Part shown: positions 1 through 64,000 of the stretch, piece by piece
Position numbering within the stretch: position 1 is the stretch's first letter
How the letters are laid out: every line of letters begins with the position of its first letter
From: Alloacidobacterium dinghuense
Lineage (GTDB): Bacteria > Acidobacteriota > Terriglobia > Terriglobales > Acidobacteriaceae
DNA length: 64,000 nucleotides
Reading direction: 5' to 3'
Assembly (NCBI RefSeq): GCF_014274465.1
Contig: NZ_CP060394.1
Location: forward strand, 4,898,001 to 4,962,000
Made by a program: the position numbers and the translations under genes
The notes under the pieces: model-generated
Databases searched by the model: none
What the model was told of the DNA's origin: nothing
What the model saw: only the letters and a program-made list of their open reading frames with translations

Positions 1-2
1 AC

Positions 3-125
3 AAGAATCCTGAATACTCATTCGCAGTAAAGGCCAGGGGCGTAGACTTGACTTCCCTGACCAGCCCAGTCGCTGTGAGTCTGAGCATCGGTCAAAACAC
101 GGGTATGACCGAGGTCAGAAGATGA
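3..125 (+). CDS. C-terminal end of a protein that begins left of the window
   Basis: The frame beginning at base 3 is open from the window edge and stops with TGA at 123-125, giving about 40 residues that end in GMTEVRR. The composition (alternating small and beta-forming residues, VAVSLSIG) fits the last strands of a beta-rich domain. No family can be named from so short a piece. It is called because the frame is clean from the first base and has normal codon use. It could also be a chance open frame. Confidence 0.4.
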   Translation, partial: KNPEYSFAVKARGVDLTSLTSPVAVSLSIGQNTGMTEVRR

Positions 126-538
126 GAACGAGATGATTCCTTCGCACTTCCCCGAAGTGGCAGCGAAGCGATTCTAAGCGGCTTTCTCGCCTGTCGGATC
201 AAAGAGTTAGGAGGGCGTCCGCGATTCGCGCAAAGCAAAACGCTGCTCTGGACTACAATCGTAGCCATGACGATTCGTGGAGATTCGAAACGACTCACAA
301 AGAAGTTGAACGAACGTAAAGCGGTTAAGTTGCGGGCGCTCGCTATGTGGTCAGGCTCCGGCGAACGTGTTCCCTACAGCCCCGAGTGGGCGGTTGAGCC
401 TTCCGATAACAGCCACAACGCGACGAGCCCGGTGCCGAGCTTTGGGAGTCACAGCCCATTGGGATCAGGCGAGTGGATCGCTCCGTGGAATGCTCGCTGG
501 AGCGTACCGACGAAGTGACGCAATCAATAGATGAGCGC
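126..538. other. Stretch of about 410 bases with no recognised gene
   Basis: Several short frames cross this stretch on both strands, but none has a plausible start with ribosome site and none resembles a family I know. It probably contains the promoter of the small plus-strand gene that follows and may hold decayed coding sequence. Confidence 0.4.
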
Positions 539-784
539 ATGGGAAGGTCTCTACCAAGGTTGATCTGGAAGGTGCCGTTTTGGGCGTGTTCTGCGTGTGC
601 GTGGAAAAAGCGGCCATCAAAGCCTTCGACAGGTCGTATGCTCATGCCGGAAGCGCCGAACGAAATTGCCGGTGCGTTTCTGGATCACAGATGTGCCAGA
701 TACCCGCGTGAGGCGCGTAAGAAAGAAGTGGTCCCAGTAGAAGTGCTCGTTGTGAATCCTGATAAAAAAATAGGGCGACTTTAG
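539..784 (+). CDS. Small Cys/His-rich (putative zinc-binding) protein
   Basis: An 81-residue product. After a short N-terminus with LIWK comes FWACSACAWKK, and then a helical stretch ends in AFLDHRCARYPR. The CxxC plus HxC spacing suggests a single bound metal ion. From memory, acidobacterial genomes carry many very small proteins of this layout (LIWK, CSxCxW, a variable linker, then a His-Cys pair before a proline). Their function is unknown to me. The ATG at 539 is chosen because homologous sequence begins close to it; the frame is open further upstream. The stop codon lies inside the hairpin at 773-792. It could be a single-domain DNA- or RNA-binding protein, but nothing here proves that. 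Confidence 0.5.
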   Translation: MGRSLPRLIWKVPFWACSACAWKKRPSKPSTGRMLMPEAPNEIAGAFLDHRCARYPREARKKEVVPVEVLVVNPDKKIGRL

Positions 785-809
785 AGCCGCCCACATCTGC
801 GTTTTTTTT
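765..809. terminator. Hairpin terminator between convergent genes
   Basis: GGGCG at 773-777 pairs with CGCCC at 788-792, extended inward by two more pairs after one mismatch. On the minus strand the hairpin is followed directly by a run of U (complement of the A run at 764-770). On the plus strand eight T follow at 802-809, nine bases after the stem. It sits between the convergent genes ending at 784 and 892 and could stop transcription from both sides. Confidence 0.65.
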
Positions 810-891
810 GGTTTCACGAGCGTCCGTTTGTACGCTTGTTAGGTGCAGAATACATCAGGTTCTGCGAAACAGTGCTGTGACAAAAACTTTG

Positions 892-1161
892 CTACTTACA
901 TTGTAGGCCATGCTCTTTGAGATGCTCACAGTAGGCACCCCACGCTGATTGCGCTTCCTGTAGCGACTGCACAAGCCAGCCCGACACCTCTCGCTGTCGT
1001 TCCTCATAGTTAGCGTCGCCCTTTTTCCGAAGCAAATAAAGAGCTGTGTCCATCGCTGTCACATGACGGCGCATAGCAATCGATGTCGCATTCAACCATG
1101 TTTCACAACCGGCGCAAATACGTATAGGAAGCATGCCTGAGAGGATATCGCGTGTGTCCAT
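892..1161 (-). CDS. Small hypothetical protein with CxxC motif
   Basis: The product has 89 residues, starting MDTRDIL. Near the N-terminus it has CAGCETW, then long amphipathic helices, and it ends in the pattern WGAYCEHLKEHG. I recall the helical tail (AWxAYxxHLxEHG) from other small acidobacterial proteins, but no function is known to me. A purine-rich ribosome site (GAGGCGAAAAGG) stands just before the ATG. The first residues and the upstream sequence resemble those of the otherwise unrelated minus-strand gene that starts at 2426 (MDIRDI). The promoter, leader and first codons therefore seem to belong to a shared cassette. Confidence 0.6.
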   Translation of the reverse strand: MDTRDILSGMLPIRICAGCETWLNATSIAMRRHVTAMDTALYLLRKKGDANYEERQREVSGWLVQSLQEAQSAWGAYCEHLKEHGLQCK

Positions 1162-1239
1162 CCTTTTCGCCTCAGGATCAGCCTAAGTCTCTATCACATC
1201 GCGGAGCCATCCTGCTTTTGCCTTACGTCGATTTCGCTT

Positions 1240-1268
1240 TTGCAGCGATCCACTGTCGTCTTTACATT
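1240..1268 (+). promoter_or_regulatory. Putative leaderless promoter, cassette copy 1
   Basis: TTGCAG (1240-1245) and TACATT (1263-1268) are spaced by 17 bases, and an ATG follows 10 bases after the -10 box at 1279. The surrounding 80 bases resemble the intergenic sequence at 2465-2545. The -10 box and the distance to the ATG also match the third copy near 9741-9781. The ORF behind this copy (1279-1374, about 31 residues) resembles nothing and is probably a decayed gene. No gene is otherwise supported between 1162 and 1531. Confidence 0.45.
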
Positions 1269-1531
1269 TTTGTCGCCAATGGGGCTCTCTTCACGGCAAA
1301 CTTCCGTATTGTCGGACACTCGTTCCAGGGAAGCGATTTCCCTTGGCAACTTCTTCCTATTGAACCGTCGATGATGCACTCGGCGTGATCTAAGTGCTTC
1401 ATCTTAGAAGAGATAAAAGATCCACCATCAAAACTTTGGACCGACGGGGAAGTCGCGACCGATTCTCGCGTTAAAGCGGTCTTTGATGTATTCTAGCGCG
1501 AGGTTTTGAAGCTTCGAGGAGAGGATTCCGG

Positions 1532-1870
1532 ATGACGCCCGATCGTTCTTTACAGTGTGATGTTGAGAGGCTGGCAGAGAAAGACCAGCACGGGAATCAA
1601 GTGACCATGGTCAGGTGTCATGGCAGCCTCGTTAGCGAGACGGCGAGTGAGATCGAAGATGTGGTCAAGCCGCTTATCGCTTCCGGTGGCCGCACCGTTG
1701 TCGACCTTGCTGATGTGAATTACATGGATAGCTTCGGCCTCGGAGCACTGGTTATTCTCAAGGTATCTGCAATCAAGCGAGGCTTATCCATCCTGGAATT
1801 CGCCAACATGACACCTCGCGTGCTCGAACTGCTGCGCCTCACCCATCTGACGCAGATGTTCACATCGTAG
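1532..1870 (+). CDS. STAS-domain anti-sigma factor antagonist
   Basis: A 112-residue single STAS domain of the SpoIIAA/RsbV type. Hallmarks visible are VVDLADVNYMDSFGLGALV, with the phosphorylatable serine at residue 67, followed by the helix that lies against the sheet. In this family the unphosphorylated protein binds an anti-sigma kinase and frees the sigma factor; phosphorylation turns it off. A PP2C/SpoIIE phosphatase of the kind that resets such proteins is encoded 1.5 kb away on the other strand (3355-4572). No kinase or sigma factor is nearby, so pairing these two is inference. GAGGAGAGG precedes the ATG at good spacing. The sequence is intact and full length for the family. Confidence 0.85.
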   Translation: MTPDRSLQCDVERLAEKDQHGNQVTMVRCHGSLVSETASEIEDVVKPLIASGGRTVVDLADVNYMDSFGLGALVILKVSAIKRGLSILEFANMTPRVLELLRLTHLTQMFTS

Positions 1871-1954
1871 TAATGGATAACCTCTTCTTGCTTCTTGGCA
1901 GCGTTCTGACTGAGTGGTCGGCAATATGGAAGTCTCACCGCTCCGTATCTAACG

Positions 1955-2023
1955 TCTGTTAGTGCAGAAGTGTGGGTGCGGCTTGGTGTGGCTCAGTTGC
2001 AGAAAGATCAAGGCAGTGTTGGA
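1955..2023 (+). pseudogene. Decayed copy of the 3' end of the 2542-2904 gene
   Basis: Translation gives SVSAEVWVRLGVAQLQK and, after one frameshift, IKAVLEK. This matches the C-terminus of the protein encoded at 2542-2904 (SVSAEEWARLGVAQLKKIRAALEK) almost residue for residue. The DNA match is confined to about 70 bases. It is a remnant of a duplication, with the rest of the gene lost. Confidence 0.65.
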
Positions 2024-2076
2024 GAAATTCACGGTGGAAGCCGCGTCGCGCGGTCAAACACTGCTGCTTTAGCAGT

Positions 2077-2216
2077 TCACCGATGGAAGCGATAGTAAAC
2101 TCGCCCACAGGAACTGCATCTCCAAGGATAAATCCGAATGGTGTAAGTACGTACAGTTCTAACAATCCGCGTCGGTGCCGTCGCTCTAACGGAATATCGC
2201 AATATCTACATTTCAT
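2077..2216 (-). pseudogene. Small zinc-ribbon protein gene broken by a one-base deletion
   Basis: Reading starts MKCRYCDIPLERRHRRG and continues in frame through TPFGF. There the frame departs from a zinc-ribbon reading and would run on to 1959. If one T is restored near 2129-2133, the product becomes a clean 46-residue protein continuing YPWRCSSCGRVYYRFHR and stopping at 2077. That gives two CxxC knuckles, CRYC and CSSC, separated by about 30 residues, and a natural stop. The FGFYPWRC phrase is typical of small zinc-ribbon proteins that I recall from Acidobacteria. The alternative is that the 85-residue frameshifted product is real, which I think unlikely. Whether the deletion is biological or a sequencing slip cannot be told from here. 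Confidence 0.65.
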
Positions 2217-2225
2217 GTGGCTCCA

Positions 2226-2426
2226 TTACTTCGCAGCCTGCTTCGCCTTCGCCCACCGTTTCCGCTGCGCGTCCGCAATCTTCTTTTTAGCTTCTGCGCT
2301 CAGAGTTCGACGCTTCGTTTCTGTCTTTGGAGTGAGATCGCCATTCGAACGCTTGAGCAGCGTCACGATCTGGTTCAAACGAGCGATTTCTTTCTCAAGT
2401 TCTGCAACGATATCTCGTATGTCCAT
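2226..2426 (-). CDS. Small basic protein of the ADAQRKRWAK family
   Basis: The product has 66 residues. A short leucine-rich coiled segment (IVAELEKEIARLNQIVTLL) is followed by a basic linker and the signature LSAEAKKKIADAQRKRWAK near the C-terminus. This tail recurs in a second intact gene at 9267-9461 and in two decayed copies at 5426 and 12715, all on the same strand. The layout (dimerising helix, basic tail) suggests a nucleic-acid binding or nucleoid-associated role; no function is known to me. GGAGG stands six bases before the ATG at 2426. An in-frame upstream start at 2462 is less likely because it would run into the divergent promoter region. Confidence 0.7.
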   Translation of the reverse strand: MDIRDIVAELEKEIARLNQIVTLLKRSNGDLTPKTETKRRTLSAEAKKKIADAQRKRWAKAKQAAK

Positions 2427-2502
2427 ACGCTGCCTCCGCACGAGCGGAACTCTCCATCGCATCGGGTAACCATCCTGCTTTTGTCTTACTTCGATTTCGC
2501 TC

Positions 2503-2532
2503 TTGGCTGCGACCCCCTCTCGTCTTTACACT
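2503..2532 (+). promoter_or_regulatory. Putative leaderless promoter, cassette copy 2
   Basis: TTGGCT (2503-2508) and TACACT (2527-2532) are 18 bases apart, and the ATG of the next gene begins at 2542. That leaves nine bases between the -10 box and the start codon, so the transcript would begin at or next to the AUG. The same TACACT, nine bases, ATGAGCGAACTG order occurs at 9764-9790. No Shine-Dalgarno sequence is possible in so short a leader. Confidence 0.5.
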
Positions 2533-2541
2533 CTTTCGGCA

Positions 2542-2904
2542 ATGAGCGAACTGAACAACATACAGATTGGCGATTGGTTGATGATTGCCAGCACGATTAA
2601 GGGTTCCAGCTACTTACTCCAGCAAGTGACCTCGACCACCAGCGGGCTCGTGCGAACGCTGAACTACACGTTCCGCAGGGACGGACGCTCATTTTCCGTC
2701 AAACAGAAGAGCGTGACCGCACGGCTGGCGCAATCGCATGAGATCGAGCGATGGCTGTCTAGTCGGAAGAAGCAAGAGACGCAGCAGCGAATGGAGCCGA
2801 CTGAAGACCTGGCTCGGCATCTCGCGTCGGTGAGCGCAGAAGAGTGGGCACGGTTGGGTGTAGCTCAGTTGAAGAAGATCAGGGCAGCGTTGGAGAAGTC
2901 ATGA
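2542..2904 (+). CDS. Hypothetical protein, MSELNN type
   Basis: A 120-residue soluble product. The N-terminal half looks like a small beta domain (IQIGDWLMIASTIKGSSYLLQQV, then a basic strand region). The C-terminal half is helical and ends in EEWARLGVAQLKKIRAALEK. No family recognised. The ATG at 2542 is preferred over an upstream in-frame TTG because the second cassette at 9779 starts at the same point with the same first codons (MSEL). The gene is divergent from the ADAQRKRWAK-type gene and shares its promoter region. A remnant of its 3' end lies at 1955-2023. Confidence 0.6.
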   Translation: MSELNNIQIGDWLMIASTIKGSSYLLQQVTSTTSGLVRTLNYTFRRDGRSFSVKQKSVTARLAQSHEIERWLSSRKKQETQQRMEPTEDLARHLASVSAEEWARLGVAQLKKIRAALEKS

Positions 2905-2949
2905 GCCTGTAGCTCACAGAGTAAAGCTCCGAATCATCACTGGGGCGGC

Positions 2950-3162
2950 TTATCCACCATGAACGAGGTGCGAGTCATGGGATGTTTGCAAACTTACATA
3001 ATCTGCGAATGCCTGAGGATCCATAGGTATGCACAACTTCGTGCCGTCAATGAAGTTGACTTCGCATCCGGGCTTTCCAGCGATGTTGGCTCTATTGATG
3101 ACTGTTATCGCATCCGGATTGAACCACTGATCAAGTTCGCCAGCCTTCAAGATTCTGGGCAT
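2950..3162 (-). CDS. Small hypothetical protein downstream of the PP2C phosphatase
   Basis: The product has 70 residues with a mixed alpha/beta pattern: WFNPDAITVINRANIAGKPGCEVNFIDGTKLCIP, then a short helix. The order strand, turn, strand with a central DGT recalls small FlbD-like proteins, but the similarity is too weak to name it. A strong ribosome site (GAGGAG) stands about eight bases before the ATG. It lies behind the phosphatase and a short broken frame on the same strand, so it may be co-transcribed with them. Confidence 0.6.
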   Translation of the reverse strand: MPRILKAGELDQWFNPDAITVINRANIAGKPGCEVNFIDGTKLCIPMDPQAFADYVSLQTSHDSHLVHGG

Positions 3163-3210
3163 CTATTCATTCTCCTCTGGGGAGCAGTTTACAACGGAGG
3201 ACCGAGCAAC

Positions 3211-3343
3211 TCAGTTGGTAGGTTCCACCTTTCGCGCCGCCCGACTGAACACCCGCGTGTACATCTCGTAGGCCATCTCTATACTCTCGTCGATTGCCTG
3301 ACTCGTTGGCACCAGGTGCGCTTTTGTACGAGCTTGCCGTCAT
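3211..3343 (-). pseudogene. Short frame-shifted ORF directly behind the phosphatase
   Basis: Starting twelve bases after the phosphatase stop, an ATG at 3343 followed by one frameshift gives a peptide ending TSQAIDESIEMAYEMYTR and VFSRAARKVEPTN. The helical character and a sensible stop at 3211 suggest a real small gene of about 43 residues that has gained one base close to its start. A start at an internal GTG is possible without any frameshift. No family recognised. Confidence 0.4.
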
Positions 3344-3354
3344 TCGCCAAATTG

Positions 3355-4572
3355 TTACCGACGGACGCGGAGCAACAGCAAACTCTGATCGTCCTGTTGC
3401 GCCCCATGCGACTTTACCTCTTGCATGACCAATTCCCAAATCTGCGACAGCGGTTGAACTGCATGTTGGCGAAGCAGTCGCTCCAGTCGTGCCAGGCCAA
3501 ACTCTTCGTCTTGCTCGTTGACTACTTCCGTAATGCCATCTGTGAACAGCAAGAACAGATCACCCGGAAAATAATTGATGCGCTGGCTCGCATAAGATCC
3601 ACCCGGAATCAGTCCCAATGGGAACTGTTCTGAGGAGAGCCGAGTCGTGTCGCCGTGTTGATGACGATAATGCAAGATAGGAAGATGCCCCGCCAAGGCG
3701 TACTCGGCTTCAGACGAGTTGTTGAAGTAGAGCAAGGCAAGGGTGGCATACATGTCCGCTGTCTTGACGGCAGGCAGCACGCGGTCTGCGCTTTCAAGCA
3801 ACGTGGAGGGTTGTTGATGGAACTGGCAAGATGCCCGAAGAACAGCCTTTAGCATCCCCATGAGTTGGCCAGCAGCAAGCCCGTGTCCTGAAATATCGGC
3901 GACATAGGCGATCACACTTCCATCGTCATTCTCGATTAAGTCGATCAAATCTCCACCCATCTCGGTACTGGGTATTGATTTGCCGAACACCTCAAATCTT
4001 GAGGTCGGGACATAAATATCTGGCACCAATGTGGCTTGAATGCCGTGAGCGACGGACAGTTCGGTCTGCATCCGCACATTGGCCAAACCTTCGTTGGTCA
4101 CGAAGGACAAGAGCAATCGAAAACCGAAACCTCCGGCGATCAAGATGCCGATCGCATCAAACAGCACTCGTGATTTCAATGCCTGCGGGATTGGCCGTGG
4201 CGAGGCAAGGAGCGAGATCGGGTAGGTCAGCCAGCCCAGTCCCATCCAGCCAAGACCCGACAGCCCTCCTGCGAGCCACGGTACGAGGATGACAATAAAG
4301 ATGAGAAAGACGGGACGAACTCGTTTGATCGAGGATATGAGAGCGCCCACTGCCGCCGCACCAAATAAAACCGGCCAGAACAAACCTCGACCCAGTGGCC
4401 GGATATTAAGTTGTGCAAGATCGGCAGCGAAACCAGCTACGGCGGTAACAAAGAACGTTCCAGCGAGCAGGCTTTTCATGCGCCGTAGAGGTAACGCCCG
4501 CCAATAAGGATTCGAAGCACTGGGGAATGCGGAGCTTAGAGTCTCTTGCCACTTTTGAAGCGTTTTTCTCAT
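3355..4572 (-). CDS. Membrane-anchored PP2C/SpoIIE-type serine phosphatase
   Basis: The product has 405 residues. Four to five hydrophobic segments occupy roughly residues 35-160, and a cytosolic SpoIIE/RsbU phosphatase domain fills the rest. Metal-binding and active-site motifs are present: STEMGGDLIDL, VADISGHGLAAGQLMG and LFTDGITEVVN. The family dephosphorylates anti-sigma antagonists such as the STAS protein at 1532-1870 and so switches on a sigma factor. There is no GAF, PAS or HAMP sensor, so any signal would have to enter through the membrane part. The start ATG at 4572 gives a short basic N-terminus before the first membrane helix. It heads a probable operon with the small genes behind it. 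Confidence 0.85.
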   Translation of the reverse strand: MRKTLQKWQETLSSAFPSASNPYWRALPLRRMKSLLAGTFFVTAVAGFAADLAQLNIRPLGRGLFWPVLFGAAAVGALISSIKRVRPVFLIFIVILVPWLAGGLSGLGWMGLGWLTYPISLLASPRPIPQALKSRVLFDAIGILIAGGFGFRLLLSFVTNEGLANVRMQTELSVAHGIQATLVPDIYVPTSRFEVFGKSIPSTEMGGDLIDLIENDDGSVIAYVADISGHGLAAGQLMGMLKAVLRASCQFHQQPSTLLESADRVLPAVKTADMYATLALLYFNNSSEAEYALAGHLPILHYRHQHGDTTRLSSEQFPLGLIPGGSYASQRINYFPGDLFLLFTDGITEVVNEQDEEFGLARLERLLRQHAVQPLSQIWELVMQEVKSHGAQQDDQSLLLLRVRR

Positions 4573-4678
4573 AGACCCGCTCTCGCACTGAAGTGGTAGG
4601 AATGGAATATATCTGGCATGTCGGCGTCTACTCTCCCCTTTGCGTCGCCGTCAATTCCAGCGACAGCCAGGTAGTGTC

Positions 4679-5101
4679 CTAATTCTCTTTCACCGCGCGA
4701 GACCCAAAACGTCGCCTCCGTGCAACGGCGATGAGAATCAACAGAAAGAATGCTGGGAACAGAGCGACGTACCTGTCGCGGAGGGTGAAGATGTGCGTGA
4801 GGGTCGCGCCTGCCATCGTGCAAGCTAACAAGGCTGCGGCAATCGCCGAGGTTCGAGGAATCAACAGTAAGACCGCACAAATTACTTCGAGACTACCTGT
4901 AAAATAACGGAACCATTGGCCGATTCCGATCTTTGCGAACGTTTCTATCCAGAAGATTTCATGCGGACTGAATTTGCTTGCGCCGAAATATAGGAATGCC
5001 AGAGCCAAGAGGCATTGCAGTATCCAAAGTGTGAGGTTCAAGACTCGGTCCCAGTCGGCTTTCACGGTACCTCTTGAAGGCGGTACAGGCAATTGTCGCA
5101 C
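4679..5101 (-). CDS. DoxX-like / MauE-type small membrane protein
   Basis: The product has 140 residues with four predicted membrane helices. The first helix carries the family pattern ILQCLLALAFLYFGASKF, and the second and third include GSLEVICAVLLLIP and MAGATLTHIF. This matches the four-helix DoxX/DoxX-like group, whose members are often linked to redox or sulfur metabolism but have no single agreed function. The last residues are basic and probably cytosolic. It stands alone between the phosphatase operon and decayed sequence to the right. Confidence 0.75.
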   Translation of the reverse strand: MRQLPVPPSRGTVKADWDRVLNLTLWILQCLLALAFLYFGASKFSPHEIFWIETFAKIGIGQWFRYFTGSLEVICAVLLLIPRTSAIAAALLACTMAGATLTHIFTLRDRYVALFPAFFLLILIAVARRRRFGSRAVKEN

Positions 5102-5194
5102 CAGACGAGAGCCCCCACATGAAGCAAATTAGGACACTATCGACAGCCGTGCCGCGTCTTAAAGACCATCCCATCACAAGTCGATAGTTGATTG

Positions 5195-5385
5195 TTAAAC
5201 CGATAGCCCGCCTGTCATGGCTACATTTGTCAGAAGGCGGACGCGAGCCACCAGCTCTTTCAGGAATTCATCGGGCATGCTCCACGCGGCGAAATGCCCA
5301 ACCCCGTCGAAGGCTATGCACTCTTTGTGAGGAGCCTGATTCCTCGAAGTACCCCTTTGGCTAGAGAAGCTGTTCTGGCAAGAAG
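5195..5385 (-). pseudogene. C-terminal remnant of an alpha/beta-hydrolase (copy 1)
   Basis: The last 40 codons read clearly as the end of an alpha/beta-hydrolase: APHKECIAFDGVGHFAAW, then SMPDEFLKELVARVRLL. The catalytic histidine (GVGHF) and the closing helix are visible, and the stop is at 5195. Upstream, the equivalent of YFEEINAPHKE is reached only after a frameshift, and no N-terminal part (nucleophile elbow) exists. A second remnant of the same gene lies at 12598-12700. Both sit directly behind a remnant of the ADAQRKRWAK gene. Confidence 0.65.
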
Positions 5386-5425
5386 GGATCGAAGCAACGG
5401 TGAGAAGTAACGAGGGGAGTGAACT

Positions 5426-5490
5426 TCAACCACCTGTCGGCGGCTTGTTGGGTTGACGATTCCTCTTCACCTTCGCTCATCGTTTCCGTA
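5426..5490 (-). pseudogene. Remnant of an ADAQRKRWAK-type gene (copy with nonsense codon)
   Basis: The frame reads RKR, then TGA where the family has TGG, then AKVKRNRQPNKPPTGG and a stop at 5426. The copy at 12715 ends RKRWAKAKKNRQPSKPPTGD, so this is the same C-terminus with a nonsense change. Nothing upstream matches the N-terminal half. Confidence 0.6.
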
Positions 5491-5497
5491 TCTCCAC

Positions 5498-5782
5498 TCA
5501 AATAGGTGCTTGAATCGTTCGGTCGAACTCGACAAGGATGCTTCGCAGCCTCCGCAATTCAATTGGATGGTACTTATTCAGATATCGCAGAACACGTGGA
5601 TTGCCCAACAACCATCGCGCATAGCGGCAGCAAACCGTGAGTCTGACCTGTGCGGCGCATAGATTCTGAGGGGGCGACCCCGAAAGACGCAGCAGGTGCT
5701 CTCTCCGAGTGCGGTACCACATCCGCCAGCATTCACCACCGTCTTCACGTACCGATTTCATGCCCATCTCTCGCTTCCTCAT
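5498..5782 (-). CDS. Small protein, third gene of the serine-recombinase operon
   Basis: The product has 94 residues and is basic, with a tail NPRVLRYLNKYHPIELRRLR followed by a short helix. It overlaps the end of the preceding gene by about 38 bases, or about 20 if one of the later ATGs at 5770 or 5764 is used. Translational coupling is likely. No family recognised. Being the last member of a three-gene run led by the recombinase, it may be an accessory factor, such as a directionality factor, or unrelated cargo. The N-terminal 10 residues are uncertain. Confidence 0.55.
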   Translation of the reverse strand: MRKREMGMKSVREDGGECWRMWYRTRREHLLRLSGSPPQNLCAAQVRLTVCCRYARWLLGNPRVLRYLNKYHPIELRRLRSILVEFDRTIQAPI

Positions 5783-5999
5783 ATAGTGATTGGAGATATC
5801 TGGGAATCGTCGTCAACGATTCTGCCTCTAGCAAGGTGATGAAGTTTTCGTCATGGAAAAGATGCAGGAAAATCGCATTCACTGCTGCAAGGTTCTTTGC
5901 GACCGATTCAGCGCGTTCAGGCAACGCCTTCGTGTTCCTGACACGAAGGGTCTCCAACTTAACCTCTGTCTTCGCCCGTTTCCTATACTGCTTTCTCAT
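5745..5999 (-). CDS. Small protein coupled to the serine recombinase
   Basis: The product has 84 residues. A very basic start (MRKQYRKRAKTEVKLETLRV) is followed by amphipathic helices (AESVAKNLAAVNAIFLHLF and LLEAESLTTIPRYLQSLYEEA). Its ATG overlaps the recombinase stop codon (ATGA, 5996-5999), so it is almost certainly translated with the recombinase. No family recognised. Size and charge would suit a DNA-binding accessory protein or a recombination directionality factor; this is inference from position only. Confidence 0.65.
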   Translation of the reverse strand: MRKQYRKRAKTEVKLETLRVRNTKALPERAESVAKNLAAVNAIFLHLFHDENFITLLEAESLTTIPRYLQSLYEEARDGHEIGT

Positions 6000-7567
6000 G
6001 CGTCACCCCGGATAGAAAAACAACCGAACGATTCGATAAAAGATTGCAGATCATTGCAGCGATATAACTCCAGGATCGGGTCGTTATCCTTCTCCCGGAC
6101 ACTCCAGGCTCCATGCAATTGAGAGACTGCGGGGATCACGAAGTAATCCAAGATCGAACGCGATGGGGGCATGAGCCGCGCTACGATCATCACATCCGCT
6201 GCTGCTCGTTTCCCAAGCAACAGCCTCCATAACGTATTCAATTTATGTCGCACCCATCCCTTGCATACGGACACATGTACCGTGACGCTACCGTTCAGGC
6301 GCACCATGTGTGGCAATGGCAATTTCTCTGCGGTTCCCCCAACAGCGCGAACACCTGCACACAGGCTCTCGCAGATTCCTTTGCTGATATTCCGCGACAT
6401 TCGAATGGCATGAATGTAATCGTAGTCCTTGGGAAGCGGGTATCCGATCAGCCGGTACGCTTCATCTATGCCGCCGAAATGATTGTTGTAGGCCACGGCA
6501 GAGGGAATATCCTTAGCCGCGTTAATCAGATTGGAGTTCAGTCGGCCCTCGCGCTTCCAGAGGCGGCGTAGATCGTTAAGCATCTCTGCGTCCACGAGCG
6601 TTTTAATTTCCTTCCTGATGCGTTCTCCGGCCTGATTCCATTGCTTCTCCGAGACAATGGCAGGGAAAGCATGTTCCCGAACGACCCATTTCTCTCGCGG
6701 CATACGCCTCGATTGGTGACACCGGTACTCCCACTTGCCATAGGCATAGGCTCCCTTGTACACGGGATCGATTAACAGATCACGCAACATCTGAATCGTC
6801 CACGGCGTGCCACCGCGAAACCTCTTTGCCTTATTCAGAATCTCCACACTCTCATGACGGCTCTTGCCCCGCGTCGCGTAAAGGTCGAAAGCAAGCCGGA
6901 TCGTTTTGACGGCCTGAGATGGCCCCGGTACCAGTGTCACCCGGTCCGTGCTGATGCTCTTCCATTCTCCGTCTTTCAGCAGTCCCTTCGGCCTTTTGTC
7001 TTGATCGACAAGCTGCCGCATCAGCCCGAATGGGGCATATCCGCCTTGCCAAAATCCCATCGAGGCAAGGCGACGTTGACCGGCAGAGACCTTTACCGAC
7101 AACTCTCGGCTGAATTCGCTGGCCATCGTGCGCTTCAGAGCTTTGAGAAGATTCGACGTTGGGCTGTTGTCGTTTTCGAATAGTTCGGCGCAGTATTGCA
7201 CCTTGACGCCTGCGCGTTTACACAGATATTCGTAATGGGCTGATTCGTCCGAATCTGGGAATCGTCCCCACCGGCTTACGTCATAGACCAGAACGTCGGT
7301 GAAGTCGGCCCCGCCAGATTCGACTGCCCGGATGAGATCCTGTAAACCCTTACGCTGTCGTATCGTCATCCCCGTTTTGCCCCGATCCACAAACGATCGG
7401 ATAATACCGAGGTTGTGGGCAGCAGCGTAGAGGGCAATGGCTGCCGATTGATTCTCAATCGAATACTGCTGATGTTCGGTACTCATCCGCATGTATTGGG
7501 CAGCGCGGCGCATGGAGGATACGTCACGGCTTTTCTTCGATCGCGGGTTCACAGCAATATGGATCAT
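5996..7567 (-). CDS. Large serine recombinase
   Basis: The product has about 523 residues. The N-terminal resolvase-type catalytic domain shows RRAAQYMRMSTEHQQYSIENQ, whose serine is the nucleophile, then DRGKTGMT, LVYDVSRWGRF and the SREL...QRRLASMGFW hinge. A recombinase DNA-binding domain follows (GGTPWTIQMLRDLLIDPVYKGAYAYGK). The C-terminal 200 residues are less conserved and carry no obvious zinc ribbon. Such enzymes integrate, excise or invert DNA through a Ser-DNA link. An upstream GTG at 7588 is possible; an ATG at 7513 would also keep the whole catalytic domain. The two genes behind it overlap by a few bases to about 40 bases. Left-side cargo and decayed duplicates fit a mobile element whose ends are not visible. 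Confidence 0.85.
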   Translation of the reverse strand: MIHIAVNPRSKKSRDVSSMRRAAQYMRMSTEHQQYSIENQSAAIALYAAAHNLGIIRSFVDRGKTGMTIRQRKGLQDLIRAVESGGADFTDVLVYDVSRWGRFPDSDESAHYEYLCKRAGVKVQYCAELFENDNSPTSNLLKALKRTMASEFSRELSVKVSAGQRRLASMGFWQGGYAPFGLMRQLVDQDKRPKGLLKDGEWKSISTDRVTLVPGPSQAVKTIRLAFDLYATRGKSRHESVEILNKAKRFRGGTPWTIQMLRDLLIDPVYKGAYAYGKWEYRCHQSRRMPREKWVVREHAFPAIVSEKQWNQAGERIRKEIKTLVDAEMLNDLRRLWKREGRLNSNLINAAKDIPSAVAYNNHFGGIDEAYRLIGYPLPKDYDYIHAIRMSRNISKGICESLCAGVRAVGGTAEKLPLPHMVRLNGSVTVHVSVCKGWVRHKLNTLWRLLLGKRAAADVMIVARLMPPSRSILDYFVIPAVSQLHGAWSVREKDNDPILELYRCNDLQSFIESFGCFSIRGDA

Positions 7568-7618
7568 TGGGGATGACTCGCCGCACACCGAATTTACGGA
7601 ACCGATCTTGGGGTTCCA

Positions 7619-7647
7619 TTGTCTACCTGTTTACCTTGTGTAGGCAA
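7619..7647. repeat. Short inverted repeat in front of the recombinase gene
   Basis: TTGTCTAC (7619-7626) and GTAGGCAA (7640-7647) form an inverted repeat with one mismatch around a 13-base centre. It lies about 50 bases upstream of the recombinase start. The position suits an operator or half-sites of a crossover site, but the arms are short and chance cannot be excluded. Confidence 0.3.
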
Positions 7648-7746
7648 AACCTCGCATCGACCTTTCAATTCGATTGCAGTTGCGTCCCACCGAATACGAC
7701 ACACATAGTAGACAGGAGAATGCATCTTTTCCTGGAGAATGTCCGG

Positions 7747-8525
7747 ATGACTATGAAATGGCCCACGGAGTTGCTGCTGGTTCGTCACGCCGAGTCGGCA
7801 TACAACAAACTGAAGCAGCAGAAGGAGGCCGACCCGGATTATCGTTGGTTCCGAGACCTGTTCGAGAACGATCGTTCAAATCCAGAAATCCAGCCCTTAG
7901 CCCAAATGCTTCAAAATCGTCATTCCCTCGGATGCAGCGACCGCGAGACTCGAATTACTCCGAAAGGAGAAGAGCAAGCCAGCATAACTGGGCAAAAAAT
8001 GCGGGCGTCCGGCGTGAAGTGTCCGGATGTCATTTTCGTCTCACCTTACCTTCGCACGCAGGAAACCCTGCGCATCCTGCAGGAAGAATGGCCCGGTTTG
8101 CAAGAGGCAAAAGTTTATCGTGAGGAGCGAATCCGAGAACAAGATCATGGGCTGGCGCTTCTTTACAGCGACTGGCGGATCTACCATGTGATGCACCCGG
8201 AACAGGGTGAACTGTACAACCTGCTCGGCGAGTATGACTACCGCTTCATGAACGGAGAGAATATTCCCGATGTTCGTCAGCGGAACCTTTCCTGGATCAC
8301 TACGCTCACCCGCGATTTCGCGGGAAAGCGGTTATGGCGATCACACATCATTTGACGATCCTGGCTACGCAGGCGAATTTCGAAAGGCTGAGTCCAGAGC
8401 AGTTTCTTCACCTGGATGAGCACGAGAAGCCGGTGAACTGCGGGGTCACCCGTTACGTCGGAAATCCTGATCTGGGGAGTCAGGGCAAGTTGGAACTGCA
8501 CGAATACAATCGGCAGTACTACTGA
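7747..8525 (+). pseudogene. Histidine phosphatase (phosphoglycerate-mutase-like), frameshifted
   Basis: The first 195 or so codons encode a histidine phosphatase with ELLLVRHAESAYN (phospho-acceptor His14), ITPKGEEQA and FVSPYLRTQETL. Close to 8330 one base is missing: the frame ends at 8355, while the second half continues in the next frame from VMAITHHLTILATQANF to HEYNRQYY at 8525. That second half carries the other conserved histidine, THHLTI. Restored, the protein would have about 259 residues, normal for the family. As written, the product lacks the second catalytic histidine and should be inactive. A GGAG nine bases before the ATG at 7747 supports that start. Confidence 0.75.
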
Positions 8526-8589
8526 GAACGCAATCAGGGGATCGAGGATCGCCAAAGTAACTGGCATGCCTCCATCCCGGCAATTACTC

Positions 8590-8820
8590 TCACTTCTTTC
8601 GGCTTGCCTTCTTGATAAGGGTGGCAGCCTTCTTAGCATCACCATCGTTTGCGAAACCGATGACCGCTGAATATTTTCTGCCAATGGCTTGGGCAACAAA
8701 AAAGCTGAGGTCCACACCAGCCTCCGCAATCGCCTGTGCAATCTTGTGTGCCATGCCTGGCTTATTATCGCCTTCGACGAGAAGCGTCGGGATCGATGAG
8801 GCGACGAGGCCCGTTTCTGT
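8590..8820 (-). pseudogene. C-terminal remnant of an ACT-domain protein
   Basis: The minus strand reads PTLLVEGDNKPGMAHKIAQA, then IAEAGVDLSFFVAQAIGRKY and a lysine-rich tail ending at a stop at 8590. GDNKPGMAHKIAQAIAEAGV is the usual first strand and helix of an ACT domain, the ligand-binding fold of amino-acid regulators. There is no start codon. At about 8820-8870 the frame runs directly into the remnant of a receiver domain on the opposite strand, so its 5' part was lost at a rearrangement joint. Confidence 0.6.
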
Positions 8821-8871
8821 AGCAGCAGCCGTTTACTTTTTTCCCAGAGAGCGGATAGATTTCAACAGCTG

Positions 8872-9219
8872 CAATGGCCTCATTGCCGGGAAGCCGGTAG
8901 CCCAAACGCTGGCGTGGATCTTTACAGCTTGGGGCTATGACGCTACGGCTGAGTACAGCGGCGAGGCTGCGCTCATGACCTCAGCAAAGTCACAGCCAGA
9001 CTTAGCCGTGATCGATATGTTTTTGACGGACATAAATGGGGTCGAGTGCGCGAATCAGGTGCGACGTCGGTATCCAGAATGTCGCATCATTCTCCTTCAT
9101 ACGATTGCAGATCCCCACTGATCGAAGACGCGCGGCTACTCGGTTACGAAGCGCTACAAAAGCCAGTCAATCCAGAGACTCTCCTTGGAACAGTGGCCAA
9201 GTTGTTGAATGCGACCTAA
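8872..9219 (+). pseudogene. Remnant of a response-regulator receiver domain
   Basis: The frame gives PVAQTLAWIFTAWGYDATAE, then SGEAALMTSAKSQPDLAVID, MFLTDINGVE and CRIILLHTIADPH. After a frameshift near 9118 it continues IEDARLLGYEALQKPVNPET and a stop at 9217-9219. This is the whole receiver fold from helix 1 to helix 5, with the phospho-acceptor aspartate (AVIDMFL) and the KP motif. The acidic pair before helix 1 reads AGKP instead of DDEP, and no start codon is present. It was probably a stand-alone receiver, now decayed and truncated at its 5' end. Confidence 0.65.
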
Positions 9220-9266
9220 AAGGGTTGGCACACTGATTGACGTCACGCTTGACGGTATCCAGCAGG

Positions 9267-9461
9267 TTAACGATTCTTCTTCACTTTCGCCCAACGTCTC
9301 CGCTGCGCGTCTGCAATCCGTTTCCTGCCTTCTGCGCTCATGGGTCCGCGCTTGAGTCTAGTGCGGTTGCCGTTGCTGCTGGTTCCAGTGAGCAAGGCTC
9401 TAACATGGGTTAGCAGCGTGATTTCCTCGTCGAGTGCTGTGATGATCTGTTGAAGGTTCAC
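9267..9461 (-). CDS. Small basic protein of the ADAQRKRWAK family
   Basis: The product has 64 residues: a short coiled helix (LQQIITALDEEITLLTHVRALL), then a Thr/Gly/Asn-rich linker, then GPMSAEGRKRIADAQRRRWAK. It is closer to the decayed copy at 12715 (ALDNEIALLSQVRALLTGTN) than to the gene at 2226. The start is a GTG preceded by GGCGG. Upstream, a segment resembling the shared divergent cassette is still recognisable. Role unknown; the basic tail suggests binding to DNA or RNA. Confidence 0.65.
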   Translation of the reverse strand: MNLQQIITALDEEITLLTHVRALLTGTSSNGNRTRLKRGPMSAEGRKRIADAQRRRWAKVKKNR

Positions 9462-9500
9462 GGGTATCCCGCCGACAAGGATAAACCATCTACGCTTTAT

Positions 9501-9632
9501 CTAATGTTTGAATCCGACTCGCAGCATGACACTGAGAACGAATATGGCACCCAGGATGACGAATATAAAAGCCCAGATGTAGCCGGATAGCCCCAATGCT
9601 GCGTTGTTCTTTCCTCTCCCGCGTCTTGCCAC
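9501..9632 (-). CDS. Very small single-span membrane protein
   Basis: Reading from a GTG at 9632 gives 43 residues: a basic, Asn-containing N-terminus (ARRGRGKNN), one hydrophobic helix (SGYIWAFIFVILGAIFVLSV) and a short basic tail. Positive charges before the helix suggest an N-in orientation. The frame is open further upstream to 9704, but that extension looks non-coding. No family recognised. Confidence 0.4.
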   Translation of the reverse strand: MARRGRGKNNAALGLSGYIWAFIFVILGAIFVLSVMLRVGFKH

Positions 9633-9740
9633 TTCGATACTTCTTTCGGTCCCGGTAAGCAGTCTGTGGGGGTTCTCAGACAGTAGCGGCAATACCGGTA
9701 ACAAGTCCAGAGATCTTTGGGGTACACGCTCTAATTCCTC

Positions 9741-9769
9741 TTGCCGTCAGCCTGCACACACCTTACACT
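9741..9769 (+). promoter_or_regulatory. Putative leaderless promoter, cassette copy 3
   Basis: TTGCCG (9741-9746), 17 bases, TACACT (9764-9769), then nine bases to the ATG at 9779. The -10 box, its distance to the ATG and the first twelve coding bases are the same as in the copy at 2527-2553. This points to duplication of a promoter-plus-start unit. Confidence 0.5.
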
Positions 9770-9778
9770 CTGTCGCGA

Positions 9779-9895
9779 ATGAGCGAACTGGATGACATTG
9801 TAAAAGTCTGCTCACTGTTTGGGGTCTGGCGGTTTCGTCATCTCGCTTGCTGCTTTACGAAGAGCGCCCATCTCGCGAGTCCCCATACCGCCTAA
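9779..9895 (+). pseudogene. Truncated MSEL-type ORF behind cassette copy 3
   Basis: The 38-residue frame starts MSELDDIVKV, as in the intact gene at 2542 (MSELNN), and then loses all similarity. The short, Cys- and His-containing remainder has no recognisable features. It is most likely the stump of a gene of the 2542 type, with only the promoter and first codons kept. Confidence 0.4.
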
Positions 9896-10033
9896 AATCA
9901 AACATGCCGCAACGGAAGGCATTGCAGCTACCAGCTAATCAGAGGGACGCTGGCGGCGTATGCGACTGCCTGTTCTTTCTGCGTATTTTGTGACTCTCGC
10001 CGCCCCGACCTGGTAGAAGCTTGGTATCGAGTG

Positions 10034-10309
10034 ATGCGCGCTGTTCGTCTTTGTGAACTACGTTTCCGACTCACATTGATTACGTGGCAAGAACTGGCCG
10101 CAGTTCTTCCGGACGATCTTCAGCAGTTTCTGGCTGCCAAGTACGGCATTATTCCGCCACGGATCGGACCCTTTGAACAACTGCATCATAACGAGCGCCA
10201 CGAATGCGGTTCCGGTTGCGGTGTTTCTTTCACAGCTACGCCTTCAGCGGTCGTGACAGCAGCGGATTTACCTTCACGTGCTTCTTGCCGTTCGGGAAGA
10301 CCTCGGTAA
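10034..10309 (+). CDS. Small ORF of the WQELAAVLP type (extended copy)
   Basis: The first 40 residues contain LCELRFRLTLITWQELAAVL and DDLQQFLAAKYGI, matching the 41-residue ORF at 13797-13922 closely. There the protein stops after GIVPA; here the frame runs on for about 50 residues into sequence that is antisense to the 10236-11138 gene. That tail is probably not functional. Upstream the same frame stays open for over 100 bases (RRPDLVEAWYRV) without an ATG, and the VEAW part is also present before the second copy. The true gene may therefore be longer at its 5' end. No family recognised. Confidence 0.4.
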   Translation: MRAVRLCELRFRLTLITWQELAAVLPDDLQQFLAAKYGIIPPRIGPFEQLHHNERHECGSGCGVSFTATPSAVVTAADLPSRASCRSGRPR

Positions 10310-11138
10310 CCTGCAGGGGCCGCATCACCGAGTGCTGCTTCTCCACGATGTTTCCATCTGGTTGCGGCAAGAAGCTCGTGTACGTGATCGTAACGTTCTC
10401 CTGAAGGTAGAACGTCCACAGACCGCCCTCCCGCTTCCCGAACACGCAGCCGTGTGGGTCCACGTCCTCAATCCGGAACCCGTTCGGATTCTGCCTTAAC
10501 CACGCATCGAATAGGCGTGAGTTCGCCGTTCCCAGCGCCTTATCCTTACGATCGGTCACATACATCGTCTTGTTCACCTCGCCCAGAATCTTTCCAGTCT
10601 TGGTCTCTGTGCGTGTCCTCATCATCTCGCGCCAGAACTTCGCGCCGTCCTTCGGATCGCTCCCCGGCTTTACCGTCTTGCCCCCGGCGTGGAAGATCGT
10701 GGGGCTTTGCTGCGTCCCTTTGATGAACACAGAGCATCCATTGATCGCTGCGGTAAAGAAGTACCGCGTCCCTCCGCCGTTAGGTGGCATCGGAGGAATT
10801 GTCAGGCTGATGATCTTCTGGTCGTACCACGGCAAATAGTGCACCGCCACCGCGTTTGGGTCAAAGGTATAGGAGCCGGTTACGACAATATTGCCCTTCT
10901 GGCCTGCGTTCACCGTATTGTGAGGAACCTTCGTGAAGTTGATGTATCCCACCAGGTTACCAGGACCCATCTGGTTGTACTCGTAGGTATCCTTCTGGTA
11001 CACCTTCACTTTCCTCTTAAGGTTTAGATCACCAATCGTCGTTCCGTGCGAGCCAATATGGTTCGCCGGAGTCACGGTATACTTCTTCATGAAGCCCAGC
11101 GAGTCGCTCTTGAAAAGTTCGTTATAGTCCTTTGGCAT
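10236..11138 (-). CDS. Hypothetical protein of unknown fold, 300 residues
   Basis: A 300-residue product without signal peptide or membrane helix, rich in beta-type segments. Notable parts are NHIGSHGTTIGDLNLKRKVK near the N-terminus, a TAAINGCSVFIKGTQQSPTI segment with a single Cys followed closely by FHAGG, and PNGFRIEDVDPHGCVFGKRE towards the end. The Cys and His in the central block are candidates for an active site, by appearance only. GGAGAG stands about seven bases before the ATG. The next gene to the left on this strand is far away, so it seems monocistronic. It could be an effector or enzyme carried by the mobile region; I do not recognise it. Confidence 0.7.
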   Translation of the reverse strand: MPKDYNELFKSDSLGFMKKYTVTPANHIGSHGTTIGDLNLKRKVKVYQKDTYEYNQMGPGNLVGYINFTKVPHNTVNAGQKGNIVVTGSYTFDPNAVAVHYLPWYDQKIISLTIPPMPPNGGGTRYFFTAAINGCSVFIKGTQQSPTIFHAGGKTVKPGSDPKDGAKFWREMMRTRTETKTGKILGEVNKTMYVTDRKDKALGTANSRLFDAWLRQNPNGFRIEDVDPHGCVFGKREGGLWTFYLQENVTITYTSFLPQPDGNIVEKQHSVMRPLQVTEVFPNGKKHVKVNPLLSRPLKA

Positions 11139-11217
11139 AAGATCTCTCCGTCGTCATGAAGTGGTGAGCCAGCGATTTTATCACGCACCATCGCTATTGT
11201 CCCCGTAGGGACGCTCA

Positions 11218-11532
11218 TCACCGAGCGCCCACCGGGGGTGGCCGGAGGCAGTCACCCTTCTCCGGCTCCCACAGAACCCAGCGTGCAGATTTTCCGCGCT
11301 GGCTCGTCAGAACGAACAGTTCTAGCTGAGCCTCGGTCCAATTGGGTTCGTCGGGCGTCATGGAAGGCAGCTCACCATTGTGCGGGGAGACAGTCGCGAG
11401 CACACTATTAGCGTTGTTCGGATTCGACCTGTAGGTGTAGTCGTCCAACTCCGCGCCGAACGACTTCATGTGTGAAACATCAACGTCGCGAAACAGTGGC
11501 TTGATATCGGCTGCGAATGAAACCTGTGGCAA
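11218..11532 (-). CDS. Small hypothetical protein, FAADIKPLFRDVD type
   Basis: The product has 104 residues, beginning PQVSFAADIKPLFRDVDVSH. It has a central NPNNANSVLATVSPHNGELP and a helix TEAQLELFVL. The start is TTG, supported by AGGAG five bases upstream. I recall the FAADIKPLFRxxDVxHM opening from short proteins in several phyla, including ones next to ferritin-like genes, but no function is established to my knowledge. The final 20 residues, rich in Trp, Pro and Gly, look irregular and may be extended. Confidence 0.55.
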   Translation of the reverse strand: MPQVSFAADIKPLFRDVDVSHMKSFGAELDDYTYRSNPNNANSVLATVSPHNGELPSMTPDEPNWTEAQLELFVLTSQRGKSARWVLWEPEKGDCLRPPPVGAR

Positions 11533-11739
11533 GGTTCTCCTAGCAATTTCGCAATCATCTTAGATGTAAATCTGTTCCTTGGGGGCGAGGGTGCTCTCCT
11601 GTCTTCGTGTTAGGACCACCGTCCGCTACGTGCACAAAGGGAAGTATCAACTGAAAGGTCCACTTTCGCATCACAAACAAGCGGTCCTGCATAAAAACCC
11701 TTCGCGGGTCGATGACAGGCTCAACCAACTTCAAACAGT

Positions 11740-12473
11740 TTAGTGCGCCACGAGGATTCGCAGCGGCGGGAACGCGTTCTGGCCCAGTCCAGCGGAAACA
11801 TCTCAACATTCATGCCGCAGGCGAGGAACTCGGCTTTGTACTCCGCCATGAGTTTGTAGTCGGAGATGACGGCCATGCCGCCCAACTTGAGGACGCGGGA
11901 GATTTCATGGCAGGCTCTTGACCTGCTATGCCGTTCATAGATGTTGTGCAGGCAGAGGTTGGAGAGCACCACATCGAACGATCCGTCAGGGAAGCTCATC
12001 CGGCGGGCATCTTCGCTCTTCACTGTGGTTTTGTCGGCGACGCCTTCAAGAGCAATATTCGTTAGCACAGCCTCAGGGACATTTCCCGAGAGGTCCTCAG
12101 CGTTCCAGATGTCGATGCCAGTGGCGTGCCCGGTAGTCAAGTGTTTGGCCGCGCCGATCAGGAGCAGTCCGCGACCGGTCCCCACGTCGAGCACTGTCTC
12201 TGTGCCAGCCCACGGCACCTTTGCCAATATGCGGTCGCGATGATGGAACTTGCCTACAAGAGAGTAAATCAGCATCAAAGTGCCCGGGACAGCGAAACTT
12301 GCCGCCGAGTAAAGAAACCCTGGGAAGAAATCCAGGCGGACATGGGCGATGGTCACGCTTCGCACTGCGAGGGCCAGCACAAGGCAGACTACGCAGGCCA
12401 CAAAGAGGTTGCGGATGACGGTTGGTGCATCAATCCCGTAGCTGGGCTTTCGGGCCGTCTCCTTTCCCTCCAT
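11740..12473 (-). pseudogene. Membrane-anchored class I methyltransferase, frameshifted near its 3' end
   Basis: Two hydrophobic helices (VACVVCLVLALAV and YSAASFAVPGTLMLIYSLVG) precede a Rossmann-type methyltransferase. The SAM-binding motif is VLDVGTGRGLLLIGAA, followed by an acidic strand end (GIDIW) and FDVVLSNLCLHNIYE. Near 11770 one T appears to be missing: in the restored frame the protein ends FPPLRILVAH at 11740, the usual last strand of this group. As written it ends with an unrelated basic tail at 11721. Only the last strand is affected, so residual function is possible. Substrate unknown. The start at 12473 is chosen because the 19 codons before it look non-coding. Confidence 0.7.
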
Positions 12474-12597
12474 TTCCCGCGCTGTTCGGCAGCAGAATTG
12501 CGGAAATCGTAGCATGGCCGCGACGCGCATCGAAACCGGTAGCGTCCGGTTATGTGTCTACTGCTTAGTGGAGTCAGGCGAAATACGTCAGCGTGCT

Positions 12598-12700
12598 ATA
12601 AATGCGTATTCTTTGTGAGGAGCGTTGATCTCCTCGATGTACCCCCTTGGCAAGAGAAGCTGTTCTGAAAAGGAGGGATCAAAGCAGCGGTGGAGAAGTC
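12598..12700 (-). pseudogene. Remnant of an alpha/beta-hydrolase (copy 2)
   Basis: After one frameshift the minus strand reads TASLAKG, then YIEEINAPHKEYAFIA. This is the segment before the catalytic histidine of an alpha/beta-hydrolase and is equivalent to the start of the remnant at 5195-5385. Here the gene breaks off before the histidine. It directly follows an ADAQRKRWAK-type remnant, the same order as at 5.2-5.5 kb. Confidence 0.55.
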
Positions 12701-12714
12701 ACGTGGGGTGAACT

Positions 12715-12904
12715 TCAGTCACCTGTCGGCGGCTTGCTGGGCTGTCGATTCTTCTTCGCTTTCGCCCATCGTTTCCGCTGTGCATCTGCAATCTTCTCTC
12801 TGTTCTGCGCTGAGAGTCCGACGTTTGGGTGCAGTGTGGTTGGTGCCCGTCAGTAGCGCCCTGACCTGAGACAAAAGAGCGATTTCGTTGTCCTAGTGCA
12901 ATGA
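12715..12904 (-). pseudogene. ADAQRKRWAK-type gene with frameshifts (third copy)
   Basis: With two small frame corrections (near 12893 and 12797) the strand reads ALDNEIALLSQVRALLTGTN, then PKRRTLSAEQRE, then KIADAQRKRWAKAKKNRQ and a stop at 12715. This aligns along its length with the intact protein at 9267-9461. Uncorrected, it cannot give the full protein. Confidence 0.6.
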
Positions 12905-12981
12905 GTACCTATGCGGTATTCATGACGCCTCGGATTGTAAGGCTCCCGTACTTTGTCCTGGTATCTAAGGCGATCAAACTT

Positions 12982-13203
12982 TTATGGACAGATTTTGACT
13001 TCTACTACATGAACCATATCCTGCACAGTCTCAATCTTCTCTGCTTCCTCGTCTGTGATCTCGATGTCGAACGCCTCTTCAGCGACCATAACCAATTCAA
13101 CTGAATCTAAATCGTCTGCACCCAAGTCCTTGAAGAATCTGGATTGCGGAAGAATGCTCAGCGTTGGTACCTCTAAGTGGCGACCTACTATCAAACGCAC
13201 CAT
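12982..13203 (-). CDS. Orphan acyl carrier protein
   Basis: The product has 73 residues of acyl-carrier type. The phosphopantetheine site is [12 protein letters not shown], with Ser34. The acidic recognition helix [17 protein letters not shown] and the closing TVQDMVHVV are intact. The usual motif is DSL; here it is DSV, a tolerated change. There is no fatty-acid or polyketide gene next to it, so it probably serves a specialised, unlinked pathway or is a stranded copy of acpP. The ATG at 13203 gives the standard length. A longer frame back to 13320 starts with TTG and looks non-coding. Confidence 0.75.
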
Positions 13204-13420
13204 TTGAACGACATTCGAGTTGGGTGGGCATCGCGTAGCACGATGTAACGCGCTCACGGTAGCTTGGCCGTCGCTGCACCCCAGTATCGGTACGGTCTGG
13301 ATGGGATGCTCTGGCAACAAGGGAAAGCACGAATCAGCAGATGGATCATTGCGAAGATTCTTCTCTACTCTCGGTGCAAGTTCACGGAGAAGATTATCTC
13401 CGTAGTCATGAAAATGAAGA

Positions 13421-13654
13421 TCAACAACTGGTCCTATCTGCCATTTTATGATCCAGCCAGTCTTTATAGTCCTTGGCGCTGATAAACACGAGCGCCGAAG
13501 CGTTTTCTGTACTGCCCGCGTGCAAGTCGCACTTGTTATCCTTGATCGTGGTGAACCACTGGCCAGCGCCGCAGATATTGAGTTGCATTACCTGCATCAT
13601 TACGCATGTGGCTAGGATGAGTGATCCAAGAGAGAAATAGTGAGTCCGTCGCAT
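13421..13654 (-). CDS. Small secreted protein with signal peptide
   Basis: The product has 77 residues. The first 30 form a Sec-type signal ([20 protein letters not shown]), followed by a short mature part with three cysteines ([14 protein letters not shown], and the last residue) and [19 protein letters not shown] stands six bases before the ATG. The odd cysteine count and small size suggest a periplasmic or secreted factor of unknown role. Confidence 0.6.
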
Positions 13655-13796
13655 CGTTCGCTCCGTCCCGAGTCGTTACCTCTATGCTAGAGACTTCTAC
13701 ACATCCGTAACACGGAAAGTTCGGTTTTTAGTCCCAATAAGTTCGGCACGTCCTCATCTATGGGGTAAGGATCTGATCGAAGCATGGTAGCGAGTC

Positions 13797-13922
13797 ATGC
13801 TCCGTCGGCTCTTCGAACTTCGCTGCCGCCTCAAGCTGCTTACCTGGCAGGAACTGGCCGCAGTACTTCCAGTTGATCTTCAGCAGTTTCTGGCTGACAA
13901 GCACGGCATTGTTCCCGCGTGA
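13797..13922 (+). CDS. Very small ORF of the WQELAAVLP type
   Basis: The 41-residue ORF reads MLRRLFELRCRLKLL, then TWQELAAVLPVDLQQFLADK and GIVPA, stop. It is nearly identical in its core to the ORF at 10034. The DNA similarity begins about 20 bases before the ATG, where the frame is interrupted by TAG while the other copy is open. The predicted structure is two amphipathic helices. It may be a real micro-protein or the tail of a decayed larger gene. Confidence 0.4.
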   Translation: MLRRLFELRCRLKLLTWQELAAVLPVDLQQFLADKHGIVPA

Positions 13923-14148
13923 CCTCGGGATGGGCATTGCCAGGGGCAACCCTACGCAAGACGAAGTGACGGGCCAACGGTTTTGTGCCGCCTTGAAATG
14001 GTTGCGTGCAAAACTCAAAATATACTCAATATGCGTTATTTACTTGATGCCAAAAACCTCATATTCTGACAGAGGCTGGTTCCAGGCAGAGGCTCCAAAT
14101 ATGTCCTTGAAATCGAAATATCAAGGAAAGTGGGCACTGATTTAAGCA

Positions 14149-14415
14149 ATGAGATTGAATTTCGAATTCCCAGAAGAACGAATCAAAGAACTGAAAGAAC
14201 TGCAATCCGAAGCGGGTTTAGACACCATGAAAGACCTTATCAATAACGCAATAACGATCTTCGAGTGGGCTGTCCACGAGACAAGGAAGGGCAACGAAAT
14301 CGCCGCTGTGAACGAAGCCGGTGAGAGTTATCGGGTCCTGATTACCCCCGCATTACAGAGGGTCGCGAAAGAGCGCGTCGTGCGTGAGAAGGCACATGCG
14401 CGTGTGCGTGTGTAG
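14149..14415 (+). CDS. Ribbon-helix-helix-like small protein
   Basis: The product has 88 residues, starting MRLNFEFPEERIKELKELQS. It continues with TMKDLINNAITIFEWAVHE and a beta segment NEAGESYRVLITPALQRVAK. The strand-helix-helix opening resembles ribbon-helix-helix DNA-binding domains, though the middle is longer than in CopG antitoxins. Proteins of this type occur in many acidobacterial genomes as short stand-alone genes. It is followed after 12 bases by a membrane protein gene, so the two form an operon. No toxin is recognisable. Confidence 0.65.
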   Translation: MRLNFEFPEERIKELKELQSEAGLDTMKDLINNAITIFEWAVHETRKGNEIAAVNEAGESYRVLITPALQRVAKERVVREKAHARVRV

Positions 14416-14427
14416 TTTTGAGCAGGA

Positions 14428-14790
14428 ATGAACCTTAAGCAGGAAATCCGGCTGACTCCGAAAAGCTGGACAACAAGAGTCGAAGCCGAAACGTGGCGGT
14501 TGCGCAACATTGTTCTGATTTTTTTGCTTTGCGCATTTGGATTCCTGCTGCTTGCCACGATGGGAATCTTTTTCCTGCAGGGTTTCAGGGTGCGTGGTTT
14601 TGACCTGCCTACGAATGTCTTACTCTGGCTCGGCGGCGCTACGATCGGCGAGGTAGCCGGTCTACTAGTTCTCTGCATTCGCACTGTGTTTATCAGCCCT
14701 GATCTCAGGAAGACTCCTCGTCGGAAGCCCAAGAATCCGGCCCTATTGGATCTGCCGAAATCTCCGGCTCGGTTACGAGGAATTCCCTGA
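14428..14790 (+). CDS. Small two-helix membrane protein
   Basis: The product has 120 residues. A charged N-terminus (LTPKSWTTRVEAETWRLRN) is followed by two hydrophobic helices (IVLIFLLCAFGFLLLATMGI and LWLGGATIGEVAGLLVLC), then a basic, proline-rich tail. It lies 12 bases behind the ribbon-helix-helix-like gene. No family recognised; the size and two-helix design recall holin-like or regulator-partner proteins, without further support. The ribosome site is weak, so coupling to the upstream gene is probable. Confidence 0.6.
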   Translation: MNLKQEIRLTPKSWTTRVEAETWRLRNIVLIFLLCAFGFLLLATMGIFFLQGFRVRGFDLPTNVLLWLGGATIGEVAGLLVLCIRTVFISPDLRKTPRRKPKNPALLDLPKSPARLRGIP

Positions 14791-14968
14791 TCTCGATCAG
14801 GATGGTCTTTCTGCGAAATCCGCGTAAGCTCTTTGCTTCGCCGCTTCCCACTGCTGCCTTGCTAAATTTCTCCCGATCTAACTTTGGACCCTGAGGCACT
14901 GTTCGTACCTTTTGTGGATGACTCCACTGCGCGAGAGCAAGGCTCCAGCGCATTTCACCACGACGCAA
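14705..14968 (-). CDS. Hypothetical protein, probably 5'-truncated
   Basis: The minus-strand frame reads DFAKYDLSDPFTPLRRGEMR directly after a TAG at 15020-15022. It continues LALAQWSHPQ, VPQGPKLDREKFSKAAVG and FRRKTILIEIREFL, ending at 14705. The sequence has the composition of a real protein. The only start inside it is a TTG at 14968, which would cut off the well-formed first 17 residues, so the 5' end was probably lost. It overlaps the membrane-protein gene tail to tail by 86 bases. Confidence 0.35.
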   Translation of the reverse strand: MRRGEMRWSLALAQWSHPQKVRTVPQGPKLDREKFSKAAVGSGEAKSLRGFRRKTILIEIREFLVTEPEISADPIGPDSWASDEESS

Positions 14969-15022
14969 CGGGGTAAAAGGGTCTGACAGATCGTACTTCG
15001 CGAAATCCGGAACGAAATCCTA

Positions 15023-15519
15023 TCTTTCGCTTTTTATTCTCCGCCAAGCATAGCACAGCGAAGGCAGGTTTGTCGTTGGGACGAAGCAGAACCTGTTTCG
15101 TCATGCCTTGACGGTCTACATACAGAAGTGTGGGGATGATCCCCGAGTCCGACATTGTTGGCACTGGTGCTGCTATGTCTGCTGCCCGAGAATCTCGAAC
15201 GCCTGCGTTCTCGGGGAGTCAGCGCGAAGCGGTCGCTGGCCAGCCGTGAACTTGCGCTCGGGATAGAGGCGTTGGAGCGGTTCGTCCGTAGCGGGACGCT
15301 ACGCCGCACCCATGAGTGCGTATTTGGAGTTCTGGCTCTCGAAAGCGAACCGGTAGACCCTCGTTTGTGAGTGATTCCAGCGGATCAATTGGTTAGCAGC
15401 GGAAGCGGTTGCACAGTTGGTTGCACAATTCTTTCCGAACTGTGTGATTTATCCCGAATATCAGGCTGCTATTCCGACCTAACTCATTGAATCCATTTAA
15501 CAGAGGCTGGAGCGAGTTA
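15023..15519. other. Stretch without a recognised gene
   Basis: A plus-strand frame (about 15155-15370, LERLRSRGVSAKRSLASREL) has good third-position GC but starts with TTG and resembles nothing. Near 15412-15436 a short direct repeat (GTTGCACAGTTGGTTGCACAATT) is visible. I support no gene here. The stretch lies between the accessory genes and the tRNA remnant. Confidence 0.3.
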
Positions 15520-15560
15520 GTTTTCAAGACCGCCTGTTTCAACCACTCACACATCCCTCC
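15520..15560 (-). pseudogene. 5' half of a tRNA-Ser(UGA) gene
   Basis: The reverse strand from 15560 begins GGAGGGATGTGTGAGTGGTT and continues GAAACAGGCGGTCTTGAAAA. This is the acceptor 5' strand, the D arm (GAGTGGTTGAA), the 5' anticodon stem and the loop with anticodon TGA (15524-15526). After it the sequence no longer completes the anticodon stem, and there is no variable arm, T loop or CCA. The tRNA therefore breaks inside the anticodon arm, a usual crossover position for tRNA-targeting integrases. It is a remnant, not a working tRNA. Confidence 0.6.
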
Positions 15561-15645
15561 GCGTGAGTGAAGTGCTTGTGTTACTTCATTGTAGACGAGT
15601 TCCGCTTTCGCTTCACCCACTTTGGCGGCAGATTGCATGCTGTGA

Positions 15646-18600
15646 TTAGGGGTTCTTGCTAAGCCGTTTATAGTATTCGGCCACTGAATCCTGATATCCG
15701 TCTGGAATCGAGAAGGGCTTGCCGGTGCGCGCTTGTGTCGAGGCATCGTCGCGCTGCAACTGCAATTCGATGCGATCAAGGGAACTAAGAACGTCTCGGT
15801 GCATTTGCTCCACGATTTCGGGATTGCCGGGGAAGCGTTTGGGATCGAGTCGTTGCATCTGTCGCGCCAGGTCCTGAACTTCTTTCGCAGCCTGCGGGTC
15901 GTTTTGCACCATCTGGCGCAGCTGATTCAGCTCGCGCACGCCTTGTTGGTAGAAGCGTTCGTTGTCTGCAGGATTGCCAGAGGCATCCATTGGAATGTCG
16001 TGATGAATCCCCTGGCCATAGCGGTTGTCGCCAGTGTTGATGTTGCCCAATACAGCGCCGTCTGCGGCAGTTCCACTGCCGTAGCGTACATCACCACTTG
16101 GACCCGATTGATTGCGCGTTGGCTCGCCGGAAGAGCCTTCTCGTTGCAAGCGGCCCTGTTGTCTTTGACCTGATTGTCCTCCGGCACGCTGCTCCTGGCC
16201 CCTACTGTATGGCTGCCCGTTGGGATCACGCCCACCGCGTTGACCATTCTGGCTCTGCTGCTGGCCTCCACTCATCGCCTCAAGCTGGCTGCGCAGTCGC
16301 TCTACCTGATTCAACATGGCTGTCTCATCTCCAGGTGCCGCGCCGCTATTCTGTCTGGCTTTCTCCTGCCCCTGCCCGGGCTTTTCCTGTCCCATGGCTT
16401 GCTGCGCTTGCCGAAGCTGCTGACTCAATTTTTGTAGTCCCTGTGCGATTTCGGTCTCGGTGCCGTTCGTGTTGGGATTGATCCCGCTCCGCAGCCAGTC
16501 GGCTGTTCTCTGCATGTGGTTGTCGAGATCGGACTGGTCCATCTCAGCCAGTGCATCACGCAGCTTCTGCGAGACACCGGGCTGGTTCGGAGCCACCTCA
16601 CGCGCCGTGTCACGAAGGTTCCTCTGCAGCTTCGACAGATCATCGGAGAGTTGCTGCCGTTCGCCGGCCAGTTGATTGCGCTGCCGAAGCTGCTCCATCA
16701 TGCGATCCCGATCCATCTGGCTATTTGCCGCGTCGTCTGTCGCATCATCGTCGCGTTGCTGACCAGTGAGTTTGTTGATGCGGTCTGACTGTGCCCGTTC
16801 TTCTTGCGTCAACCGGTCGGCTTCATGCGAGAGAGAGTTCAATTTACCAGATGCCATCTGCTGCTGTGTGCCGCCCAACAGATTTGCCGCCTCGCGCAGT
16901 TGGTCAGCGGCCTGACGCGCCGCATCGGTGCCCTGCTGAGGACTGCCGCTGCGCTTCATCGCCTCGCCTGCCTGGCGCAGACGGCTCAAAGCCTGCTCGA
17001 TGCGCTGGTCTGAACTTTGCGAGGGGCTTTGGGAGGAGCCTTGCGAGCCAGACTGGCCGCTTGCTTGCTGTTGTTGCCGTGACGTCTGAGATCCGTTCTG
17101 CGACGATGCACTTTGCTGCTGCGAACCAGATTGTCCTGAGGAAGACGCTCCACTTGAGCCTTGCTGTCCGTTCTGCTGTTGGCCCCGGTTGTTCTGCGCA
17201 AGCTGCTCCAGTTGACGCTGCAGTTGCTCGGCCTCGCGTCGCAGCATCTCCTGCTGCCAACGCTCCTGAAAGTTCTGTTGCGGATTTTGCTGCTGGTTCG
17301 CCAAATCTTGTTGCCGTCGGGCCAAAGCATCGAGCTTCGCCAGCGCATCCTCTACGTCTTTCTGGTGCTGCTCTGCCGGAGACGTGCTCTGCGCCGTCTC
17401 ATACTGATTCTTCTCAGTGTCCAGCTCAAGATCGAAGAGGCTGGCCAGGTCGCGTCCTGCGCTGTTGACGCCACCGCCCCCGCCGCCCTGCTGCCCGAAA
17501 GCAACTTCAATCTTGCGGAAAGTTGCCTCGGCATGAAGCAGCGCCTGCAGCGCTTTCTGCTCCAATGGAATGGCGTCCTTCCACTGCGTTGCCTTCAGCT
17601 TGTCTGCGGAAGGAGCCATAGCTGCGGCTGCCGTCTGCATATCTTTTTCAAAACCGTTGAACTCTTCGTTCGCTTCAGAGAGATCGCGGCTTTCCATGCG
17701 CGCTGAGAGCGCCATTACCTGGTCGCGCAGTTTCTGCTGGGCCTCGGAGAGGAATTGCCCTTGCGCCGCGGAATCCTTCGGAGTTGCAGACTTGTCGTTC
17801 TGCTGCTTCCAGGTTGCGGCAATCAGCTCTTTTTCGCGCTTAGAGATTTCAATCTGGTTGTTCTGACCGCCACCGCCTCCTCCGCCACCACCCATTTGCT
17901 GCGACTGCGAAAACTCGCGCTCGAACGGATCAGCCTGGATGAAGGTGATATCCGTGCGCGACTCGGCATGACCATCCTTTGCGGTTGCATAGAGACTTAC
18001 CAGATCGCCGGGCACCAGCTTGAAATCTTCGAGCGGCAACGTGTAAGAACCGTCGGCATTCTTTTCTCCTGGAGCCTTGAGCAGGCTCACGTCGCGATCC
18101 GGGCCTCCATTTACGGAGTAATGCAGATGCACATCATTGAGCCCGAATTGATCCGCTGCCTTTACACCGACCGTTACCTCTTCGATCGGGCTGGCGCGGT
18201 AATCGCCGCCTGGGCGACTGATGGCAACCTCCGGGGGCGTCGCCTGTTCCGCGGCGATGAAGTAGTCCTCAGACAACCTTACAGATTGGCCTTCATCGGT
18301 GGCGGCGAGATGATAGGCGCCATCCTTTGTCATGTGGATCGTGCCCTGGTACTTGTTTCCGCTGCCGTCCTTCAGCTGAATTGCGTGACCGTCATCGAGC
18401 GTGAGCTGACCATTCTTCAAAGGATGATCCATCTCAATCTCGATCGCCGCATCCGTTCCCTCGATGGCGCGCAGGTCGCCGGTATGCTCTTCGGTGATGG
18501 GCTTCAATCCGGTCCACTTCGGATACTGGTAGGTCACGCGGATGCCCTTCACAGCAGGGAGATCGACGACACGCACTTTGTAGTGTGGTGAAACCAGCGG

Positions 18601-19389
18601 ACCGGCCGCCACGTAGTATTCAACGTTCTCCGGCAGTCCCGCAAAGGCGAATTGATATGTTGCTGCGCCGCCCGCGTCCGGCTGCGCCTGCATGGTCACC
18701 GGTTCCCATGCGGTTGTGCTTTGGTAGTGAGCGAAGATCTGTGCTTTTTCCGGCTTCATGCCGAGGACACGCGCGGTAATCAGCTGATCAGCGTTTCGCC
18801 GCACGGCAACGTCGCCGGGCGTCACCACGATCGAGTAAAACGGAGTTGCATCCTTCTTCGGTCCAGTCCAAAGGAGGGAAGCGCCATAACCCAGATACCC
18901 CGGGCCTGCGGCGATCGTCCACACGAGCACGCCAAGACACGCAAGTCCCGCACCGCTCAGCGCAAAGAGCCGGTTATTCGGAACCAGGGAAGACAGCTCC
19001 GCATTCCGCGCTTGCGACAGTGTATCGGCGGCCAGCAGTTCCAGAAACGGGTCGCTGCCGTTGCGTTCGCGTTCATGGAATGTCGTGAGTCGCTGATCGA
19101 ATTCAGGATATGCCGCTTCAGTCTGGCTCACGGCATGCGTCCGCGTGAGATGGATGAGCGGGAGGGCAATGCCAAGCACTGCGGTTGCGGCAAGGGCGGC
19201 GAAGAGTGCCAGACGTGCTCCTGCAACTCCTTGCGATGGAAAGGCTAAGTGATTGAGCAGCAGCACGAGCGCAACCGTGACGATGAGCGCCGTTCCCGTA
19301 AAGAGAGCCGCGCCACGCAGCCACGCGCCCAGCCGCAATCTCTGCTGCAGTCGAGCAATGTAGGAATTGAGCTCATCCCGCCTGCTCAT
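15646..19389 (-). CDS. DUF4175-type large membrane protein with Gln-rich domain
   Basis: The product has 1247 residues. Two or three membrane helices lie at about residues 20-85 and one near 150-170. Then follow beta-rich extracytoplasmic domains (PGDVAVRRNADQLITARVLG), and after roughly residue 510 a long coiled, Gln/Ser/Gly-rich part introduced by a nine-glycine run. The layout fits DUF4175/TIGR02302 proteins, which sit at the end of MoxR-DUF58-vWA clusters. Role unproven; an envelope scaffold is likely. The ATG at 19389 overlaps the stop of the preceding gene (ATGA). The longer frame to 19479 would overlap 30 codons of that gene and is rejected. The last gene of the eight-gene operon. Confidence 0.8.
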   Translation of the reverse strand: MSRRDELNSYIARLQQRLRLGAWLRGAALFTGTALIVTVALVLLLNHLAFPSQGVAGARLALFAALAATAVLGIALPLIHLTRTHAVSQTEAAYPEFDQRLTTFHERERNGSDPFLELLAADTLSQARNAELSSLVPNNRLFALSGAGLACLGVLVWTIAAGPGYLGYGASLLWTGPKKDATPFYSIVVTPGDVAVRRNADQLITARVLGMKPEKAQIFAHYQSTTAWEPVTMQAQPDAGGAATYQFAFAGLPENVEYYVAAGPLVSPHYKVRVVDLPAVKGIRVTYQYPKWTGLKPITEEHTGDLRAIEGTDAAIEIEMDHPLKNGQLTLDDGHAIQLKDGSGNKYQGTIHMTKDGAYHLAATDEGQSVRLSEDYFIAAEQATPPEVAISRPGGDYRASPIEEVTVGVKAADQFGLNDVHLHYSVNGGPDRDVSLLKAPGEKNADGSYTLPLEDFKLVPGDLVSLYATAKDGHAESRTDITFIQADPFEREFSQSQQMGGGGGGGGGQNNQIEISKREKELIAATWKQQNDKSATPKDSAAQGQFLSEAQQKLRDQVMALSARMESRDLSEANEEFNGFEKDMQTAAAAMAPSADKLKATQWKDAIPLEQKALQALLHAEATFRKIEVAFGQQGGGGGGVNSAGRDLASLFDLELDTEKNQYETAQSTSPAEQHQKDVEDALAKLDALARRQQDLANQQQNPQQNFQERWQQEMLRREAEQLQRQLEQLAQNNRGQQQNGQQGSSGASSSGQSGSQQQSASSQNGSQTSRQQQQASGQSGSQGSSQSPSQSSDQRIEQALSRLRQAGEAMKRSGSPQQGTDAARQAADQLREAANLLGGTQQQMASGKLNSLSHEADRLTQEERAQSDRINKLTGQQRDDDATDDAANSQMDRDRMMEQLRQRNQLAGERQQLSDDLSKLQRNLRDTAREVAPNQPGVSQKLRDALAEMDQSDLDNHMQRTADWLRSGINPNTNGTETEIAQGLQKLSQQLRQAQQAMGQEKPGQGQEKARQNSGAAPGDETAMLNQVERLRSQLEAMSGGQQQSQNGQRGGRDPNGQPYSRGQEQRAGGQSGQRQQGRLQREGSSGEPTRNQSGPSGDVRYGSGTAADGAVLGNINTGDNRYGQGIHHDIPMDASGNPADNERFYQQGVRELNQLRQMVQNDPQAAKEVQDLARQMQRLDPKRFPGNPEIVEQMHRDVLSSLDRIELQLQRDDASTQARTGKPFSIPDGYQDSVAEYYKRLSKNP

Positions 19390-21428
19390 GCTTCCTCCCG
19401 CTGCGTACCTATGTAGCGGCTGGCAAGCGCCGTCTCCGCCAGCGCCACTACCAATGCAAGCAGCATAACGTACCACCACAGATTCACGCGGCGATATTTG
19501 ACGTCATCAACGACGGCCGCCTGTACGGGCACGCCGCCAGCGTTGTTTCCACTCCACAGTTGCAGCACATCCTGTGCAATTGGTTGCAGGTCCGACTCGC
19601 GACGATCAGGATTCACGCCAATCACCGCATCGCGTCCATTTGCAAATCGAACCTGATAGAAGCCGGCGCGCTGCAGCCGAAAAGTTTGCACCGTCCTCGC
19701 CTCACTGAGTGAGAGGGGCCGGCGCCCGTCCGGATCGATGACTTCTACGTTTGCAACCTCGCCGACTGGAGCGGTAGCGGAGCGAAGTTGCACAAACGAA
19801 TCCACGAGCTGGGATCCACTCAATCGCTCGTGCCCTGAAAGGTAGCGAGCGGCCTTGTCCACAAACGCCACAAAAACAGGATGCAGCGGTAAATCGTTCG
19901 TCAGATTTTCCAGTCCCGAGGTTAAGAGCAGCACATGTCCCTCACCCGACTGCTTGTCCAGCAGAAGCGGCGTCCCGTCACTCAAACGGGCCGCTACGCG
20001 GGCCTGTCCCGGATCGACGGATGCAGCATAGAAGATTTTTGTCTCCGCCCAGCCTCCATTGTCGTGCCCAGGTTGCTCCTGCGCGAGCGCGGGATAAGTG
20101 AAGTCCACCTGACTGACCGAGGCGGCGGCCCCGGTGTGAGCGTAGTCGTGCACGTCCCTGGCATCAGCTCCCCAAAGCGGAATGCGCGCACGTCGTCCCG
20201 CGTTCGTGCCGAGGGCAATGAGAACGCCTCCTCCTTTGGCTACATACTGCGCCAGCGTGTGCTCAAAAATCGACGGCAGCGTTCCAGCATCTGACAGGAC
20301 CACAAAACCGAACTTTGAAGGATCCAGGTCCGTCGTCTGCTCTGCAGTCACCGACTGCAACAGGAATGACGTTGCTCCTGCGGCAGCCAGCGCAGCGCCA
20401 AAGTACACCGCAGACCGGATATCGTTCGAAGCATGCACGAACAACACCCGCTCCGGATCCGACCGGCGAATTACGAAGAGGCTTGCGTCATCGGCGGGAA
20501 AGGCGTCGCCTCCCTCAAGCCGTACCTCACACCGGTTGAAGCCATACCCCACATCAACGGGAGCGAACTCGACTGTCGCACGCCCATCGGCTGGGATTTT
20601 CACGTTTCGAGTTGCGACGGCCTTGCCGTTGATCACCAGCGATACAGTCTTCTCTGCCGCAGGAGTGCCGAAACCAGCCACCACGGCCTGCACGCGCGAT
20701 CGCTTCGGGTCTTTCGGATCTGCGAGTTCAGCCGGTGCGGTCACTCGCTCCACTGTCCAGTTGGGTGGAGCCGTGCCCTTCGCCACATCGTGGAGCACGA
20801 GTGTCGCGTTTGGCGGCAACATCATGTCGGCAAAGTTGGCAGGCATGGCCGTACGCTGCATGTCGCTGAACAGATGCAGATCGATAGGCCTATGCGATGT
20901 GTCCGCCATCGCACGGATAGTTCGCCCCAATTCGCCGAAGTTCGCATGTCCATCTCCGAGCTGAATGCTCTCGAGAGCCGAGCGCAGCTGTGCTTCATCG
21001 GAGATCGGTTGCGTCAGCATCTCGATCTGCCCCCCGAGCGCAATCACTTGCGCTTTCTGCGATGGAGGTTTCGCGGCCAGCAAAGCGAGCGCCTGCTGCC
21101 TTGCGTCGGCGAATCTCGTTCCCGCGCGCATACTGAACGAGCTATCCAGAACGATGAGCAATTCGTGTTCATTGGCGCCCGTTGCTGCGCGCCGCACAAA
21201 CGGTTCCGCAAAGGCGAACACTACCAGCAGGAGCAGTGCGGATCGCAGCGCAAAAAGCAGCAAATATCGTAAGCGCTGATGCCGCGTGGAACTCTGAATA
21301 CCACGTTCGAAGAACATCAGTGAACTCACCGGTCGCGGCGTAGTCACGTGCTTGCGCAGCAGATGCACAAAGACCGGCACGCCTAGCGCTGCCAGGCCTG
21401 TAAGAAACCATGGCGCCAGAAAGCCCAT
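19386..21428 (-). CDS. BatA-like protein with vWA domain
   Basis: The product has 680 residues. The N-terminal aerotolerance-type segment has two membrane helices (FLAPWFLTGLAALGVPVFVH and the helix near residue 60). A vWA domain follows, with an intact metal site (LIVLDSSFSM) and LHLFSDMQRT. Then come beta-sandwich regions, a glutamine-amidotransferase-like region, and a last membrane helix (WWYVMLLALVVALAETAL). In known clusters such proteins are thought to be handled by the MoxR ATPase. Start and stop both overlap the neighbours by a few bases, so translation is coupled. Confidence 0.8.
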   Translation of the reverse strand: MGFLAPWFLTGLAALGVPVFVHLLRKHVTTPRPVSSLMFFERGIQSSTRHQRLRYLLLFALRSALLLLVVFAFAEPFVRRAATGANEHELLIVLDSSFSMRAGTRFADARQQALALLAAKPPSQKAQVIALGGQIEMLTQPISDEAQLRSALESIQLGDGHANFGELGRTIRAMADTSHRPIDLHLFSDMQRTAMPANFADMMLPPNATLVLHDVAKGTAPPNWTVERVTAPAELADPKDPKRSRVQAVVAGFGTPAAEKTVSLVINGKAVATRNVKIPADGRATVEFAPVDVGYGFNRCEVRLEGGDAFPADDASLFVIRRSDPERVLFVHASNDIRSAVYFGAALAAAGATSFLLQSVTAEQTTDLDPSKFGFVVLSDAGTLPSIFEHTLAQYVAKGGGVLIALGTNAGRRARIPLWGADARDVHDYAHTGAAASVSQVDFTYPALAQEQPGHDNGGWAETKIFYAASVDPGQARVAARLSDGTPLLLDKQSGEGHVLLLTSGLENLTNDLPLHPVFVAFVDKAARYLSGHERLSGSQLVDSFVQLRSATAPVGEVANVEVIDPDGRRPLSLSEARTVQTFRLQRAGFYQVRFANGRDAVIGVNPDRRESDLQPIAQDVLQLWSGNNAGGVPVQAAVVDDVKYRRVNLWWYVMLLALVVALAETALASRYIGTQREEA

Positions 21429-22315
21429 CAATTCCCCGCGTGCCGCAGCGAAAGATATTCGCGCAATGCTGTGTCGAGTGGTTGATCAGTAACGAGCAGG
21501 TGATAGTCCATTCCCGCTGCTCGCGTGCGCGAGCGAAGCTGCTCGATATGTGTCTGCATCTTCGTGCGATAAGTTGTCTTCGTGAATTCGGGGATCACCT
21601 CCATCTCTCGGTCGGTCTCAAGATCAACAAGGATCGCTGGTCCCTTCAGTTCGGGCCTTATCTCCTGTGGATCGAGAATGTGAAACAGAACCACATCGTT
21701 GCCGTGAAAGCGGAGTGGCTCGATGATGCGCACAATTGTGTCCGGCTCCTCGTAAAAGTCGGAGATCACGATGACGATGCCGCGCCGGTGCAACAGAGCC
21801 TGGAAATGGCGAAGCGGCTTGGAGAAATCCGTCCGCGCCCGTGGCTCAGCGCGTTCTAGTCCGGCTAGAAGACGCATCAGTTGGCCTTGCCGCGTTGATG
21901 GTCGGATATAATCTCGAACCTCATCGTCGAAAACAATCAGGCCAGCAGCATCTCTCTGATTGCGAATCGCGAGATAGAAGAGCGACGCAGCCATGAAGCG
22001 CGCGTAGTCCATCTTCGACGGCGGTCCGGATGTGTATTGCATCGAGTTGCTCGCATCGAGCAGCACTGTCACCTGGCTGCTTGTCTCGCCGCGATAACGC
22101 TTCAGATAGCAGCGCTCAGTGCGCGCGAATAGATTCCAGTCCACATGGCGAAGATCATCGCCGGGGCTGTAAGCGCGATACTCAGCGAACTCCTGACTGA
22201 AGCCGAAGTCCGGCGATCGATGCAAACCGGCGACGAAGCCGTCCACCACCGTCTTTGCCAGCAAGTCCAGCGAGGAGATGCCGGCCAGAACCCTGGGATC
22301 GAGGAAACGCTGCAT
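21428..22315 (-). CDS. DUF58 protein (vWA-like MoxR partner)
   Basis: The product has 295 residues. The DUF58 signature is EYRAYSPGDDLRHVDWNLFA, followed by a vWA-type metal site LLDASNSMQY and IVISDFYEEPDTIVRII. No membrane helix. DUF58 proteins are the standard partners of MoxR ATPases, encoded immediately downstream of them, as here (the stop of moxR and this ATG share one base). They are likely adaptors that link the ATPase to its vWA clients. Confidence 0.9.
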   Translation of the reverse strand: MQRFLDPRVLAGISSLDLLAKTVVDGFVAGLHRSPDFGFSQEFAEYRAYSPGDDLRHVDWNLFARTERCYLKRYRGETSSQVTVLLDASNSMQYTSGPPSKMDYARFMAASLFYLAIRNQRDAAGLIVFDDEVRDYIRPSTRQGQLMRLLAGLERAEPRARTDFSKPLRHFQALLHRRGIVIVISDFYEEPDTIVRIIEPLRFHGNDVVLFHILDPQEIRPELKGPAILVDLETDREMEVIPEFTKTTYRTKMQTHIEQLRSRTRAAGMDYHLLVTDQPLDTALREYLSLRHAGN

Positions 22316-23343
22316 CAGCTCTCCTTTGGCCGTGGCACCTGCGCGATGAGCCGGTTAAGAATCTCGTCCGCGTCGATCCTTTCAGACTCGGCGTGGAAAT
22401 TCAGCAGGATGCGGTGTCGCAGTACCGGAACCACCAGCGACGTGATGTCGTCGTAGGTAACGTGATAACGCTTTCGGGTAAGTGCTCGCGCCTTCGCGGC
22501 CAACACAATGAACTGTGCGGCGCGGATGCTTCCTCCATAGTTCACATATTTCTTCACGAAGTCAGGCGCGCTCCCGCTGTTGTGTCGCGTCGCGCGCACA
22601 AGGCCCACTACGTATCGCGCGAGTGTGTCAGCGATTGGCACCATGCGTACGAGTTGCTGAAAATCGAGAAGTTCTTCAGCCAACGTTACCGGTTCAATGT
22701 GTGGGATACGCGTGGTCGTTGTCATATCGACGACTTTGAGTTCGTCCTCGGCGCTCAAGTAATCCAGAATTGCATTGAATAGGAAACGGTCTAGCTGAGC
22801 CTCGGGCAGAGGATATGTGCCTTCGAGTTCAATCGGGTTCTGGGTTGCCAGCACGAAGAATGGCGCCGGAAGCTGATAGAGGTGTCCGCGCACCGTGCAC
22901 GAATGCTCCTGCATGGCCTCAAGCAGTGCAGCCTGAGTTTTCGGAGGTGTTCGGTTGATCTCATCGGCGAGGAGAATGTTGCCGAAGATGGGGCCTTTCA
23001 CAAATGTCCACTTGCGATGGCCGGTTGCCAAGTCTTCTTCGATAATGTCCGTGCCTGTGATGTCTGACGGCATCAGGTCAGGCGTGAACTGAATGCGCCT
23101 GAATTCAAGACCGAGAGTTTCGGCGATCGTCCGCACCATCAGGGTCTTGGCTGTGCCGGGCAGGCCGGTCAACAGGCAATGACCGCCCACAAAGAGCGCG
23201 ATCAGTACCTGCTCCAATACCTCATCCTGGCCCACGATCACTTCCCGCACCTGCTTCAGGATGCCTTGATGCACTGCGTGGAAGCGTTCTACCCGCTGTT
23301 GGAGTTCCGCTGCATCCGAATTCAGCTCGGCAAAAATAGCCAT
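22315..23343 (-). CDS. MoxR-family AAA+ ATPase
   Basis: The product has 342 residues. Walker A is GLPGTAKT, Walker B ILLADEINR, sensor 1 ATQNPIELEGTYPLPEAQ, and the arginine-bearing LDRF follows. Length and order are normal for MoxR. These ATPases act with vWA proteins as chaperone-like machines that insert cofactors or remodel partners. Two membrane vWA proteins and a DUF58 adaptor are encoded in the same operon, so the substrate is probably in this cluster. All catalytic motifs are intact. Confidence 0.92.
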   Translation of the reverse strand: MAIFAELNSDAAELQQRVERFHAVHQGILKQVREVIVGQDEVLEQVLIALFVGGHCLLTGLPGTAKTLMVRTIAETLGLEFRRIQFTPDLMPSDITGTDIIEEDLATGHRKWTFVKGPIFGNILLADEINRTPPKTQAALLEAMQEHSCTVRGHLYQLPAPFFVLATQNPIELEGTYPLPEAQLDRFLFNAILDYLSAEDELKVVDMTTTTRIPHIEPVTLAEELLDFQQLVRMVPIADTLARYVVGLVRATRHNSGSAPDFVKKYVNYGGSIRAAQFIVLAAKARALTRKRYHVTYDDITSLVVPVLRHRILLNFHAESERIDADEILNRLIAQVPRPKES

Positions 23344-23357
23344 GCGTCCTGTCCTCG

Positions 23358-25568
23358 TCAGTTCATTTTTTGTGATGCCTGATTCAACTCCAGCAACATC
23401 CTCTGCGCCGGACGGTAGCCAGGCGCAGCTTCCAGTGCCGCAAGCACGCTTTCCTGAGCCTTGTCCTTCTGTCCTGCCGCGAGGTATGCCTGTGCCAGAT
23501 GAAATTCCGCGCCGGCCTTGTCCAGCGGACCCGAAGCCACGACTGCCGCGTATTCGCGGATCGCACCGTCATATTGCTGCTGCGCATACAAGAGATCACC
23601 AAGCCGGCGATGCAACTCCTCATCTTTGACTGGATAGATATAGTTCACGCGCTCGAGCGTGGCCGCTGCCTCAGCCTGTTGGCCCGCGCCTTCTTCGAGT
23701 GTCGCGAGCCTCTTCAAGATCGCCGGATCCTGACCACCCTCGTGTTCATATGCGGTCAGCACCGCCGCTTCAGCCTTCGAGTCGCCTTTTTCCCTGTGCG
23801 CATCCGCCAACAACTCATACACATTCGCGTCGTCTACATATTCGGGATACATCGCCAACGTTGCGGGCCCCTGCACCAGTACAGTGTCGTACTGCTTCTG
23901 TTCGGATGCTGCCACAAGCGCCTTCAGCTTTTCGCGCCAATCGTTGAAGCGTGCGGCCTCCGCGCCGTACTTCTTGTCCATCCACGCAAGGTACTGCTTA
24001 TCAAACTCCTCCGGCGTCAGCCCCAGATCCTGTTGCACCACCTGCGGCGTCGTTTTCAGGTGAGCGTAGGAGTGAATCATCGCAAGCAGCTTCTCGCTAC
24101 CCCAACGTTCCTTCACAAAATCGCAGATGGTGCCCGCCTGAAAGTACGACACGATGACCTGCGACGGGTAGTCGGGATAAACAAAACCGCGGTCGAGCTT
24201 GGCGATGGGCAGCAGCTTCTTATCGCGAACGGCGACCAGAACGTCCGGTGTGAGCCGGTCGGCCCACTCCGATGAGTGCTCGCCCTCTTCATGCACCGCC
24301 AGCCCTTCGGTGAACCAACGCGGCACGCGATGATTCGTGGCGGTAAGAACGTAAACATGGCTCATCTCATGCCACAGTGTCGAACCCCAGTTGAAATCTC
24401 CGGGCTTGCGCGCCGATGGGCTATCCATGGCGACGACTTCTCCGAACGTAACGCCCAGTGCACCGAGTCCCGGCATGCCCGTCGTGCGCACGGCGAAGTC
24501 CTCATGGTCCGGATAAACCTCCACCTGCACCGGGGCGGGCAACTTCATTTGGTACTTCTTGTCGTAAGTCGCGATGATCGTGTGCAACTCGGATTGCATG
24601 TACGGTTGCAACAGGCCGGCCTCAGTCTTCTTCAACTTCAGGATTGTGGTGTCATCGCGAATGGTTACAAAGTTTTTGTAGCTGTCGAGCAAGCGCAGGC
24701 TGTTGACCGTCGCAGCATCGCGATAGCCGTTGTCGTAGCTCAGCCCCAGCTCCTTCATCGGTTCGTCTTCTTTGCCAAGCCGCATAAGGTCGATGCCGAG
24801 CGCCGAATGGGCACTCCAGAGCCGGGGATCAGCTTCGATTGCCTTCCGATAATAGGTTGCTGCATCCTCGTAGCGGTAATGCAGCTCGAGCTGGTCCGCT
24901 ACGTCTGCATAGGCTTGCCCGTACCCCGGATTTACTGCCGTAATCTTCGCAAACCATGCATCGGGAGAACGATCGGCGAGCAACTCAACAGCCGCGTGAA
25001 CCGCCATCGCATCCAGTGCATCATCTTCGAGCGCGATCGCTTTATCCGCCTCAGCGACAGCCGCATCGCGGTCGTCATTCTGCAGCGCCAGACTAGCCAT
25101 CAGCTCGTGTGCTTCAGCCAGCTTCGGATTAAGCTCAATGGCCTTCGCCGCATACGCCGTCGCTTTGCCGTCAAATGTGTCTGCAGAAACAATCGCGAGC
25201 CCCAGATATGCCGGAGCAAACAATTGATCTTTTGCCAGCGCTTCGCGGAAGAGATCAGCTGCTTCGCGATTGTTGAAACGCTCGTGCAGCAACATTCCCC
25301 AACGCACTTTGTAAAGAGCGCTACTATTATCCGGCTGCGTAGCCAGGCGGAACTGTTCGTTTGCCTGCTGCCATTCTTCCAGTCCCCAGAAGCCTTCGGC
25401 GCGGGCGTACGCATCGTTGCTGTGGGTGAACCGCTCGAAGCATGCCTGTGCCTCCGTGCGATGGCCGTGCTTACGCAGTGACCAGCACTCTGCGGGTGCT
25501 CCCGCAAATGCGGATGCTGTCGATGCGCACATCTGCAGCAAAAGAAGACCTGGGGCGAGGTGTTTCAT
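23358..25568 (-). CDS. TPR protein with peptidase-MA-like metallopeptidase domain
   Basis: The product has 736 residues. A signal peptide (LLLLQMCASTASAFAGA) is followed by tetratricopeptide repeats, an MA-clan peptidase core near residue 397 (TLWHEMSHVYVLTA, with PRWFTEGLAVHEE giving the third ligand), and further TPR-type helices to the end. HExxH plus the downstream glutamate is intact, so it may be an active periplasmic zinc peptidase. It stands between the pseudo-caspase gene (stop/start overlap ATGA) and moxR (14-base gap), so it belongs to the same operon. Confidence 0.85.
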   Translation of the reverse strand: MKHLAPGLLLLQMCASTASAFAGAPAECWSLRKHGHRTEAQACFERFTHSNDAYARAEGFWGLEEWQQANEQFRLATQPDNSSALYKVRWGMLLHERFNNREAADLFREALAKDQLFAPAYLGLAIVSADTFDGKATAYAAKAIELNPKLAEAHELMASLALQNDDRDAAVAEADKAIALEDDALDAMAVHAAVELLADRSPDAWFAKITAVNPGYGQAYADVADQLELHYRYEDAATYYRKAIEADPRLWSAHSALGIDLMRLGKEDEPMKELGLSYDNGYRDAATVNSLRLLDSYKNFVTIRDDTTILKLKKTEAGLLQPYMQSELHTIIATYDKKYQMKLPAPVQVEVYPDHEDFAVRTTGMPGLGALGVTFGEVVAMDSPSARKPGDFNWGSTLWHEMSHVYVLTATNHRVPRWFTEGLAVHEEGEHSSEWADRLTPDVLVAVRDKKLLPIAKLDRGFVYPDYPSQVIVSYFQAGTICDFVKERWGSEKLLAMIHSYAHLKTTPQVVQQDLGLTPEEFDKQYLAWMDKKYGAEAARFNDWREKLKALVAASEQKQYDTVLVQGPATLAMYPEYVDDANVYELLADAHREKGDSKAEAAVLTAYEHEGGQDPAILKRLATLEEGAGQQAEAAATLERVNYIYPVKDEELHRRLGDLLYAQQQYDGAIREYAAVVASGPLDKAGAEFHLAQAYLAAGQKDKAQESVLAALEAAPGYRPAQRMLLELNQASQKMN

Positions 25569-26503
25569 TTGTCGAGATCCTCCTGGACCTTCGCCAACTC
25601 CAGCAATGCCGCCGTCAGCTGCCTCTTGTAGTCGTCAGGATCCATCGCCGCTTTCTGATACTTCAACGTGTCGATCTTCTGTTCCAGCTCCTCCTTTTTT
25701 GTCAGCAAGATGCGTTTCGCCGGATCGTTTGCCGCCTGCTGACTTGAGCCAATACGCAGCACCGTGAAGCTCGACATGAGCGCACCCTGACCGTTGCTGG
25801 CTTCGCGAACCGGCGCGCCGCTGCCTGTGTCGTCAAAGACTGCGTGCTCGGTCGCGAGCCGCTTCTGCGAGTCGTAAAAGGCTGCCGTCTTCTTCGTCGC
25901 GTAGATAAAGGCTTCCATGGCGCTGATGGAATCGCTCTTATCCGTATCGGCTTCAGGGTCCTGCAACGCCTCGACCCAGTACCTCGCGAAGACTGTGGCA
26001 TTCTTTTCCGTGCCTGATTTTGTCGCCGCGATCACAGCACGCCCCGGCCGCTCGAATGCTGGAATAGCCCCGCCACTCGCGCTGGTTGCATCAACGATCA
26101 GCTGACGTCTCGCCTGAATGCGATCGCACATTGCCGCGATCTCGCCAGCCGTGACATCCGGTCCCACCAGGTTGAACTTGTACTCGACGCCATCAAAGGA
26201 ACCGTGACCGATGAGTATGAGTACAAAGTCGTCGTCTGCCTTGGCCTCGCGCGCGACAGTTCCGAGAGTTTCTTTTAGTTGGGGTGACGTGGCCTGTGCG
26301 CCGGTGAGTGTGTAGACGTGCGCGGTTGCGTCGCCAGCCTTGAATACCTTATCCAGATCCTGCGCCGCCGCCGTGAAACGTTGCTCGTAATCCGGCTCCC
26401 CGCCCAGTCCCGCCACCGTGACGTAATACACCGCCGCGTGGGCTTGAAGAGTAAGCGCAAATGCAGCCATGACAAACCGCAGGCGTCTCACACAACACCC
26501 CAT
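25565..26503 (-). CDS. Secreted caspase-fold protein lacking the catalytic cysteine
   Basis: The product has 312 residues with signal peptide (RRLRFVMAAFALTLQAHAA). The caspase-like core shows the histidine strand DFVLILIGHGSFDG (about residue 97). The strand that should end in the catalytic Cys reads QLIVDATSASGG (about residue 137), with Thr/Ser in place of Cys. A helical C-terminus (EELEQKIDTLKYQKAAM) ends in a coiled coil. A peptidase activity is therefore unlikely, and a binding role is more plausible. The start at 26503 overlaps the previous gene by 16 bases; an ATG at 26470 would shorten the signal. Confidence 0.75.
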   Translation of the reverse strand: MGCCVRRLRFVMAAFALTLQAHAAVYYVTVAGLGGEPDYEQRFTAAAQDLDKVFKAGDATAHVYTLTGAQATSPQLKETLGTVAREAKADDDFVLILIGHGSFDGVEYKFNLVGPDVTAGEIAAMCDRIQARRQLIVDATSASGGAIPAFERPGRAVIAATKSGTEKNATVFARYWVEALQDPEADTDKSDSISAMEAFIYATKKTAAFYDSQKRLATEHAVFDDTGSGAPVREASNGQGALMSSFTVLRIGSSQQAANDPAKRILLTKKEELEQKIDTLKYQKAAMDPDDYKRQLTAALLELAKVQEDLDK

Positions 26504-28773
26504 TTGCGTCGCAATACCCACTCGGCTATCGGCAGCCCCAGCAGCAGCACGAAGACGATCGGCATGTTCCACAGCTCATTCGTGGTGCGAACGGAAATGC
26601 CTGCTTCGGAATAGGCAATATCACGCGGCAAATTCTTCAGATCGGAAGGATCCCAGTAACGTCCACCTGTTTGCGATGAGAGTTGCTCAAGCAGCGACCG
26701 ATTCTGCTCCGTATGAAAATTCTCGGCAACGCCATCCTCACGCTGGAAGGTCAGTACATCACTACCCAGTTCCTGCGGCTGTGCTCCTCGCGACTCAGCG
26801 GTAACCTCCGCCAGATAGGCACCTGGTTTTTCCGCGGTCCACTCCGCCTGGTACGAACCCGGAGTATCCCGCGATGGGGTGAGGTCGATCAACGCATTCG
26901 CGCTTTCCGGCCCTACGATGTGGGCTATAACGTGTGCATCAGCCGCTGGCTGAAATTGTCGGTCACGCACCTGCGCCGAAATTTGCACATGTCCTTCATC
27001 CATCAGTACACGCCCCGGCATAGATGCAGTCACGGGACCGGGAGAATCCGCAACCAGCCAGCGCAGAAGCTGTTGCCAGAAGAGATCGTGGGACGGATCG
27101 CCCAACGCCTCACTCATCTGCCAGCGCCATGTGCCGCCGGTCGCCATGATTGCAGTGCGTCCATGACCGTAACTCTGCGTAATCAGCATCGGCAGCTTGC
27201 GGTGCCCCACATCCATTTGCGCAAGCACCGTAGCACCTGGTTTGGGAGAACCCGCATCTTCGTAGTCGGCCAGATAGGTGAGCTTCTTCCAGCGTTCAGC
27301 ATTCTTTGCCGGATCGTCCAGCAACCGCGTAATGGGCGAGTCCACACCTGCCGCAGTGAGTTCCACCTTGGCAGAATTGCGATGGAAGTTGTTGCGACCC
27401 GAGGGAAGAAAGGTCGGCAGGAGATCGTTCATGCTCGACGCGCCCCAACCGCCGTCGCTCAATGACGAGCGGCCACCAAGAAAGAGGACACCGCCGCCGC
27501 GTCGATCGACATACTCACGCAGCAACTCCTGCTGCAGCGGCGTGAAGTAGTCAGCGTCGACAGAACCGATAATGATGCCTGCATAACCGAACAGATTCTC
27601 CGGTCTAACGGGAAAACCATCTGCCAGTTCGCTGGGATCGCTAATACCCTGCCGATAGATCTTGTTCTCGCTCGTACGCAGCATCGAGACGACCTGCACG
27701 GTTGGATCATCATCTTCCGCGCGTCGAATGAATTTGAACTCCCACCGCGGTTCGCCTTCGACATACAGAATCCGCCGCTTGGCATCGCTTACCAGCACTG
27801 GTCGCCTCATCGTATTGTTGCTAAGGTTTTCCTCAGAGGCCAATGGCTCGATCCGGAACTGAAGACTCTTTGCACCAGCCGCACCAGCGGAAAAGAAAAC
27901 CTGTTCCGTCTGCAGGACTCCGTTGGGCGCCAGCGTCACCTCGCGCGCCGCGAGCGTCTTGTCCCCATCGCGCACAGTGAGCATTGCCTTCTGGCCACTG
28001 TAGCCATGCTCTTTCAAGCTGAGCGTCGCAGTCAGTCGCGCATTCACGATAGCGCTGGAAGCAACATTCACATCTTCCAGTTCCACGTCGTGCGCTCGGT
28101 CCACATTGCCGAATCCTACCGTATGGACAGGCAAGCGGCGATTGCGCAGCGACTGCAGGGCATCTACTCCTATCCCCGATCCACCCATTCCGGCAGTGTT
28201 CTCCCCGCCGTCACTGAGCAACAGGATCGCACCAATGGGAAGGTCTGCCGTCTCCTGAGCAAGCTGTTTCAGCCCATCTCCGATGTGCGTTGCTCCTTCT
28301 GTGGGCGCAACGCCGCTTAGCCCATCAATCTTGGCAACTCCGCTGCCAAGCCGATAAAGGCGGGTTTGAAAGCGCTGCTGCAATCCGGCAAGCATGCCCT
28401 CCTGAAGTGCGGCTACAGCCGCTGCCTCGCGCGTTTTGCCGTTGCTGTCCGCAATTGCCATGCTGCGCGAGTCATCCACCACCACGGCGATGATGTTCTG
28501 TTGCGAACTAAGCGCCGACACGGTAATTGCGGGCTGCCACAATAACAGCAGAATGAGCGCCACGAGCGCCGATTGCATACCCCATACAGCCCATGCGCGC
28601 CAGGTCTGCAATTTCGGCGTAGCATCGCGCAGTCTTCTGCGCACCAGCAGGGCGAGGCCTGCCGCGAACGCGACGATCAGCACCGGCAGCAGCCATTTGG
28701 GCCACGTTGAGAGCAGCACAAGGCGTCCTTTAGTAAAGACCGGGCTCGGATATTTGAAGAGAAATTGAAACAT
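26488..28773 (-). CDS. Large membrane protein with vWA and GATase-like domains
   Basis: The product has 761 residues. Two membrane helices lie near the N-terminus (WLLPVLIVAFAAGLALLV and ALVALILLLLWQPA), then a vWA domain with metal site VVVDDSRSMA, THIGDG and ILLLSDGGENT, then beta domains. A glutamine-amidotransferase-like fold follows (ILYVEGEPRWEFKFI, GGGVLFLGGRSSLSDGG), and a last membrane helix closes the protein. It resembles the DUF4159-linked vWA proteins of other MoxR clusters. The catalytic Cys of real amidotransferases is absent. Second gene of the operon, 70 bases behind DUF4159. Confidence 0.8.
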   Translation of the reverse strand: MFQFLFKYPSPVFTKGRLVLLSTWPKWLLPVLIVAFAAGLALLVRRRLRDATPKLQTWRAWAVWGMQSALVALILLLLWQPAITVSALSSQQNIIAVVVDDSRSMAIADSNGKTREAAAVAALQEGMLAGLQQRFQTRLYRLGSGVAKIDGLSGVAPTEGATHIGDGLKQLAQETADLPIGAILLLSDGGENTAGMGGSGIGVDALQSLRNRRLPVHTVGFGNVDRAHDVELEDVNVASSAIVNARLTATLSLKEHGYSGQKAMLTVRDGDKTLAAREVTLAPNGVLQTEQVFFSAGAAGAKSLQFRIEPLASEENLSNNTMRRPVLVSDAKRRILYVEGEPRWEFKFIRRAEDDDPTVQVVSMLRTSENKIYRQGISDPSELADGFPVRPENLFGYAGIIIGSVDADYFTPLQQELLREYVDRRGGGVLFLGGRSSLSDGGWGASSMNDLLPTFLPSGRNNFHRNSAKVELTAAGVDSPITRLLDDPAKNAERWKKLTYLADYEDAGSPKPGATVLAQMDVGHRKLPMLITQSYGHGRTAIMATGGTWRWQMSEALGDPSHDLFWQQLLRWLVADSPGPVTASMPGRVLMDEGHVQISAQVRDRQFQPAADAHVIAHIVGPESANALIDLTPSRDTPGSYQAEWTAEKPGAYLAEVTAESRGAQPQELGSDVLTFQREDGVAENFHTEQNRSLLEQLSSQTGGRYWDPSDLKNLPRDIAYSEAGISVRTTNELWNMPIVFVLLLGLPIAEWVLRRKWGVV

Positions 28774-28843
28774 TCACGCTGGGCCCTGAATAAACTCGTG
28801 CGTATCTGCTGCAACTTCGGTCGCCTCTGAACTACGGGCGAAT

Positions 28844-29647
28844 CTAATGAGTCATGCCATAGAGTATGTAGTCGAGCCCCACCCGAAAGGCCATCGATGC
28901 GAACGCTTCCGGATAGTTCGGATCGTCGGCCCACTCCCACGCATCGCCCAGGTGCATGTTGTGGCAAATAGCCACCATGATCCGCCCTTTGTCATCGCGG
29001 ATCGCACGCCACTTGGGCTGATAACCGTCTTTCTCATAGGTGCGTCCGGTACGAATCCACTGCTCGCCCGGAATCTGCATCTTGTCATCCACATCGTAGA
29101 GTGTGTGGAAGATTTCGTCGCCGCTGGCAAGGTCCTCGACTGGACGGTCAGGCAGCACCTGCCGCATGCCGTTCATGAAATTCTCCCAGTCTTCGGTGCC
29201 ATGAAAATCGTCCACCATCAGAAAGCCGCCTTTGAGCAGGTACTCTCGCAGCCGCTTGGCTTCCGCGTCATTAAAGGACCATAGCTGCACCTGCACCGCG
29301 TAAATCCACGGGTAGTTGAAGATCTCGTCGTTGTCGAGCGTGACCACCTGCTCTGTCGGGCGGCCATCGATGCGGGTCAACCGGTGCATGGCAATAAGAA
29401 ATTGGCGATCGGCTTTTGGATAGTCGCGGGACCAGGCAAAGCGGCCCCAATAGCCCCAGTGGCTGTAACCGCCGAAGTTCTGCATGTTTACTGTGTAAGC
29501 CAGCCGCGACCAATAGAATTCCGCCTTCACGTTGACCGGAGAGTCGTCATTGCCGAAGCCGAAATCAGCAACCCGTTGGTACGCCCGCAGACCCACGCAG
29601 CAGCCAGCAATCGCCGCTGACACCAATGCGATCTGCGAGAACTTCAT
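28844..29647 (-). CDS. DUF4159 protein
   Basis: The product has 267 residues, with an N-terminal membrane or signal segment (IALVSAAIAGCCVGLRAY). The DUF4159 domain has DNDEIFNYPWIYAVQVQLW, LREYLLKGGFLMVDDFHG and VAICHNMHLGDAWEWADDP. The fold is amidotransferase-like without known activity. It is the first gene of the eight-gene minus-strand operon; its promoter must lie in the 190-base gap to the divergent multicopper oxidase gene. The family occurs almost only in clusters of this kind. Confidence 0.85.
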   Translation of the reverse strand: MKFSQIALVSAAIAGCCVGLRAYQRVADFGFGNDDSPVNVKAEFYWSRLAYTVNMQNFGGYSHWGYWGRFAWSRDYPKADRQFLIAMHRLTRIDGRPTEQVVTLDNDEIFNYPWIYAVQVQLWSFNDAEAKRLREYLLKGGFLMVDDFHGTEDWENFMNGMRQVLPDRPVEDLASGDEIFHTLYDVDDKMQIPGEQWIRTGRTYEKDGYQPKWRAIRDDKGRIMVAICHNMHLGDAWEWADDPNYPEAFASMAFRVGLDYILYGMTH

Positions 29648-29839
29648 TCGGACCTCCGCAAAGGGAGCTGTGGGGCGAGAGTACCAGAAATACCGACCGC
29701 GCTGTCTAAATAGACGAAACCGATGGGCTGCTTGTCACGTTCGCGCCCTTGTCTGGTCGCTTTTGCGCGTGAGACGATCGAGGCACGAAGCAACCTGCGC
29801 AAGCGTCAGATCTATGAGGCAGGTCTGTGAGGTAGGTCT

Positions 29840-31267
29840 TTGAAACGTCGCGACTTACTCAAGCTCGGCGGTCTGGCCCTGGCGCAGGCAGGGACAACGC
29901 GGCTGCCACTCTTCTCCCAAACGAGTCCGGCTGCATCTCCGGATAAAGCAGACTACACGCTGCGTATTGCTCCCGTGACCGTCGAGCTTGACCGCTCGCA
30001 CATCCTCTCAACAATCGGCTACAACGGATCCGCTCCGGGTCCGGTGCTGCGAATGCGCGAGGGTAAACCAGTCAGCGTGGACGTCATCAACGATACTGAC
30101 ACGCCCGAGTTAGTGCACTGGCACGGGATGCTCATCCCCGCCGAGGTAGATGGCACGGAGGAAGAAGGCTCGCCCGTCGTGCCTCCGCATGGCCGCCGCC
30201 GTTTCCAGCTCACACCCGGGCCGGCCGGGAGCCGCTGGTATCACTCGCACGCCATGGCGATGGATAACCTGCACAAAGGCGCATATACCGGCCAGTTCGG
30301 CTTTGTTTATGTCGACGGCGGCAACAACCCGGGGCAGTATGATCAGGAACTCTTCCTCGCCTTGCGCGATTGGGAGCCGTTCTTCACCAGCGTCATGGAA
30401 GACGATGATGATGACACCCATAACGGTCCTCTGCTGGAAAAGCCGGAGACATTAAACACCAATCCTGACGGCCTCGAAGTCGGCTCCCTGACTTATTCCA
30501 TCAACGACAAGGCGCTCGGTTCCGGCGAACCGCTCCGAGTCCGCCAGGGCCAACGGCTGCTGATTCACTTTCTCAATGCCAGCGCCATTGAAAACCGGCG
30601 CATCGCGCTCGCCGGTCACAAAATGAAGGTCGTCGCGATGGACGGCAACCCGGTGCCGACGCCGAAAGCGCTCGATTCCATCTTTCTCGGCGCAGGCGAG
30701 CGTATTGATGTCGTCGTTGAATTGAACAATCCTGGCGTCTGGATTCTCGGTTCGACGGAAAAGATGATCCGCGAATCCGGCCTCGGCGTCGCAGTGGAGT
30801 ACACCGGACAGCACCATAAGCCACAATGGATTGACCCGCCGAGAGCACCTTGGGACTACACCATCTTTGGGACCGCAACCTCCAGTTCACCCGCCCCGCA
30901 ACAGACCATCGAGATGATCTTCGAGAAAATTCCTCGGGGCTACGGCAAATTCAATTCCTGGCTCATCAATGGCAAGCCCTACCCGCATGAGCGTGAGTTC
31001 GTGCTGCAGCAGGCCACTCGCTACCGTCTGGTGATGCGCAACCGCACCGACGACGCCCACCCCATGCATCTGCATCGGCATTTGTGGGAGCTCGTCGAAA
31101 TCAACGGCAAGAAGACCGCCGGCATCATGAAGGACACTGTCGTTGTCCCCTATTACGGTCGAGCCGTCGTTGACTTCACCGCGGATCAACCCGGCCTATC
31201 ACTCTTCCACTGTCACATTCAGCAGCACATGGACTATGGTTTCAAGGCGCTGTTTCAGTCCGCTTGA
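29840..31267 (+). CDS. Multicopper oxidase
   Basis: The product has 475 residues. A twin-arginine-like start (KRRDLLKLGG) indicates export in folded form. All four copper-binding motifs are present: HWHG (about residue 93), WYHSH (135), HPMHLHRH (407) and FHCHIQQHMDYG (457). The last contains the cysteine of the type 1 centre. No methionine-rich insert of CueO type is seen, so laccase-like or metal-oxidising roles are all open. The start is TTG; an out-of-frame mini-ORF (ATG AGG CAG) runs into it and ends on the TGA that overlaps the start, which could couple translation. It is divergent from the DUF4159 operon. Confidence 0.88.
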   Translation: MKRRDLLKLGGLALAQAGTTRLPLFSQTSPAASPDKADYTLRIAPVTVELDRSHILSTIGYNGSAPGPVLRMREGKPVSVDVINDTDTPELVHWHGMLIPAEVDGTEEEGSPVVPPHGRRRFQLTPGPAGSRWYHSHAMAMDNLHKGAYTGQFGFVYVDGGNNPGQYDQELFLALRDWEPFFTSVMEDDDDDTHNGPLLEKPETLNTNPDGLEVGSLTYSINDKALGSGEPLRVRQGQRLLIHFLNASAIENRRIALAGHKMKVVAMDGNPVPTPKALDSIFLGAGERIDVVVELNNPGVWILGSTEKMIRESGLGVAVEYTGQHHKPQWIDPPRAPWDYTIFGTATSSSPAPQQTIEMIFEKIPRGYGKFNSWLINGKPYPHEREFVLQQATRYRLVMRNRTDDAHPMHLHRHLWELVEINGKKTAGIMKDTVVVPYYGRAVVDFTADQPGLSLFHCHIQQHMDYGFKALFQSA

Positions 31268-31364
31268 CTCAGGTTCGGCATAGAGATCGCGACGTTTGCC
31301 ACCTTTTGCGCGTACCATAGATCAATATTCTGAGGACAACCGCAGCCGGCGGTGAGACACTTCG

Positions 31365-32639
31365 ATGAATCCAGTCGGGACACGTATAGCGTCAAGAGTC
31401 TCCTTTGAAAAGACCCTGGCGAGCGCCAAGCGCACCATGGTCCTGAGCGAGATTGTGAAGCTGGCAATCGACAGCTTTCGCGCCAGTAAAGTGCGTTTCA
31501 TTCTCACGGCGCTCGGCATGGTCATTGGCTCGGCCTCGCTCATTTTGGTGGCCACCATCGGGCTCACCGGAAAACAATACATCCTCAACCTGCTGCAGAG
31601 TATCGGCACCAATATGGTGTATATCGAGTACTCGGGCGGTGGCACAGGCTCGATCAACAACTTTCAGAATGATTACCTGACACGCGAAGACGAACGGGCT
31701 GTGGAAGAGCAGGTGCCCGCCGTGATGTATTCTTCGCCGATGCTTGAGATGCACGACCGCATCAGCATCAGTGGCCTTGAAAAACAATTGCTGGTTCTGG
31801 GGGTCAGCCCGCAGTACCGTCAGGTGCGAAATCTCAAGGTAGTATCCGGGCGGTTCTTCGACGACCAGGACGAAATCAGCCACACTAAAGTGGCCGTCGT
31901 CACGCAGATCTTCGCGCAGGAGATGTTTGGCGGCCAGGATGCTGCGCTCAATCAGACATTTCAGCTCAGCGGCATGCCCTTCACAATCATCGGGACCTTT
32001 AAAGAGAGTGTCGATACCTTTGGGCAGTCTGAGATCGCCGATCAGACGATTCTTATTCCCTATTCCGTGGCCCGATATTTCACCGGGACCGACAACGTCA
32101 AACAGATTTTCTTCACGATTCGCGACAAAAATGACGTGGAAGAAGCATCTCGCCAGATTGTTCAAGTAGTGAGCGCGCGTCACCTGAAGAATTCCGTTTA
32201 CAAAGCCAGTACGCTGACTGAGCTTCTGACGACAGCGGCGCTGATCGCGAATGCTCTCACCGTAGTTCTTTCGCTAGTGACAGCCGTTACGCTCGCCGTC
32301 GGCGGCGTGGGCATCATGAACATCATGCTCGCAACCGTACGTTCGCGCATTCGCGAAATCGGGATTCGCAAAGCGCTAGGCGCCACCGCCCGAGAAATCA
32401 AGCTTCAGTTCCTGATTGAAGCCATCTTCATCTCGCTCAGCGGAGGCATCGTCGGAACGGTGTTGGGTCTCGCGATTCCTATATCCATCCGTGTCTTAAC
32501 CGACTATAGAATCCCGATCGGTGGCTGGTCCATCATCATCGCGCTGGCGACCTCGACGCTGGTCGGCGTGATTTTCGGAACGCTGCCTGCAAATCGCGCC
32601 GCGCAGCTTGACCCTGTCGAATCGCTCAAATACGAGTAG
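31365..32639 (+). CDS. MacB/FtsX-type ABC transporter permease
   Basis: The product has 424 residues. The first membrane helix (FILTALGMVIGSASLILVAT) is followed by a periplasmic MacB core domain (residues about 60-280) and the FtsX domain with three helices. It carries GGVGIMNIMLATVRSRIREI, GIRKALGATAREIKLQFL and the family ending AAQLDPVESLKYE. No ATPase or membrane-fusion gene is next to it, so its ATP-binding partner must be encoded elsewhere. An internal ATG at 31437 (VLSEIVKLA) would also give a complete permease. It follows the multicopper oxidase by 98 bases and may share its transcript. Confidence 0.88.
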   Translation: MNPVGTRIASRVSFEKTLASAKRTMVLSEIVKLAIDSFRASKVRFILTALGMVIGSASLILVATIGLTGKQYILNLLQSIGTNMVYIEYSGGGTGSINNFQNDYLTREDERAVEEQVPAVMYSSPMLEMHDRISISGLEKQLLVLGVSPQYRQVRNLKVVSGRFFDDQDEISHTKVAVVTQIFAQEMFGGQDAALNQTFQLSGMPFTIIGTFKESVDTFGQSEIADQTILIPYSVARYFTGTDNVKQIFFTIRDKNDVEEASRQIVQVVSARHLKNSVYKASTLTELLTTAALIANALTVVLSLVTAVTLAVGGVGIMNIMLATVRSRIREIGIRKALGATAREIKLQFLIEAIFISLSGGIVGTVLGLAIPISIRVLTDYRIPIGGWSIIIALATSTLVGVIFGTLPANRAAQLDPVESLKYE

Positions 32640-32656
32640 CCGCGAATAGTTGAGAA

Positions 32657-32677
32657 ATGGCCAGCATTGCTGGCCAT
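32657..32677. terminator. Perfect hairpin between convergent genes
   Basis: ATGGCCAGC (32657-32665) and GCTGGCCAT (32669-32677) pair perfectly around a three-base loop. It lies between the permease gene and the convergent secreted-protein gene. No long U run follows on either strand, so it may be a weak terminator or an RNA-stabilising end. Confidence 0.55.
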
Positions 32678-32684
32678 CTACGCG

Positions 32685-33416
32685 TTACTTGAGCTGTGTG
32701 TTTGGCGGAATGACAGCAATTGCCATCTGGAGCTGCGTACCGTCGTCGAGATGAACGTTCTTCTTCTTTGCGGTGAACACCCCTGAATCGGACTGATGGA
32801 TATCGCTCTGGAGTTGGACGCCGGCAATGCCCTGCTGCGCAGGCTGCGGTTGCGAGGAATCTGACGCGCTTGGCGCCATACTCGGCGCAGGCTGCGACTG
32901 AGCCGGCTGCATTCCTCCCCCTGAGCCACTTGGCGCTGATGGCGCTGGAGAGCTAGGCATCGATGGAGTACCGCCCGCAGCAGAAGCGCTTTCCTGATTT
33001 CTCATCGCGCTTGGCGGAGGGGCAATCTGCATGATGGTGACCTTGATGGCGAGCTGCTGTCCATTCTTCAGCTGAGCTTTATCAAAGGTCACCTGCACCG
33101 AAGAATCGCCTTTATTCTCAGATGGCTGCACCTGGTCAATCCGACCCAGCAAAACGGTATTCTTTGGCAAATCCACCGAGTCCGGGATCTTCACATCATC
33201 CTGCAGCTTGGCCGTTACAGCATCGCCCTGCTTCGCTTTCTTGGCATCAATCCCCTTACTCAGCGACGCGCGAGCACCTACCATGTCGATCTTTTTTTCT
33301 GGAGCGCTATCCGTCGTCGCAGGGGCGGATGATGCATCCTGGGCGCGTCCGGCAATTGGACACACAGCCAACGCCAGCACGGCGGTCAGAATCCAGGCAT
33401 TTTTCATTTCCTTCAT
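32685..33416 (-). CDS. Secreted protein, paralogue of the next gene
   Basis: The product has 243 residues. A signal peptide (WILTAVLALAVCPIAGRAQD) precedes a beta domain with GIDAKKAKQGDAVTAKLQDD, LPKNTVLLGRIDQVQ and VQVTFDKAQLKNGQQL. A Ser/Pro-rich linker (residues about 140-200) and a short C-terminal beta part ending IAVIPPNTQLK follow. The fold resembles a periplasmic beta barrel or OB-type domain; function unknown. AAAGGAG stands before the ATG at 33416, which is preferred to the start at 33500. It shares its layout and many phrases with the gene at 33623-34306, so the two arose by tandem duplication. Confidence 0.7.
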   Translation of the reverse strand: MKEMKNAWILTAVLALAVCPIAGRAQDASSAPATTDSAPEKKIDMVGARASLSKGIDAKKAKQGDAVTAKLQDDVKIPDSVDLPKNTVLLGRIDQVQPSENKGDSSVQVTFDKAQLKNGQQLAIKVTIMQIAPPPSAMRNQESASAAGGTPSMPSSPAPSAPSGSGGGMQPAQSQPAPSMAPSASDSSQPQPAQQGIAGVQLQSDIHQSDSGVFTAKKKNVHLDDGTQLQMAIAVIPPNTQLK

Positions 33417-33622
33417 CGACCGATCTCCTTTCAAGAACCCTTCTTTGTGGGAACACCTACGAGCGGGATTGCGTTGCCTAGACAGAAAGAAAGCACTCAC
33501 GACATGAACTGAAGGTGGGCGTAAATGACGAAATAGAAACGGCTTCGAGTCGTGTCACGAAATCAGCAAGGTGGAATCGCCGCAATCAGGGCCCGAAAAG
33601 AGGTAGCCTATTGCGTCGCTCG

Positions 33623-34306
33623 TCAGCGAACGTCTGTATTGGCCGGGATTACTGCAATGGCAAGCTGGATTAGCGTGCCGCCCGACAGTTGAATATTGCG
33701 GCGTTTCGAAGTGAAGGTTCCCGAGACGGCATCATGGATGTCACTTTTCAACTCAACTCCCGCAATTTGGCATGCTGGCTGATTCGTCGGCTCGGAACTA
33801 CTTGCCTGTCCGGTTGGAGCCGCCATTGGAGTGGAACCGCTGGGAGTCCTTGTGCCGGTAACTCCGCTCTGAGACGCCATCGGCATGTGAGGCTCCAGCG
33901 AAGGACTGGCCTGATCGGTAAGAGTAGCCGGAGGCGATACCCGAATGATCGTGGCTTTGACGGGGATTTGCTGACCGTTTTTTAGTTGCGCCTTGTCAAA
34001 AGTGACCTGAATCATTGAGTCGCCTTTGTCCACCGATGGCTGGACCTGGTCTACATGGCCAACCAGCACTGTGTTCCCGGGCAGGCTGGGTGCGTCAGGA
34101 ATCTTCACCTCTTCCATCAGTTTCAGGATCACAAGATCGCCTGGCCTGGCTTTTTTCGTATCCAGGTCTTTGCTGAGCCACGTGCGTGCGCTGACCATGT
34201 TTATGCGTCCGGTTGTATTGCCGGAGGCATCTTGACCATGCGCGACCGCGGGACTGAGGAGGATGGCGATCATAGCCGCGAACGGAAACAGATAGCTTTT
34301 CTTCAT
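33623..34306 (-). CDS. Secreted protein, paralogue of the preceding gene
   Basis: The product has 227 residues. A signal peptide (FPFAAMIAILLSPAVAHGQD) precedes the same core: DLDTKKARPGDLVILKLMEE, LPGNTVLVGHVDQVQ and IQVTFDKAQLKNGQQIPVK. A Ser/Thr/Pro linker follows, and then an ending IAVIPANTDVR. The two copies differ mainly in the linker. A GGGGG ribosome site precedes the ATG. A gap of about 206 bases separates the paralogues, so each may have its own promoter. Confidence 0.7.
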   Translation of the reverse strand: MKKSYLFPFAAMIAILLSPAVAHGQDASGNTTGRINMVSARTWLSKDLDTKKARPGDLVILKLMEEVKIPDAPSLPGNTVLVGHVDQVQPSVDKGDSMIQVTFDKAQLKNGQQIPVKATIIRVSPPATLTDQASPSLEPHMPMASQSGVTGTRTPSGSTPMAAPTGQASSSEPTNQPACQIAGVELKSDIHDAVSGTFTSKRRNIQLSGGTLIQLAIAVIPANTDVR

Positions 34307-34498
34307 GGGAATACCCCCTTGCTCGCTTCAAGTCAGGCGGCTCTGCGCCGGGGTTTTGGCGCACAATCCGGCTTCATTCAACCGCTGCTGATAAGATATG
34401 TAAAGGAATAAGTTCCTGCTGCCTCCCCAACCCAGCCAGGCGGCAACCCACAAAATTTACCTACACCGGTTTACGAAGAGAAGAGGAAACCTGCGCCC

Positions 34499-36319
34499 AT
34501 GAGCACCACGATTCGCAATATCGCCATCATCGCCCACGTCGACCATGGCAAAACCACGCTCGTGGACGCCATGCTGCGACAGGCGGGAACTTTCCGCGCC
34601 AATGAGGCGGTTGCCGAGCGCGTAATGGACTCCAACGATCTCGAACGTGAGCGCGGCATCACGATTCTGGCCAAGAACACGGCAATCTATTACCAGGATT
34701 CAAAAATCAACATCGTCGATACGCCAGGCCACGCCGATTTTGGCGGCGAGGTCGAACGCGCCCTGAAAATGGTCGACGGCGTCATTCTGCTTGTCGATGC
34801 CTCGGAAGGTCCACTGCCACAGACGCGCTACGTTCTTTCCAAGGCGCTCGAAGCAAAGCTGCAGCCCATCCTGGTCATCAACAAAATCGACCGGCCCGAT
34901 GCGCGTCCGCAGGAAGTGCTCAACGAAGTGTATGACCTGTTTATCGACCTCGACGCGACCGAAGACCAGCTGGATTTCCCGGTACTCTACACCAACGGCA
35001 AACTTGGTCTGGCCAGCACGGAAATCGGCAAGCCGGGCGCGGATCTGCAACCGCTCTTTGAAACCATCCTGAGCACCATTCCACCAGCAAGCGGCGATGC
35101 GGATGGGGAGTTGCAAATTCTTGTTACGAATCTCGATTACTCCGATTATCTTGGTCGCCTTGCGATTGCCCGTGTTTTTAATGGAACACTGCGTACCGGC
35201 GACGAGGTCAATATTTCGAAGCGAGACGGCTCGTTGCAGAAGACACGCATCACCAAACTGTTCAGCTTCGCCGGGCTGAAGCGGGTAGACATCGAGGCGA
35301 CCGAGATCGGTGACATCGTCGCCGTGGCCGGCGTTGAAGGCATCACCATTGGCGAAACCATCACGGGCATTGAGAATCCTGCGCCGCTTCCGGCCATTGT
35401 GATCGACGAGCCGACGATTGCCATCCAGTTTTCTGTCAATAACTCTCCCTTTGCCGGTCGCGAAGGCCAGTTTGTAACTTCGCGCAATCTGCGTGAGCGT
35501 CTCGAGAAGGAACTGCTCACCAACGTGTCCATTCGCGTTGAAGATACAGGCAGCCCGGACAGCTTCAAGGTGATGGGACGCGGCGAATTGCAGCTTGCCA
35601 TCCTGATCGAAATGATGCGCCGCGAAGGCTACGAGATGATGGTGGGCCGTCCGGAGATTGTGACGCGCACGATTGACGGCAAGGTGATGGAACCGGTGGA
35701 ACATCTCACCATCGACATTCCGGAGACCTTTATCGGCACTGTTATCGAGCGCCTCGGGCCTCGCAAGGGCGAGATGACCAAGATGCACAATCACGGCTCG
35801 GGTCGCGTGCGGCTTGAATTCCGCGTGCCCAGCCGCGGGCTGATCGGACTGCGCAGCGAAATGCTCACCGAAACGCGCGGCACGATCGTGATGAATTCGC
35901 TCTTCGACGGATACATTCCGTACCAGGGCGAGATTCCGCAGCGCCTTACCGGCGCGCTCATCTCCGATCGCGCCGGAACAGTCACGGCCTACGCGCTCGA
36001 CAGCTTGCAGGACCGCGGCGTGCTCTTCGTGCAACCGGGAGCTGAAGCATACGAAGGGATGGTTGTCGGCGAGCACTCTCGCGACAACGATCTTGACGTA
36101 AACGCGGTTCGCGAGAAAAAGCTCACCAACATGCGCGCCTCCAGCGCAGATGATGCGATTCGGCTAGCGCCGCCACGTTTGTTGAATCTTGAGCAGTCGA
36201 TCGAATTCATTGCCGATGATGAATTGGTCGAGGTCACGCCGAAATCGCTGCGCCTGCGCAAAAAGATTTTGCAGGCGAACCGGCGTCCCAAGCGGCATGC
36301 GGTGCCGGTTGCGCAGTAG
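34499..36319 (+). CDS. typA: Ribosome-associated GTPase TypA/BipA
   Basis: The product has 606 residues. G1 is [10 protein letters not shown]2 RGIT, G3 [14 protein letters not shown], and G4 NKID. The EF-G-like domains III and V and the TypA C-terminal region ([30 protein letters not shown]) are complete. The protein binds the ribosome and helps large-subunit assembly and growth at low temperature or under stress. It is monocistronic, with a hairpin terminator 20 bases behind the stop. Length and all motifs are normal. Confidence 0.97.
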
Positions 36320-36339
36320 GTCGCGTTCAGGATTTTTAG

Positions 36340-36366
36340 CTGGAGCAACCGGACCGGCTGCTCCAG
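36340..36366 (+). terminator. Terminator of typA
   Basis: CTGGAGCA (36340-36347) pairs with TGCTCCAG (36359-36366), and the loop can fold further (CCGG/CCGG). TTCTTCC follows on the plus strand. It lies just behind the typA stop codon. Confidence 0.6.
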
Positions 36367-36486
36367 TTCTTCCCACGGAGTTTTCCATATCTCTGGCCTG
36401 CGATCTGAGCCCTTAGCTCTGCTTGTGTTACTGTTTTGGAAAGAGCAGTTTGGGCATGCTTGCCTTTCGCTGCCCACTCGAAACGC

Positions 36487-36825
36487 ATGTCGCATCAGCC
36501 GAACCTGTTTTCGTCCAACGCACCACACGGCTCGGCCGAACCTGCTCCGAAACCTGCGCCACAATTACTGGTCGAGCAACATCGCACACCGGTCTGGCTG
36601 CGGCGGGTCGATCTTTTCCTGCGTGTTGTTGTGCGGCTCTACCTCGGCCTGCTTGTGGTGGCGTTGCCGTGGACGCATCTGTGGGACGAAAATCATCTCT
36701 TCAGCCTTATTCCGCAGATCGCGTGGTTCACGGCAAACGGGGTTGTTCGCGGTATCGTCTCGGGGCTGGGGCTGCTGAATATCTGGATCGCGGTCAGCGA
36801 TGCGATCGAGTATCGTGAACCTTAA
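36487..36825 (+). CDS. Small membrane protein upstream of the LOG-family gene
   Basis: The product has 112 residues. A proline-rich N-terminus is followed by one clear membrane helix (LFLRVVVRLYLGLLVVALPW), a loop with HLWDENHLFSLIPQIAWF, and a second, weaker helix (GIVSGLGLLNIWIAVSDAI). The ATG at 36487 is preferred to the frame start at 36436 because the sequence before it looks non-coding. It ends six bases before the LOG gene, so the two are an operon. No family recognised. Confidence 0.65.
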   Translation: MSHQPNLFSSNAPHGSAEPAPKPAPQLLVEQHRTPVWLRRVDLFLRVVVRLYLGLLVVALPWTHLWDENHLFSLIPQIAWFTANGVVRGIVSGLGLLNIWIAVSDAIEYREP

Positions 36826-36831
36826 ACACTG

Positions 36832-37776
36832 ATGACGGACAAGAACCCATCTCCGCTGGCGATCGCGGCACTGGCATATGAAAACCCAGCCTTCCTGAAT
36901 AGCCCTGAGGGCCGTATCATTCGCATCCTTTCCGAATATTCCGAACCGTTGTCACGATTCCGCCGCGAGCGGGTTCAGGACACGGTCGTTTTCTTCGGGT
37001 CAGCCCGTTTTCGCGCGCTCGACGAGGCGAATCGCGATCTCGAACTACTGGAGAACACGGGCTCGCAACAACCCGCTCCACCGGAAGAGCAGCCGGCGAA
37101 CGAGCAGGAACTGGAACAGGGTGAGACCAGTGAGCTGCGCAAACGGCGCGCCGAAGCTGCCGTCGAAATGGCCAGCTACTACGAGGACGCCCGCAAGCTC
37201 GCCTACATGCTCACCAAGTGGAGCAAGTCGCTGCAGTCACGGCGCTATCGCTTTGTTGTTACTTCCGGCGGAGGCCCTGGCATTATGGAAGCCGCCAATC
37301 GCGGAGCCCGCGAAGCTGGCGGCAAGACCATTGGGCTGAATATCAAGCTGCCCTTCGAGCAGGAACCGAACCCGTACATCACGCCCTCGCTCAACTTTGA
37401 ATTTCACTACTTCTTCATGCGCAAGTACTGGTTTGCGTATCTGGCGAAGGCGCTGGTGGTCTTCCCCGGTGGTTTCGGCACACTTGATGAGATGTTCGAG
37501 CTGCTAACCCTGGCGCAGACGCAGAAGTTAGCTAAAAAGATCACCGTGGTCGTGTATGGGTCTTCGTACTGGAATAGCGTTTTGAATCTGGATGTGCTGG
37601 TTGATAAAGGAGCCATCTCGCCGCGCGACCGGGACCTCTTCCATTACGCCGATACTCCCGAGGAGGCGTTTGCAATTCTGAAGGATGGGCTGACGAAGAA
37701 CCATCTTGTGGCCGATGCTCAGCCGTCTGACTCGGACGACAGCGCGATGCCGGATATTGCCAAGACCCGTCGCTAG
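36832..37776 (+). CDS. LOG-family (lysine-decarboxylase-like Rossmann) protein
   Basis: The product has 314 residues. The LOG signature motifs are intact: TSGGGPGIMEAANRGAREAG and PGGFGTLDEMFELLT. The motifs belong to nucleotide-5'-monophosphate phosphoribohydrolases that release cytokinin-type or other bases from nucleotides. Compared with short LOG proteins it has an N-terminal extension and an acidic insert (PEEQPANEQELEQGETSE). Its last 20 codons belong to the first unit of a tandem repeat (37717-38182), so the 3' end has been duplicated downstream. The ATG follows the stop of the small membrane gene by six bases. Confidence 0.85.
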   Translation: MTDKNPSPLAIAALAYENPAFLNSPEGRIIRILSEYSEPLSRFRRERVQDTVVFFGSARFRALDEANRDLELLENTGSQQPAPPEEQPANEQELEQGETSELRKRRAEAAVEMASYYEDARKLAYMLTKWSKSLQSRRYRFVVTSGGGPGIMEAANRGAREAGGKTIGLNIKLPFEQEPNPYITPSLNFEFHYFFMRKYWFAYLAKALVVFPGGFGTLDEMFELLTLAQTQKLAKKITVVVYGSSYWNSVLNLDVLVDKGAISPRDRDLFHYADTPEEAFAILKDGLTKNHLVADAQPSDSDDSAMPDIAKTRR

Positions 37777-38182
37777 ACTCTGTTCGGCCCTCCCCCTATT
37801 TTTCCGCAAATTCCTACAACAAAGGAACTTACCGATGTTTCTCCCCTCTCGGTCTGCGGAAGGGAATGTTCATGGCTCAGCCGTCTGACTCGGACGACAG
37901 CGCGATGCCGGATATTGCCAAGACTCGTCGCTAGTCTCTGTTCGGCCCTCCCCCTATTTTCTGCAAATTCCTCCAACAAAGGAACTTACCCATGTCCTGC
38001 GCCTCTCTGGTCTGCGGAAAGCGAATGTTCCTGGCTCAGCGGTCTGCCATGCACTGCCGGATATTGCCAAGACTCGTCGCCAGACTCTGTTCGGCCCTCC
38101 CCCTATTTTCTGCAAATTCCTACAACAAGGGAACTTACGGATGTTTTCTCCATTCTCTGGTCTGCGGAAGCGAATGTTTCTG
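37717..38182 (+). repeat. Three tandem copies of about 150-158 bp covering the 3' end of the LOG gene
   Basis: Unit 1 (37717-37874) holds the last 20 codons of the LOG gene plus about 100 bases behind it. Unit 2 (37875-38033) is nearly identical, with a fresh ATG at 37872-37874 giving a 20-residue ORF that repeats the LOG C-terminus and ends at 37934. Unit 3 (38034-38182) has lost about ten bases. Each unit has GTTCGGCCCTCCCCCTATTT, the stretch CAAAGGAACTTACC (CAAGGG in unit 3) and a following ATG. The units are direct, with no spacers, and diverge in order. Confidence 0.8.
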
Positions 38183-38383
38183 TTTCTCGTTTGCGCCTAT
38201 TTCAAGGATAACGAATGGGAGCTAAAAATACGCCAGTCATCGTTTACACGAATGCCTTTTTAAATGTGCGGGTTACAACGCATGAGCGGGCGCGGGGTAT
38301 TGACACGTCGAGAGAGGAGTTCACGTTCTCAGGCGGCTCGGCAAACCTTTTTAGTCAATAGCCATGTTGGTACTTTCCGGAAT

Positions 38384-38412
38384 TTGACCTTCCTTTGTTG
38401 CGCCCGTAATGC
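38384..38412 (+). promoter_or_regulatory. Putative promoter of the PHP gene
   Basis: TTGACC (38384-38389) and TAATGC (38407-38412) are 17 bases apart and fit a vegetative promoter. An in-frame ATG begins seven bases after the -10 box (38420), so a leaderless start there is possible beside the start with ribosome site at 38510. Apart from the repeats, 38183-38509 shows nothing else. Confidence 0.4.
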
Positions 38413-38509
38413 CGCGTTCATGGTGCATCTCCGATACTTTGCGCAGGAGCAGGTTATACCGAAACCGCAGCACATGAGCGAATATGTTGCGCGGTTTAGG
38501 GGGGACCAA

Positions 38510-39676
38510 ATGACTGAACTGCGGCGCATTTCGTACCTATGGAAGGATCCTGGAGTCAGCCGGAACTATTCAACGGGCGTTTCCCTGCATAGCCATACCA
38601 ACCAATCGAAAGAGACGCTGGATTTCATTGCCAATCTCGGCGCCCAGTATCGCATTCTGCGGCCCGTGATTCGGGAAGCAGAGCGACGATCGCGAGAACG
38701 CCATCATACCCCCCTCAACTTCGCTGCAGCATACTGGACCCCTCCCCTTACCCCCCGCCTGGCCTTCGACCTCGAAAGCAAACAAATCCAAGACAAGCTC
38801 GGGGTGATGCCGCTGGTTTCGATTACCGACCACGACAACATCAACGCTCCGATGCTGCTGCGAACCGTCGCCTCGGCCCGGCATATTCCCGTTTCGGTGG
38901 AGTGGAGCGCGCCCTATGGCGGCGACCAGGCCTTTCATCTTGGCATCCACAACCTGCCCAGCGAAAGTGGCGCAGCCTGGATGAAGATTTTTGAAGAATA
39001 TACGGCGAATCCAGACGAGTCCAAACTAACCGAGATTCTGGTGGCGTTGCATGACCTGCCGAATGTCCTGATTGTCTTCAACCATCCGATGTGGGACCTC
39101 TACCTGATCGGCGAAGCCAGGCACCAGCAGCACGTGCAGAGTTTCATGGAGAGGAATCATGAGTTCATGCACGCTCTTGAGCTGAACGGGCTCCGCCACT
39201 GGGAAGAGAACCGTGCAGTGAAAAAGATGGCGAAGCAGTGGAACAAACTGCTCATCTCGGGTGGCGACCGGCATGGGATTGAACCGAACGCAAACGTCAA
39301 TCTCTCGAACGCGGCCAGCTTTACCGAGTTTGTGCACGAGATTCGCTATGAGGGTCGCAGCCATGTTCTCTTCATGCCGCAGTATGCAGAGCCATGGAAG
39401 CACAGGATTCTGGAATCGACGCTGGATGCGATCCGCGATTACCCGGAGTTTCCGCAGGGTTCGCGCAACTGGGATGACCGCGTCTTTCATCCCGACGGCA
39501 ACGGCGTGATTCGGCCGTTATGCGAGCTGTGGCCGGATCAGCAAGTGCCGACCCCTGTGTGGATGGTCATTCGCGCTGTCCGGTTGATGGGAAGCAGGCC
39601 AGTGGCAGGTAGTCTTCGCATGGCGTGGAATGAGTCGCGCGAGCTACAGTTTGCGCTCGGCGAAGAAGCGGTTTAG
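38510..39676 (+). CDS. PHP-domain metal-dependent phosphoesterase-like protein
   Basis: The product has 388 residues. PHP-type metal-binding motifs are STGVSLHSHTNQSKET, VSITDHDNINAPM, FNHPMWDLY and ISGGDRHG. These match the four-motif PHP fold of histidinol phosphatase and RNase-AM-like enzymes. The true substrate is not evident. The ATG at 38510 has a GGGGGG site seven bases upstream. In-frame ATGs at 38474 and 38420 give longer N-termini (RFRGDQMTELRR). It is transcribed towards gatA and separated from it by a hairpin. Confidence 0.75.
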   Translation: MTELRRISYLWKDPGVSRNYSTGVSLHSHTNQSKETLDFIANLGAQYRILRPVIREAERRSRERHHTPLNFAAAYWTPPLTPRLAFDLESKQIQDKLGVMPLVSITDHDNINAPMLLRTVASARHIPVSVEWSAPYGGDQAFHLGIHNLPSESGAAWMKIFEEYTANPDESKLTEILVALHDLPNVLIVFNHPMWDLYLIGEARHQQHVQSFMERNHEFMHALELNGLRHWEENRAVKKMAKQWNKLLISGGDRHGIEPNANVNLSNAASFTEFVHEIRYEGRSHVLFMPQYAEPWKHRILESTLDAIRDYPEFPQGSRNWDDRVFHPDGNGVIRPLCELWPDQQVPTPVWMVIRAVRLMGSRPVAGSLRMAWNESRELQFALGEEAV

Positions 39677-39705
39677 AGATCGCTATCCACGACTCTTTGA
39701 GGTTA

Positions 39706-39729
39706 AAGGCACGGCTGAAGGCGTGCCTT
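39706..39729. terminator. Bidirectional terminator
   Basis: AAGGCACG (39706-39713) pairs with CGTGCCTT (39722-39729), loop GCTGAAGG. CTTTCTT follows on the plus strand, and TTTAACC on the minus strand. It lies between the convergent PHP gene and gatA. Confidence 0.65.
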
Positions 39730-39741
39730 CTTTCTTGGACG

Positions 39742-41193
39742 CTACTTTTGTGACGCTTCTAGCGTCTGTGCGACGCGCAAAGTCATGGCCTCATCGAAAT
39801 GTTTGCCTAGAATTTGCAAACCAATGGGCAGACCCTCCTGCGATTTTCCACAAGGGACGGAAAGACCGCATATTCCTGCAAGACTAGCTGTGACGGTGTA
39901 GATGTCGGCCAGATACATCGACACCGGGTCATCGACTTTCTCGCCAATCTTGAATGCGGGCGTCGGCGCGGTTGGCGTGAGAATTGCGTCCACTTCAGTG
40001 AATGCTTTCAGAAAGTCTTCAGTAAGCAAGCGACGGACCTGCTGAGCTTTTTTGTAATACGCGTCGTAATATCCGGCGCTCAATGCATAGGTTCCGAGCA
40101 TGATGCGGCGCTTAACCTCGGCTCCAAATCCACCGTCGCGTGATCGGCGGTACATGGCAGACAACGTGTCGGAGTTCTTCGCGCGGAAGCCATAGCGCAC
40201 ACCGTCGAAGCGCGCGAGATTTGCGCTGGCTTCAGCGGTTGCGATGATGTAATACGTCGGAATGGCGTAGCGCGTGTGTGGCAACGAGATTGGCTTGATG
40301 GTGGCGCCGGCTGCGCGCAACCGATCGATGCTGTGTTCGACTGCGCTGCGGACTTCCGGTTCGAGTCCTTCAGCAAAGTACTCGGAAGGAACGCCGAGTC
40401 TCAGCCCTTTGACGCCCTTATCGATGTCTGCGGAGTAGTCCGGGACGGGCAGCGGTGATGAAGTTGCATCGTGCGGATCATGGCCTGCGATAACGCCGAG
40501 TACCGTCGCGGCATCGCGCACACTTGCCGTGAAGGGTCCGATTCGGTCGAGTGACGACGCAAATGCGATGAGGCCGTAGCGCGAGACGCGTCCATAAGTT
40601 GGCAGAATGCCCACGACACCACAGAAAGATGCCGGCTGACGGATGGAACCACCAGTATCAGTGCCAAGCGTTGCGACGGCCATGCCTGCCGCTACCGCGG
40701 CTGCCGAGCCGCCACTTGATCCGCCGGGCACGCGGTCTAATGCGTGCGGATTGTGAACGGGGCCGTAGGCTGAGTTTTCATTCGATGAGCCCATTGCGAA
40801 CTCGTCGCAGTTGAGCTTGCCAAGAACAATCGCGCCCGCCGCTTCGAGCTTACTGACCGCGGTTGCCGTGTAGGGCGCGCGGTAGCCCTCGAGAATTCTG
40901 GAACCGGCTGTTGCCTGTAGTCCTTCAATCGTGAGCACATCTTTAACGCCGACAGGAACACCGGCCAGAATGGGCAGGGGTTCACCTTTCGCCGCGAGAT
41001 CGTCGATGCGAGCTGCTTGTTCGAGTGCCCGCTCACGATTTGTGGAGAGATACGCGTGGATCTCACTATCACGAGTTTCGATCTGATGAAAGCAAGCCTC
41101 GGCTATGGTGCTCGCGTTGCGCGCGCGTGTTTCGATCGAATTGCGAATGTCGCCAATGGAAAGCGGCTTGGCCGCTGCAGTTTCGACTGTCAT
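39742..41193 (-). CDS. gatA: Glutamyl-/aspartyl-tRNA amidotransferase subunit A
   Basis: The product has 483 residues of the amidase signature family. Catalytic Lys is in [14 protein letters not shown], and the Ser-cisSer pair is in [15 protein letters not shown] followed by [16 protein letters not shown]. Together with GatB and GatC it turns Glu-tRNA(Gln) or Asp-tRNA(Asn) into the amidated forms. gatC lies directly upstream with a three-base gap; gatB is not in the window. Full length and intact. Confidence 0.95.
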
Positions 41194-41196
41194 GGA

Positions 41197-41517
41197 TTAC
41201 CGTTCAATCACTTTAGGGACTTTGAAGAATGTGCCGTCCGTCTCCGGAGCGCTTGCCATGACACGGCTACGGTCGAGGCATGGCCTTACTTCGTCCGGGC
41301 GCAGGGCTTCCTGAGGTTGGCTTTCACCAATCACTTCGCTGACTTGAGCCATGGGCTCAACCGCCGAGGTATCGAGTTCGTTCAATTGCGATACGTGTCC
41401 GAGAATGGCGTTCAGATCGCGCAGCATGCGGACCTCTTCTTCGGACGTCAGTTCCAAGCTGGCGAGCTCCGCCACTCGACGCACGTCTTCGACTGATACA
41501 GTCGCGGAATCACTCAT
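41197..41517 (-). CDS. gatC: Glutamyl-/aspartyl-tRNA amidotransferase subunit C
   Basis: The product has 106 residues with the GatC pattern VEDVRRVAELASLELTSEEE, LNAILGHVSQLNELDTSAVE and the conserved LRPDEVRPCLDRSRVM. It is the small subunit that wraps GatA and GatB and stabilises the transamidosome. First gene of a gatC-gatA pair. Confidence 0.93.
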   Translation of the reverse strand: MSDSATVSVEDVRRVAELASLELTSEEEVRMLRDLNAILGHVSQLNELDTSAVEPMAQVSEVIGESQPQEALRPDEVRPCLDRSRVMASAPETDGTFFKVPKVIER

Positions 41518-41619
41518 GCAGACACACTTCCTTCATCGGAGAAAAAATGATTTCGCCTGATAAGAGTATAGCTAGAAGAGATAGCCGCTGCTTTGAAGGG
41601 GGAGTTTTGTGAGAAACGG

Positions 41620-42399
41620 CTAGGCTTGCTCAGGGAATTCGATCACGGGCGCGGGTGCGCTGCGTGATGCGAGGCACGCGGTCGCGGTGCACCACAGCAG
41701 TCCGAGATCGGTCCACCAGGTTGCGCGCTGCATATATTCCCAGTCAAGCTTGGCTTTAAGCGGTTTGATGGTGCGAGCGTAAAAGAGATCCAGTTCCTGC
41801 TCGGGTACGCGACGAAGCAATTCTTCTTCACACCGAAATGCGAGCGTGGCTGCGCCGGTGATGCCGGGACGAAACGGCATATGCAGGCTTTCGTGATGAG
41901 GGAGCTTTGGCCGTGGACCGATGAAGCTCATTTCTCCCTTGATGACATTGACGAATTGTGGAAGTTCATCGAGCTTGAACTTGCGCAGCAATGCTCCGAT
42001 GGGAGTGATTCTGCAATCGCCCTGTACCGTAATGCAGGGACCGTCCTCTGCATTCGCAACCATGGTTCTGAATTTGTAAATCGTAAACAAAGTTCCCCAA
42101 CGGCCCATTCGTTTCTGGCGGAAGAAAATCGGTCCGGGTGAGCTGACAGCGACTACGCATGCGATCAGCACCATAAAGGGAAAGAAGACTACGAAACCGA
42201 CGCTCGCGCAGACAAGATCGAACAAACGCTTGCCATCAGACAGGCTCCAAGCATGATCCTCAAGCGGCTGATATGTCGTTGTGCGCGTGTAGATCGTTCC
42301 GGAAACTGCATGCAACTTTGTTGCATCGCTCGAGACGTCGAGGCGTCTCTCCATGCTGCTTGCAGGGCGGGAGTGCAAAGGAACGGAGGATGGGTTCAT
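41620..42399 (-). CDS. Bacterial sugar transferase (priming glycosyltransferase)
   Basis: The product has 259 residues. A single membrane hairpin (FVVFFPFMVLIACVVAVSS) is followed by the catalytic region with PGPIFFRQKRMGR, YKFRTM, LRKFKLDELPQFVNVIKG and MSFIGPRP. This is the short PglC/WbaP-C-type enzyme that moves a sugar phosphate onto undecaprenyl phosphate and starts a polysaccharide. The Wza-like export protein upstream on the same strand suggests the same surface polymer. No other glycosyltransferase is in the window. The 430-base space upstream holds its promoter (candidate -10 TATACA at 42429-42434). Confidence 0.85.
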   Translation of the reverse strand: MNPSSVPLHSRPASSMERRLDVSSDATKLHAVSGTIYTRTTTYQPLEDHAWSLSDGKRLFDLVCASVGFVVFFPFMVLIACVVAVSSPGPIFFRQKRMGRWGTLFTIYKFRTMVANAEDGPCITVQGDCRITPIGALLRKFKLDELPQFVNVIKGEMSFIGPRPKLPHHESLHMPFRPGITGAATLAFRCEEELLRRVPEQELDLFYARTIKPLKAKLDWEYMQRATWWTDLGLLWCTATACLASRSAPAPVIEFPEQA

Positions 42400-42829
42400 T
42401 TGGTCGGTCCTGGTACAGCAGGCTCCAGTGTATACAAGTCTAGGGCCGATTCAAGTCACTTTAGGTCAATCTGTAAATAAGTTCACCCGGTTGTTACGTA
42501 ACTGCACTTAAGTCCTGTATTGAAATTGTTAGCTGGCATACCCTTAATACCGAATTAACCAGCTGTCTTTGTAACAATATGATAAATAAATGACGATTTA
42601 AGTCTATCTTAAGGCTTGTGCCTTCCGAATTTGAAGGTGCTTTCACTGCCCCTGGTATTCCCATATCTATACATTTGTACAAACGTGGAACTGCAGGTTT
42701 TCCCTTCTATATCAGACAGATTTACAGATCAAAAGTTGTGCCTGTCAGTTTTGACAGTTGTCATAAGTCTGTCATCGGCAGAATTCAAAATTGTGACAAC
42801 ATATACAGCTTTCGTATGATTGCGCAGCA
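42400..42829. other. AT-rich intergenic region of 430 bases
   Basis: This gap lies between the SLBB gene and the sugar-transferase gene and is clearly richer in A+T than its surroundings. Apart from the candidate -10 box TATACA (minus strand, 42429-42434) and several TAATT/TTAA runs, I see no gene and no strong hairpin. It probably carries regulatory sites for the polysaccharide genes. Confidence 0.4.
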
Positions 42830-45634
42830 TCAGATGACGCTCACAGCGGCGACTCCTAGAGCCAACTGCGAGAAGAGCTGAGACCAGTCAAGCAGGCCGC
42901 GCAGCGCCGTTGGTCGGAACGTCTTCTCTGGAACGACGACCGTATCTCCGGGATTCATGCGCGCTGCTTCGAAGGTATTTCCCCACAAGCCGCTGGCAGT
43001 TGTCTTGCTGATGACGGATCCGTCGGCGCGAATAATGAACATGTGCTTCTTGTCGGCATCGCGGCCCGGACCGCCCGCTACCTTGAGATAATCGCCGACA
43101 CGACGGTTGGGTTGAAACATAAATGAATTCTGATCGTAAACCGCTCCAACCACATTCACAGTAGCCGGGGAGGGCGGCACCGTGAAAACATCGCCGTCCT
43201 CGAGCGAGAGATCGGGGAGGCTGTCAATACCAGTGCTATCCGGATTAACCTGCAGCACGATGCGACCGGTGGCACGGATCTGATGCAGTCGATATAACAA
43301 CTCGCGCGAACTGGTTGACGCGGCATTGGCGCTGGCGACGTCCTGCGCTGAAACCGACGATGCCACGCCTGCGATGGCGCCGCGCTGGATTTCCAGTTCA
43401 AGATTCTGCACGTACTCGTCGATACGCTGCTGTTGCAGCACGCGTGTCGATTCGCGAGTGAAGTCTGATCCGTAGATGTAAGCGTTTGGAGCCAATCCCC
43501 CAGCGCGGTTGATGAGTTGCCGCAGCGTCTCGCCGGGACGGACGCTGTAAATGCCAGAGTTGATAAATTCGCCCTCGAGCCGCACAAACTTGGTTTGCTG
43601 CGTGAGCGGAACACGGATGTCGGCCTGAGAGAAGACGGTCACTACGTCATTCGGCTCGAGCCCAAGATTCTGTGACTGATCGTGCTCAAGGACGAGTTTG
43701 CCCAGGTTGAACGGGATGAGCGTGGTCTTCAGCGTCACCGGGTCGGTACGATCGATGACCGCGTAGTTCCAATCGATCTCCGGAGCGGACAACTTCACAT
43801 CATTCTTTCTGATGTTCGCCTCGGTGTTTTGCGTAACGATCATCGTCTGACGTCCAGCAAGGCTGGCGCTGCTGGACGTCTGCGAAGGGTTGAGCACACC
43901 GGGAGTCGTTGACGTAGTCTGGCCGGATATTTGTTGCTGGCCCTGCGCACCCAGATTGGCGGCTCCGCTCAGGTCGGTCGGCTGCTGTTGCTGCTGGCCA
44001 TTCGCCGGCGGCAGAATGGTGTACTGCTGATCTCCCTGCAGGTAGACATTTCCCTGCGCATAGGGGTACTGATTCACGGGAGATTTTTGCTGCTGCGTGT
44101 TCGGCTGGCCATAGGGATTCTGGCTTCCCTCAGGATTGACAAAGACATACTGTCCGTTGGGCAGACGCTCGACGCGATTCTGCATTTGCCACTGCTGGTA
44201 AGCCTGACGCGATTGCAGGTCGATGGAATTTGAGGGTTGAAATTGTACTGGGCCCGAGACGTAGGGCTGGAATTCCGGGGTGGGAAGACCAAGCTGTGCG
44301 CGTCTCCAATAATAGTCGCGGGTGATCAGCGCATCGCGATCCGGAATGAGATCGCTCAGCTTCATGCCCTCGTGCCAGGAAAAATGGCCCGGGTTGGCGG
44401 TGTTTCCGCGCAAAGTCACAGTCTTCTGGTAGCGGGGCACGATAGAGATGATCCGCAACAGATCGCCGTCGCGCAGCGTGGTTCCCAGGCCAGTGGGATC
44501 AAACGCGATCTCCATGGCTTCGCGCGCCTGATGGTTCTGAATGCGTTCGATCGAGATGCGCGCATCGGATGCGGTCGTAGAAGCGCCGCCTGCATCGGCA
44601 AGCAGTTGCTGCACGGTCGTGCTGTCGTCGCGCAATTCATAAATCGCCGGATGCCGCACGCTTCCGGTTAAGGCGACCTGCGGGCCGGTAGGCGGAATGA
44701 AGATAACGTCGCCCGGCAGCAATTGCGCATCTTTGGATTTGTCGCCATTGACGAGCAGGTCGTAGAGATCAAAGTCCGTGATGGTCTTGCCCTGCCGTTT
44801 CAGCAGAATGTGGCGCAGCGATCCCTGCGTGGATGGGCCGCCTGAGGCGAAGAGAGCGTTCACGAGGCTGCTGAGCGAGCTGACGGTATAGGAGCCAGGT
44901 CGGCGAGCCTGACCTACGACAAAGATCTGGATGGAGTGAAGCTGGCCGGCGTCGACCGTAAGGTCAAAGTTGCGGAAGACTCGGCCAATCTCGGTTCGCA
45001 AGTGTTGATCCAGCGAGGAGAATGGCAGACCGGCAACGTGAATCGCTCCCACCTGCGGGAGATAGACGGAGCCGGAACGGTCAACGCGCACATCGGCATT
45101 GAAATTTACCTGGCCCCAGATGCGAATGCGCAATTCGTCATCGGGGCCGATGATGTAGTCCGGCGTGACTGGAATCTGTTCGACGGGCGCGAAGGTGGAA
45201 GGCACGTTACGGAAAAGGCTCGCGCCAAAAATCGGCAGCACTTCGCCTGTGGTACCGGCGACAAACTTCTGAAATTCCGTGAGAGCTTCTGGAGGAAGAG
45301 GAATGGTGGTCGGCTGCAGGTTCCGATTGGTGGTCAGATTTGGATTTGTCGCATTACCTAAGTCGGTGTACGTTCGTGTATTCAGCGGAGCCCCGGCCGG
45401 GACGTTTCTCTCTCCGGTCTGCCCAAAACCCCCAGTCTGGCCGTAGTTGCCCAAGCCATATTGCCCCTGCTGACTCAGATCCGACCCGCAAGCAGAGGAC
45501 ATTGCATTCATCGGATCGGAGCAGTCGATGCTTTGCTGCCCCTGTGTCTGATCGCCAGTGGTGGTCTGGGAATGCGCGTACGGCATGGCTGCCAGCAGCA
45601 AAGACAAAATTGAAAGAGCCAGTCGCTTACGCAT
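42830..45634 (-). CDS. Large SLBB/Wza-like polysaccharide export protein
   Basis: The product has 934 residues. A signal peptide (LALSILSLLLAAMPYAHSQ) precedes a Gln/Gly-rich low-complexity stretch and the polysaccharide-export domain (IIGPDDELRIRIWGQVN, YLPQVGAIHVAGL). Several SLBB domains follow (IQIFVVGQARRPGSYTVSSL, VALTGSVRHPAIYEL, VRLEGEFINSGIYSVRPGET), and the protein ends near a hydrophobic helix. It is about twice the length of Wza because it has extra SLBB repeats and Gln-rich linkers around residues 470-640. No lipobox is visible, so anchoring differs from classical Wza. It likely forms the outer-membrane or periplasmic channel for exopolysaccharide. Confidence 0.85.
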   Translation of the reverse strand: MRKRLALSILSLLLAAMPYAHSQTTTGDQTQGQQSIDCSDPMNAMSSACGSDLSQQGQYGLGNYGQTGGFGQTGERNVPAGAPLNTRTYTDLGNATNPNLTTNRNLQPTTIPLPPEALTEFQKFVAGTTGEVLPIFGASLFRNVPSTFAPVEQIPVTPDYIIGPDDELRIRIWGQVNFNADVRVDRSGSVYLPQVGAIHVAGLPFSSLDQHLRTEIGRVFRNFDLTVDAGQLHSIQIFVVGQARRPGSYTVSSLSSLVNALFASGGPSTQGSLRHILLKRQGKTITDFDLYDLLVNGDKSKDAQLLPGDVIFIPPTGPQVALTGSVRHPAIYELRDDSTTVQQLLADAGGASTTASDARISIERIQNHQAREAMEIAFDPTGLGTTLRDGDLLRIISIVPRYQKTVTLRGNTANPGHFSWHEGMKLSDLIPDRDALITRDYYWRRAQLGLPTPEFQPYVSGPVQFQPSNSIDLQSRQAYQQWQMQNRVERLPNGQYVFVNPEGSQNPYGQPNTQQQKSPVNQYPYAQGNVYLQGDQQYTILPPANGQQQQQPTDLSGAANLGAQGQQQISGQTTSTTPGVLNPSQTSSSASLAGRQTMIVTQNTEANIRKNDVKLSAPEIDWNYAVIDRTDPVTLKTTLIPFNLGKLVLEHDQSQNLGLEPNDVVTVFSQADIRVPLTQQTKFVRLEGEFINSGIYSVRPGETLRQLINRAGGLAPNAYIYGSDFTRESTRVLQQQRIDEYVQNLELEIQRGAIAGVASSVSAQDVASANAASTSSRELLYRLHQIRATGRIVLQVNPDSTGIDSLPDLSLEDGDVFTVPPSPATVNVVGAVYDQNSFMFQPNRRVGDYLKVAGGPGRDADKKHMFIIRADGSVISKTTASGLWGNTFEAARMNPGDTVVVPEKTFRPTALRGLLDWSQLFSQLALGVAAVSVI

Positions 45635-45907
45635 AACGCATGCAGTCGTGGCAGCGATCCGCTACCAACTGCGCATCCACTCCTTAGATCGTCAAGATTG
45701 CCGTTTTACCGCTCGACAGAGGCGCTAATTGCAGTGTAGAGCCTTCTGGCATGGGATGGAACTATGTGGCACCTACAGGGTTACGAGAGGCACCATGGTT
45801 ATTCATCTATGCATAAAGGATTTTCATGGTGTCGCGCTAATCTGTATTGGGCCGTCGCCAAATCCACAAAGTTGCTCCGTATCTATCCTATCTCAGCCGA
45901 GCCTGAT

Positions 45908-48900
45908 TTACTGAATCGTCACTGTCACCGGCACATTCCGTTGCAGTCCCGGAATTGCGGCAGTGATGTTTAAGGTGTAGATGCCGGACGGCGTCGTCGG
46001 ACCCTGCGGCGGCGTGGGTGACGTCGCTGTGCCTCCGCCTGTTGCGTGAACACCGCAGGCCATGGGAGCCAACAGAACCAGCCAGAGCGAGACGGCAACG
46101 AGACCGAGAAGCCATGCGCGCTTCTGGAAGCTGCGTTTGCGCAGGCTTAGAAACGGCAGCAGAGCGCCGAAGACGACGCCCATTGTACGCCAGCGATCAA
46201 ACGGGGTGATGGCTGACGAAGTGGGGGTAATCCCGGTCGTGACCGTCACCGTCGCATTTCCGGTCACGCCGTTTCCTATTTCCAATGAGGCCGGGTTTAC
46301 CGTACAGGATGCGTTTTGTGGAACGCCGGTGCAGCCCATGGTGAGCGTACCCGACGACCCGTTCACAGGAATTGCCTGGACGGCGAAGGTCGCCGTCTGC
46401 CCGCTCACAATGACGGATGACGAGGGACTGCTGACGATGAGTTGAAAGTCTTCCCCTGTTCCTGTGAGAGAAATCTCAAGCGGGGTCGAGAGATTCGTAG
46501 AACTTACTGTTAAAGAACCGCTGCGGGGACCAGCCTGCGATGGGGCAAAGGTCACGTCAATGTAACAACTGCTTTGCGCGTTTAGCGTCTGCCCCACGGC
46601 GCAGTTGCTGCCCGCAATGGCGTAGTCGCCACTTACTGAAAATGCCAGATCGGTCAAAGGCGATCCGCCATTGTTTGTCAGCACAACGCGCTGCGATGTG
46701 CTGGTGCTGTTCACAGCCTGGCCTCCAAAATTCACCGTCGTGGGCAGAGCAGAAATACCCGGCGGCGCCAGACCAGTACCGGAAAGAGCGACACTCTGTG
46801 AGCCGAGCACTGTATTGACTCCCAATGTACCGCTCTCAGAACCAACCTTGGTCGGTACGAAGACGACAGAGATGGCACAGCTCGCGTGTCCCACCAGATA
46901 CGAGCCGCAATTGTTCTGGGCGGCGAAGTCGCCGCTTACGGTGATGGCGATGTCTGTGAGTGAAACATCGCCGTTGTTCGTGAGCATCACCTGCTGCGGG
47001 CTGCTCTTTGTTCCCACGGTTTGAGACTGAGAAAAATTGAGGCTCATTCCCGACAACACAGCGGTTGCGGCGGCCTGACCATAGCCGGAAAGCTGAACCG
47101 TCTGCGTGCCCGCGTCGTCGCTGATCGAAAAGACTCCGGCGCGTCCACCGGCTACTGTGGGTTTGAAGATCACGGAGACAGTGCAACCGGAATTGGGGGC
47201 GAGCGATGTTCCGCAGGTGTTGGCACTGATCTGGAAATCGCCCGTGATCGTGGGCGTTTGCAGGTTCACATTGATGCCGCCGGTGTTGGAAATCGTAATG
47301 TTCTGGGCCGGAGCCGAAGTGCCGATGAGCGAGTTGCCGAAATTGACGCTGGTTGGGGAAAGAATAATATTTCCTGCTGCAAGGCCGGTACCTGAAAGGG
47401 TTGCCGTGATCTGTCCTGAAGATACGTTGCCGAAGACGGTCAGCACTCCCTGAAGTGGTCCGCTCGCGGCTGGCGCAAAGCTTACTTGAATCGTGCAGGT
47501 CCCGCCCGGAGAAAGCACCTGGGTGCAGTTATTCTGCTGAGCGAAATTCTCGCTGACCGTGATGCTGGTGATCGTCAGATTGACCGTGCCGGTATTCCTG
47601 ACGGTGACGTTCTGCCAACTGCTCTGCGTGTCGACAACCTGCTTTGCAAATGTAAGTGAGGATGGGTTGAGCGTCGCTGTCGACTCGGCAACACCCGAGG
47701 TTAGCAGGGGAATCTCCCAGATCCCTCTGCCGTATGTGGAGGCGCGCAAAAGGGATGTGTTCAGGTAGTTGAAGGCCTGCAATTGGGTTACGGGTGCACC
47801 CGGAAGGCCCGTGCCGAGCGGACTCCAGCAGTTCTGCGAGCTGTCGGTGCACAGGTTGATATTGCGCGTTACATAGACGCCTGTGTCGAGCGCGACATAT
47901 AGCGTGTTCGCATCGTTTGGGTCGACGAGGATGCTGTTGGCCGGAGCATTGGGCAGGTTTGCCTGAATCGTGATCCAGTGGCTCCCTCCGTCGACGGAAC
48001 GGTAGACGACCGAGCCATTGGCGCTCGCTGTGATGAATCCCTGCAGCGCAACGTAGAGCGTCTTTCCCGAGGGATCATGCGGATCGACGTAGATGCTCGA
48101 AACATCGAATCCGCCATCGTTGAAGATTGGCTGAGAACTATTCTGCACTGGCGAGTTGGCGAGGTCATTCCAAGTCGGCGGAACGCTTGTCGTACTGCTT
48201 ACCGATGCGCCGTAAACATGTCCGGCAACGGGGGCGCCGCCGTCGGTGCTGCCGGCCATGCCCGCATAGATCTGTTCCGCAGCTCCGGGAGCATCGCTCG
48301 GGCTTCCGGATGCGGCAAGCCAACGAATCTGAGCATTGCCGTTGCAATACGGACCCTGGACAGTGTCGAGCATTGTGCTGATAGCATTGCCAGCAGTCCA
48401 CGTTGAGCCGTCTGCTGCGGGACCACGCCACACGCGGCAGGTACCAATAATGAGGTTCGCCGTGTTTTGCGGGTCGAGAATCCACGGGGCGGTTCCCGTC
48501 AGACCATAGCTATCATTGCCAACTTGCGTGCTGCCGATGACGGGCGTGCCGAAGGCGGATTTGTCGCAAGCCGTCCCTTGCGTGCAGAGATTAATGTCGA
48601 CCGGAGAGGCTGAGGTGGCGTACCAGTTCTGCGGATTCTGTGAGTCAATGGCGTTGACATCGCCTTCGCCATCGAGGATTTGCGTCCACGAGGTAGAGCC
48701 GACTTGAAGAGCGGCAGTGCCGAAGGCGCCCATCGCAGCCATCATCACATTCTGATTTTGTGGATGCTGCGAGAAGCCCGCGATTTCCGCGAGCGAGCCA
48801 ATACCGCCGTTGAGGTTCTCGAAATGCGCCGCATCGTCGCTGGAACAAGTCGGCTGCTGCTGGTTCACTGCATCGGTGGTGCGCCACAGGCCGCCATCAT

Positions 48901-50434
48901 TGCCGAAATACATCAAGCCGCTGACGCCGAGAGTTGTATCGAAAGCATGTTGTGAAGGCGCAACCTGCGCGGCGCCGCAGGAGTCAACGTTCGTCGTGTT
49001 GCGCCACGCGCAGCTGTTGGCAAGATTGCAGCGAAAGATATCGCGAGTTCCGACGAAGAGCAGCGTATCCTGCTGCGACGGCACGGCGGCCAACGTCAGA
49101 TCGTAGTCGCCCTGAGGAATGTTCGTGCCGCCTCCGGTGTCAATGGCTGCATCAGAAATCTGATTGGAAAATGTGACGGTGGGGGATGCGCATTCGCCTG
49201 CATTCGCGGAGCAGACGTCCTGCCACAGACCCTGATCGCTGTTGGTGTTGTCAACGCTGATGGCGAACAGATCGCCTGTAGCAGGCTGCGCGGCGATGGT
49301 TCCACGGAACAGCGGGCAGGCAGACGATGCAATCTCATTCGGATTTGTAGGGCACACTGCTGAATTGATTCCGGGCTGATTGGCCAGCCTTGTCCAGGTG
49401 ACGCCGTCCGATGATTCGTAATATCCGTGATATTGCACCGCTGCATAGAAACGCTTGCGTACAGGGTTCCACGTAACGGAGGTGGCCGAGTTTCCTGTGT
49501 AGTTGGCAGATGCCGTTTGCGCGGATTGAATGATCGCTGTGGTGCTGTCTTCGATAGTGGCAAGCCGCCAGGTCTGACCGGCGTCGATTGAATAGTAGAG
49601 GCCGGCGAAGCTGCTGGAACTGGTCGCGCCCACCGCTGCGCCTTCTCTCGACTGCGCCACGGCCGCAACCACCAGCTGTGAATTCACGGTGCTCCAGGCG
49701 AATCCGGAAAAGCCCATGCCGCGAAAGGAAAATCCGCGCAGAGAGCCGTAGTAGATATCCATCGAGGTGGGAATGAGGCACCATGTGTTGCCTTTGTCCG
49801 TCGATCGAAGGATGCCGGTACCGTAATAGGAGTCGAGTGCGTCGTTGGGATCACCGGTTCCAGCGAGAATGACGCCAGTGCCGTTGGGCTGCACGGTGAG
49901 TGCTCCGATGCTGAGTGACGCGAGCGGTGGCGTGCTGCAATTGCTGGAAATCGGAAGCGTATCTGTGAGTGGAGAAAAGCTGACTGAGGCAGGCTGACCG
50001 GCGGCGTTCGTCGATTTCCAGATGCCCCCTCCAGAGCTGCCGACGTAAACGGTGTTGCCGCTCGAGTCTGAAGGATCAACGGCAAGGCTGGTGATGCGCC
50101 CGGTGATGAGACCATAGCTGCTGGTTTCGACTGCGGATGGACCGACCGCAGTCCACGGCGCGCTCAGTGGAGTAGTGCCGCTATTGTTGGCGGATGCTTT
50201 GAGCGCTTCGTTCTGCTCGCGTGCCTTTTGCAGCAACTCGGCCGGACTGAAATTCTTTCCGCGCGTGCGATTGAGACTGCGCTGTGCGAGAAAGCGCTGC
50301 GCTAGCTGTGCCTGCTTTGCCGTGATGTGTTTCGGCGCGGGCAACACCTCTGACTGCTGTGCAGTCAGGAGCCCGAAACCATGTGCGACGATAGATGCCC
50401 AAAGGGCCAGCTTCCACCAGCGAATCGTTGCCAT
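45908..50434 (-). CDS. Giant secreted choice-of-anchor-D protein with propeller repeats
   Basis: The product has 1508 residues with a signal peptide (WKLALWASIVAHGFGLLTAQ). About 850 residues of sialidase/BNR-type beta-propeller follow (VYVGSSGGGIWKSTNAAGQP, GLYYSIDAGQTWRLATI, VVYRSVDGGSHWITIQ, then GRGIWEIPLL). Next come five or so ASPM/SPD-2/Hydin-type domains with NTGTVNLTITSITVSENFAQ and LSGTGL phrases, and a C-terminal hydrophobic helix before a short tail. Such proteins are abundant in Acidobacteria and are exported surface proteins of unknown role. No catalytic residues of true sialidases are recognisable. It stands alone, with a 250-base upstream region. Confidence 0.85.
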   Translation of the reverse strand: MATIRWWKLALWASIVAHGFGLLTAQQSEVLPAPKHITAKQAQLAQRFLAQRSLNRTRGKNFSPAELLQKAREQNEALKASANNSGTTPLSAPWTAVGPSAVETSSYGLITGRITSLAVDPSDSSGNTVYVGSSGGGIWKSTNAAGQPASVSFSPLTDTLPISSNCSTPPLASLSIGALTVQPNGTGVILAGTGDPNDALDSYYGTGILRSTDKGNTWCLIPTSMDIYYGSLRGFSFRGMGFSGFAWSTVNSQLVVAAVAQSREGAAVGATSSSSFAGLYYSIDAGQTWRLATIEDSTTAIIQSAQTASANYTGNSATSVTWNPVRKRFYAAVQYHGYYESSDGVTWTRLANQPGINSAVCPTNPNEIASSACPLFRGTIAAQPATGDLFAISVDNTNSDQGLWQDVCSANAGECASPTVTFSNQISDAAIDTGGGTNIPQGDYDLTLAAVPSQQDTLLFVGTRDIFRCNLANSCAWRNTTNVDSCGAAQVAPSQHAFDTTLGVSGLMYFGNDGGLWRTTDAVNQQQPTCSSDDAAHFENLNGGIGSLAEIAGFSQHPQNQNVMMAAMGAFGTAALQVGSTSWTQILDGEGDVNAIDSQNPQNWYATSASPVDINLCTQGTACDKSAFGTPVIGSTQVGNDSYGLTGTAPWILDPQNTANLIIGTCRVWRGPAADGSTWTAGNAISTMLDTVQGPYCNGNAQIRWLAASGSPSDAPGAAEQIYAGMAGSTDGGAPVAGHVYGASVSSTTSVPPTWNDLANSPVQNSSQPIFNDGGFDVSSIYVDPHDPSGKTLYVALQGFITASANGSVVYRSVDGGSHWITIQANLPNAPANSILVDPNDANTLYVALDTGVYVTRNINLCTDSSQNCWSPLGTGLPGAPVTQLQAFNYLNTSLLRASTYGRGIWEIPLLTSGVAESTATLNPSSLTFAKQVVDTQSSWQNVTVRNTGTVNLTITSITVSENFAQQNNCTQVLSPGGTCTIQVSFAPAASGPLQGVLTVFGNVSSGQITATLSGTGLAAGNIILSPTSVNFGNSLIGTSAPAQNITISNTGGINVNLQTPTITGDFQISANTCGTSLAPNSGCTVSVIFKPTVAGGRAGVFSISDDAGTQTVQLSGYGQAAATAVLSGMSLNFSQSQTVGTKSSPQQVMLTNNGDVSLTDIAITVSGDFAAQNNCGSYLVGHASCAISVVFVPTKVGSESGTLGVNTVLGSQSVALSGTGLAPPGISALPTTVNFGGQAVNSTSTSQRVVLTNNGGSPLTDLAFSVSGDYAIAGSNCAVGQTLNAQSSCYIDVTFAPSQAGPRSGSLTVSSTNLSTPLEISLTGTGEDFQLIVSSPSSSVIVSGQTATFAVQAIPVNGSSGTLTMGCTGVPQNASCTVNPASLEIGNGVTGNATVTVTTGITPTSSAITPFDRWRTMGVVFGALLPFLSLRKRSFQKRAWLLGLVAVSLWLVLLAPMACGVHATGGGTATSPTPPQGPTTPSGIYTLNITAAIPGLQRNVPVTVTIQ

Positions 50435-50685
50435 GTATTCCTAGTCCACGCATACAGAGAAAAGCGCTTCTGCGCCTAGACGGGACGCAGAAGCGTTCCA
50501 GTGATGTAGTAAGGTTGCGGAAAGTGGTTTGATTATGCGGGAAGGATTACGGAACGCAAAGTTACTTTGGTTCGCGCGGTGATAGATCTGACGACCCCGC
50601 AGAGGGGAAGAATCTCGGCCATATCGTCACAATGAAAATCGCTGAGATTCTTCGCTACGCTCAGAAAGACGGCATAAAGTTTGGC

Positions 50686-52110
50686 CTAATCGCCTGCCCA
50701 GTTTCCTGATGCGACGTTTTCGATGTAGCGCTTCGAATCGAATTTCTTTCCCGTGGACGCGCCCGACATGTAACGAATCGCGCCGAAGATGGGACGATCG
50801 AACCACGGGCGATCATGCACTCCGGCAATGGCCCACGCGATGCCCTGATAGCCGTTCGGGTCACGTCCGTCGAGCTCGTACTTGTCGTTCAGAATGACGG
50901 CGTATTCATAGGCACGCGCGGGATTCGGCGACCACTCAAGAATTTTCTTGGCCCAGTACATACGCAAGTAGTTGTGCATCCATCCGTACTTCACCATCTG
51001 CATCTGCGCGGCGTTCCAGAGGTCGTCGTAGGTCTTGGCCTGTTCAAGTTGTTCCAATGTGTATTCGGGATTGCGCTTGTCGCGAGCGTGTTCGCGCAAT
51101 GTCTTCTGCGCCCACTCGGGCGCACATTCGAGTGTGTCGTAGTTGGGAACGTATTTCACAAAGTTGACTGAGATCTCGCGCCATCCGATCAGCTCATTGA
51201 TGTAAGCGTCGTAGGCTGCTTGCGTGGCTTGGCCTTCTTCGACGGCTTTTTGTGCGGCGAGCGCAATGGTGATGGGGCTGATGTGGCCGAAGTGCAGATA
51301 GGGAGACAGCCTGCTGGTCCCATCCCATTCTGGATAATTGCGTTTGGTTGCGTAGGCATGGAGACTGCGGTCAACGAAATCTTTGAGACGCTTGAGTGCA
51401 GGGTGCGTGCCGCCGGTGAACGTGTCGACCGCGCCAACGCTGCGATCGAAATCCCTCCAGCCTTTTGTTAGATCGCTGCGGACGTCGAAGGATCGGAACT
51501 GTGCCGGGCGTTTCCATTGGTGTTTCGCTTTTGTCTTCGGCTGATACACAAGATATTTTGGCAGTTCGGCGTAGAGCTTCGGTTTCATGACGTGGAGCGC
51601 GTATTGATGCTTGGAGAAGAGACTCGAGGGGACGACAACATCCGCGTCGACGGTCAAATACGGGAGGTGCAGACGCCGGGAGAGCACTCTGCGCCACCGC
51701 TCCGGCTCACGACATGGATTCTCGTCGCCAACGAGGACCGCAGCGCCAGCCTCCTGTAAAAACTTCTCTAGTTGATTGTCCGGCGGACGCCTGACGATGA
51801 AGGTCACGTTGCGTTCGGCTAGATCTTCCTCGATATCCGGCAGCCCCTGATTCAGGAAAACGTAGTGGCGAAGGTTCGCGTGCGGAAAATTTGAAATTGC
51901 AGAAAAGAAGACAAGAACAGGCAGTTCAAGTTTGTTGCCGAGTTCGATTGCCAGATCGACGGCGGGATTGTCGATCCCGCGCTGGGCTCGCTGCATCCAG
52001 TAGACAACGCATTTGCCATCTTTGAGTGGCTCTCCGGCGCCGCGAATCTTGATGCGCGGGTTATCGGCATAAGGCTGCAACAATTTGGGCAGGTCGGCGG
52101 TTTCAGGCAT
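50686..52110 (-). CDS. phrB: Class II deoxyribodipyrimidine photolyase
   Basis: The product has 474 residues. The N-terminal Rossmann-type domain (VVYWMQRAQRGIDNPAVDLA) precedes a FAD-binding helical domain with GTSRLSPYLHFGHISP, ELIGWREISVNFVKY and the class II signature MHNYLRMYWAKKILEWS. It repairs cyclobutane pyrimidine dimers using blue light and FADH-. The motifs of the class II family are intact. The ATG at 52110 (PETADLPKLL) is preferred to an upstream frame to 52224, which would run into the hairpin behind the oxidase genes. Confidence 0.9.
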   Translation of the reverse strand: MPETADLPKLLQPYADNPRIKIRGAGEPLKDGKCVVYWMQRAQRGIDNPAVDLAIELGNKLELPVLVFFSAISNFPHANLRHYVFLNQGLPDIEEDLAERNVTFIVRRPPDNQLEKFLQEAGAAVLVGDENPCREPERWRRVLSRRLHLPYLTVDADVVVPSSLFSKHQYALHVMKPKLYAELPKYLVYQPKTKAKHQWKRPAQFRSFDVRSDLTKGWRDFDRSVGAVDTFTGGTHPALKRLKDFVDRSLHAYATKRNYPEWDGTSRLSPYLHFGHISPITIALAAQKAVEEGQATQAAYDAYINELIGWREISVNFVKYVPNYDTLECAPEWAQKTLREHARDKRNPEYTLEQLEQAKTYDDLWNAAQMQMVKYGWMHNYLRMYWAKKILEWSPNPARAYEYAVILNDKYELDGRDPNGYQGIAWAIAGVHDRPWFDRPIFGAIRYMSGASTGKKFDSKRYIENVASGNWAGD

Positions 52111-52188
52111 GCTTCTGCTGATGGTAGATGCTTGATTTCTGTCGAGGAGAGGATCGATGCAATTGAGTTTGACGAAATCGCAAAGCAG

Positions 52189-52214
52189 AAACGGCGGCCC
52201 CGAGGCCGCCGTTT
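52189..52214 (-). terminator. Strong hairpin at the end of the respiratory operon
   Basis: AAACGGCGGCC (52189-52199) and GGCCGCCGTTT (52204-52214) pair perfectly over 11 bases with a four-base loop. It lies 20 bases behind the last oxidase gene. On the minus strand CTGCTTTG follows, so the U run is poor, but the stem is very stable. Confidence 0.75.
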
Positions 52215-52234
52215 GAATCAGCAACGGACGCGGT

Positions 52235-52573
52235 CTACCAGAGCCCCCATGCGCGGCTGATGTAGTCGGTCAGCGACATGGTGATGAGGACGATGAAGGT
52301 GAAGAACCCTGCGGCAACCGTCAGCTTGGTCAGGCGCGAGCTGTATTTGACGTGCATAAAGAAGAGAATCACCAGCACAGCTTTGGTGCAGGCAATACCC
52401 AGCGCAACGACTGCATTGAAGTCGCCCATTTCTATATAGGAAGCGGCCACCGTAAGCCCAGTGCCCAACAGAAGCGCGCCAAAGATTAACGCGTAGATCT
52501 TCGGACTGACCATGTGTTCTGCGTGATGTGTTGGCTCGGTGTCCAGTACTTCGTTAACTTTGTGTGCAGACAT
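52235..52573 (-). CDS. Cytochrome c oxidase subunit IV (caa3 type)
   Basis: The product has 112 residues with three predicted membrane helices (YALIFGALLLGTGLTVAASY, VVALGIACTKAVLVILFFMH and LTVAAGFFTFIVLITMSLTD). FFMHVKYSSRLTKL is typical of the prokaryotic subunit IV family. It stabilises the haem-copper core and is the last gene of the oxidase set. The ATG at 52573 is preferred over a TTG three codons earlier, because GAGG is then at a suitable distance. A 13-base gap separates it from subunit III. Confidence 0.85.
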   Translation of the reverse strand: MSAHKVNEVLDTEPTHHAEHMVSPKIYALIFGALLLGTGLTVAASYIEMGDFNAVVALGIACTKAVLVILFFMHVKYSSRLTKLTVAAGFFTFIVLITMSLTDYISRAWGLW

Positions 52574-52586
52574 AGCGTTCAAATCC

Positions 52587-53327
52587 TCACTGATGGCGGC
52601 TGATCAAGTAAAGCAAAGGAAATAAGAATATCCAGACAATATCGACAAAGTGCCAGTATAGGCCGAAGTTTTCAACCATTGTCATGTGGCCGGTGGTATA
52701 GGCTCCCTGCCACGCATGATAGATAACGAACAGCAGGATGGAGACACCGATCAACATGTGCAGCGCGTGCACGCCGGTCAGAAGGAAGTAAAGCGAAAAG
52801 TAAACCTGTGTCTTCTCGGCCATGTCCTGTGGCAGCGCCTTGTCCAGCGGATAACGCGGGTCCACGCGCGTGAAGTCGCTAGTACTGAAATTCAATCCGG
52901 GAACGTGATGGTGCTCCCATTCGTCGTGCCATTCATATGCCTTGATTCCGAGAAAGCCTATGCCCAGCAGCAGGGTTAGCGTCAGATAACGCAGCAGCGC
53001 TTTTCGGTTGCGGGTTTCCGCCGAGTACACGCCCATGGCCATGGTGAAGCTGGAGCAGATGAGCACGGTGGTGTTCAGCGTGCCGGCCCAAATGATCATC
53101 CAGTGGCTGCCCGCGACAAAAGCCGGGTAGTACCAGATGCGGTAAATGAGATATGCGGTGAACATGCCGCCGAAGAACATGATTTCGGTCAGCAGGAAAA
53201 GCCACATGCCGAAGCTCGACGCTTCGCGCTGCTGGCCCACTGTTGCGAAGTGGTGCTGCAGGTGCGGCGAATGCGCGTGGTCGACTTCGCTCTGGTTTGC
53301 AGGAACTGCGATCGCCTGGCTATCCAA
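52587..53327 (-). CDS. Cytochrome c oxidase subunit III
   Basis: The product has 246 residues with about five membrane helices. Visible family patterns are [40 protein letters not shown] and [19 protein letters not shown]. The start is a TTG at 53327 that overlaps the stop of subunit I by eight bases (TTGGATAG), so translation is coupled. The longer frame to 53369 begins in the middle of the subunit I gene and is not used. Confidence 0.85.
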
Positions 53328-54987
53328 CGGTCTGCACCTCGTTCTTGGTCTGGTTCGCCAGCCATTCAAAGTCGTAGGCCTCGAAGTCGACGACGGGCGT
53401 TTCAGGGAAGTTCTCAGTCAATGGCGGCGACTGCACCTGCCACTCAAGACCAGGAGCGCGCCACGGATTGCTTCCGGCGATCTTGCCATATTTCAGGGAC
53501 CACGTCAGATAGAGCATCGGCAGCACGTAGCCGATGGCGAGGATTGACGCGCCAGCGGTGGAAAGCACGTTGAGCACCTGGAACTCCGGCGGATAGGAAT
53601 GATAGCGGCGCGGCATGCCCAGGTAGCCCACGATGAACTGCGGGAAGAAGGTGAGATTAAAGCCGATAAAGAGAACAGACGCAGCCAGTCTCCCCAACGC
53701 CTCCGGATACATGCGCCCGGTGATCTTGGGCCACCAGAAATGGAGGCCCGCCATAAACGCGCTGACCATGCCGCCCACCATGACGTAGTGGAAGTGGGCC
53801 ACGATGAAGTAGGTCTCAGTAAGATGGATATCCATACCCAACGAGGCCAGCATGACGCCGGTTAGTCCGCCTATGGTGAAGAGGCCAATGAAGCTGAAGG
53901 TGTACAGCATGGGCGTATCAAAAGTGATGGAGCCCTTGTACATGGTCGCTGACCAGTTGAATATCTTGATGGCGGAGGGCACAGCCACCAGCATAGTCAT
54001 CAGGGAGAATACGAGCGCAGAGTAATTTGAGATGCCCATGATGAACATATGGTGCGCCCAGACGAAGAAGCTGAAGACCGCAATGGCCACCGAGGAAAAA
54101 GCTACCGCGGTATATCCGAAGACCCGCTTGCGGCTGAAGCAGGCAACGACTTCGGAGATCACCCCCATGCCGGGCAGGATCATGACGTAGACGGCAGGAT
54201 GCGAATAGAACCAGAAGAGGTGCTGGAACAGCAGTGGGTCGCCACCTTTAGTGGGATCGAAGACGCCGATGCCGATAGCACGCTCCATCACAAGAAGCAC
54301 CAGCGAGATGGCGATGACCGGAGTGGCCAGGACAAAAATGATGGAGGTCGCGTAGTACGACCAGATAAACAGCGGCATCCGGAACCAGGTCATGCCCGGG
54401 GCGCGCAGCCGGTGAATGGTGACGATGAAGTTCAAGCCAGTGAGAATGGACGAAAAGCCGGCAACGAAAATACCCAGGGCCGCACCGACGACATTCGTGT
54501 TTACATAGTGCGTACTGAGAGGCGTGGTGAAGGTCCAGCCTGTATCCATGCCACCGCAGATGATGGCGTACAGCTCGAAGCAGCCGCCGGTCACGAAGAG
54601 ATACCAGCTCAGCAAATTGAGCCTGGGGAAGGCCACGTCCTTGGCGCCGATCATCAGCGGAATGCAGAAGTTTCCGAGCACCGCCGGAGCGATCGGCACC
54701 AGGAAGAAGAACACCATGATGATGCCGTGAATAGAAAATAGCTTGTTGTACGTGTCGGCTGCAACCAGCTCGCCGCCGGGAGTCAACAGGTTAAGCCGAA
54801 TCAGGGCGGCTGCGGTGCCGCCGATGGTGAAAAAGAAAACGGTGGTAAACAGATAGAGAATAGCGATGCGCTTATGGTCAAGCGTAAGCAGCCAGCTCTT
54901 CAGGCCGTATTCGTTATTCAGAAAGGACCGCTTCGGAAGACTGGCCGTCTCCTGCGGAGGAAGAACGATCGCTGTTGAGGTGCTCAT
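53320..54987 (-). CDS. ctaD: Cytochrome c oxidase subunit I
   Basis: The product has 555 residues with 12 membrane helices. Haem-copper motifs are complete: the low-spin haem ligand helix ([17 protein letters not shown]), the active-site helix ([20 protein letters not shown]), the CuB histidines in [12 protein letters not shown], and the last haem ligands in [16 protein letters not shown]. This is an A-type oxidase reducing oxygen to water and pumping protons. It follows subunit II with a four-base overlap. Confidence 0.95.
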
Positions 54988-56042
54988 TGCTTCACCATCC
55001 CCTGCCCGGCCGCCGGCGCTGCGGGCGCGACGGTCTCTACATGGCTCGTGTTCAGCGTCTGATGGACGCGATAGTTCGAGTTTAAGTTCTTGATGTATTC
55101 GACGAGACTGATTAAACCGTCCTCACTGACCTGGCCTTGATAAGTAGGCATGATCGGCGAGTACCCCGCGACCTGATGCATGGTTGGATTCAGAATCGTG
55201 TCGCGCAGGAAGGCGTCATCCACGGTGACGACCGAGCCGTTTGCCATCTGCAACTTGCCGCCGTATACCTCAGCCAGGCTGGGACCGTGCGCGTCCGCGC
55301 TACCCGAATGGCAGGAGGCGCAGCCTAGGCTGGCAAAGAGGCGCTCCCCATTCTGCGCGAGCGAGGAGCCGCTGGTGGATCCGGCCGTCCACTTCTGATA
55401 ATCGTCCGGCGTCATAGCGACGATTTCGCCGATCATCTGCGAGTGGAGTGTGCCGCAATATTGCGTGCAGAACAGATGATAGGTACCGGGCTTGGTGGCT
55501 TCGAACCATACGGTGGTATAGCGACCGGGGATCACTTCGCGCTTGACGCGGAATGCCGGTATAGAAAAGCTGTGGAAGACATCCTGCGAGATCATGGTGA
55601 GCTGCACTGCCTTGCCGGTGGGAACGTGCAGGGCGTTGATCTCGTGCTGGCCGCCGGGATGCTCGGCCTTCCACATCCATTGCTTGCCCACGATATAGAT
55701 ATTCATGGCGTTTGTGGGCGGGTTGTAGATACGGAAATAAAGCAGCGCGCCCCAGACAAACGCAATCAGGAAAAGACCCAGGGGAATAATGGTCCAAGTC
55801 GTCTCCAGCAGCGTGGAGCCTTCGATCTGGATGGCCTCCGGGTGTCTATCCTTGCGGTAAAGGATGGAGAAGGAAACCACCATCGCTATGACCACCATCG
55901 TTCCAAACACCGAGATGAGAAGCAGGTAAAGGAAGAACGCGTCGGAGTACGGAGCAATGCTCGACGCCTCGGGTGGAAACAGCGGCAAGCGGCTGAGGAA
56001 TTTCTCGAGAAATTGCCAGAGTACTGGACTGATGTAATGCAT
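54984..56042 (-). CDS. ctaC: Cytochrome c oxidase subunit II with fused cytochrome c domain (caa3)
   Basis: The product has 352 residues with two N-terminal membrane helices ([20 protein letters not shown] and [19 protein letters not shown]). The CuA domain shows [17 protein letters not shown]-terminal cytochrome c domain has one haem site (CASCHSG) and a methionine in [12 protein letters not shown]. The fusion is the caa3 type: electrons reach CuA from the attached haem c. It follows the SCO gene by nine bases. Confidence 0.95.
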
Positions 56043-56051
56043 CGTTAATTT

Positions 56052-56972
56052 TTATCCGTTCACGTTTTTCCAGTTTGGTACCGGCATGGCCTTTTCTGAC
56101 TTTCGATCACGCCGGAACATCACGATCATGTACCCACCGAGGCAAAGCATCGTGATCATGCAACCCAACTGCACCACACGCGCGACAATCAGGCTGTGCC
56201 TGCTCAGAGTCGGGTCGTAGTGGTAGCAGTAGGTCATGATCGCATCGACCGGAGAGCCGATCCTGTGCTCTGACGCTTCCACCAGCCCGAGCCGCAAATC
56301 TTTCGGCGAATATTCAACGCCGAGGTAATACTGCGAAAGCTTTCCATCCGGGGTCACCAGTTCGATGGAACTGGCGTGCGCAAACTGCGTCAGCTTGCCA
56401 TCCGGGCCGGGGACGCGAACATAACCGAAGCCGGTTGCATCGGCGAGCGCGTTGATCGCCGGTTGCTGCCCGGTGAGGAAGTGCCAGCCATTCGCCGTTT
56501 CCGGATGACCATAGCGCTTGATGTAGAACGCCTTCTTCTTCGCTGCAAGCTCCGGCGTCTCGCTCGGATCAATACTGGCGACAATAATGTCGAAATCCTT
56601 GCCCGGGCGGAACTTTACCATTTCAAGCGCGCCAACGAGGCCGTTCAGTTCCTCAGAACAGAGCATCGGGCAGTTGTAATAGACCAGCGACAGAATGGCC
56701 GGACGCCTCCCGAAGTAGTCGCCCATGCGGACGGCTTTTCCGGTTTCGTCAATAAACTGGCCGTCTAGCGGAATCTGCGTATTGAGCTTCTGCACGATGG
56801 TGGCCCTGGTCAGCACGGCAGGCAGGTGATCGCCTGCGGGATCTCCCATCTGCTTGTCGCCATAACTTGAAACCTGTGCCGAAGCAGCCGAGGTGGCGAA
56901 CGCAAGTCCGGCCGCGAGCGCCAACGCGCCTTTTCCCGTTCTGCTTTCCCGAATTTTGCTCAGTATCTGCAT
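56052..56972 (-). CDS. SCO1/SenC-type copper chaperone
   Basis: The product has 306 residues. A signal peptide is followed by a thioredoxin-like domain with the copper-binding pair YYNCPMLCSEELNG and the distant histidine in FAHASSIELVTPDG. A C-terminal membrane helix (VQLGCMITMLCLGGYMIVMF) and a charged tail complete it. SCO proteins deliver copper to CuA of the oxidase, whose subunit II gene lies directly behind. The C-terminal anchor, in addition to the signal peptide, is unusual compared with E. coli-type or mitochondrial SCO. Confidence 0.9.
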   Translation of the reverse strand: MQILSKIRESRTGKGALALAAGLAFATSAASAQVSSYGDKQMGDPAGDHLPAVLTRATIVQKLNTQIPLDGQFIDETGKAVRMGDYFGRRPAILSLVYYNCPMLCSEELNGLVGALEMVKFRPGKDFDIIVASIDPSETPELAAKKKAFYIKRYGHPETANGWHFLTGQQPAINALADATGFGYVRVPGPDGKLTQFAHASSIELVTPDGKLSQYYLGVEYSPKDLRLGLVEASEHRIGSPVDAIMTYCYHYDPTLSRHSLIVARVVQLGCMITMLCLGGYMIVMFRRDRKSEKAMPVPNWKNVNG

Positions 56973-57026
56973 TCTGCTTCTATGCTAATCCGCTTTTCAG
57001 GGCGATTCACGCCCGCCGCGCCGTAC

Positions 57027-57668
57027 CTAATTATTGTTCGCTTTGCTCGATGCCTGCTCGCCCGGCTCGTGGGCAGCGCCTTCGCGTAGTTGCTGTTCAT
57101 AGGCCGTGCGCGCAAACCCATCAGTCAAGGGGACTTGCACCGAGATGGCGCTGTCACCGGCCATCAATGGTTCCGACGCCTGAGGCTGTTGCTGCACCGG
57201 CAACCCACGTTGCGCAATTAACTCCATGGCGCGCTCGATCGGGATGCGCACCGTGCCCTTCGAGCGGTCGATCCAGCTGTAGTTATCGAGCAGAAGGTCC
57301 TCGCGGGCATGTAGATCAGCCGTATCCTGATTGCCGTCGTCACCCTGCAGGCGCGGCGTGGGAAAGGCCTGCGTCAGCTGATTCAGCTGTTGTTGTTCGA
57401 GCGCCGGGCTCGATTCCATCCGGTATGTCTTGCCCGCTTCGGCGCTTCCCTGATTCCATCTGTTCGGAGGGCCATCGCGTTTCACGAGGGCATTGTTAAT
57501 GACCTTGCCCATACCGAAGCAGAAGACGAAGAACACCGCAACCGAAATAAAGAGGCCGATCAGGAAGACGATGATTCCATGGGCGCTTACGTCTGTAACT
57601 TCGTAGCCCTCCCGAACGGAAGCGGCTTTGTTATGCGACTCGTGCTCGTGGGGGTTAGGCGTGTGCAT
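57027..57668 (-). CDS. Single-span membrane protein of the ACIII-caa3 operon
   Basis: The product has 213 residues. A His/Glu-rich cytosolic start is followed by one membrane helix (GIIVFLIGLFISVAVFFVFC), a Gln- and Asp-rich linker, and a segment NYSWIDRSKGTVRIPIERAM. It ends in a disordered tail. Its start overlaps the actF stop by 14 bases. The WIDR...VRIPIERAM phrase is shared by small proteins next to caa3 or cbb3 clusters in several phyla. It may be a subunit or assembly factor linking ACIII and the oxidase; no function is established to my knowledge. Confidence 0.7.
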   Translation of the reverse strand: MHTPNPHEHESHNKAASVREGYEVTDVSAHGIIVFLIGLFISVAVFFVFCFGMGKVINNALVKRDGPPNRWNQGSAEAGKTYRMESSPALEQQQLNQLTQAFPTPRLQGDDGNQDTADLHAREDLLLDNYSWIDRSKGTVRIPIERAMELIAQRGLPVQQQPQASEPLMAGDSAISVQVPLTDGFARTAYEQQLREGAAHEPGEQASSKANNN

Positions 57669-58941
57669 GTTCAGGCTCCAGAATCTCGGCCACGTGCGGA
57701 TCGTTGGTGGCTACCAGCGGACGTGTAGTCAGTTGCCAGGAGTAGAAGGCCGTCCAGAAGGAAATCAGCGCTCCCGGCACGGCGATGTATTCAAGAATGC
57801 CGATGCTGAAGTGCAGGTTGCGCGCCGCATCCTTGAAGTTCGGTTCGATCAGCCACCACATATCCCAGCAGCGGGCGAAAATCATGATGCAGCAGACAAC
57901 AGCCAGACGGCTCTTGATGCGCTTCAGATCGCGCGAGAGCAAAAGGGTAAAGGGCAGGAGCCAGTGGAAGACAAAATCGAGTGTGGCGATCACACCCCAG
58001 TCGCCGCGGATCCGATCCAGATACCAAGGAATCTCTTCCGGCGAGTTGCCCGACCAGATGATAAGGAACGCGGCAAAGGCAAGGTAGATATTCAGCATGG
58101 TGAAGGCGAGGCAGAGCTTGCCCAGATCGTGCTGCTCTGTAGTGCGCATAATGGTCTTGATCGGTTGCGCCTTGGACAAGCCGATCAGGGTCAGGATCAC
58201 CAGCGCCAACACTCCGTAGGCCTGGCCTACGAGGAACTGCAAGCCGTAGACGGTGGAATACCATGTCACATCGAGTGACATGACGCAGTAAATGGCAATT
58301 GCGGTCAGGGTCAGGGAGTAGAGCACGACACCGAAGCCGCTGAGGTTTTCGAACTTAACTTGCCAATAGGGAACATTGGGCGCAGAGTCAGCATCCCGCT
58401 GCAACGACCATTTGTTGAGCAGGAAAGTGTAGAGCGCCCAGCTGGCAAAACAGAACAGCATCACAATCCAGAAGCTGGTTGGATTGAGCATGGGCTTTTT
58501 CCAGATGATGGCATGTGCCTGCTCTGCGTTGATCAGGTGATCCTTGAGGGCAGCTGCAGCATCGGGATACCGTGCCCACAGATACAACTGTTTGAGCGAG
58601 ACGCCGAAGATTCCGACGGGCAGGAAATAGAGGAAGACCAGCGGCAACGTCCGTGTCATGGCCTCGAGGGGGCGCCGTATGAGCAAGCCCCACTTGCCGC
58701 CGGAGAGATACTGCGTCATCAGCAGCGCCATACCGCCGCAGCAAAAGCCGAAGCAGATCATGAAGCCCATCAGCCATGCGCGCAGGAAGTGGTTCCAGCC
58801 GTCTCCGGCAAGAAATCCGAGAATAATACCGAGGACAGAAAACACCGCACCCACTGCGAGCGCTCGCCTGCGCCAGCCATGAACAAAGGCCGGCGCCGAA
58901 AGGTCAGCGGGCAATGTTTTCTCGTGATAACTGTGTGCCAT
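57655..58941 (-). CDS. actF: Alternative complex III subunit ActF (NrfD-like)
   Basis: The product has 428 residues with ten or so membrane helices and polysulfide-reductase NrfD-type character. Recognisable features are FMICFGFCCGGMALLMTQYL, FWIVMLFCFASWALYTFLL and a last helix IAVPGALISFWTAFYSW. ActF is the second membrane quinol-interacting subunit of alternative complex III. It follows actE by 12 bases and overlaps the next gene. Confidence 0.88.
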   Translation of the reverse strand: MAHSYHEKTLPADLSAPAFVHGWRRRALAVGAVFSVLGIILGFLAGDGWNHFLRAWLMGFMICFGFCCGGMALLMTQYLSGGKWGLLIRRPLEAMTRTLPLVFLYFLPVGIFGVSLKQLYLWARYPDAAAALKDHLINAEQAHAIIWKKPMLNPTSFWIVMLFCFASWALYTFLLNKWSLQRDADSAPNVPYWQVKFENLSGFGVVLYSLTLTAIAIYCVMSLDVTWYSTVYGLQFLVGQAYGVLALVILTLIGLSKAQPIKTIMRTTEQHDLGKLCLAFTMLNIYLAFAAFLIIWSGNSPEEIPWYLDRIRGDWGVIATLDFVFHWLLPFTLLLSRDLKRIKSRLAVVCCIMIFARCWDMWWLIEPNFKDAARNLHFSIGILEYIAVPGALISFWTAFYSWQLTTRPLVATNDPHVAEILEPEHAHA

Positions 58942-58953
58942 TCGTTCTGATCC

Positions 58954-59775
58954 TTATTGCTTAGGCTCGGGCGAAGTTGTTTCGCCTTTTTTCGCACCTG
59001 TCGCAGTTGCAGGCTGCGGCGTTAAAGTCGGCGTCTTCGGGTTCTCCGCTGGAGCACCAGCGACGTTGCCCACTGGTGGCAGCGCATTGACCTCGGTACC
59101 TGTAGCCATCGGCCACGGGCCGGCAAAACTCGCCGGAAGTCCCTGCTGCTCCGCGACATCGCTCAGGTTCTGGACATGCACACCCTGGGGCACATCAGAC
59201 TCTTTCGCGTTCTGACTCAACTGCAACGCCCGGATATACGCCGCGACAGCCCAGCGATCCGCCGGCGTCAGTTGCGCGGAGTAGTCGGGCATTGCGCCGT
59301 AGCCGTTGCTCATCACAAAGAAGTAATGGCTCAGCGGCTGATTGAGGCGTTTGGAGTCATGATAATTTCCCGCCGGCTTGTATCCACGCTGCACGATCAT
59401 GCCATCGCCGTTCCCCACGCGTGAATGGCAGGGCGTGCAGTAAATATTGAAACGCTCCTGCCCGCGCTCGAGGACCGTGAGCGTGGCGGGGAAGGGCATC
59501 GCATCCTGCTCTTTGCCGTTCACCAGACCTGTGTAGAAGTATTCATCTTCACGCAGTTGACCGCGAGCTACCGTGTGCTCCACCTGCGGACGTGCGGAGC
59601 GGCCATCGGTGAAGAAGTCGGTGCCGCGCTGCGGAATGAATTTCGGCTGATCATGCATGTCCTGGCGGCAGCCGGCAAGCAGCGAGATCGCTGCCAGCGC
59701 GCTCAGGGACAAACCCGTTACACCCCGTCGACGTCGACCTATCGCCGGGGACCCCGTTGTGCGGATTCGGATCAT
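58954..59775 (-). CDS. actE: Alternative complex III subunit ActE (mono-haem cytochrome c lipoprotein)
   Basis: The product has 273 residues. A signal peptide ends in the lipobox SLLAGCRQD. The haem site is IYCTPCHSRVGNGDGM, with a methionine ligand candidate in VMSNGYGAMPDYS. A long Pro/Thr/Ala tail closes it. It brings electrons from the ActB/ActA core to the oxidase. The ATG at 59775 has a GGAG inside the end of actD, and the gap is only four bases. The longer frame to 60060 is antisense-like sequence overlapping actD. Confidence 0.88.
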   Translation of the reverse strand: MIRIRTTGSPAIGRRRRGVTGLSLSALAAISLLAGCRQDMHDQPKFIPQRGTDFFTDGRSARPQVEHTVARGQLREDEYFYTGLVNGKEQDAMPFPATLTVLERGQERFNIYCTPCHSRVGNGDGMIVQRGYKPAGNYHDSKRLNQPLSHYFFVMSNGYGAMPDYSAQLTPADRWAVAAYIRALQLSQNAKESDVPQGVHVQNLSDVAEQQGLPASFAGPWPMATGTEVNALPPVGNVAGAPAENPKTPTLTPQPATATGAKKGETTSPEPKQ

Positions 59776-59779
59776 CGTC

Positions 59780-60322
59780 TTAATACTCCACCTCCACCAC
59801 GGAGACCGGCTGCCAGCTTTCAAGAAATGCCCGTGATTCTGCAACATCGAACTTCGGATCGGTTGATTCCAGACAAAGGAAAAACTTGTCCGAGGTGGCG
59901 CCCCTGCGGAAGTTGGGTGCGTTGAACAGGGGGTGGTAGACCTGCGGCAGTCCGCATACGGCGAGCATGCCAAATGCGGCCGAAAGCCCGGAGAAGAGAA
60001 TCGTCCATTCGTAGGCCGGGACGATAAAGGCCGGCCACGAATAATAGGGACGACCTGCAATGTTCAGCGGGTAAGCCCAGACCGAGATCCACGTCTCCAG
60101 GCTGAACATGGCGACTACACCGAGCAGTCCCCCGATCAGGCAGATCAGCGAAACGTTGTCGCGATGGAAGCCGATCGCCGCGGCCGCTTCTTCGACCGGG
60201 TATGGCGTATAGCAATCCATTCGGCGATAACCGGAGTCATAGGCAGCCTGCGCGGCCCGCACCAGGTCGCTGGGCGTGTCGAACTCGGCGAGCAATCCGT
60301 AGGTTCCTTCAATGATCGGCAT
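59780..60322 (-). CDS. actD: Alternative complex III subunit ActD (DUF3341)
   Basis: The product has 180 residues. A short N-terminal domain (YGLLAEFDTPSDLVRAAQAA, GYRRMDCYTPYPVEEAAAA) is followed by two membrane helices (ICLIGGLLGVVAMFSLETWI and FIVPAYEWTILFSGLSAAFG) and a C-terminal domain ending in SVVEVEY. This fits the small DUF3341 subunit of the complex. The start shares a base with the actC stop (TAATG), so the two are coupled. Confidence 0.9.
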   Translation of the reverse strand: MPIIEGTYGLLAEFDTPSDLVRAAQAAYDSGYRRMDCYTPYPVEEAAAAIGFHRDNVSLICLIGGLLGVVAMFSLETWISVWAYPLNIAGRPYYSWPAFIVPAYEWTILFSGLSAAFGMLAVCGLPQVYHPLFNAPNFRRGATSDKFFLCLESTDPKFDVAESRAFLESWQPVSVVEVEY

Positions 60323-61740
60323 TAGTCACCCGCCTCCGGCAGCGGTTCGTCTTTGGGGTGAATCTTTGCCTGCGGCAAAAGGATGCGTAGCTCAGACATG
60401 GGAATCATGGGAAGGAAGCGAATAAAGAGGAAGAACAGGAACGTGAACAGACCCAACGTTCCGATAAATGTTGCATAGTCCCAGCGCGTGGCATTGTATG
60501 TCCCCCAGGACGACGGCAGGTAGTCGCGTGTCAGACTGGTAACGATGATGACGAAGCGCTCAAACCACATGCCCGTATTCACGATGAAGGACATGATAAA
60601 CATGAGCGCGACGTTCGTCCGGAACTTGCGGAGCCACATCAACTGCGGCAGCGCGATGTTGCAGGTGATGAGAACCCAGTAGGACCATCCCATCGGCCCG
60701 AACATGCGGTTCCACATCATGAAGTATTCCCAATGGCTGGCCGAGTACCACGCCATAAAGACTTCCATCCCATAGCCATAGGCCACGATTCCGCCGGTCA
60801 CCAGCATGACCTTGCCCATGTTGTCGATATGGCGGATGGTGACGATGTCTTCAAGGTGGTAGAACTTGCGGATCGGAATTGCCAGCGTGAGGACCATGGC
60901 GAAGCCGGAGTAGACAGCGCCAGCCACGAAGTACGGCGGGAAGATGGTCGTATGCCACCCGGGCAGGAGCGCCACAGCAAAATCGAAGCTGATGACTGTA
61001 TGCACCGAGAGCACGAGCGGCGTCGAGAGGCCGGAGAGCAGCAGCGAAGCCGTCTCATAGCGGACCCAGTGCCGGACTGACCCGCGCCAGCCGAGTGCGA
61101 TAACGCCATAAAAGAACTGCCCGAACTTCGATTTTGCGTTATCGCGCAGGGTTGCCAAATCGGGAACCATGCCGATGTACCAGAAGACTACCGAGATGGT
61201 CGCGTAGGTCGAAACCGCAAAGACGTCCCAGAGCAGCGGCGAGCGAAACTGCGGCCACACGTCCATCGTGAAGGGCAAGGGGAAAAGCCAATACCCCAGC
61301 CACGGACGACCCGTGTGGATAAGCGGGAACATTCCGGCGCAGACGACGGCAAAAATCGTCATGGCCTCGGCGAAGCGATTGATCGAGTTACGCCAGCTTT
61401 GCTTGAAAAGCAGCAGGATGGCAGAGATCAGCGTTCCGGCATGGCCGATACCGATCCACCAGACGAAGTTGATGATGGCGAAGCCCCATGCGACCGGCTG
61501 TGTAATGGCCCAGATGCCCGTGCCGCGAAGGAAGAGCCACGTGACCGCTACAGTCAGCAGAGTGACCCCGCCCCCGGCCAGAAGGAAGCCTCCCCACCAG
61601 CCAAGAGGAGTATGGCTGGTGAGGACGATGCCCGAGAGCTTTTCGGTAACCGACTTGAAGGTATGCCCCGGCGCAATGACCCGGAGTTCCCCGGTTATCG
61701 GATCCAGCATCGGATCGTTGATTGGTTCTTTGGTTGCCAT
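60322..61740 (-). CDS. actC: Alternative complex III subunit ActC (NrfD-like)
   Basis: The product has 472 residues with about ten membrane helices, of the NrfD/PsrC family. Typical patterns are VWWIGIGHAGTLISAILLLF, FPLIHTGRPWLGYWLFPLPF and MGWSYWVLITCNIALPQLMW. ActC is the membrane subunit thought to oxidise menaquinol and couple it to charge movement. It follows actB with a 28-base gap. Confidence 0.92.
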   Translation of the reverse strand: MATKEPINDPMLDPITGELRVIAPGHTFKSVTEKLSGIVLTSHTPLGWWGGFLLAGGGVTLLTVAVTWLFLRGTGIWAITQPVAWGFAIINFVWWIGIGHAGTLISAILLLFKQSWRNSINRFAEAMTIFAVVCAGMFPLIHTGRPWLGYWLFPLPFTMDVWPQFRSPLLWDVFAVSTYATISVVFWYIGMVPDLATLRDNAKSKFGQFFYGVIALGWRGSVRHWVRYETASLLLSGLSTPLVLSVHTVISFDFAVALLPGWHTTIFPPYFVAGAVYSGFAMVLTLAIPIRKFYHLEDIVTIRHIDNMGKVMLVTGGIVAYGYGMEVFMAWYSASHWEYFMMWNRMFGPMGWSYWVLITCNIALPQLMWLRKFRTNVALMFIMSFIVNTGMWFERFVIIVTSLTRDYLPSSWGTYNATRWDYATFIGTLGLFTFLFFLFIRFLPMIPMSELRILLPQAKIHPKDEPLPEAGD

Positions 61741-61768
61741 ATTCCGTTCAGCCTCTTAGCGCGAGGGC

Positions 61769-64000
61769 CTATGCCTCGGCCAGTTCGGGGTTCAAGTTCA
61801 GCACTTCTGCGATATAGGTCGTGCGCGGGCGCGTGTTGATATCCGCCAGTACGCCGTAAGTCCGCGACTGCTCCTTGAGCTTGCGCACCTTGCTCGCGCG
61901 GTCATTGATGTTGCCGAAGATGATCGCGTTGGTCGGGCAGGCCTGCTGGCAGGCCGTCACGATCTCCCCATCGCGAATCTCGCGGTTTTCCTTGTCCGCC
62001 TGAATCTTTGCCGCATTGATGCGCTGCACGCAATAGCTGCACTTTTCCATCACGCCACGGCTGCGGACGGTGACGTCCGGGTTGCGCATCAACTTCAGGC
62101 TCTCGGTTTCGTAATCGGAGAAGAGCAGAAAGTTGAAGCGGCGCACCTTGTACGGGCAATTGTTCGAGCAGTAGCGGGTACCCACGCAGCGGTTGTAGAC
62201 CATCGTGTTGAGGCCTTCCGGCGTGTGGATCGTCGCGCCCACCGGGCATACCTGTTCGCAGGGAGCGTTCTCGCAATGCTGGCAGGCCATCGGCTGCAGA
62301 TGCGCGCGCGGCGCAGCGAGATCGCCTTCGAAGTACGTGTCGATGCGAAGCCACTGCATGTTGCGACCGACTTTGACCTGATGCTTGCCGACAACGGCGA
62401 TATTGTTCTCCGCGTAGCAGCTCACGACGCAGGCGTTGCAACCGACGCAGGCATTCATGTCGACCGACATGCCCCAGGCGTTCTTGTCGTAACGATAGGC
62501 CGGGAACATAGACGTCGTTGTCTCCGGCGTATCGTGACCCTCGCCTTCGTGCGCGAAATTCGGATTCTGCTTGAACTCTTCGAGCGTGGCGTAGCGGATG
62601 ATGCCGCGGTCCATCGACTCGTTGCCTTCGATCGAATGCGTCCCGCTGCCGTCGCCGCCGTGCGCAATCGCGCGATGGTCGGTGTAGTGGCTCTTGGTGA
62701 CTGCGAACTCATAGACATCGCCGGTCTTGCGCAAATTCGCGCCGCTTACGAAGAGCGGTGCATCCGAACTGCGCAGCGCGTAGGCATTGAAGCCCTGGCC
62801 GCTGCCGACGCGGCCTGCGTGGGTGCGTCCCTGCCCAAGCGTAAGCGTAATCGTGTTATCGGGGTGACCCGGAACCGCGAAAACCGGCGCGAGAATCTTG
62901 AGGCCGTTCACGCTGATCTCGACGACATCGTGCTCGGCAAGATCGAGCTGATTCAGCGTGGCGTAGCTCATCTGGGCCGCGTTATCCCAGGAAAGATTCG
63001 TCACCGGACGGGGCAATTCCTGCAGCCAGCCCACGTTGGCGAAGCGGCCATCGTAGAGGTTGTAGTCGGGACGGAAGACGATCTCTAACGCGTCTGCGCC
63101 ACCGGCCGAGCTGGCGCGAGCAGATACGGGAAGATCGCCAAACTGATTGTTCGAGCCTTGAGACACGGCCTTGGCTGCACCTACGCCCTTTGGCTGGAAG
63201 GCCGTATCGGCGATGAAGCCATCATGCAGGGCTTTGCGCCAGTTGAACTCGAAGTCGCCCTTTCCGGAAAGCTGTTGTCTCCAGTTTTCGCGAACTGCGT
63301 CGTATCCAGACAGATCTGGATTGTCGAGCATGGCCTGCACAATCTCATGCGCCGTATGTCCGCCGTAGAGCGGATTGATCATCGGCTGGACAACCGTAAC
63401 CGTGCCATCGTACGCGCGAGCGTCCGACCAGCTTTCAAGATAGTGCGCGCTGTTGATGTGCCACTGAGCCATCACCCCGGTCTCGTCCAGGTGTGAACCG
63501 AGGTGGACGATCGTTTTCACGTTGCCCAAGGCGGCATCGAACTTCAGATCGGCGGGTGCGGCGTAAACCGGGTTGCTGTCGAGAATGACCAGCCACTCCA
63601 CTTTGCCGGCGTTCATGTCAGCGACCAGCGATTTGAAGTCGCTTGTCTGGACTGAAGGCAGCGGGTTGACCGTTTCGGTGTAGGCGACGGTCTTGCCGAC
63701 ATTCCCGAGCGCTTCATTGATAGCAATCGCCGCGAGATGAACCGAGGACGACTGCTGCTCCCCCGGAATGACAAGGCACTTGCCTGCATTCGACTTCAGG
63801 TCTTTGGCTACAGCAGCAAGGAATTTCTTCGCGTCATCCGACCCGTTGTAACTGGCGGATCCCGATGTGAGCGTTCCAGCGAGAGCCGCAGCAAATGGGC
63901 CGATATCGCTCGCACGCAGCGCTAGGCGATGCTCAGCCTTGAGTCCGGTCGTCGTCGTCCAGCTTTCGACAACGTACAGACGATTCATCTCTGTCGTGCC
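61769..64000 (-). CDS. actB: Alternative complex III subunit ActB (Fe-S protein), cut by the window edge
   Basis: The frame is open to the right edge and continues beyond it. The visible 743 residues begin in the molybdopterin-enzyme-like domain, which in ActB lacks the cofactor. They continue into a four-cluster ferredoxin domain: CVGCNACVVSCYAENN, CQHCENAPCEQVCPVG, RCVGTRYCSNNCPYKVRRFN, CSYCVQRINAAK and CQQACPTNAI. The ATG at 63988 lies within the domain and is not the start. ActB carries electrons from the quinol site to the haem subunits. actA would lie to the right. Confidence 0.92.
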   Translation of the reverse strand, partial: GTTEMNRLYVVESWTTTTGLKAEHRLALRASDIGPFAAALAGTLTSGSASYNGSDDAKKFLAAVAKDLKSNAGKCLVIPGEQQSSSVHLAAIAINEALGNVGKTVAYTETVNPLPSVQTSDFKSLVADMNAGKVEWLVILDSNPVYAAPADLKFDAALGNVKTIVHLGSHLDETGVMAQWHINSAHYLESWSDARAYDGTVTVVQPMINPLYGGHTAHEIVQAMLDNPDLSGYDAVRENWRQQLSGKGDFEFNWRKALHDGFIADTAFQPKGVGAAKAVSQGSNNQFGDLPVSARASSAGGADALEIVFRPDYNLYDGRFANVGWLQELPRPVTNLSWDNAAQMSYATLNQLDLAEHDVVEISVNGLKILAPVFAVPGHPDNTITLTLGQGRTHAGRVGSGQGFNAYALRSSDAPLFVSGANLRKTGDVYEFAVTKSHYTDHRAIAHGGDGSGTHSIEGNESMDRGIIRYATLEEFKQNPNFAHEGEGHDTPETTTSMFPAYRYDKNAWGMSVDMNACVGCNACVVSCYAENNIAVVGKHQVKVGRNMQWLRIDTYFEGDLAAPRAHLQPMACQHCENAPCEQVCPVGATIHTPEGLNTMVYNRCVGTRYCSNNCPYKVRRFNFLLFSDYETESLKLMRNPDVTVRSRGVMEKCSYCVQRINAAKIQADKENREIRDGEIVTACQQACPTNAIIFGNINDRASKVRKLKEQSRTYGVLADINTRPRTTYIAEVLNLNPELAEA

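Follow-up and report, generated by a model that had tools for sequence, protein, structure and literature searches.

Operons that combine a MoxR ATPase with DUF58 and Bat proteins are widespread and poorly understood. MoxR systems have been described as chaperone-like (PMC3893208). The same paper, citing Vanderlinde 2011, states that Rhizobium leguminosarum requires RL3499-RL3502, where RL3499 is the MoxR protein, for the integrity of its envelope and for its cell shape. For the inactive caspase domains of MoxR-vWA systems, a role in peptide binding or as dominant-negative components has been proposed (Kaur et al. 2020, PMC7159879). More generally, pseudo-orthocaspases account for 8.6% of bacterial caspase homologues and 90% of them belong to Alphaproteobacteria and Cyanobacteria; they usually lack the catalytic His as well, carrying pairs such as Tyr-Ser or Phe-Ser, and Acidobacteria are not mentioned in the survey that defined these numbers (Klemencic et al. 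2019, PMC6426788). Here we examined a caspase-like protein encoded inside a MoxR operon of soil-dwelling Acidobacteriota. A literature search found no description of this family or of this particular gene combination.

The gene lies in the window, that is, the whole stretch of 64,000 nucleotides of Alloacidobacterium dinghuense DNA that was analysed. The genes of its cluster, in the order in which they follow one another on the minus strand, and the motifs discussed below are:

28844..29647, minus strand: DUF4159 protein, first gene of the cluster (Pfam)
26488..28773, minus strand: membrane protein with a BatB-like vWA domain (MIDAS D100-S102-S104), inserted Ig-like strands and a GATase1-like domain (vWA/GATase protein)
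25565..26503, minus strand: pseudo-caspase of predicted clan CD fold (Pfam-less; AF2 model, structure matches and hhalign), with an N-terminal signal-peptide-like segment, His100, Ser141, an EF-hand-like loop D186-E197 and a C-terminal helical hairpin
26201..26209, minus strand: Gly99-His100-Gly101, the retained catalytic-His motif of the pseudo-caspase, counted from the ATG at 26503
26081..26083, minus strand: codon of Ser141, at the catalytic-Cys position of the pseudo-caspase, counted from the ATG at 26503
25913-25948, minus strand: EF-hand-like loop DTDKSDSISAME, residues 186-197 of the pseudo-caspase
23358..25568, minus strand: TPR protein with a gluzincin site (HExxH, WxxEG) and Peptidase_MA_2 (Pfam), an optional member
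22315..23343, minus strand: MoxR AAA+ ATPase with intact Walker motifs (Pfam)
21428..22315, minus strand: DUF58 vWA protein (MIDAS D87-S89-S91) (Pfam)
19386..21431, minus strand: BatA-like membrane vWA protein (Pfam, NCBIfam)
15646..19479, minus strand: DUF4175 protein (the coordinates give the extent of the ORF, not a fixed start)

From the vWA/GATase gene through the DUF4175 gene, neighbouring genes overlap or are separated by gaps within 14 bp, and the DUF4159 gene lies 70 bp upstream of the vWA/GATase gene. At its 5′ end, the pseudo-caspase gene shares 16 bp with the end of the vWA/GATase gene, and at its 3′ end it shares 4 bp with the start of the TPR-peptidase gene. All named neighbours of the pseudo-caspase are backed by Pfam. 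Their order agrees with that given in the original prediction (vWA, pseudo-caspase and TPR metallopeptidase, then MoxR and DUF58). The presence of a MoxR protein with Walker motifs, of DUF58 and of a double-TM BatA vWA protein with a MIDAS identifies the cluster as a MoxR-DUF58-Bat operon. A scan for promoters and terminators gave results at chance level. A second DUF4159 gene is present in the same genome outside the cluster (C1:3409031-3409609). Divergent from the operon, on the plus strand, lies a gene that by eye is multicopper-oxidase-like (29840-31267). Further along, the minus-strand genes 32685-33500 and 33623-34306 are adjacent and encode similar secreted-looking proteins with common stretches, e.g. 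VQPS.DKGDS.VQVTFDKAQLKNGQQ, apparently as a result of tandem duplication.

The ATG at 26503 opens an ORF that carries the motifs GHGS and VDATSASGG, as had been claimed. The protein of the window itself showed no direct family match in Pfam and NCBIfam. Nevertheless, Peptidase_C13 was matched by 23 of 62 diverse homologues (best E 1.1e-9), the family profile matched plant metacaspase-4 (E 1.6e-6), and hhalign of the family against caspase homologues of the same phylum that keep the Cys gave a probability of 99.2, with residues 155-200, after the Cys loop, aligning with the same segment of these proteins. The AF2 model, built from an alignment of nine homologues, had a mean pLDDT of 80. Foldseek searches with it retrieved legumain, caspases, MALT1 and the bacterial protein GSU0716, VIA-align gave Z 20.3 for legumain/AEP and 18.9 for metacaspase-4, and the good matches in a BFVD fold search were viral caspases only. 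The predicted structure has the alpha/beta arrangement of the caspase/legumain fold, with the His motif before and the CxSG-type loop after adjacent strands. Taken together, the Peptidase_C13 and metacaspase-4 matches and the Foldseek and VIA-align results make the assignment sound: the gene product is predicted to fold like caspase/legumain, clan CD.

The residue standing at the catalytic-Cys position had originally been read as Thr140. When the family profile was aligned to metacaspase-4, whose structure was solved as a C139A mutant, residue 139 of the latter paired with column 141. Likewise, hhalign against three same-phylum caspase-like proteins that keep the Cys (L211-L213) paired IDACHSG with ATSASG, so that the Cys of L213 fell on Ser141. 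Because the two profile alignments agree, we assigned Ser141 to the catalytic-Cys position and ruled out Thr140, as both alignments point one residue later. An early HMMER alignment to 3bij, which pointed to Ala142, was weak (E 0.005). A shifted nucleophile at Cys142 was also considered; Cys is absent there in 94% of the homologues, and active relatives carry His or Glu at this place. Cys142 does occur in 10 of the 173 homologues (L031, L034, L041, L044, L045, L151, L169 and others), with about five changes on the tree.

We then compared conservation around the former active site in a set of 173 distinct homologues whose identity reached down to about 27%. His100 was invariant (173/173), thus preserving the catalytic His within [G/D]HG that active Peptidase C13/C14 members carry, while the catalytic Cys of these enzymes was found at position 141 in none of the 173. 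Instead, position 141 was occupied by Ser (153), Glu (7), Thr (3), Asn (3), Gly (3), Pro (2) or Ala (2). The original prediction of a dead caspase fold was thereby supported, and the Cys-bearing homologues that it had named as a refutation did not appear; its expectation that Thr or Ser always replaces Cys failed in 17 of the 173 sequences, the other 156 having Ser or Thr. At position 140 we found Thr 131, Ala 25 and Ser 17 times, and at position 142 Ala 114, Ser 42 and Cys 10 times, plus others; Ser143 was kept in 169/173. On a tree inferred with the motif columns removed, position 141 changed between Ser/Thr and other residues at least 10 times, and among the 62 diverse members column 141 ranked 78th of 307 by conservation. 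In the same 62 members, Gly99, His100, Gly114, Asp116, Asp186, Glu197, Glu219 and Asp225 were invariant. Since site 141 drifts, unlike a nucleophile, we interpret the protein as a pseudo-peptidase, and its description as a dead caspase is, on sequence comparison, well supported though not proven. The segment Asp186-Glu197, which reads DxDxNGxxSxxE in most members, resembles an EF-hand loop and is also found in the Cys-bearing relatives; its first Asp and last Glu were invariant in the 173 homologues, and it may bind Ca2+. His100, Ser143 and Ala160-Thr161, around the old active site, were conserved to about the same degree as this loop.

The protein encoded just before the pseudo-caspase gave a model of high confidence, with a pLDDT of 92. 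Its vWA domain, which is near BatB of Bacteroides (Z about 18) and conserves the MIDAS DxSxS, is interrupted by Ig-like strands and a GATase1-like domain; the Pfam match of the latter was borderline (26.9 bits against a cut-off of 27) and was confirmed by fold (Z about 24.5 to 3rht). The protein contains a pair of TM helices separated by an Arg-rich loop and, at its C-terminus, a further TM helix with Arg-Arg-Lys after it. By positive-inside reasoning, these features suggest that the ectodomain, residues 81-735, is periplasmic. The signal-peptide-like N-terminus of the pseudo-caspase, judged by eye, points to export, and the protein would therefore share a compartment with this ectodomain.

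Of 396 Acidobacteriota genomes, 118 gave a match to the family in a profile search, a few of these being weak partial matches to other caspases, and the GTDB contig collection yielded 244 pseudo-caspase loci. We examined the context of 120 loci, which are not independent, as there is some overlap between collections. The vWA/GATase gene lay directly upstream of the pseudo-caspase gene in all 109 testable loci, in agreement with the conserved gene order proposed originally. MoxR was in the same cluster at 106 of 108 loci, so that the lack of co-occurrence that could have spoken against the prediction was not observed; one exception (L226) is truncated by the end of its stretch and the other (L085) is a partial second copy in a genome with a complete operon on another contig. 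The most frequent layout (87/106) was vWA/GATase, pseudo-caspase, TPR peptidase, MoxR, DUF58, BatA and DUF4175. In 7 loci the same order lacked the TPR peptidase, and in 12 loci the rearranged order MoxR, DUF58, BatA, DUF4175, vWA/GATase and pseudo-caspase was found. The most degenerate active-site loops of the pseudo-caspase belonged to this rearranged layout. The pair formed by vWA/GATase and pseudo-caspase thus survives in operons that are rearranged or lack the TPR protein. In contrast, the TPR metallopeptidase was missing from 19 of the 106 operons with a pseudo-caspase, and the earlier idea of a machine with an active peptidase therefore finds no support as a generalisation. In the peptidase itself, HExxH and WxxEG were intact in 101 of 102 full-length copies. 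With motif and gene order both repeated at over 100 homologous loci, the association is more than chance, and we conclude that the operon is real and old.

In the taxonomic family of the window (150 genomes), pseudo-caspase, vWA/GATase protein and full TPR protein were present in the same 9 genomes, and the module was absent from the three other genomes of the window's genus, one of them near complete. The loci L215, L217, L218 and L231-L233 are of the rearranged type without TPR peptidase, and their loops mostly end in SF or SY; several genomes (e.g. G447, G175 and G423) have operons of both types. One Bryobacterales MAG contains a complete operon and a short copy (L085 and L240), the latter with only DUF4159, vWA/GATase, pseudo-caspase and BatA. 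A search of a plasmid collection located the family in Gemmatirosa kalamazoonensis (Gemmatimonadota), in the same gene order on a megaplasmid; in the deposited record of this locus (L236 10181-12696) the pseudo-caspase is read partly in one frame and partly in another, perhaps because of a frameshift or of an error in the sequence.

The reading that we favour, to which we give an even chance, is that the protein is a periplasmic pseudo-peptidase which, as a subunit of the vWA/GATase protein, binds a peptide or a protein within a MoxR-DUF58-BatA-DUF4175 envelope system. Having lost the catalytic Cys while keeping the His, the segments around the old active site and the Ca2+-type acidic loop, the pseudo-caspase would bind a peptide or protein in the old active-site groove, presenting or sensing it, and would physically contact the vWA/GATase protein. 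These two would form the envelope side of the system, BatA, DUF4175 and the vWA/GATase protein its membrane part, and the cytosolic MoxR-DUF58 would supply ATP-driven remodelling. The TPR metallopeptidase would be an optional executor, to which the pair may hand substrates over or which it may gate. The envelope role is a possible one, borrowed by analogy from the distant RL3499-RL3502 operon, and the adjacency of the vWA/GATase and pseudo-caspase genes could reflect translational coupling only. The protein is probably a binding or scaffold part, not an enzyme.

Other explanations account for part of these data. A regulator specific to the TPR metallopeptidase, acting as inhibitor, propeptide-like chaperone or substrate adaptor, would be in line with the 4-bp overlap of the adjoining genes in the window and with the 87 of 106 operons in which the peptidase gene stands between pseudo-caspase and MoxR; we consider it unlikely, as 19 operons do without the peptidase in the cluster and the vWA/GATase gene is never missing. 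Slightly less probable is a structural Ca2+-dependent scaffold, whose groove has no ligand and whose fold persists solely for the sake of surface contacts. The invariance of D225 and of key positions in the EF-hand-like loop D186-E197 speaks for it, but a bare scaffold would have no need of His100, Ser143 and Ala160-Thr161, whose conservation is close to that of the Ca2+ loop. A MoxR-vWA conflict system of VMAP type, with the inactive caspase as the effector-position domain, finds a precedent in the inactive caspase domains reported in MoxR-vWA ternary systems (Kaur et al., PMC7159879). Yet Pfam found no VMAP-type domain in the operon proteins, PADLOC gave only weak AAA matches, the caspase is encoded separately and is probably exported, and across the phylum the operon keeps its form without a variable effector slot, so that we hold this reading to be the least probable of all.

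Ser141 is present in 88% of the members, and a serine nucleophile is formally possible in those. An active serine-type hydrolase of the caspase clan, with Ser141 in place of Cys, would explain why His100 is invariant, why 156 of the 173 homologues have Ser or Thr at 141 and why 169 keep Ser143. If the Ser-bearing majority were a working serine hydrolase or peptide ligase with a caspase/legumain fold in the envelope, it would bring a serine-type enzyme into a clan that, to our knowledge, is known only for cysteine enzymes. We judge the active hydrolase very unlikely: the 17 homologues with Glu, Asn, Gly, Pro or Ala at 141 have operons that are otherwise intact, the state of this site changed at least 10 times, its column is far below the fold core in conservation, and natural Cys-to-Ser caspase homologues are presumed inactive (PMC6426788). 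The hydrolase or ligase in the Ser-bearing majority seems fainter still, and for a serine enzyme in the Ser-bearing members there is a small residual chance.

Compared with known systems, the binding subunit that we propose shares with C13 (legumain, GPI8) and C14 (metacaspases) proteins the predicted fold, the GHGS/HGS motif and the CxSG-type loop (SxSG here), and the EF-like DxDxNG loop is common to the pseudo-caspase and to Cys-bearing caspase homologues of the phylum; unlike them, it lacks the catalytic Cys in all 173 homologues. The trypanosome metacaspase TbMCA4, in which Ser replaces Cys, is also considered a pseudopeptidase, although it is eukaryotic and its context is unrelated to the operon described here. 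RL3499-RL3502 and the Bat operons combine, as here, a MoxR-family protein with vWA/Bat-type membrane proteins; they differ in that the accessible literature on them mentions no pseudo-caspase or TPR peptidase. VMAP MoxR-vWA ternary systems likewise unite MoxR, vWA and a catalytically inactive caspase, whereas in the present operon Pfam detected no VMAP protein as third component, the caspase is a separate ORF unfused to the vWA protein, variable effectors are lacking and the context is membrane-bound and probably periplasmic. The pseudo-orthocaspases are also bacterial caspase-fold proteins with a lost His-Cys dyad and frequent Ser at the Cys position; the present protein has a p20 fold with a substituted dyad in which the Cys is replaced and the His kept, and it is distinguished by the invariance of this His and by its place in a MoxR envelope operon. 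For the MoxR-DUF58-Bat operons, a constant inactive caspase partner of one membrane subunit offers a concrete point of attack, consisting of a single binding protein, its single partner and a predicted groove. Overall, the family is new but belongs to an already known type of pseudo-enzyme and to a known type of operon; to the pseudo-enzyme record it adds phylum-wide caspase relatives that lack the Cys and have an invariant His, in lineages beyond those surveyed to date.
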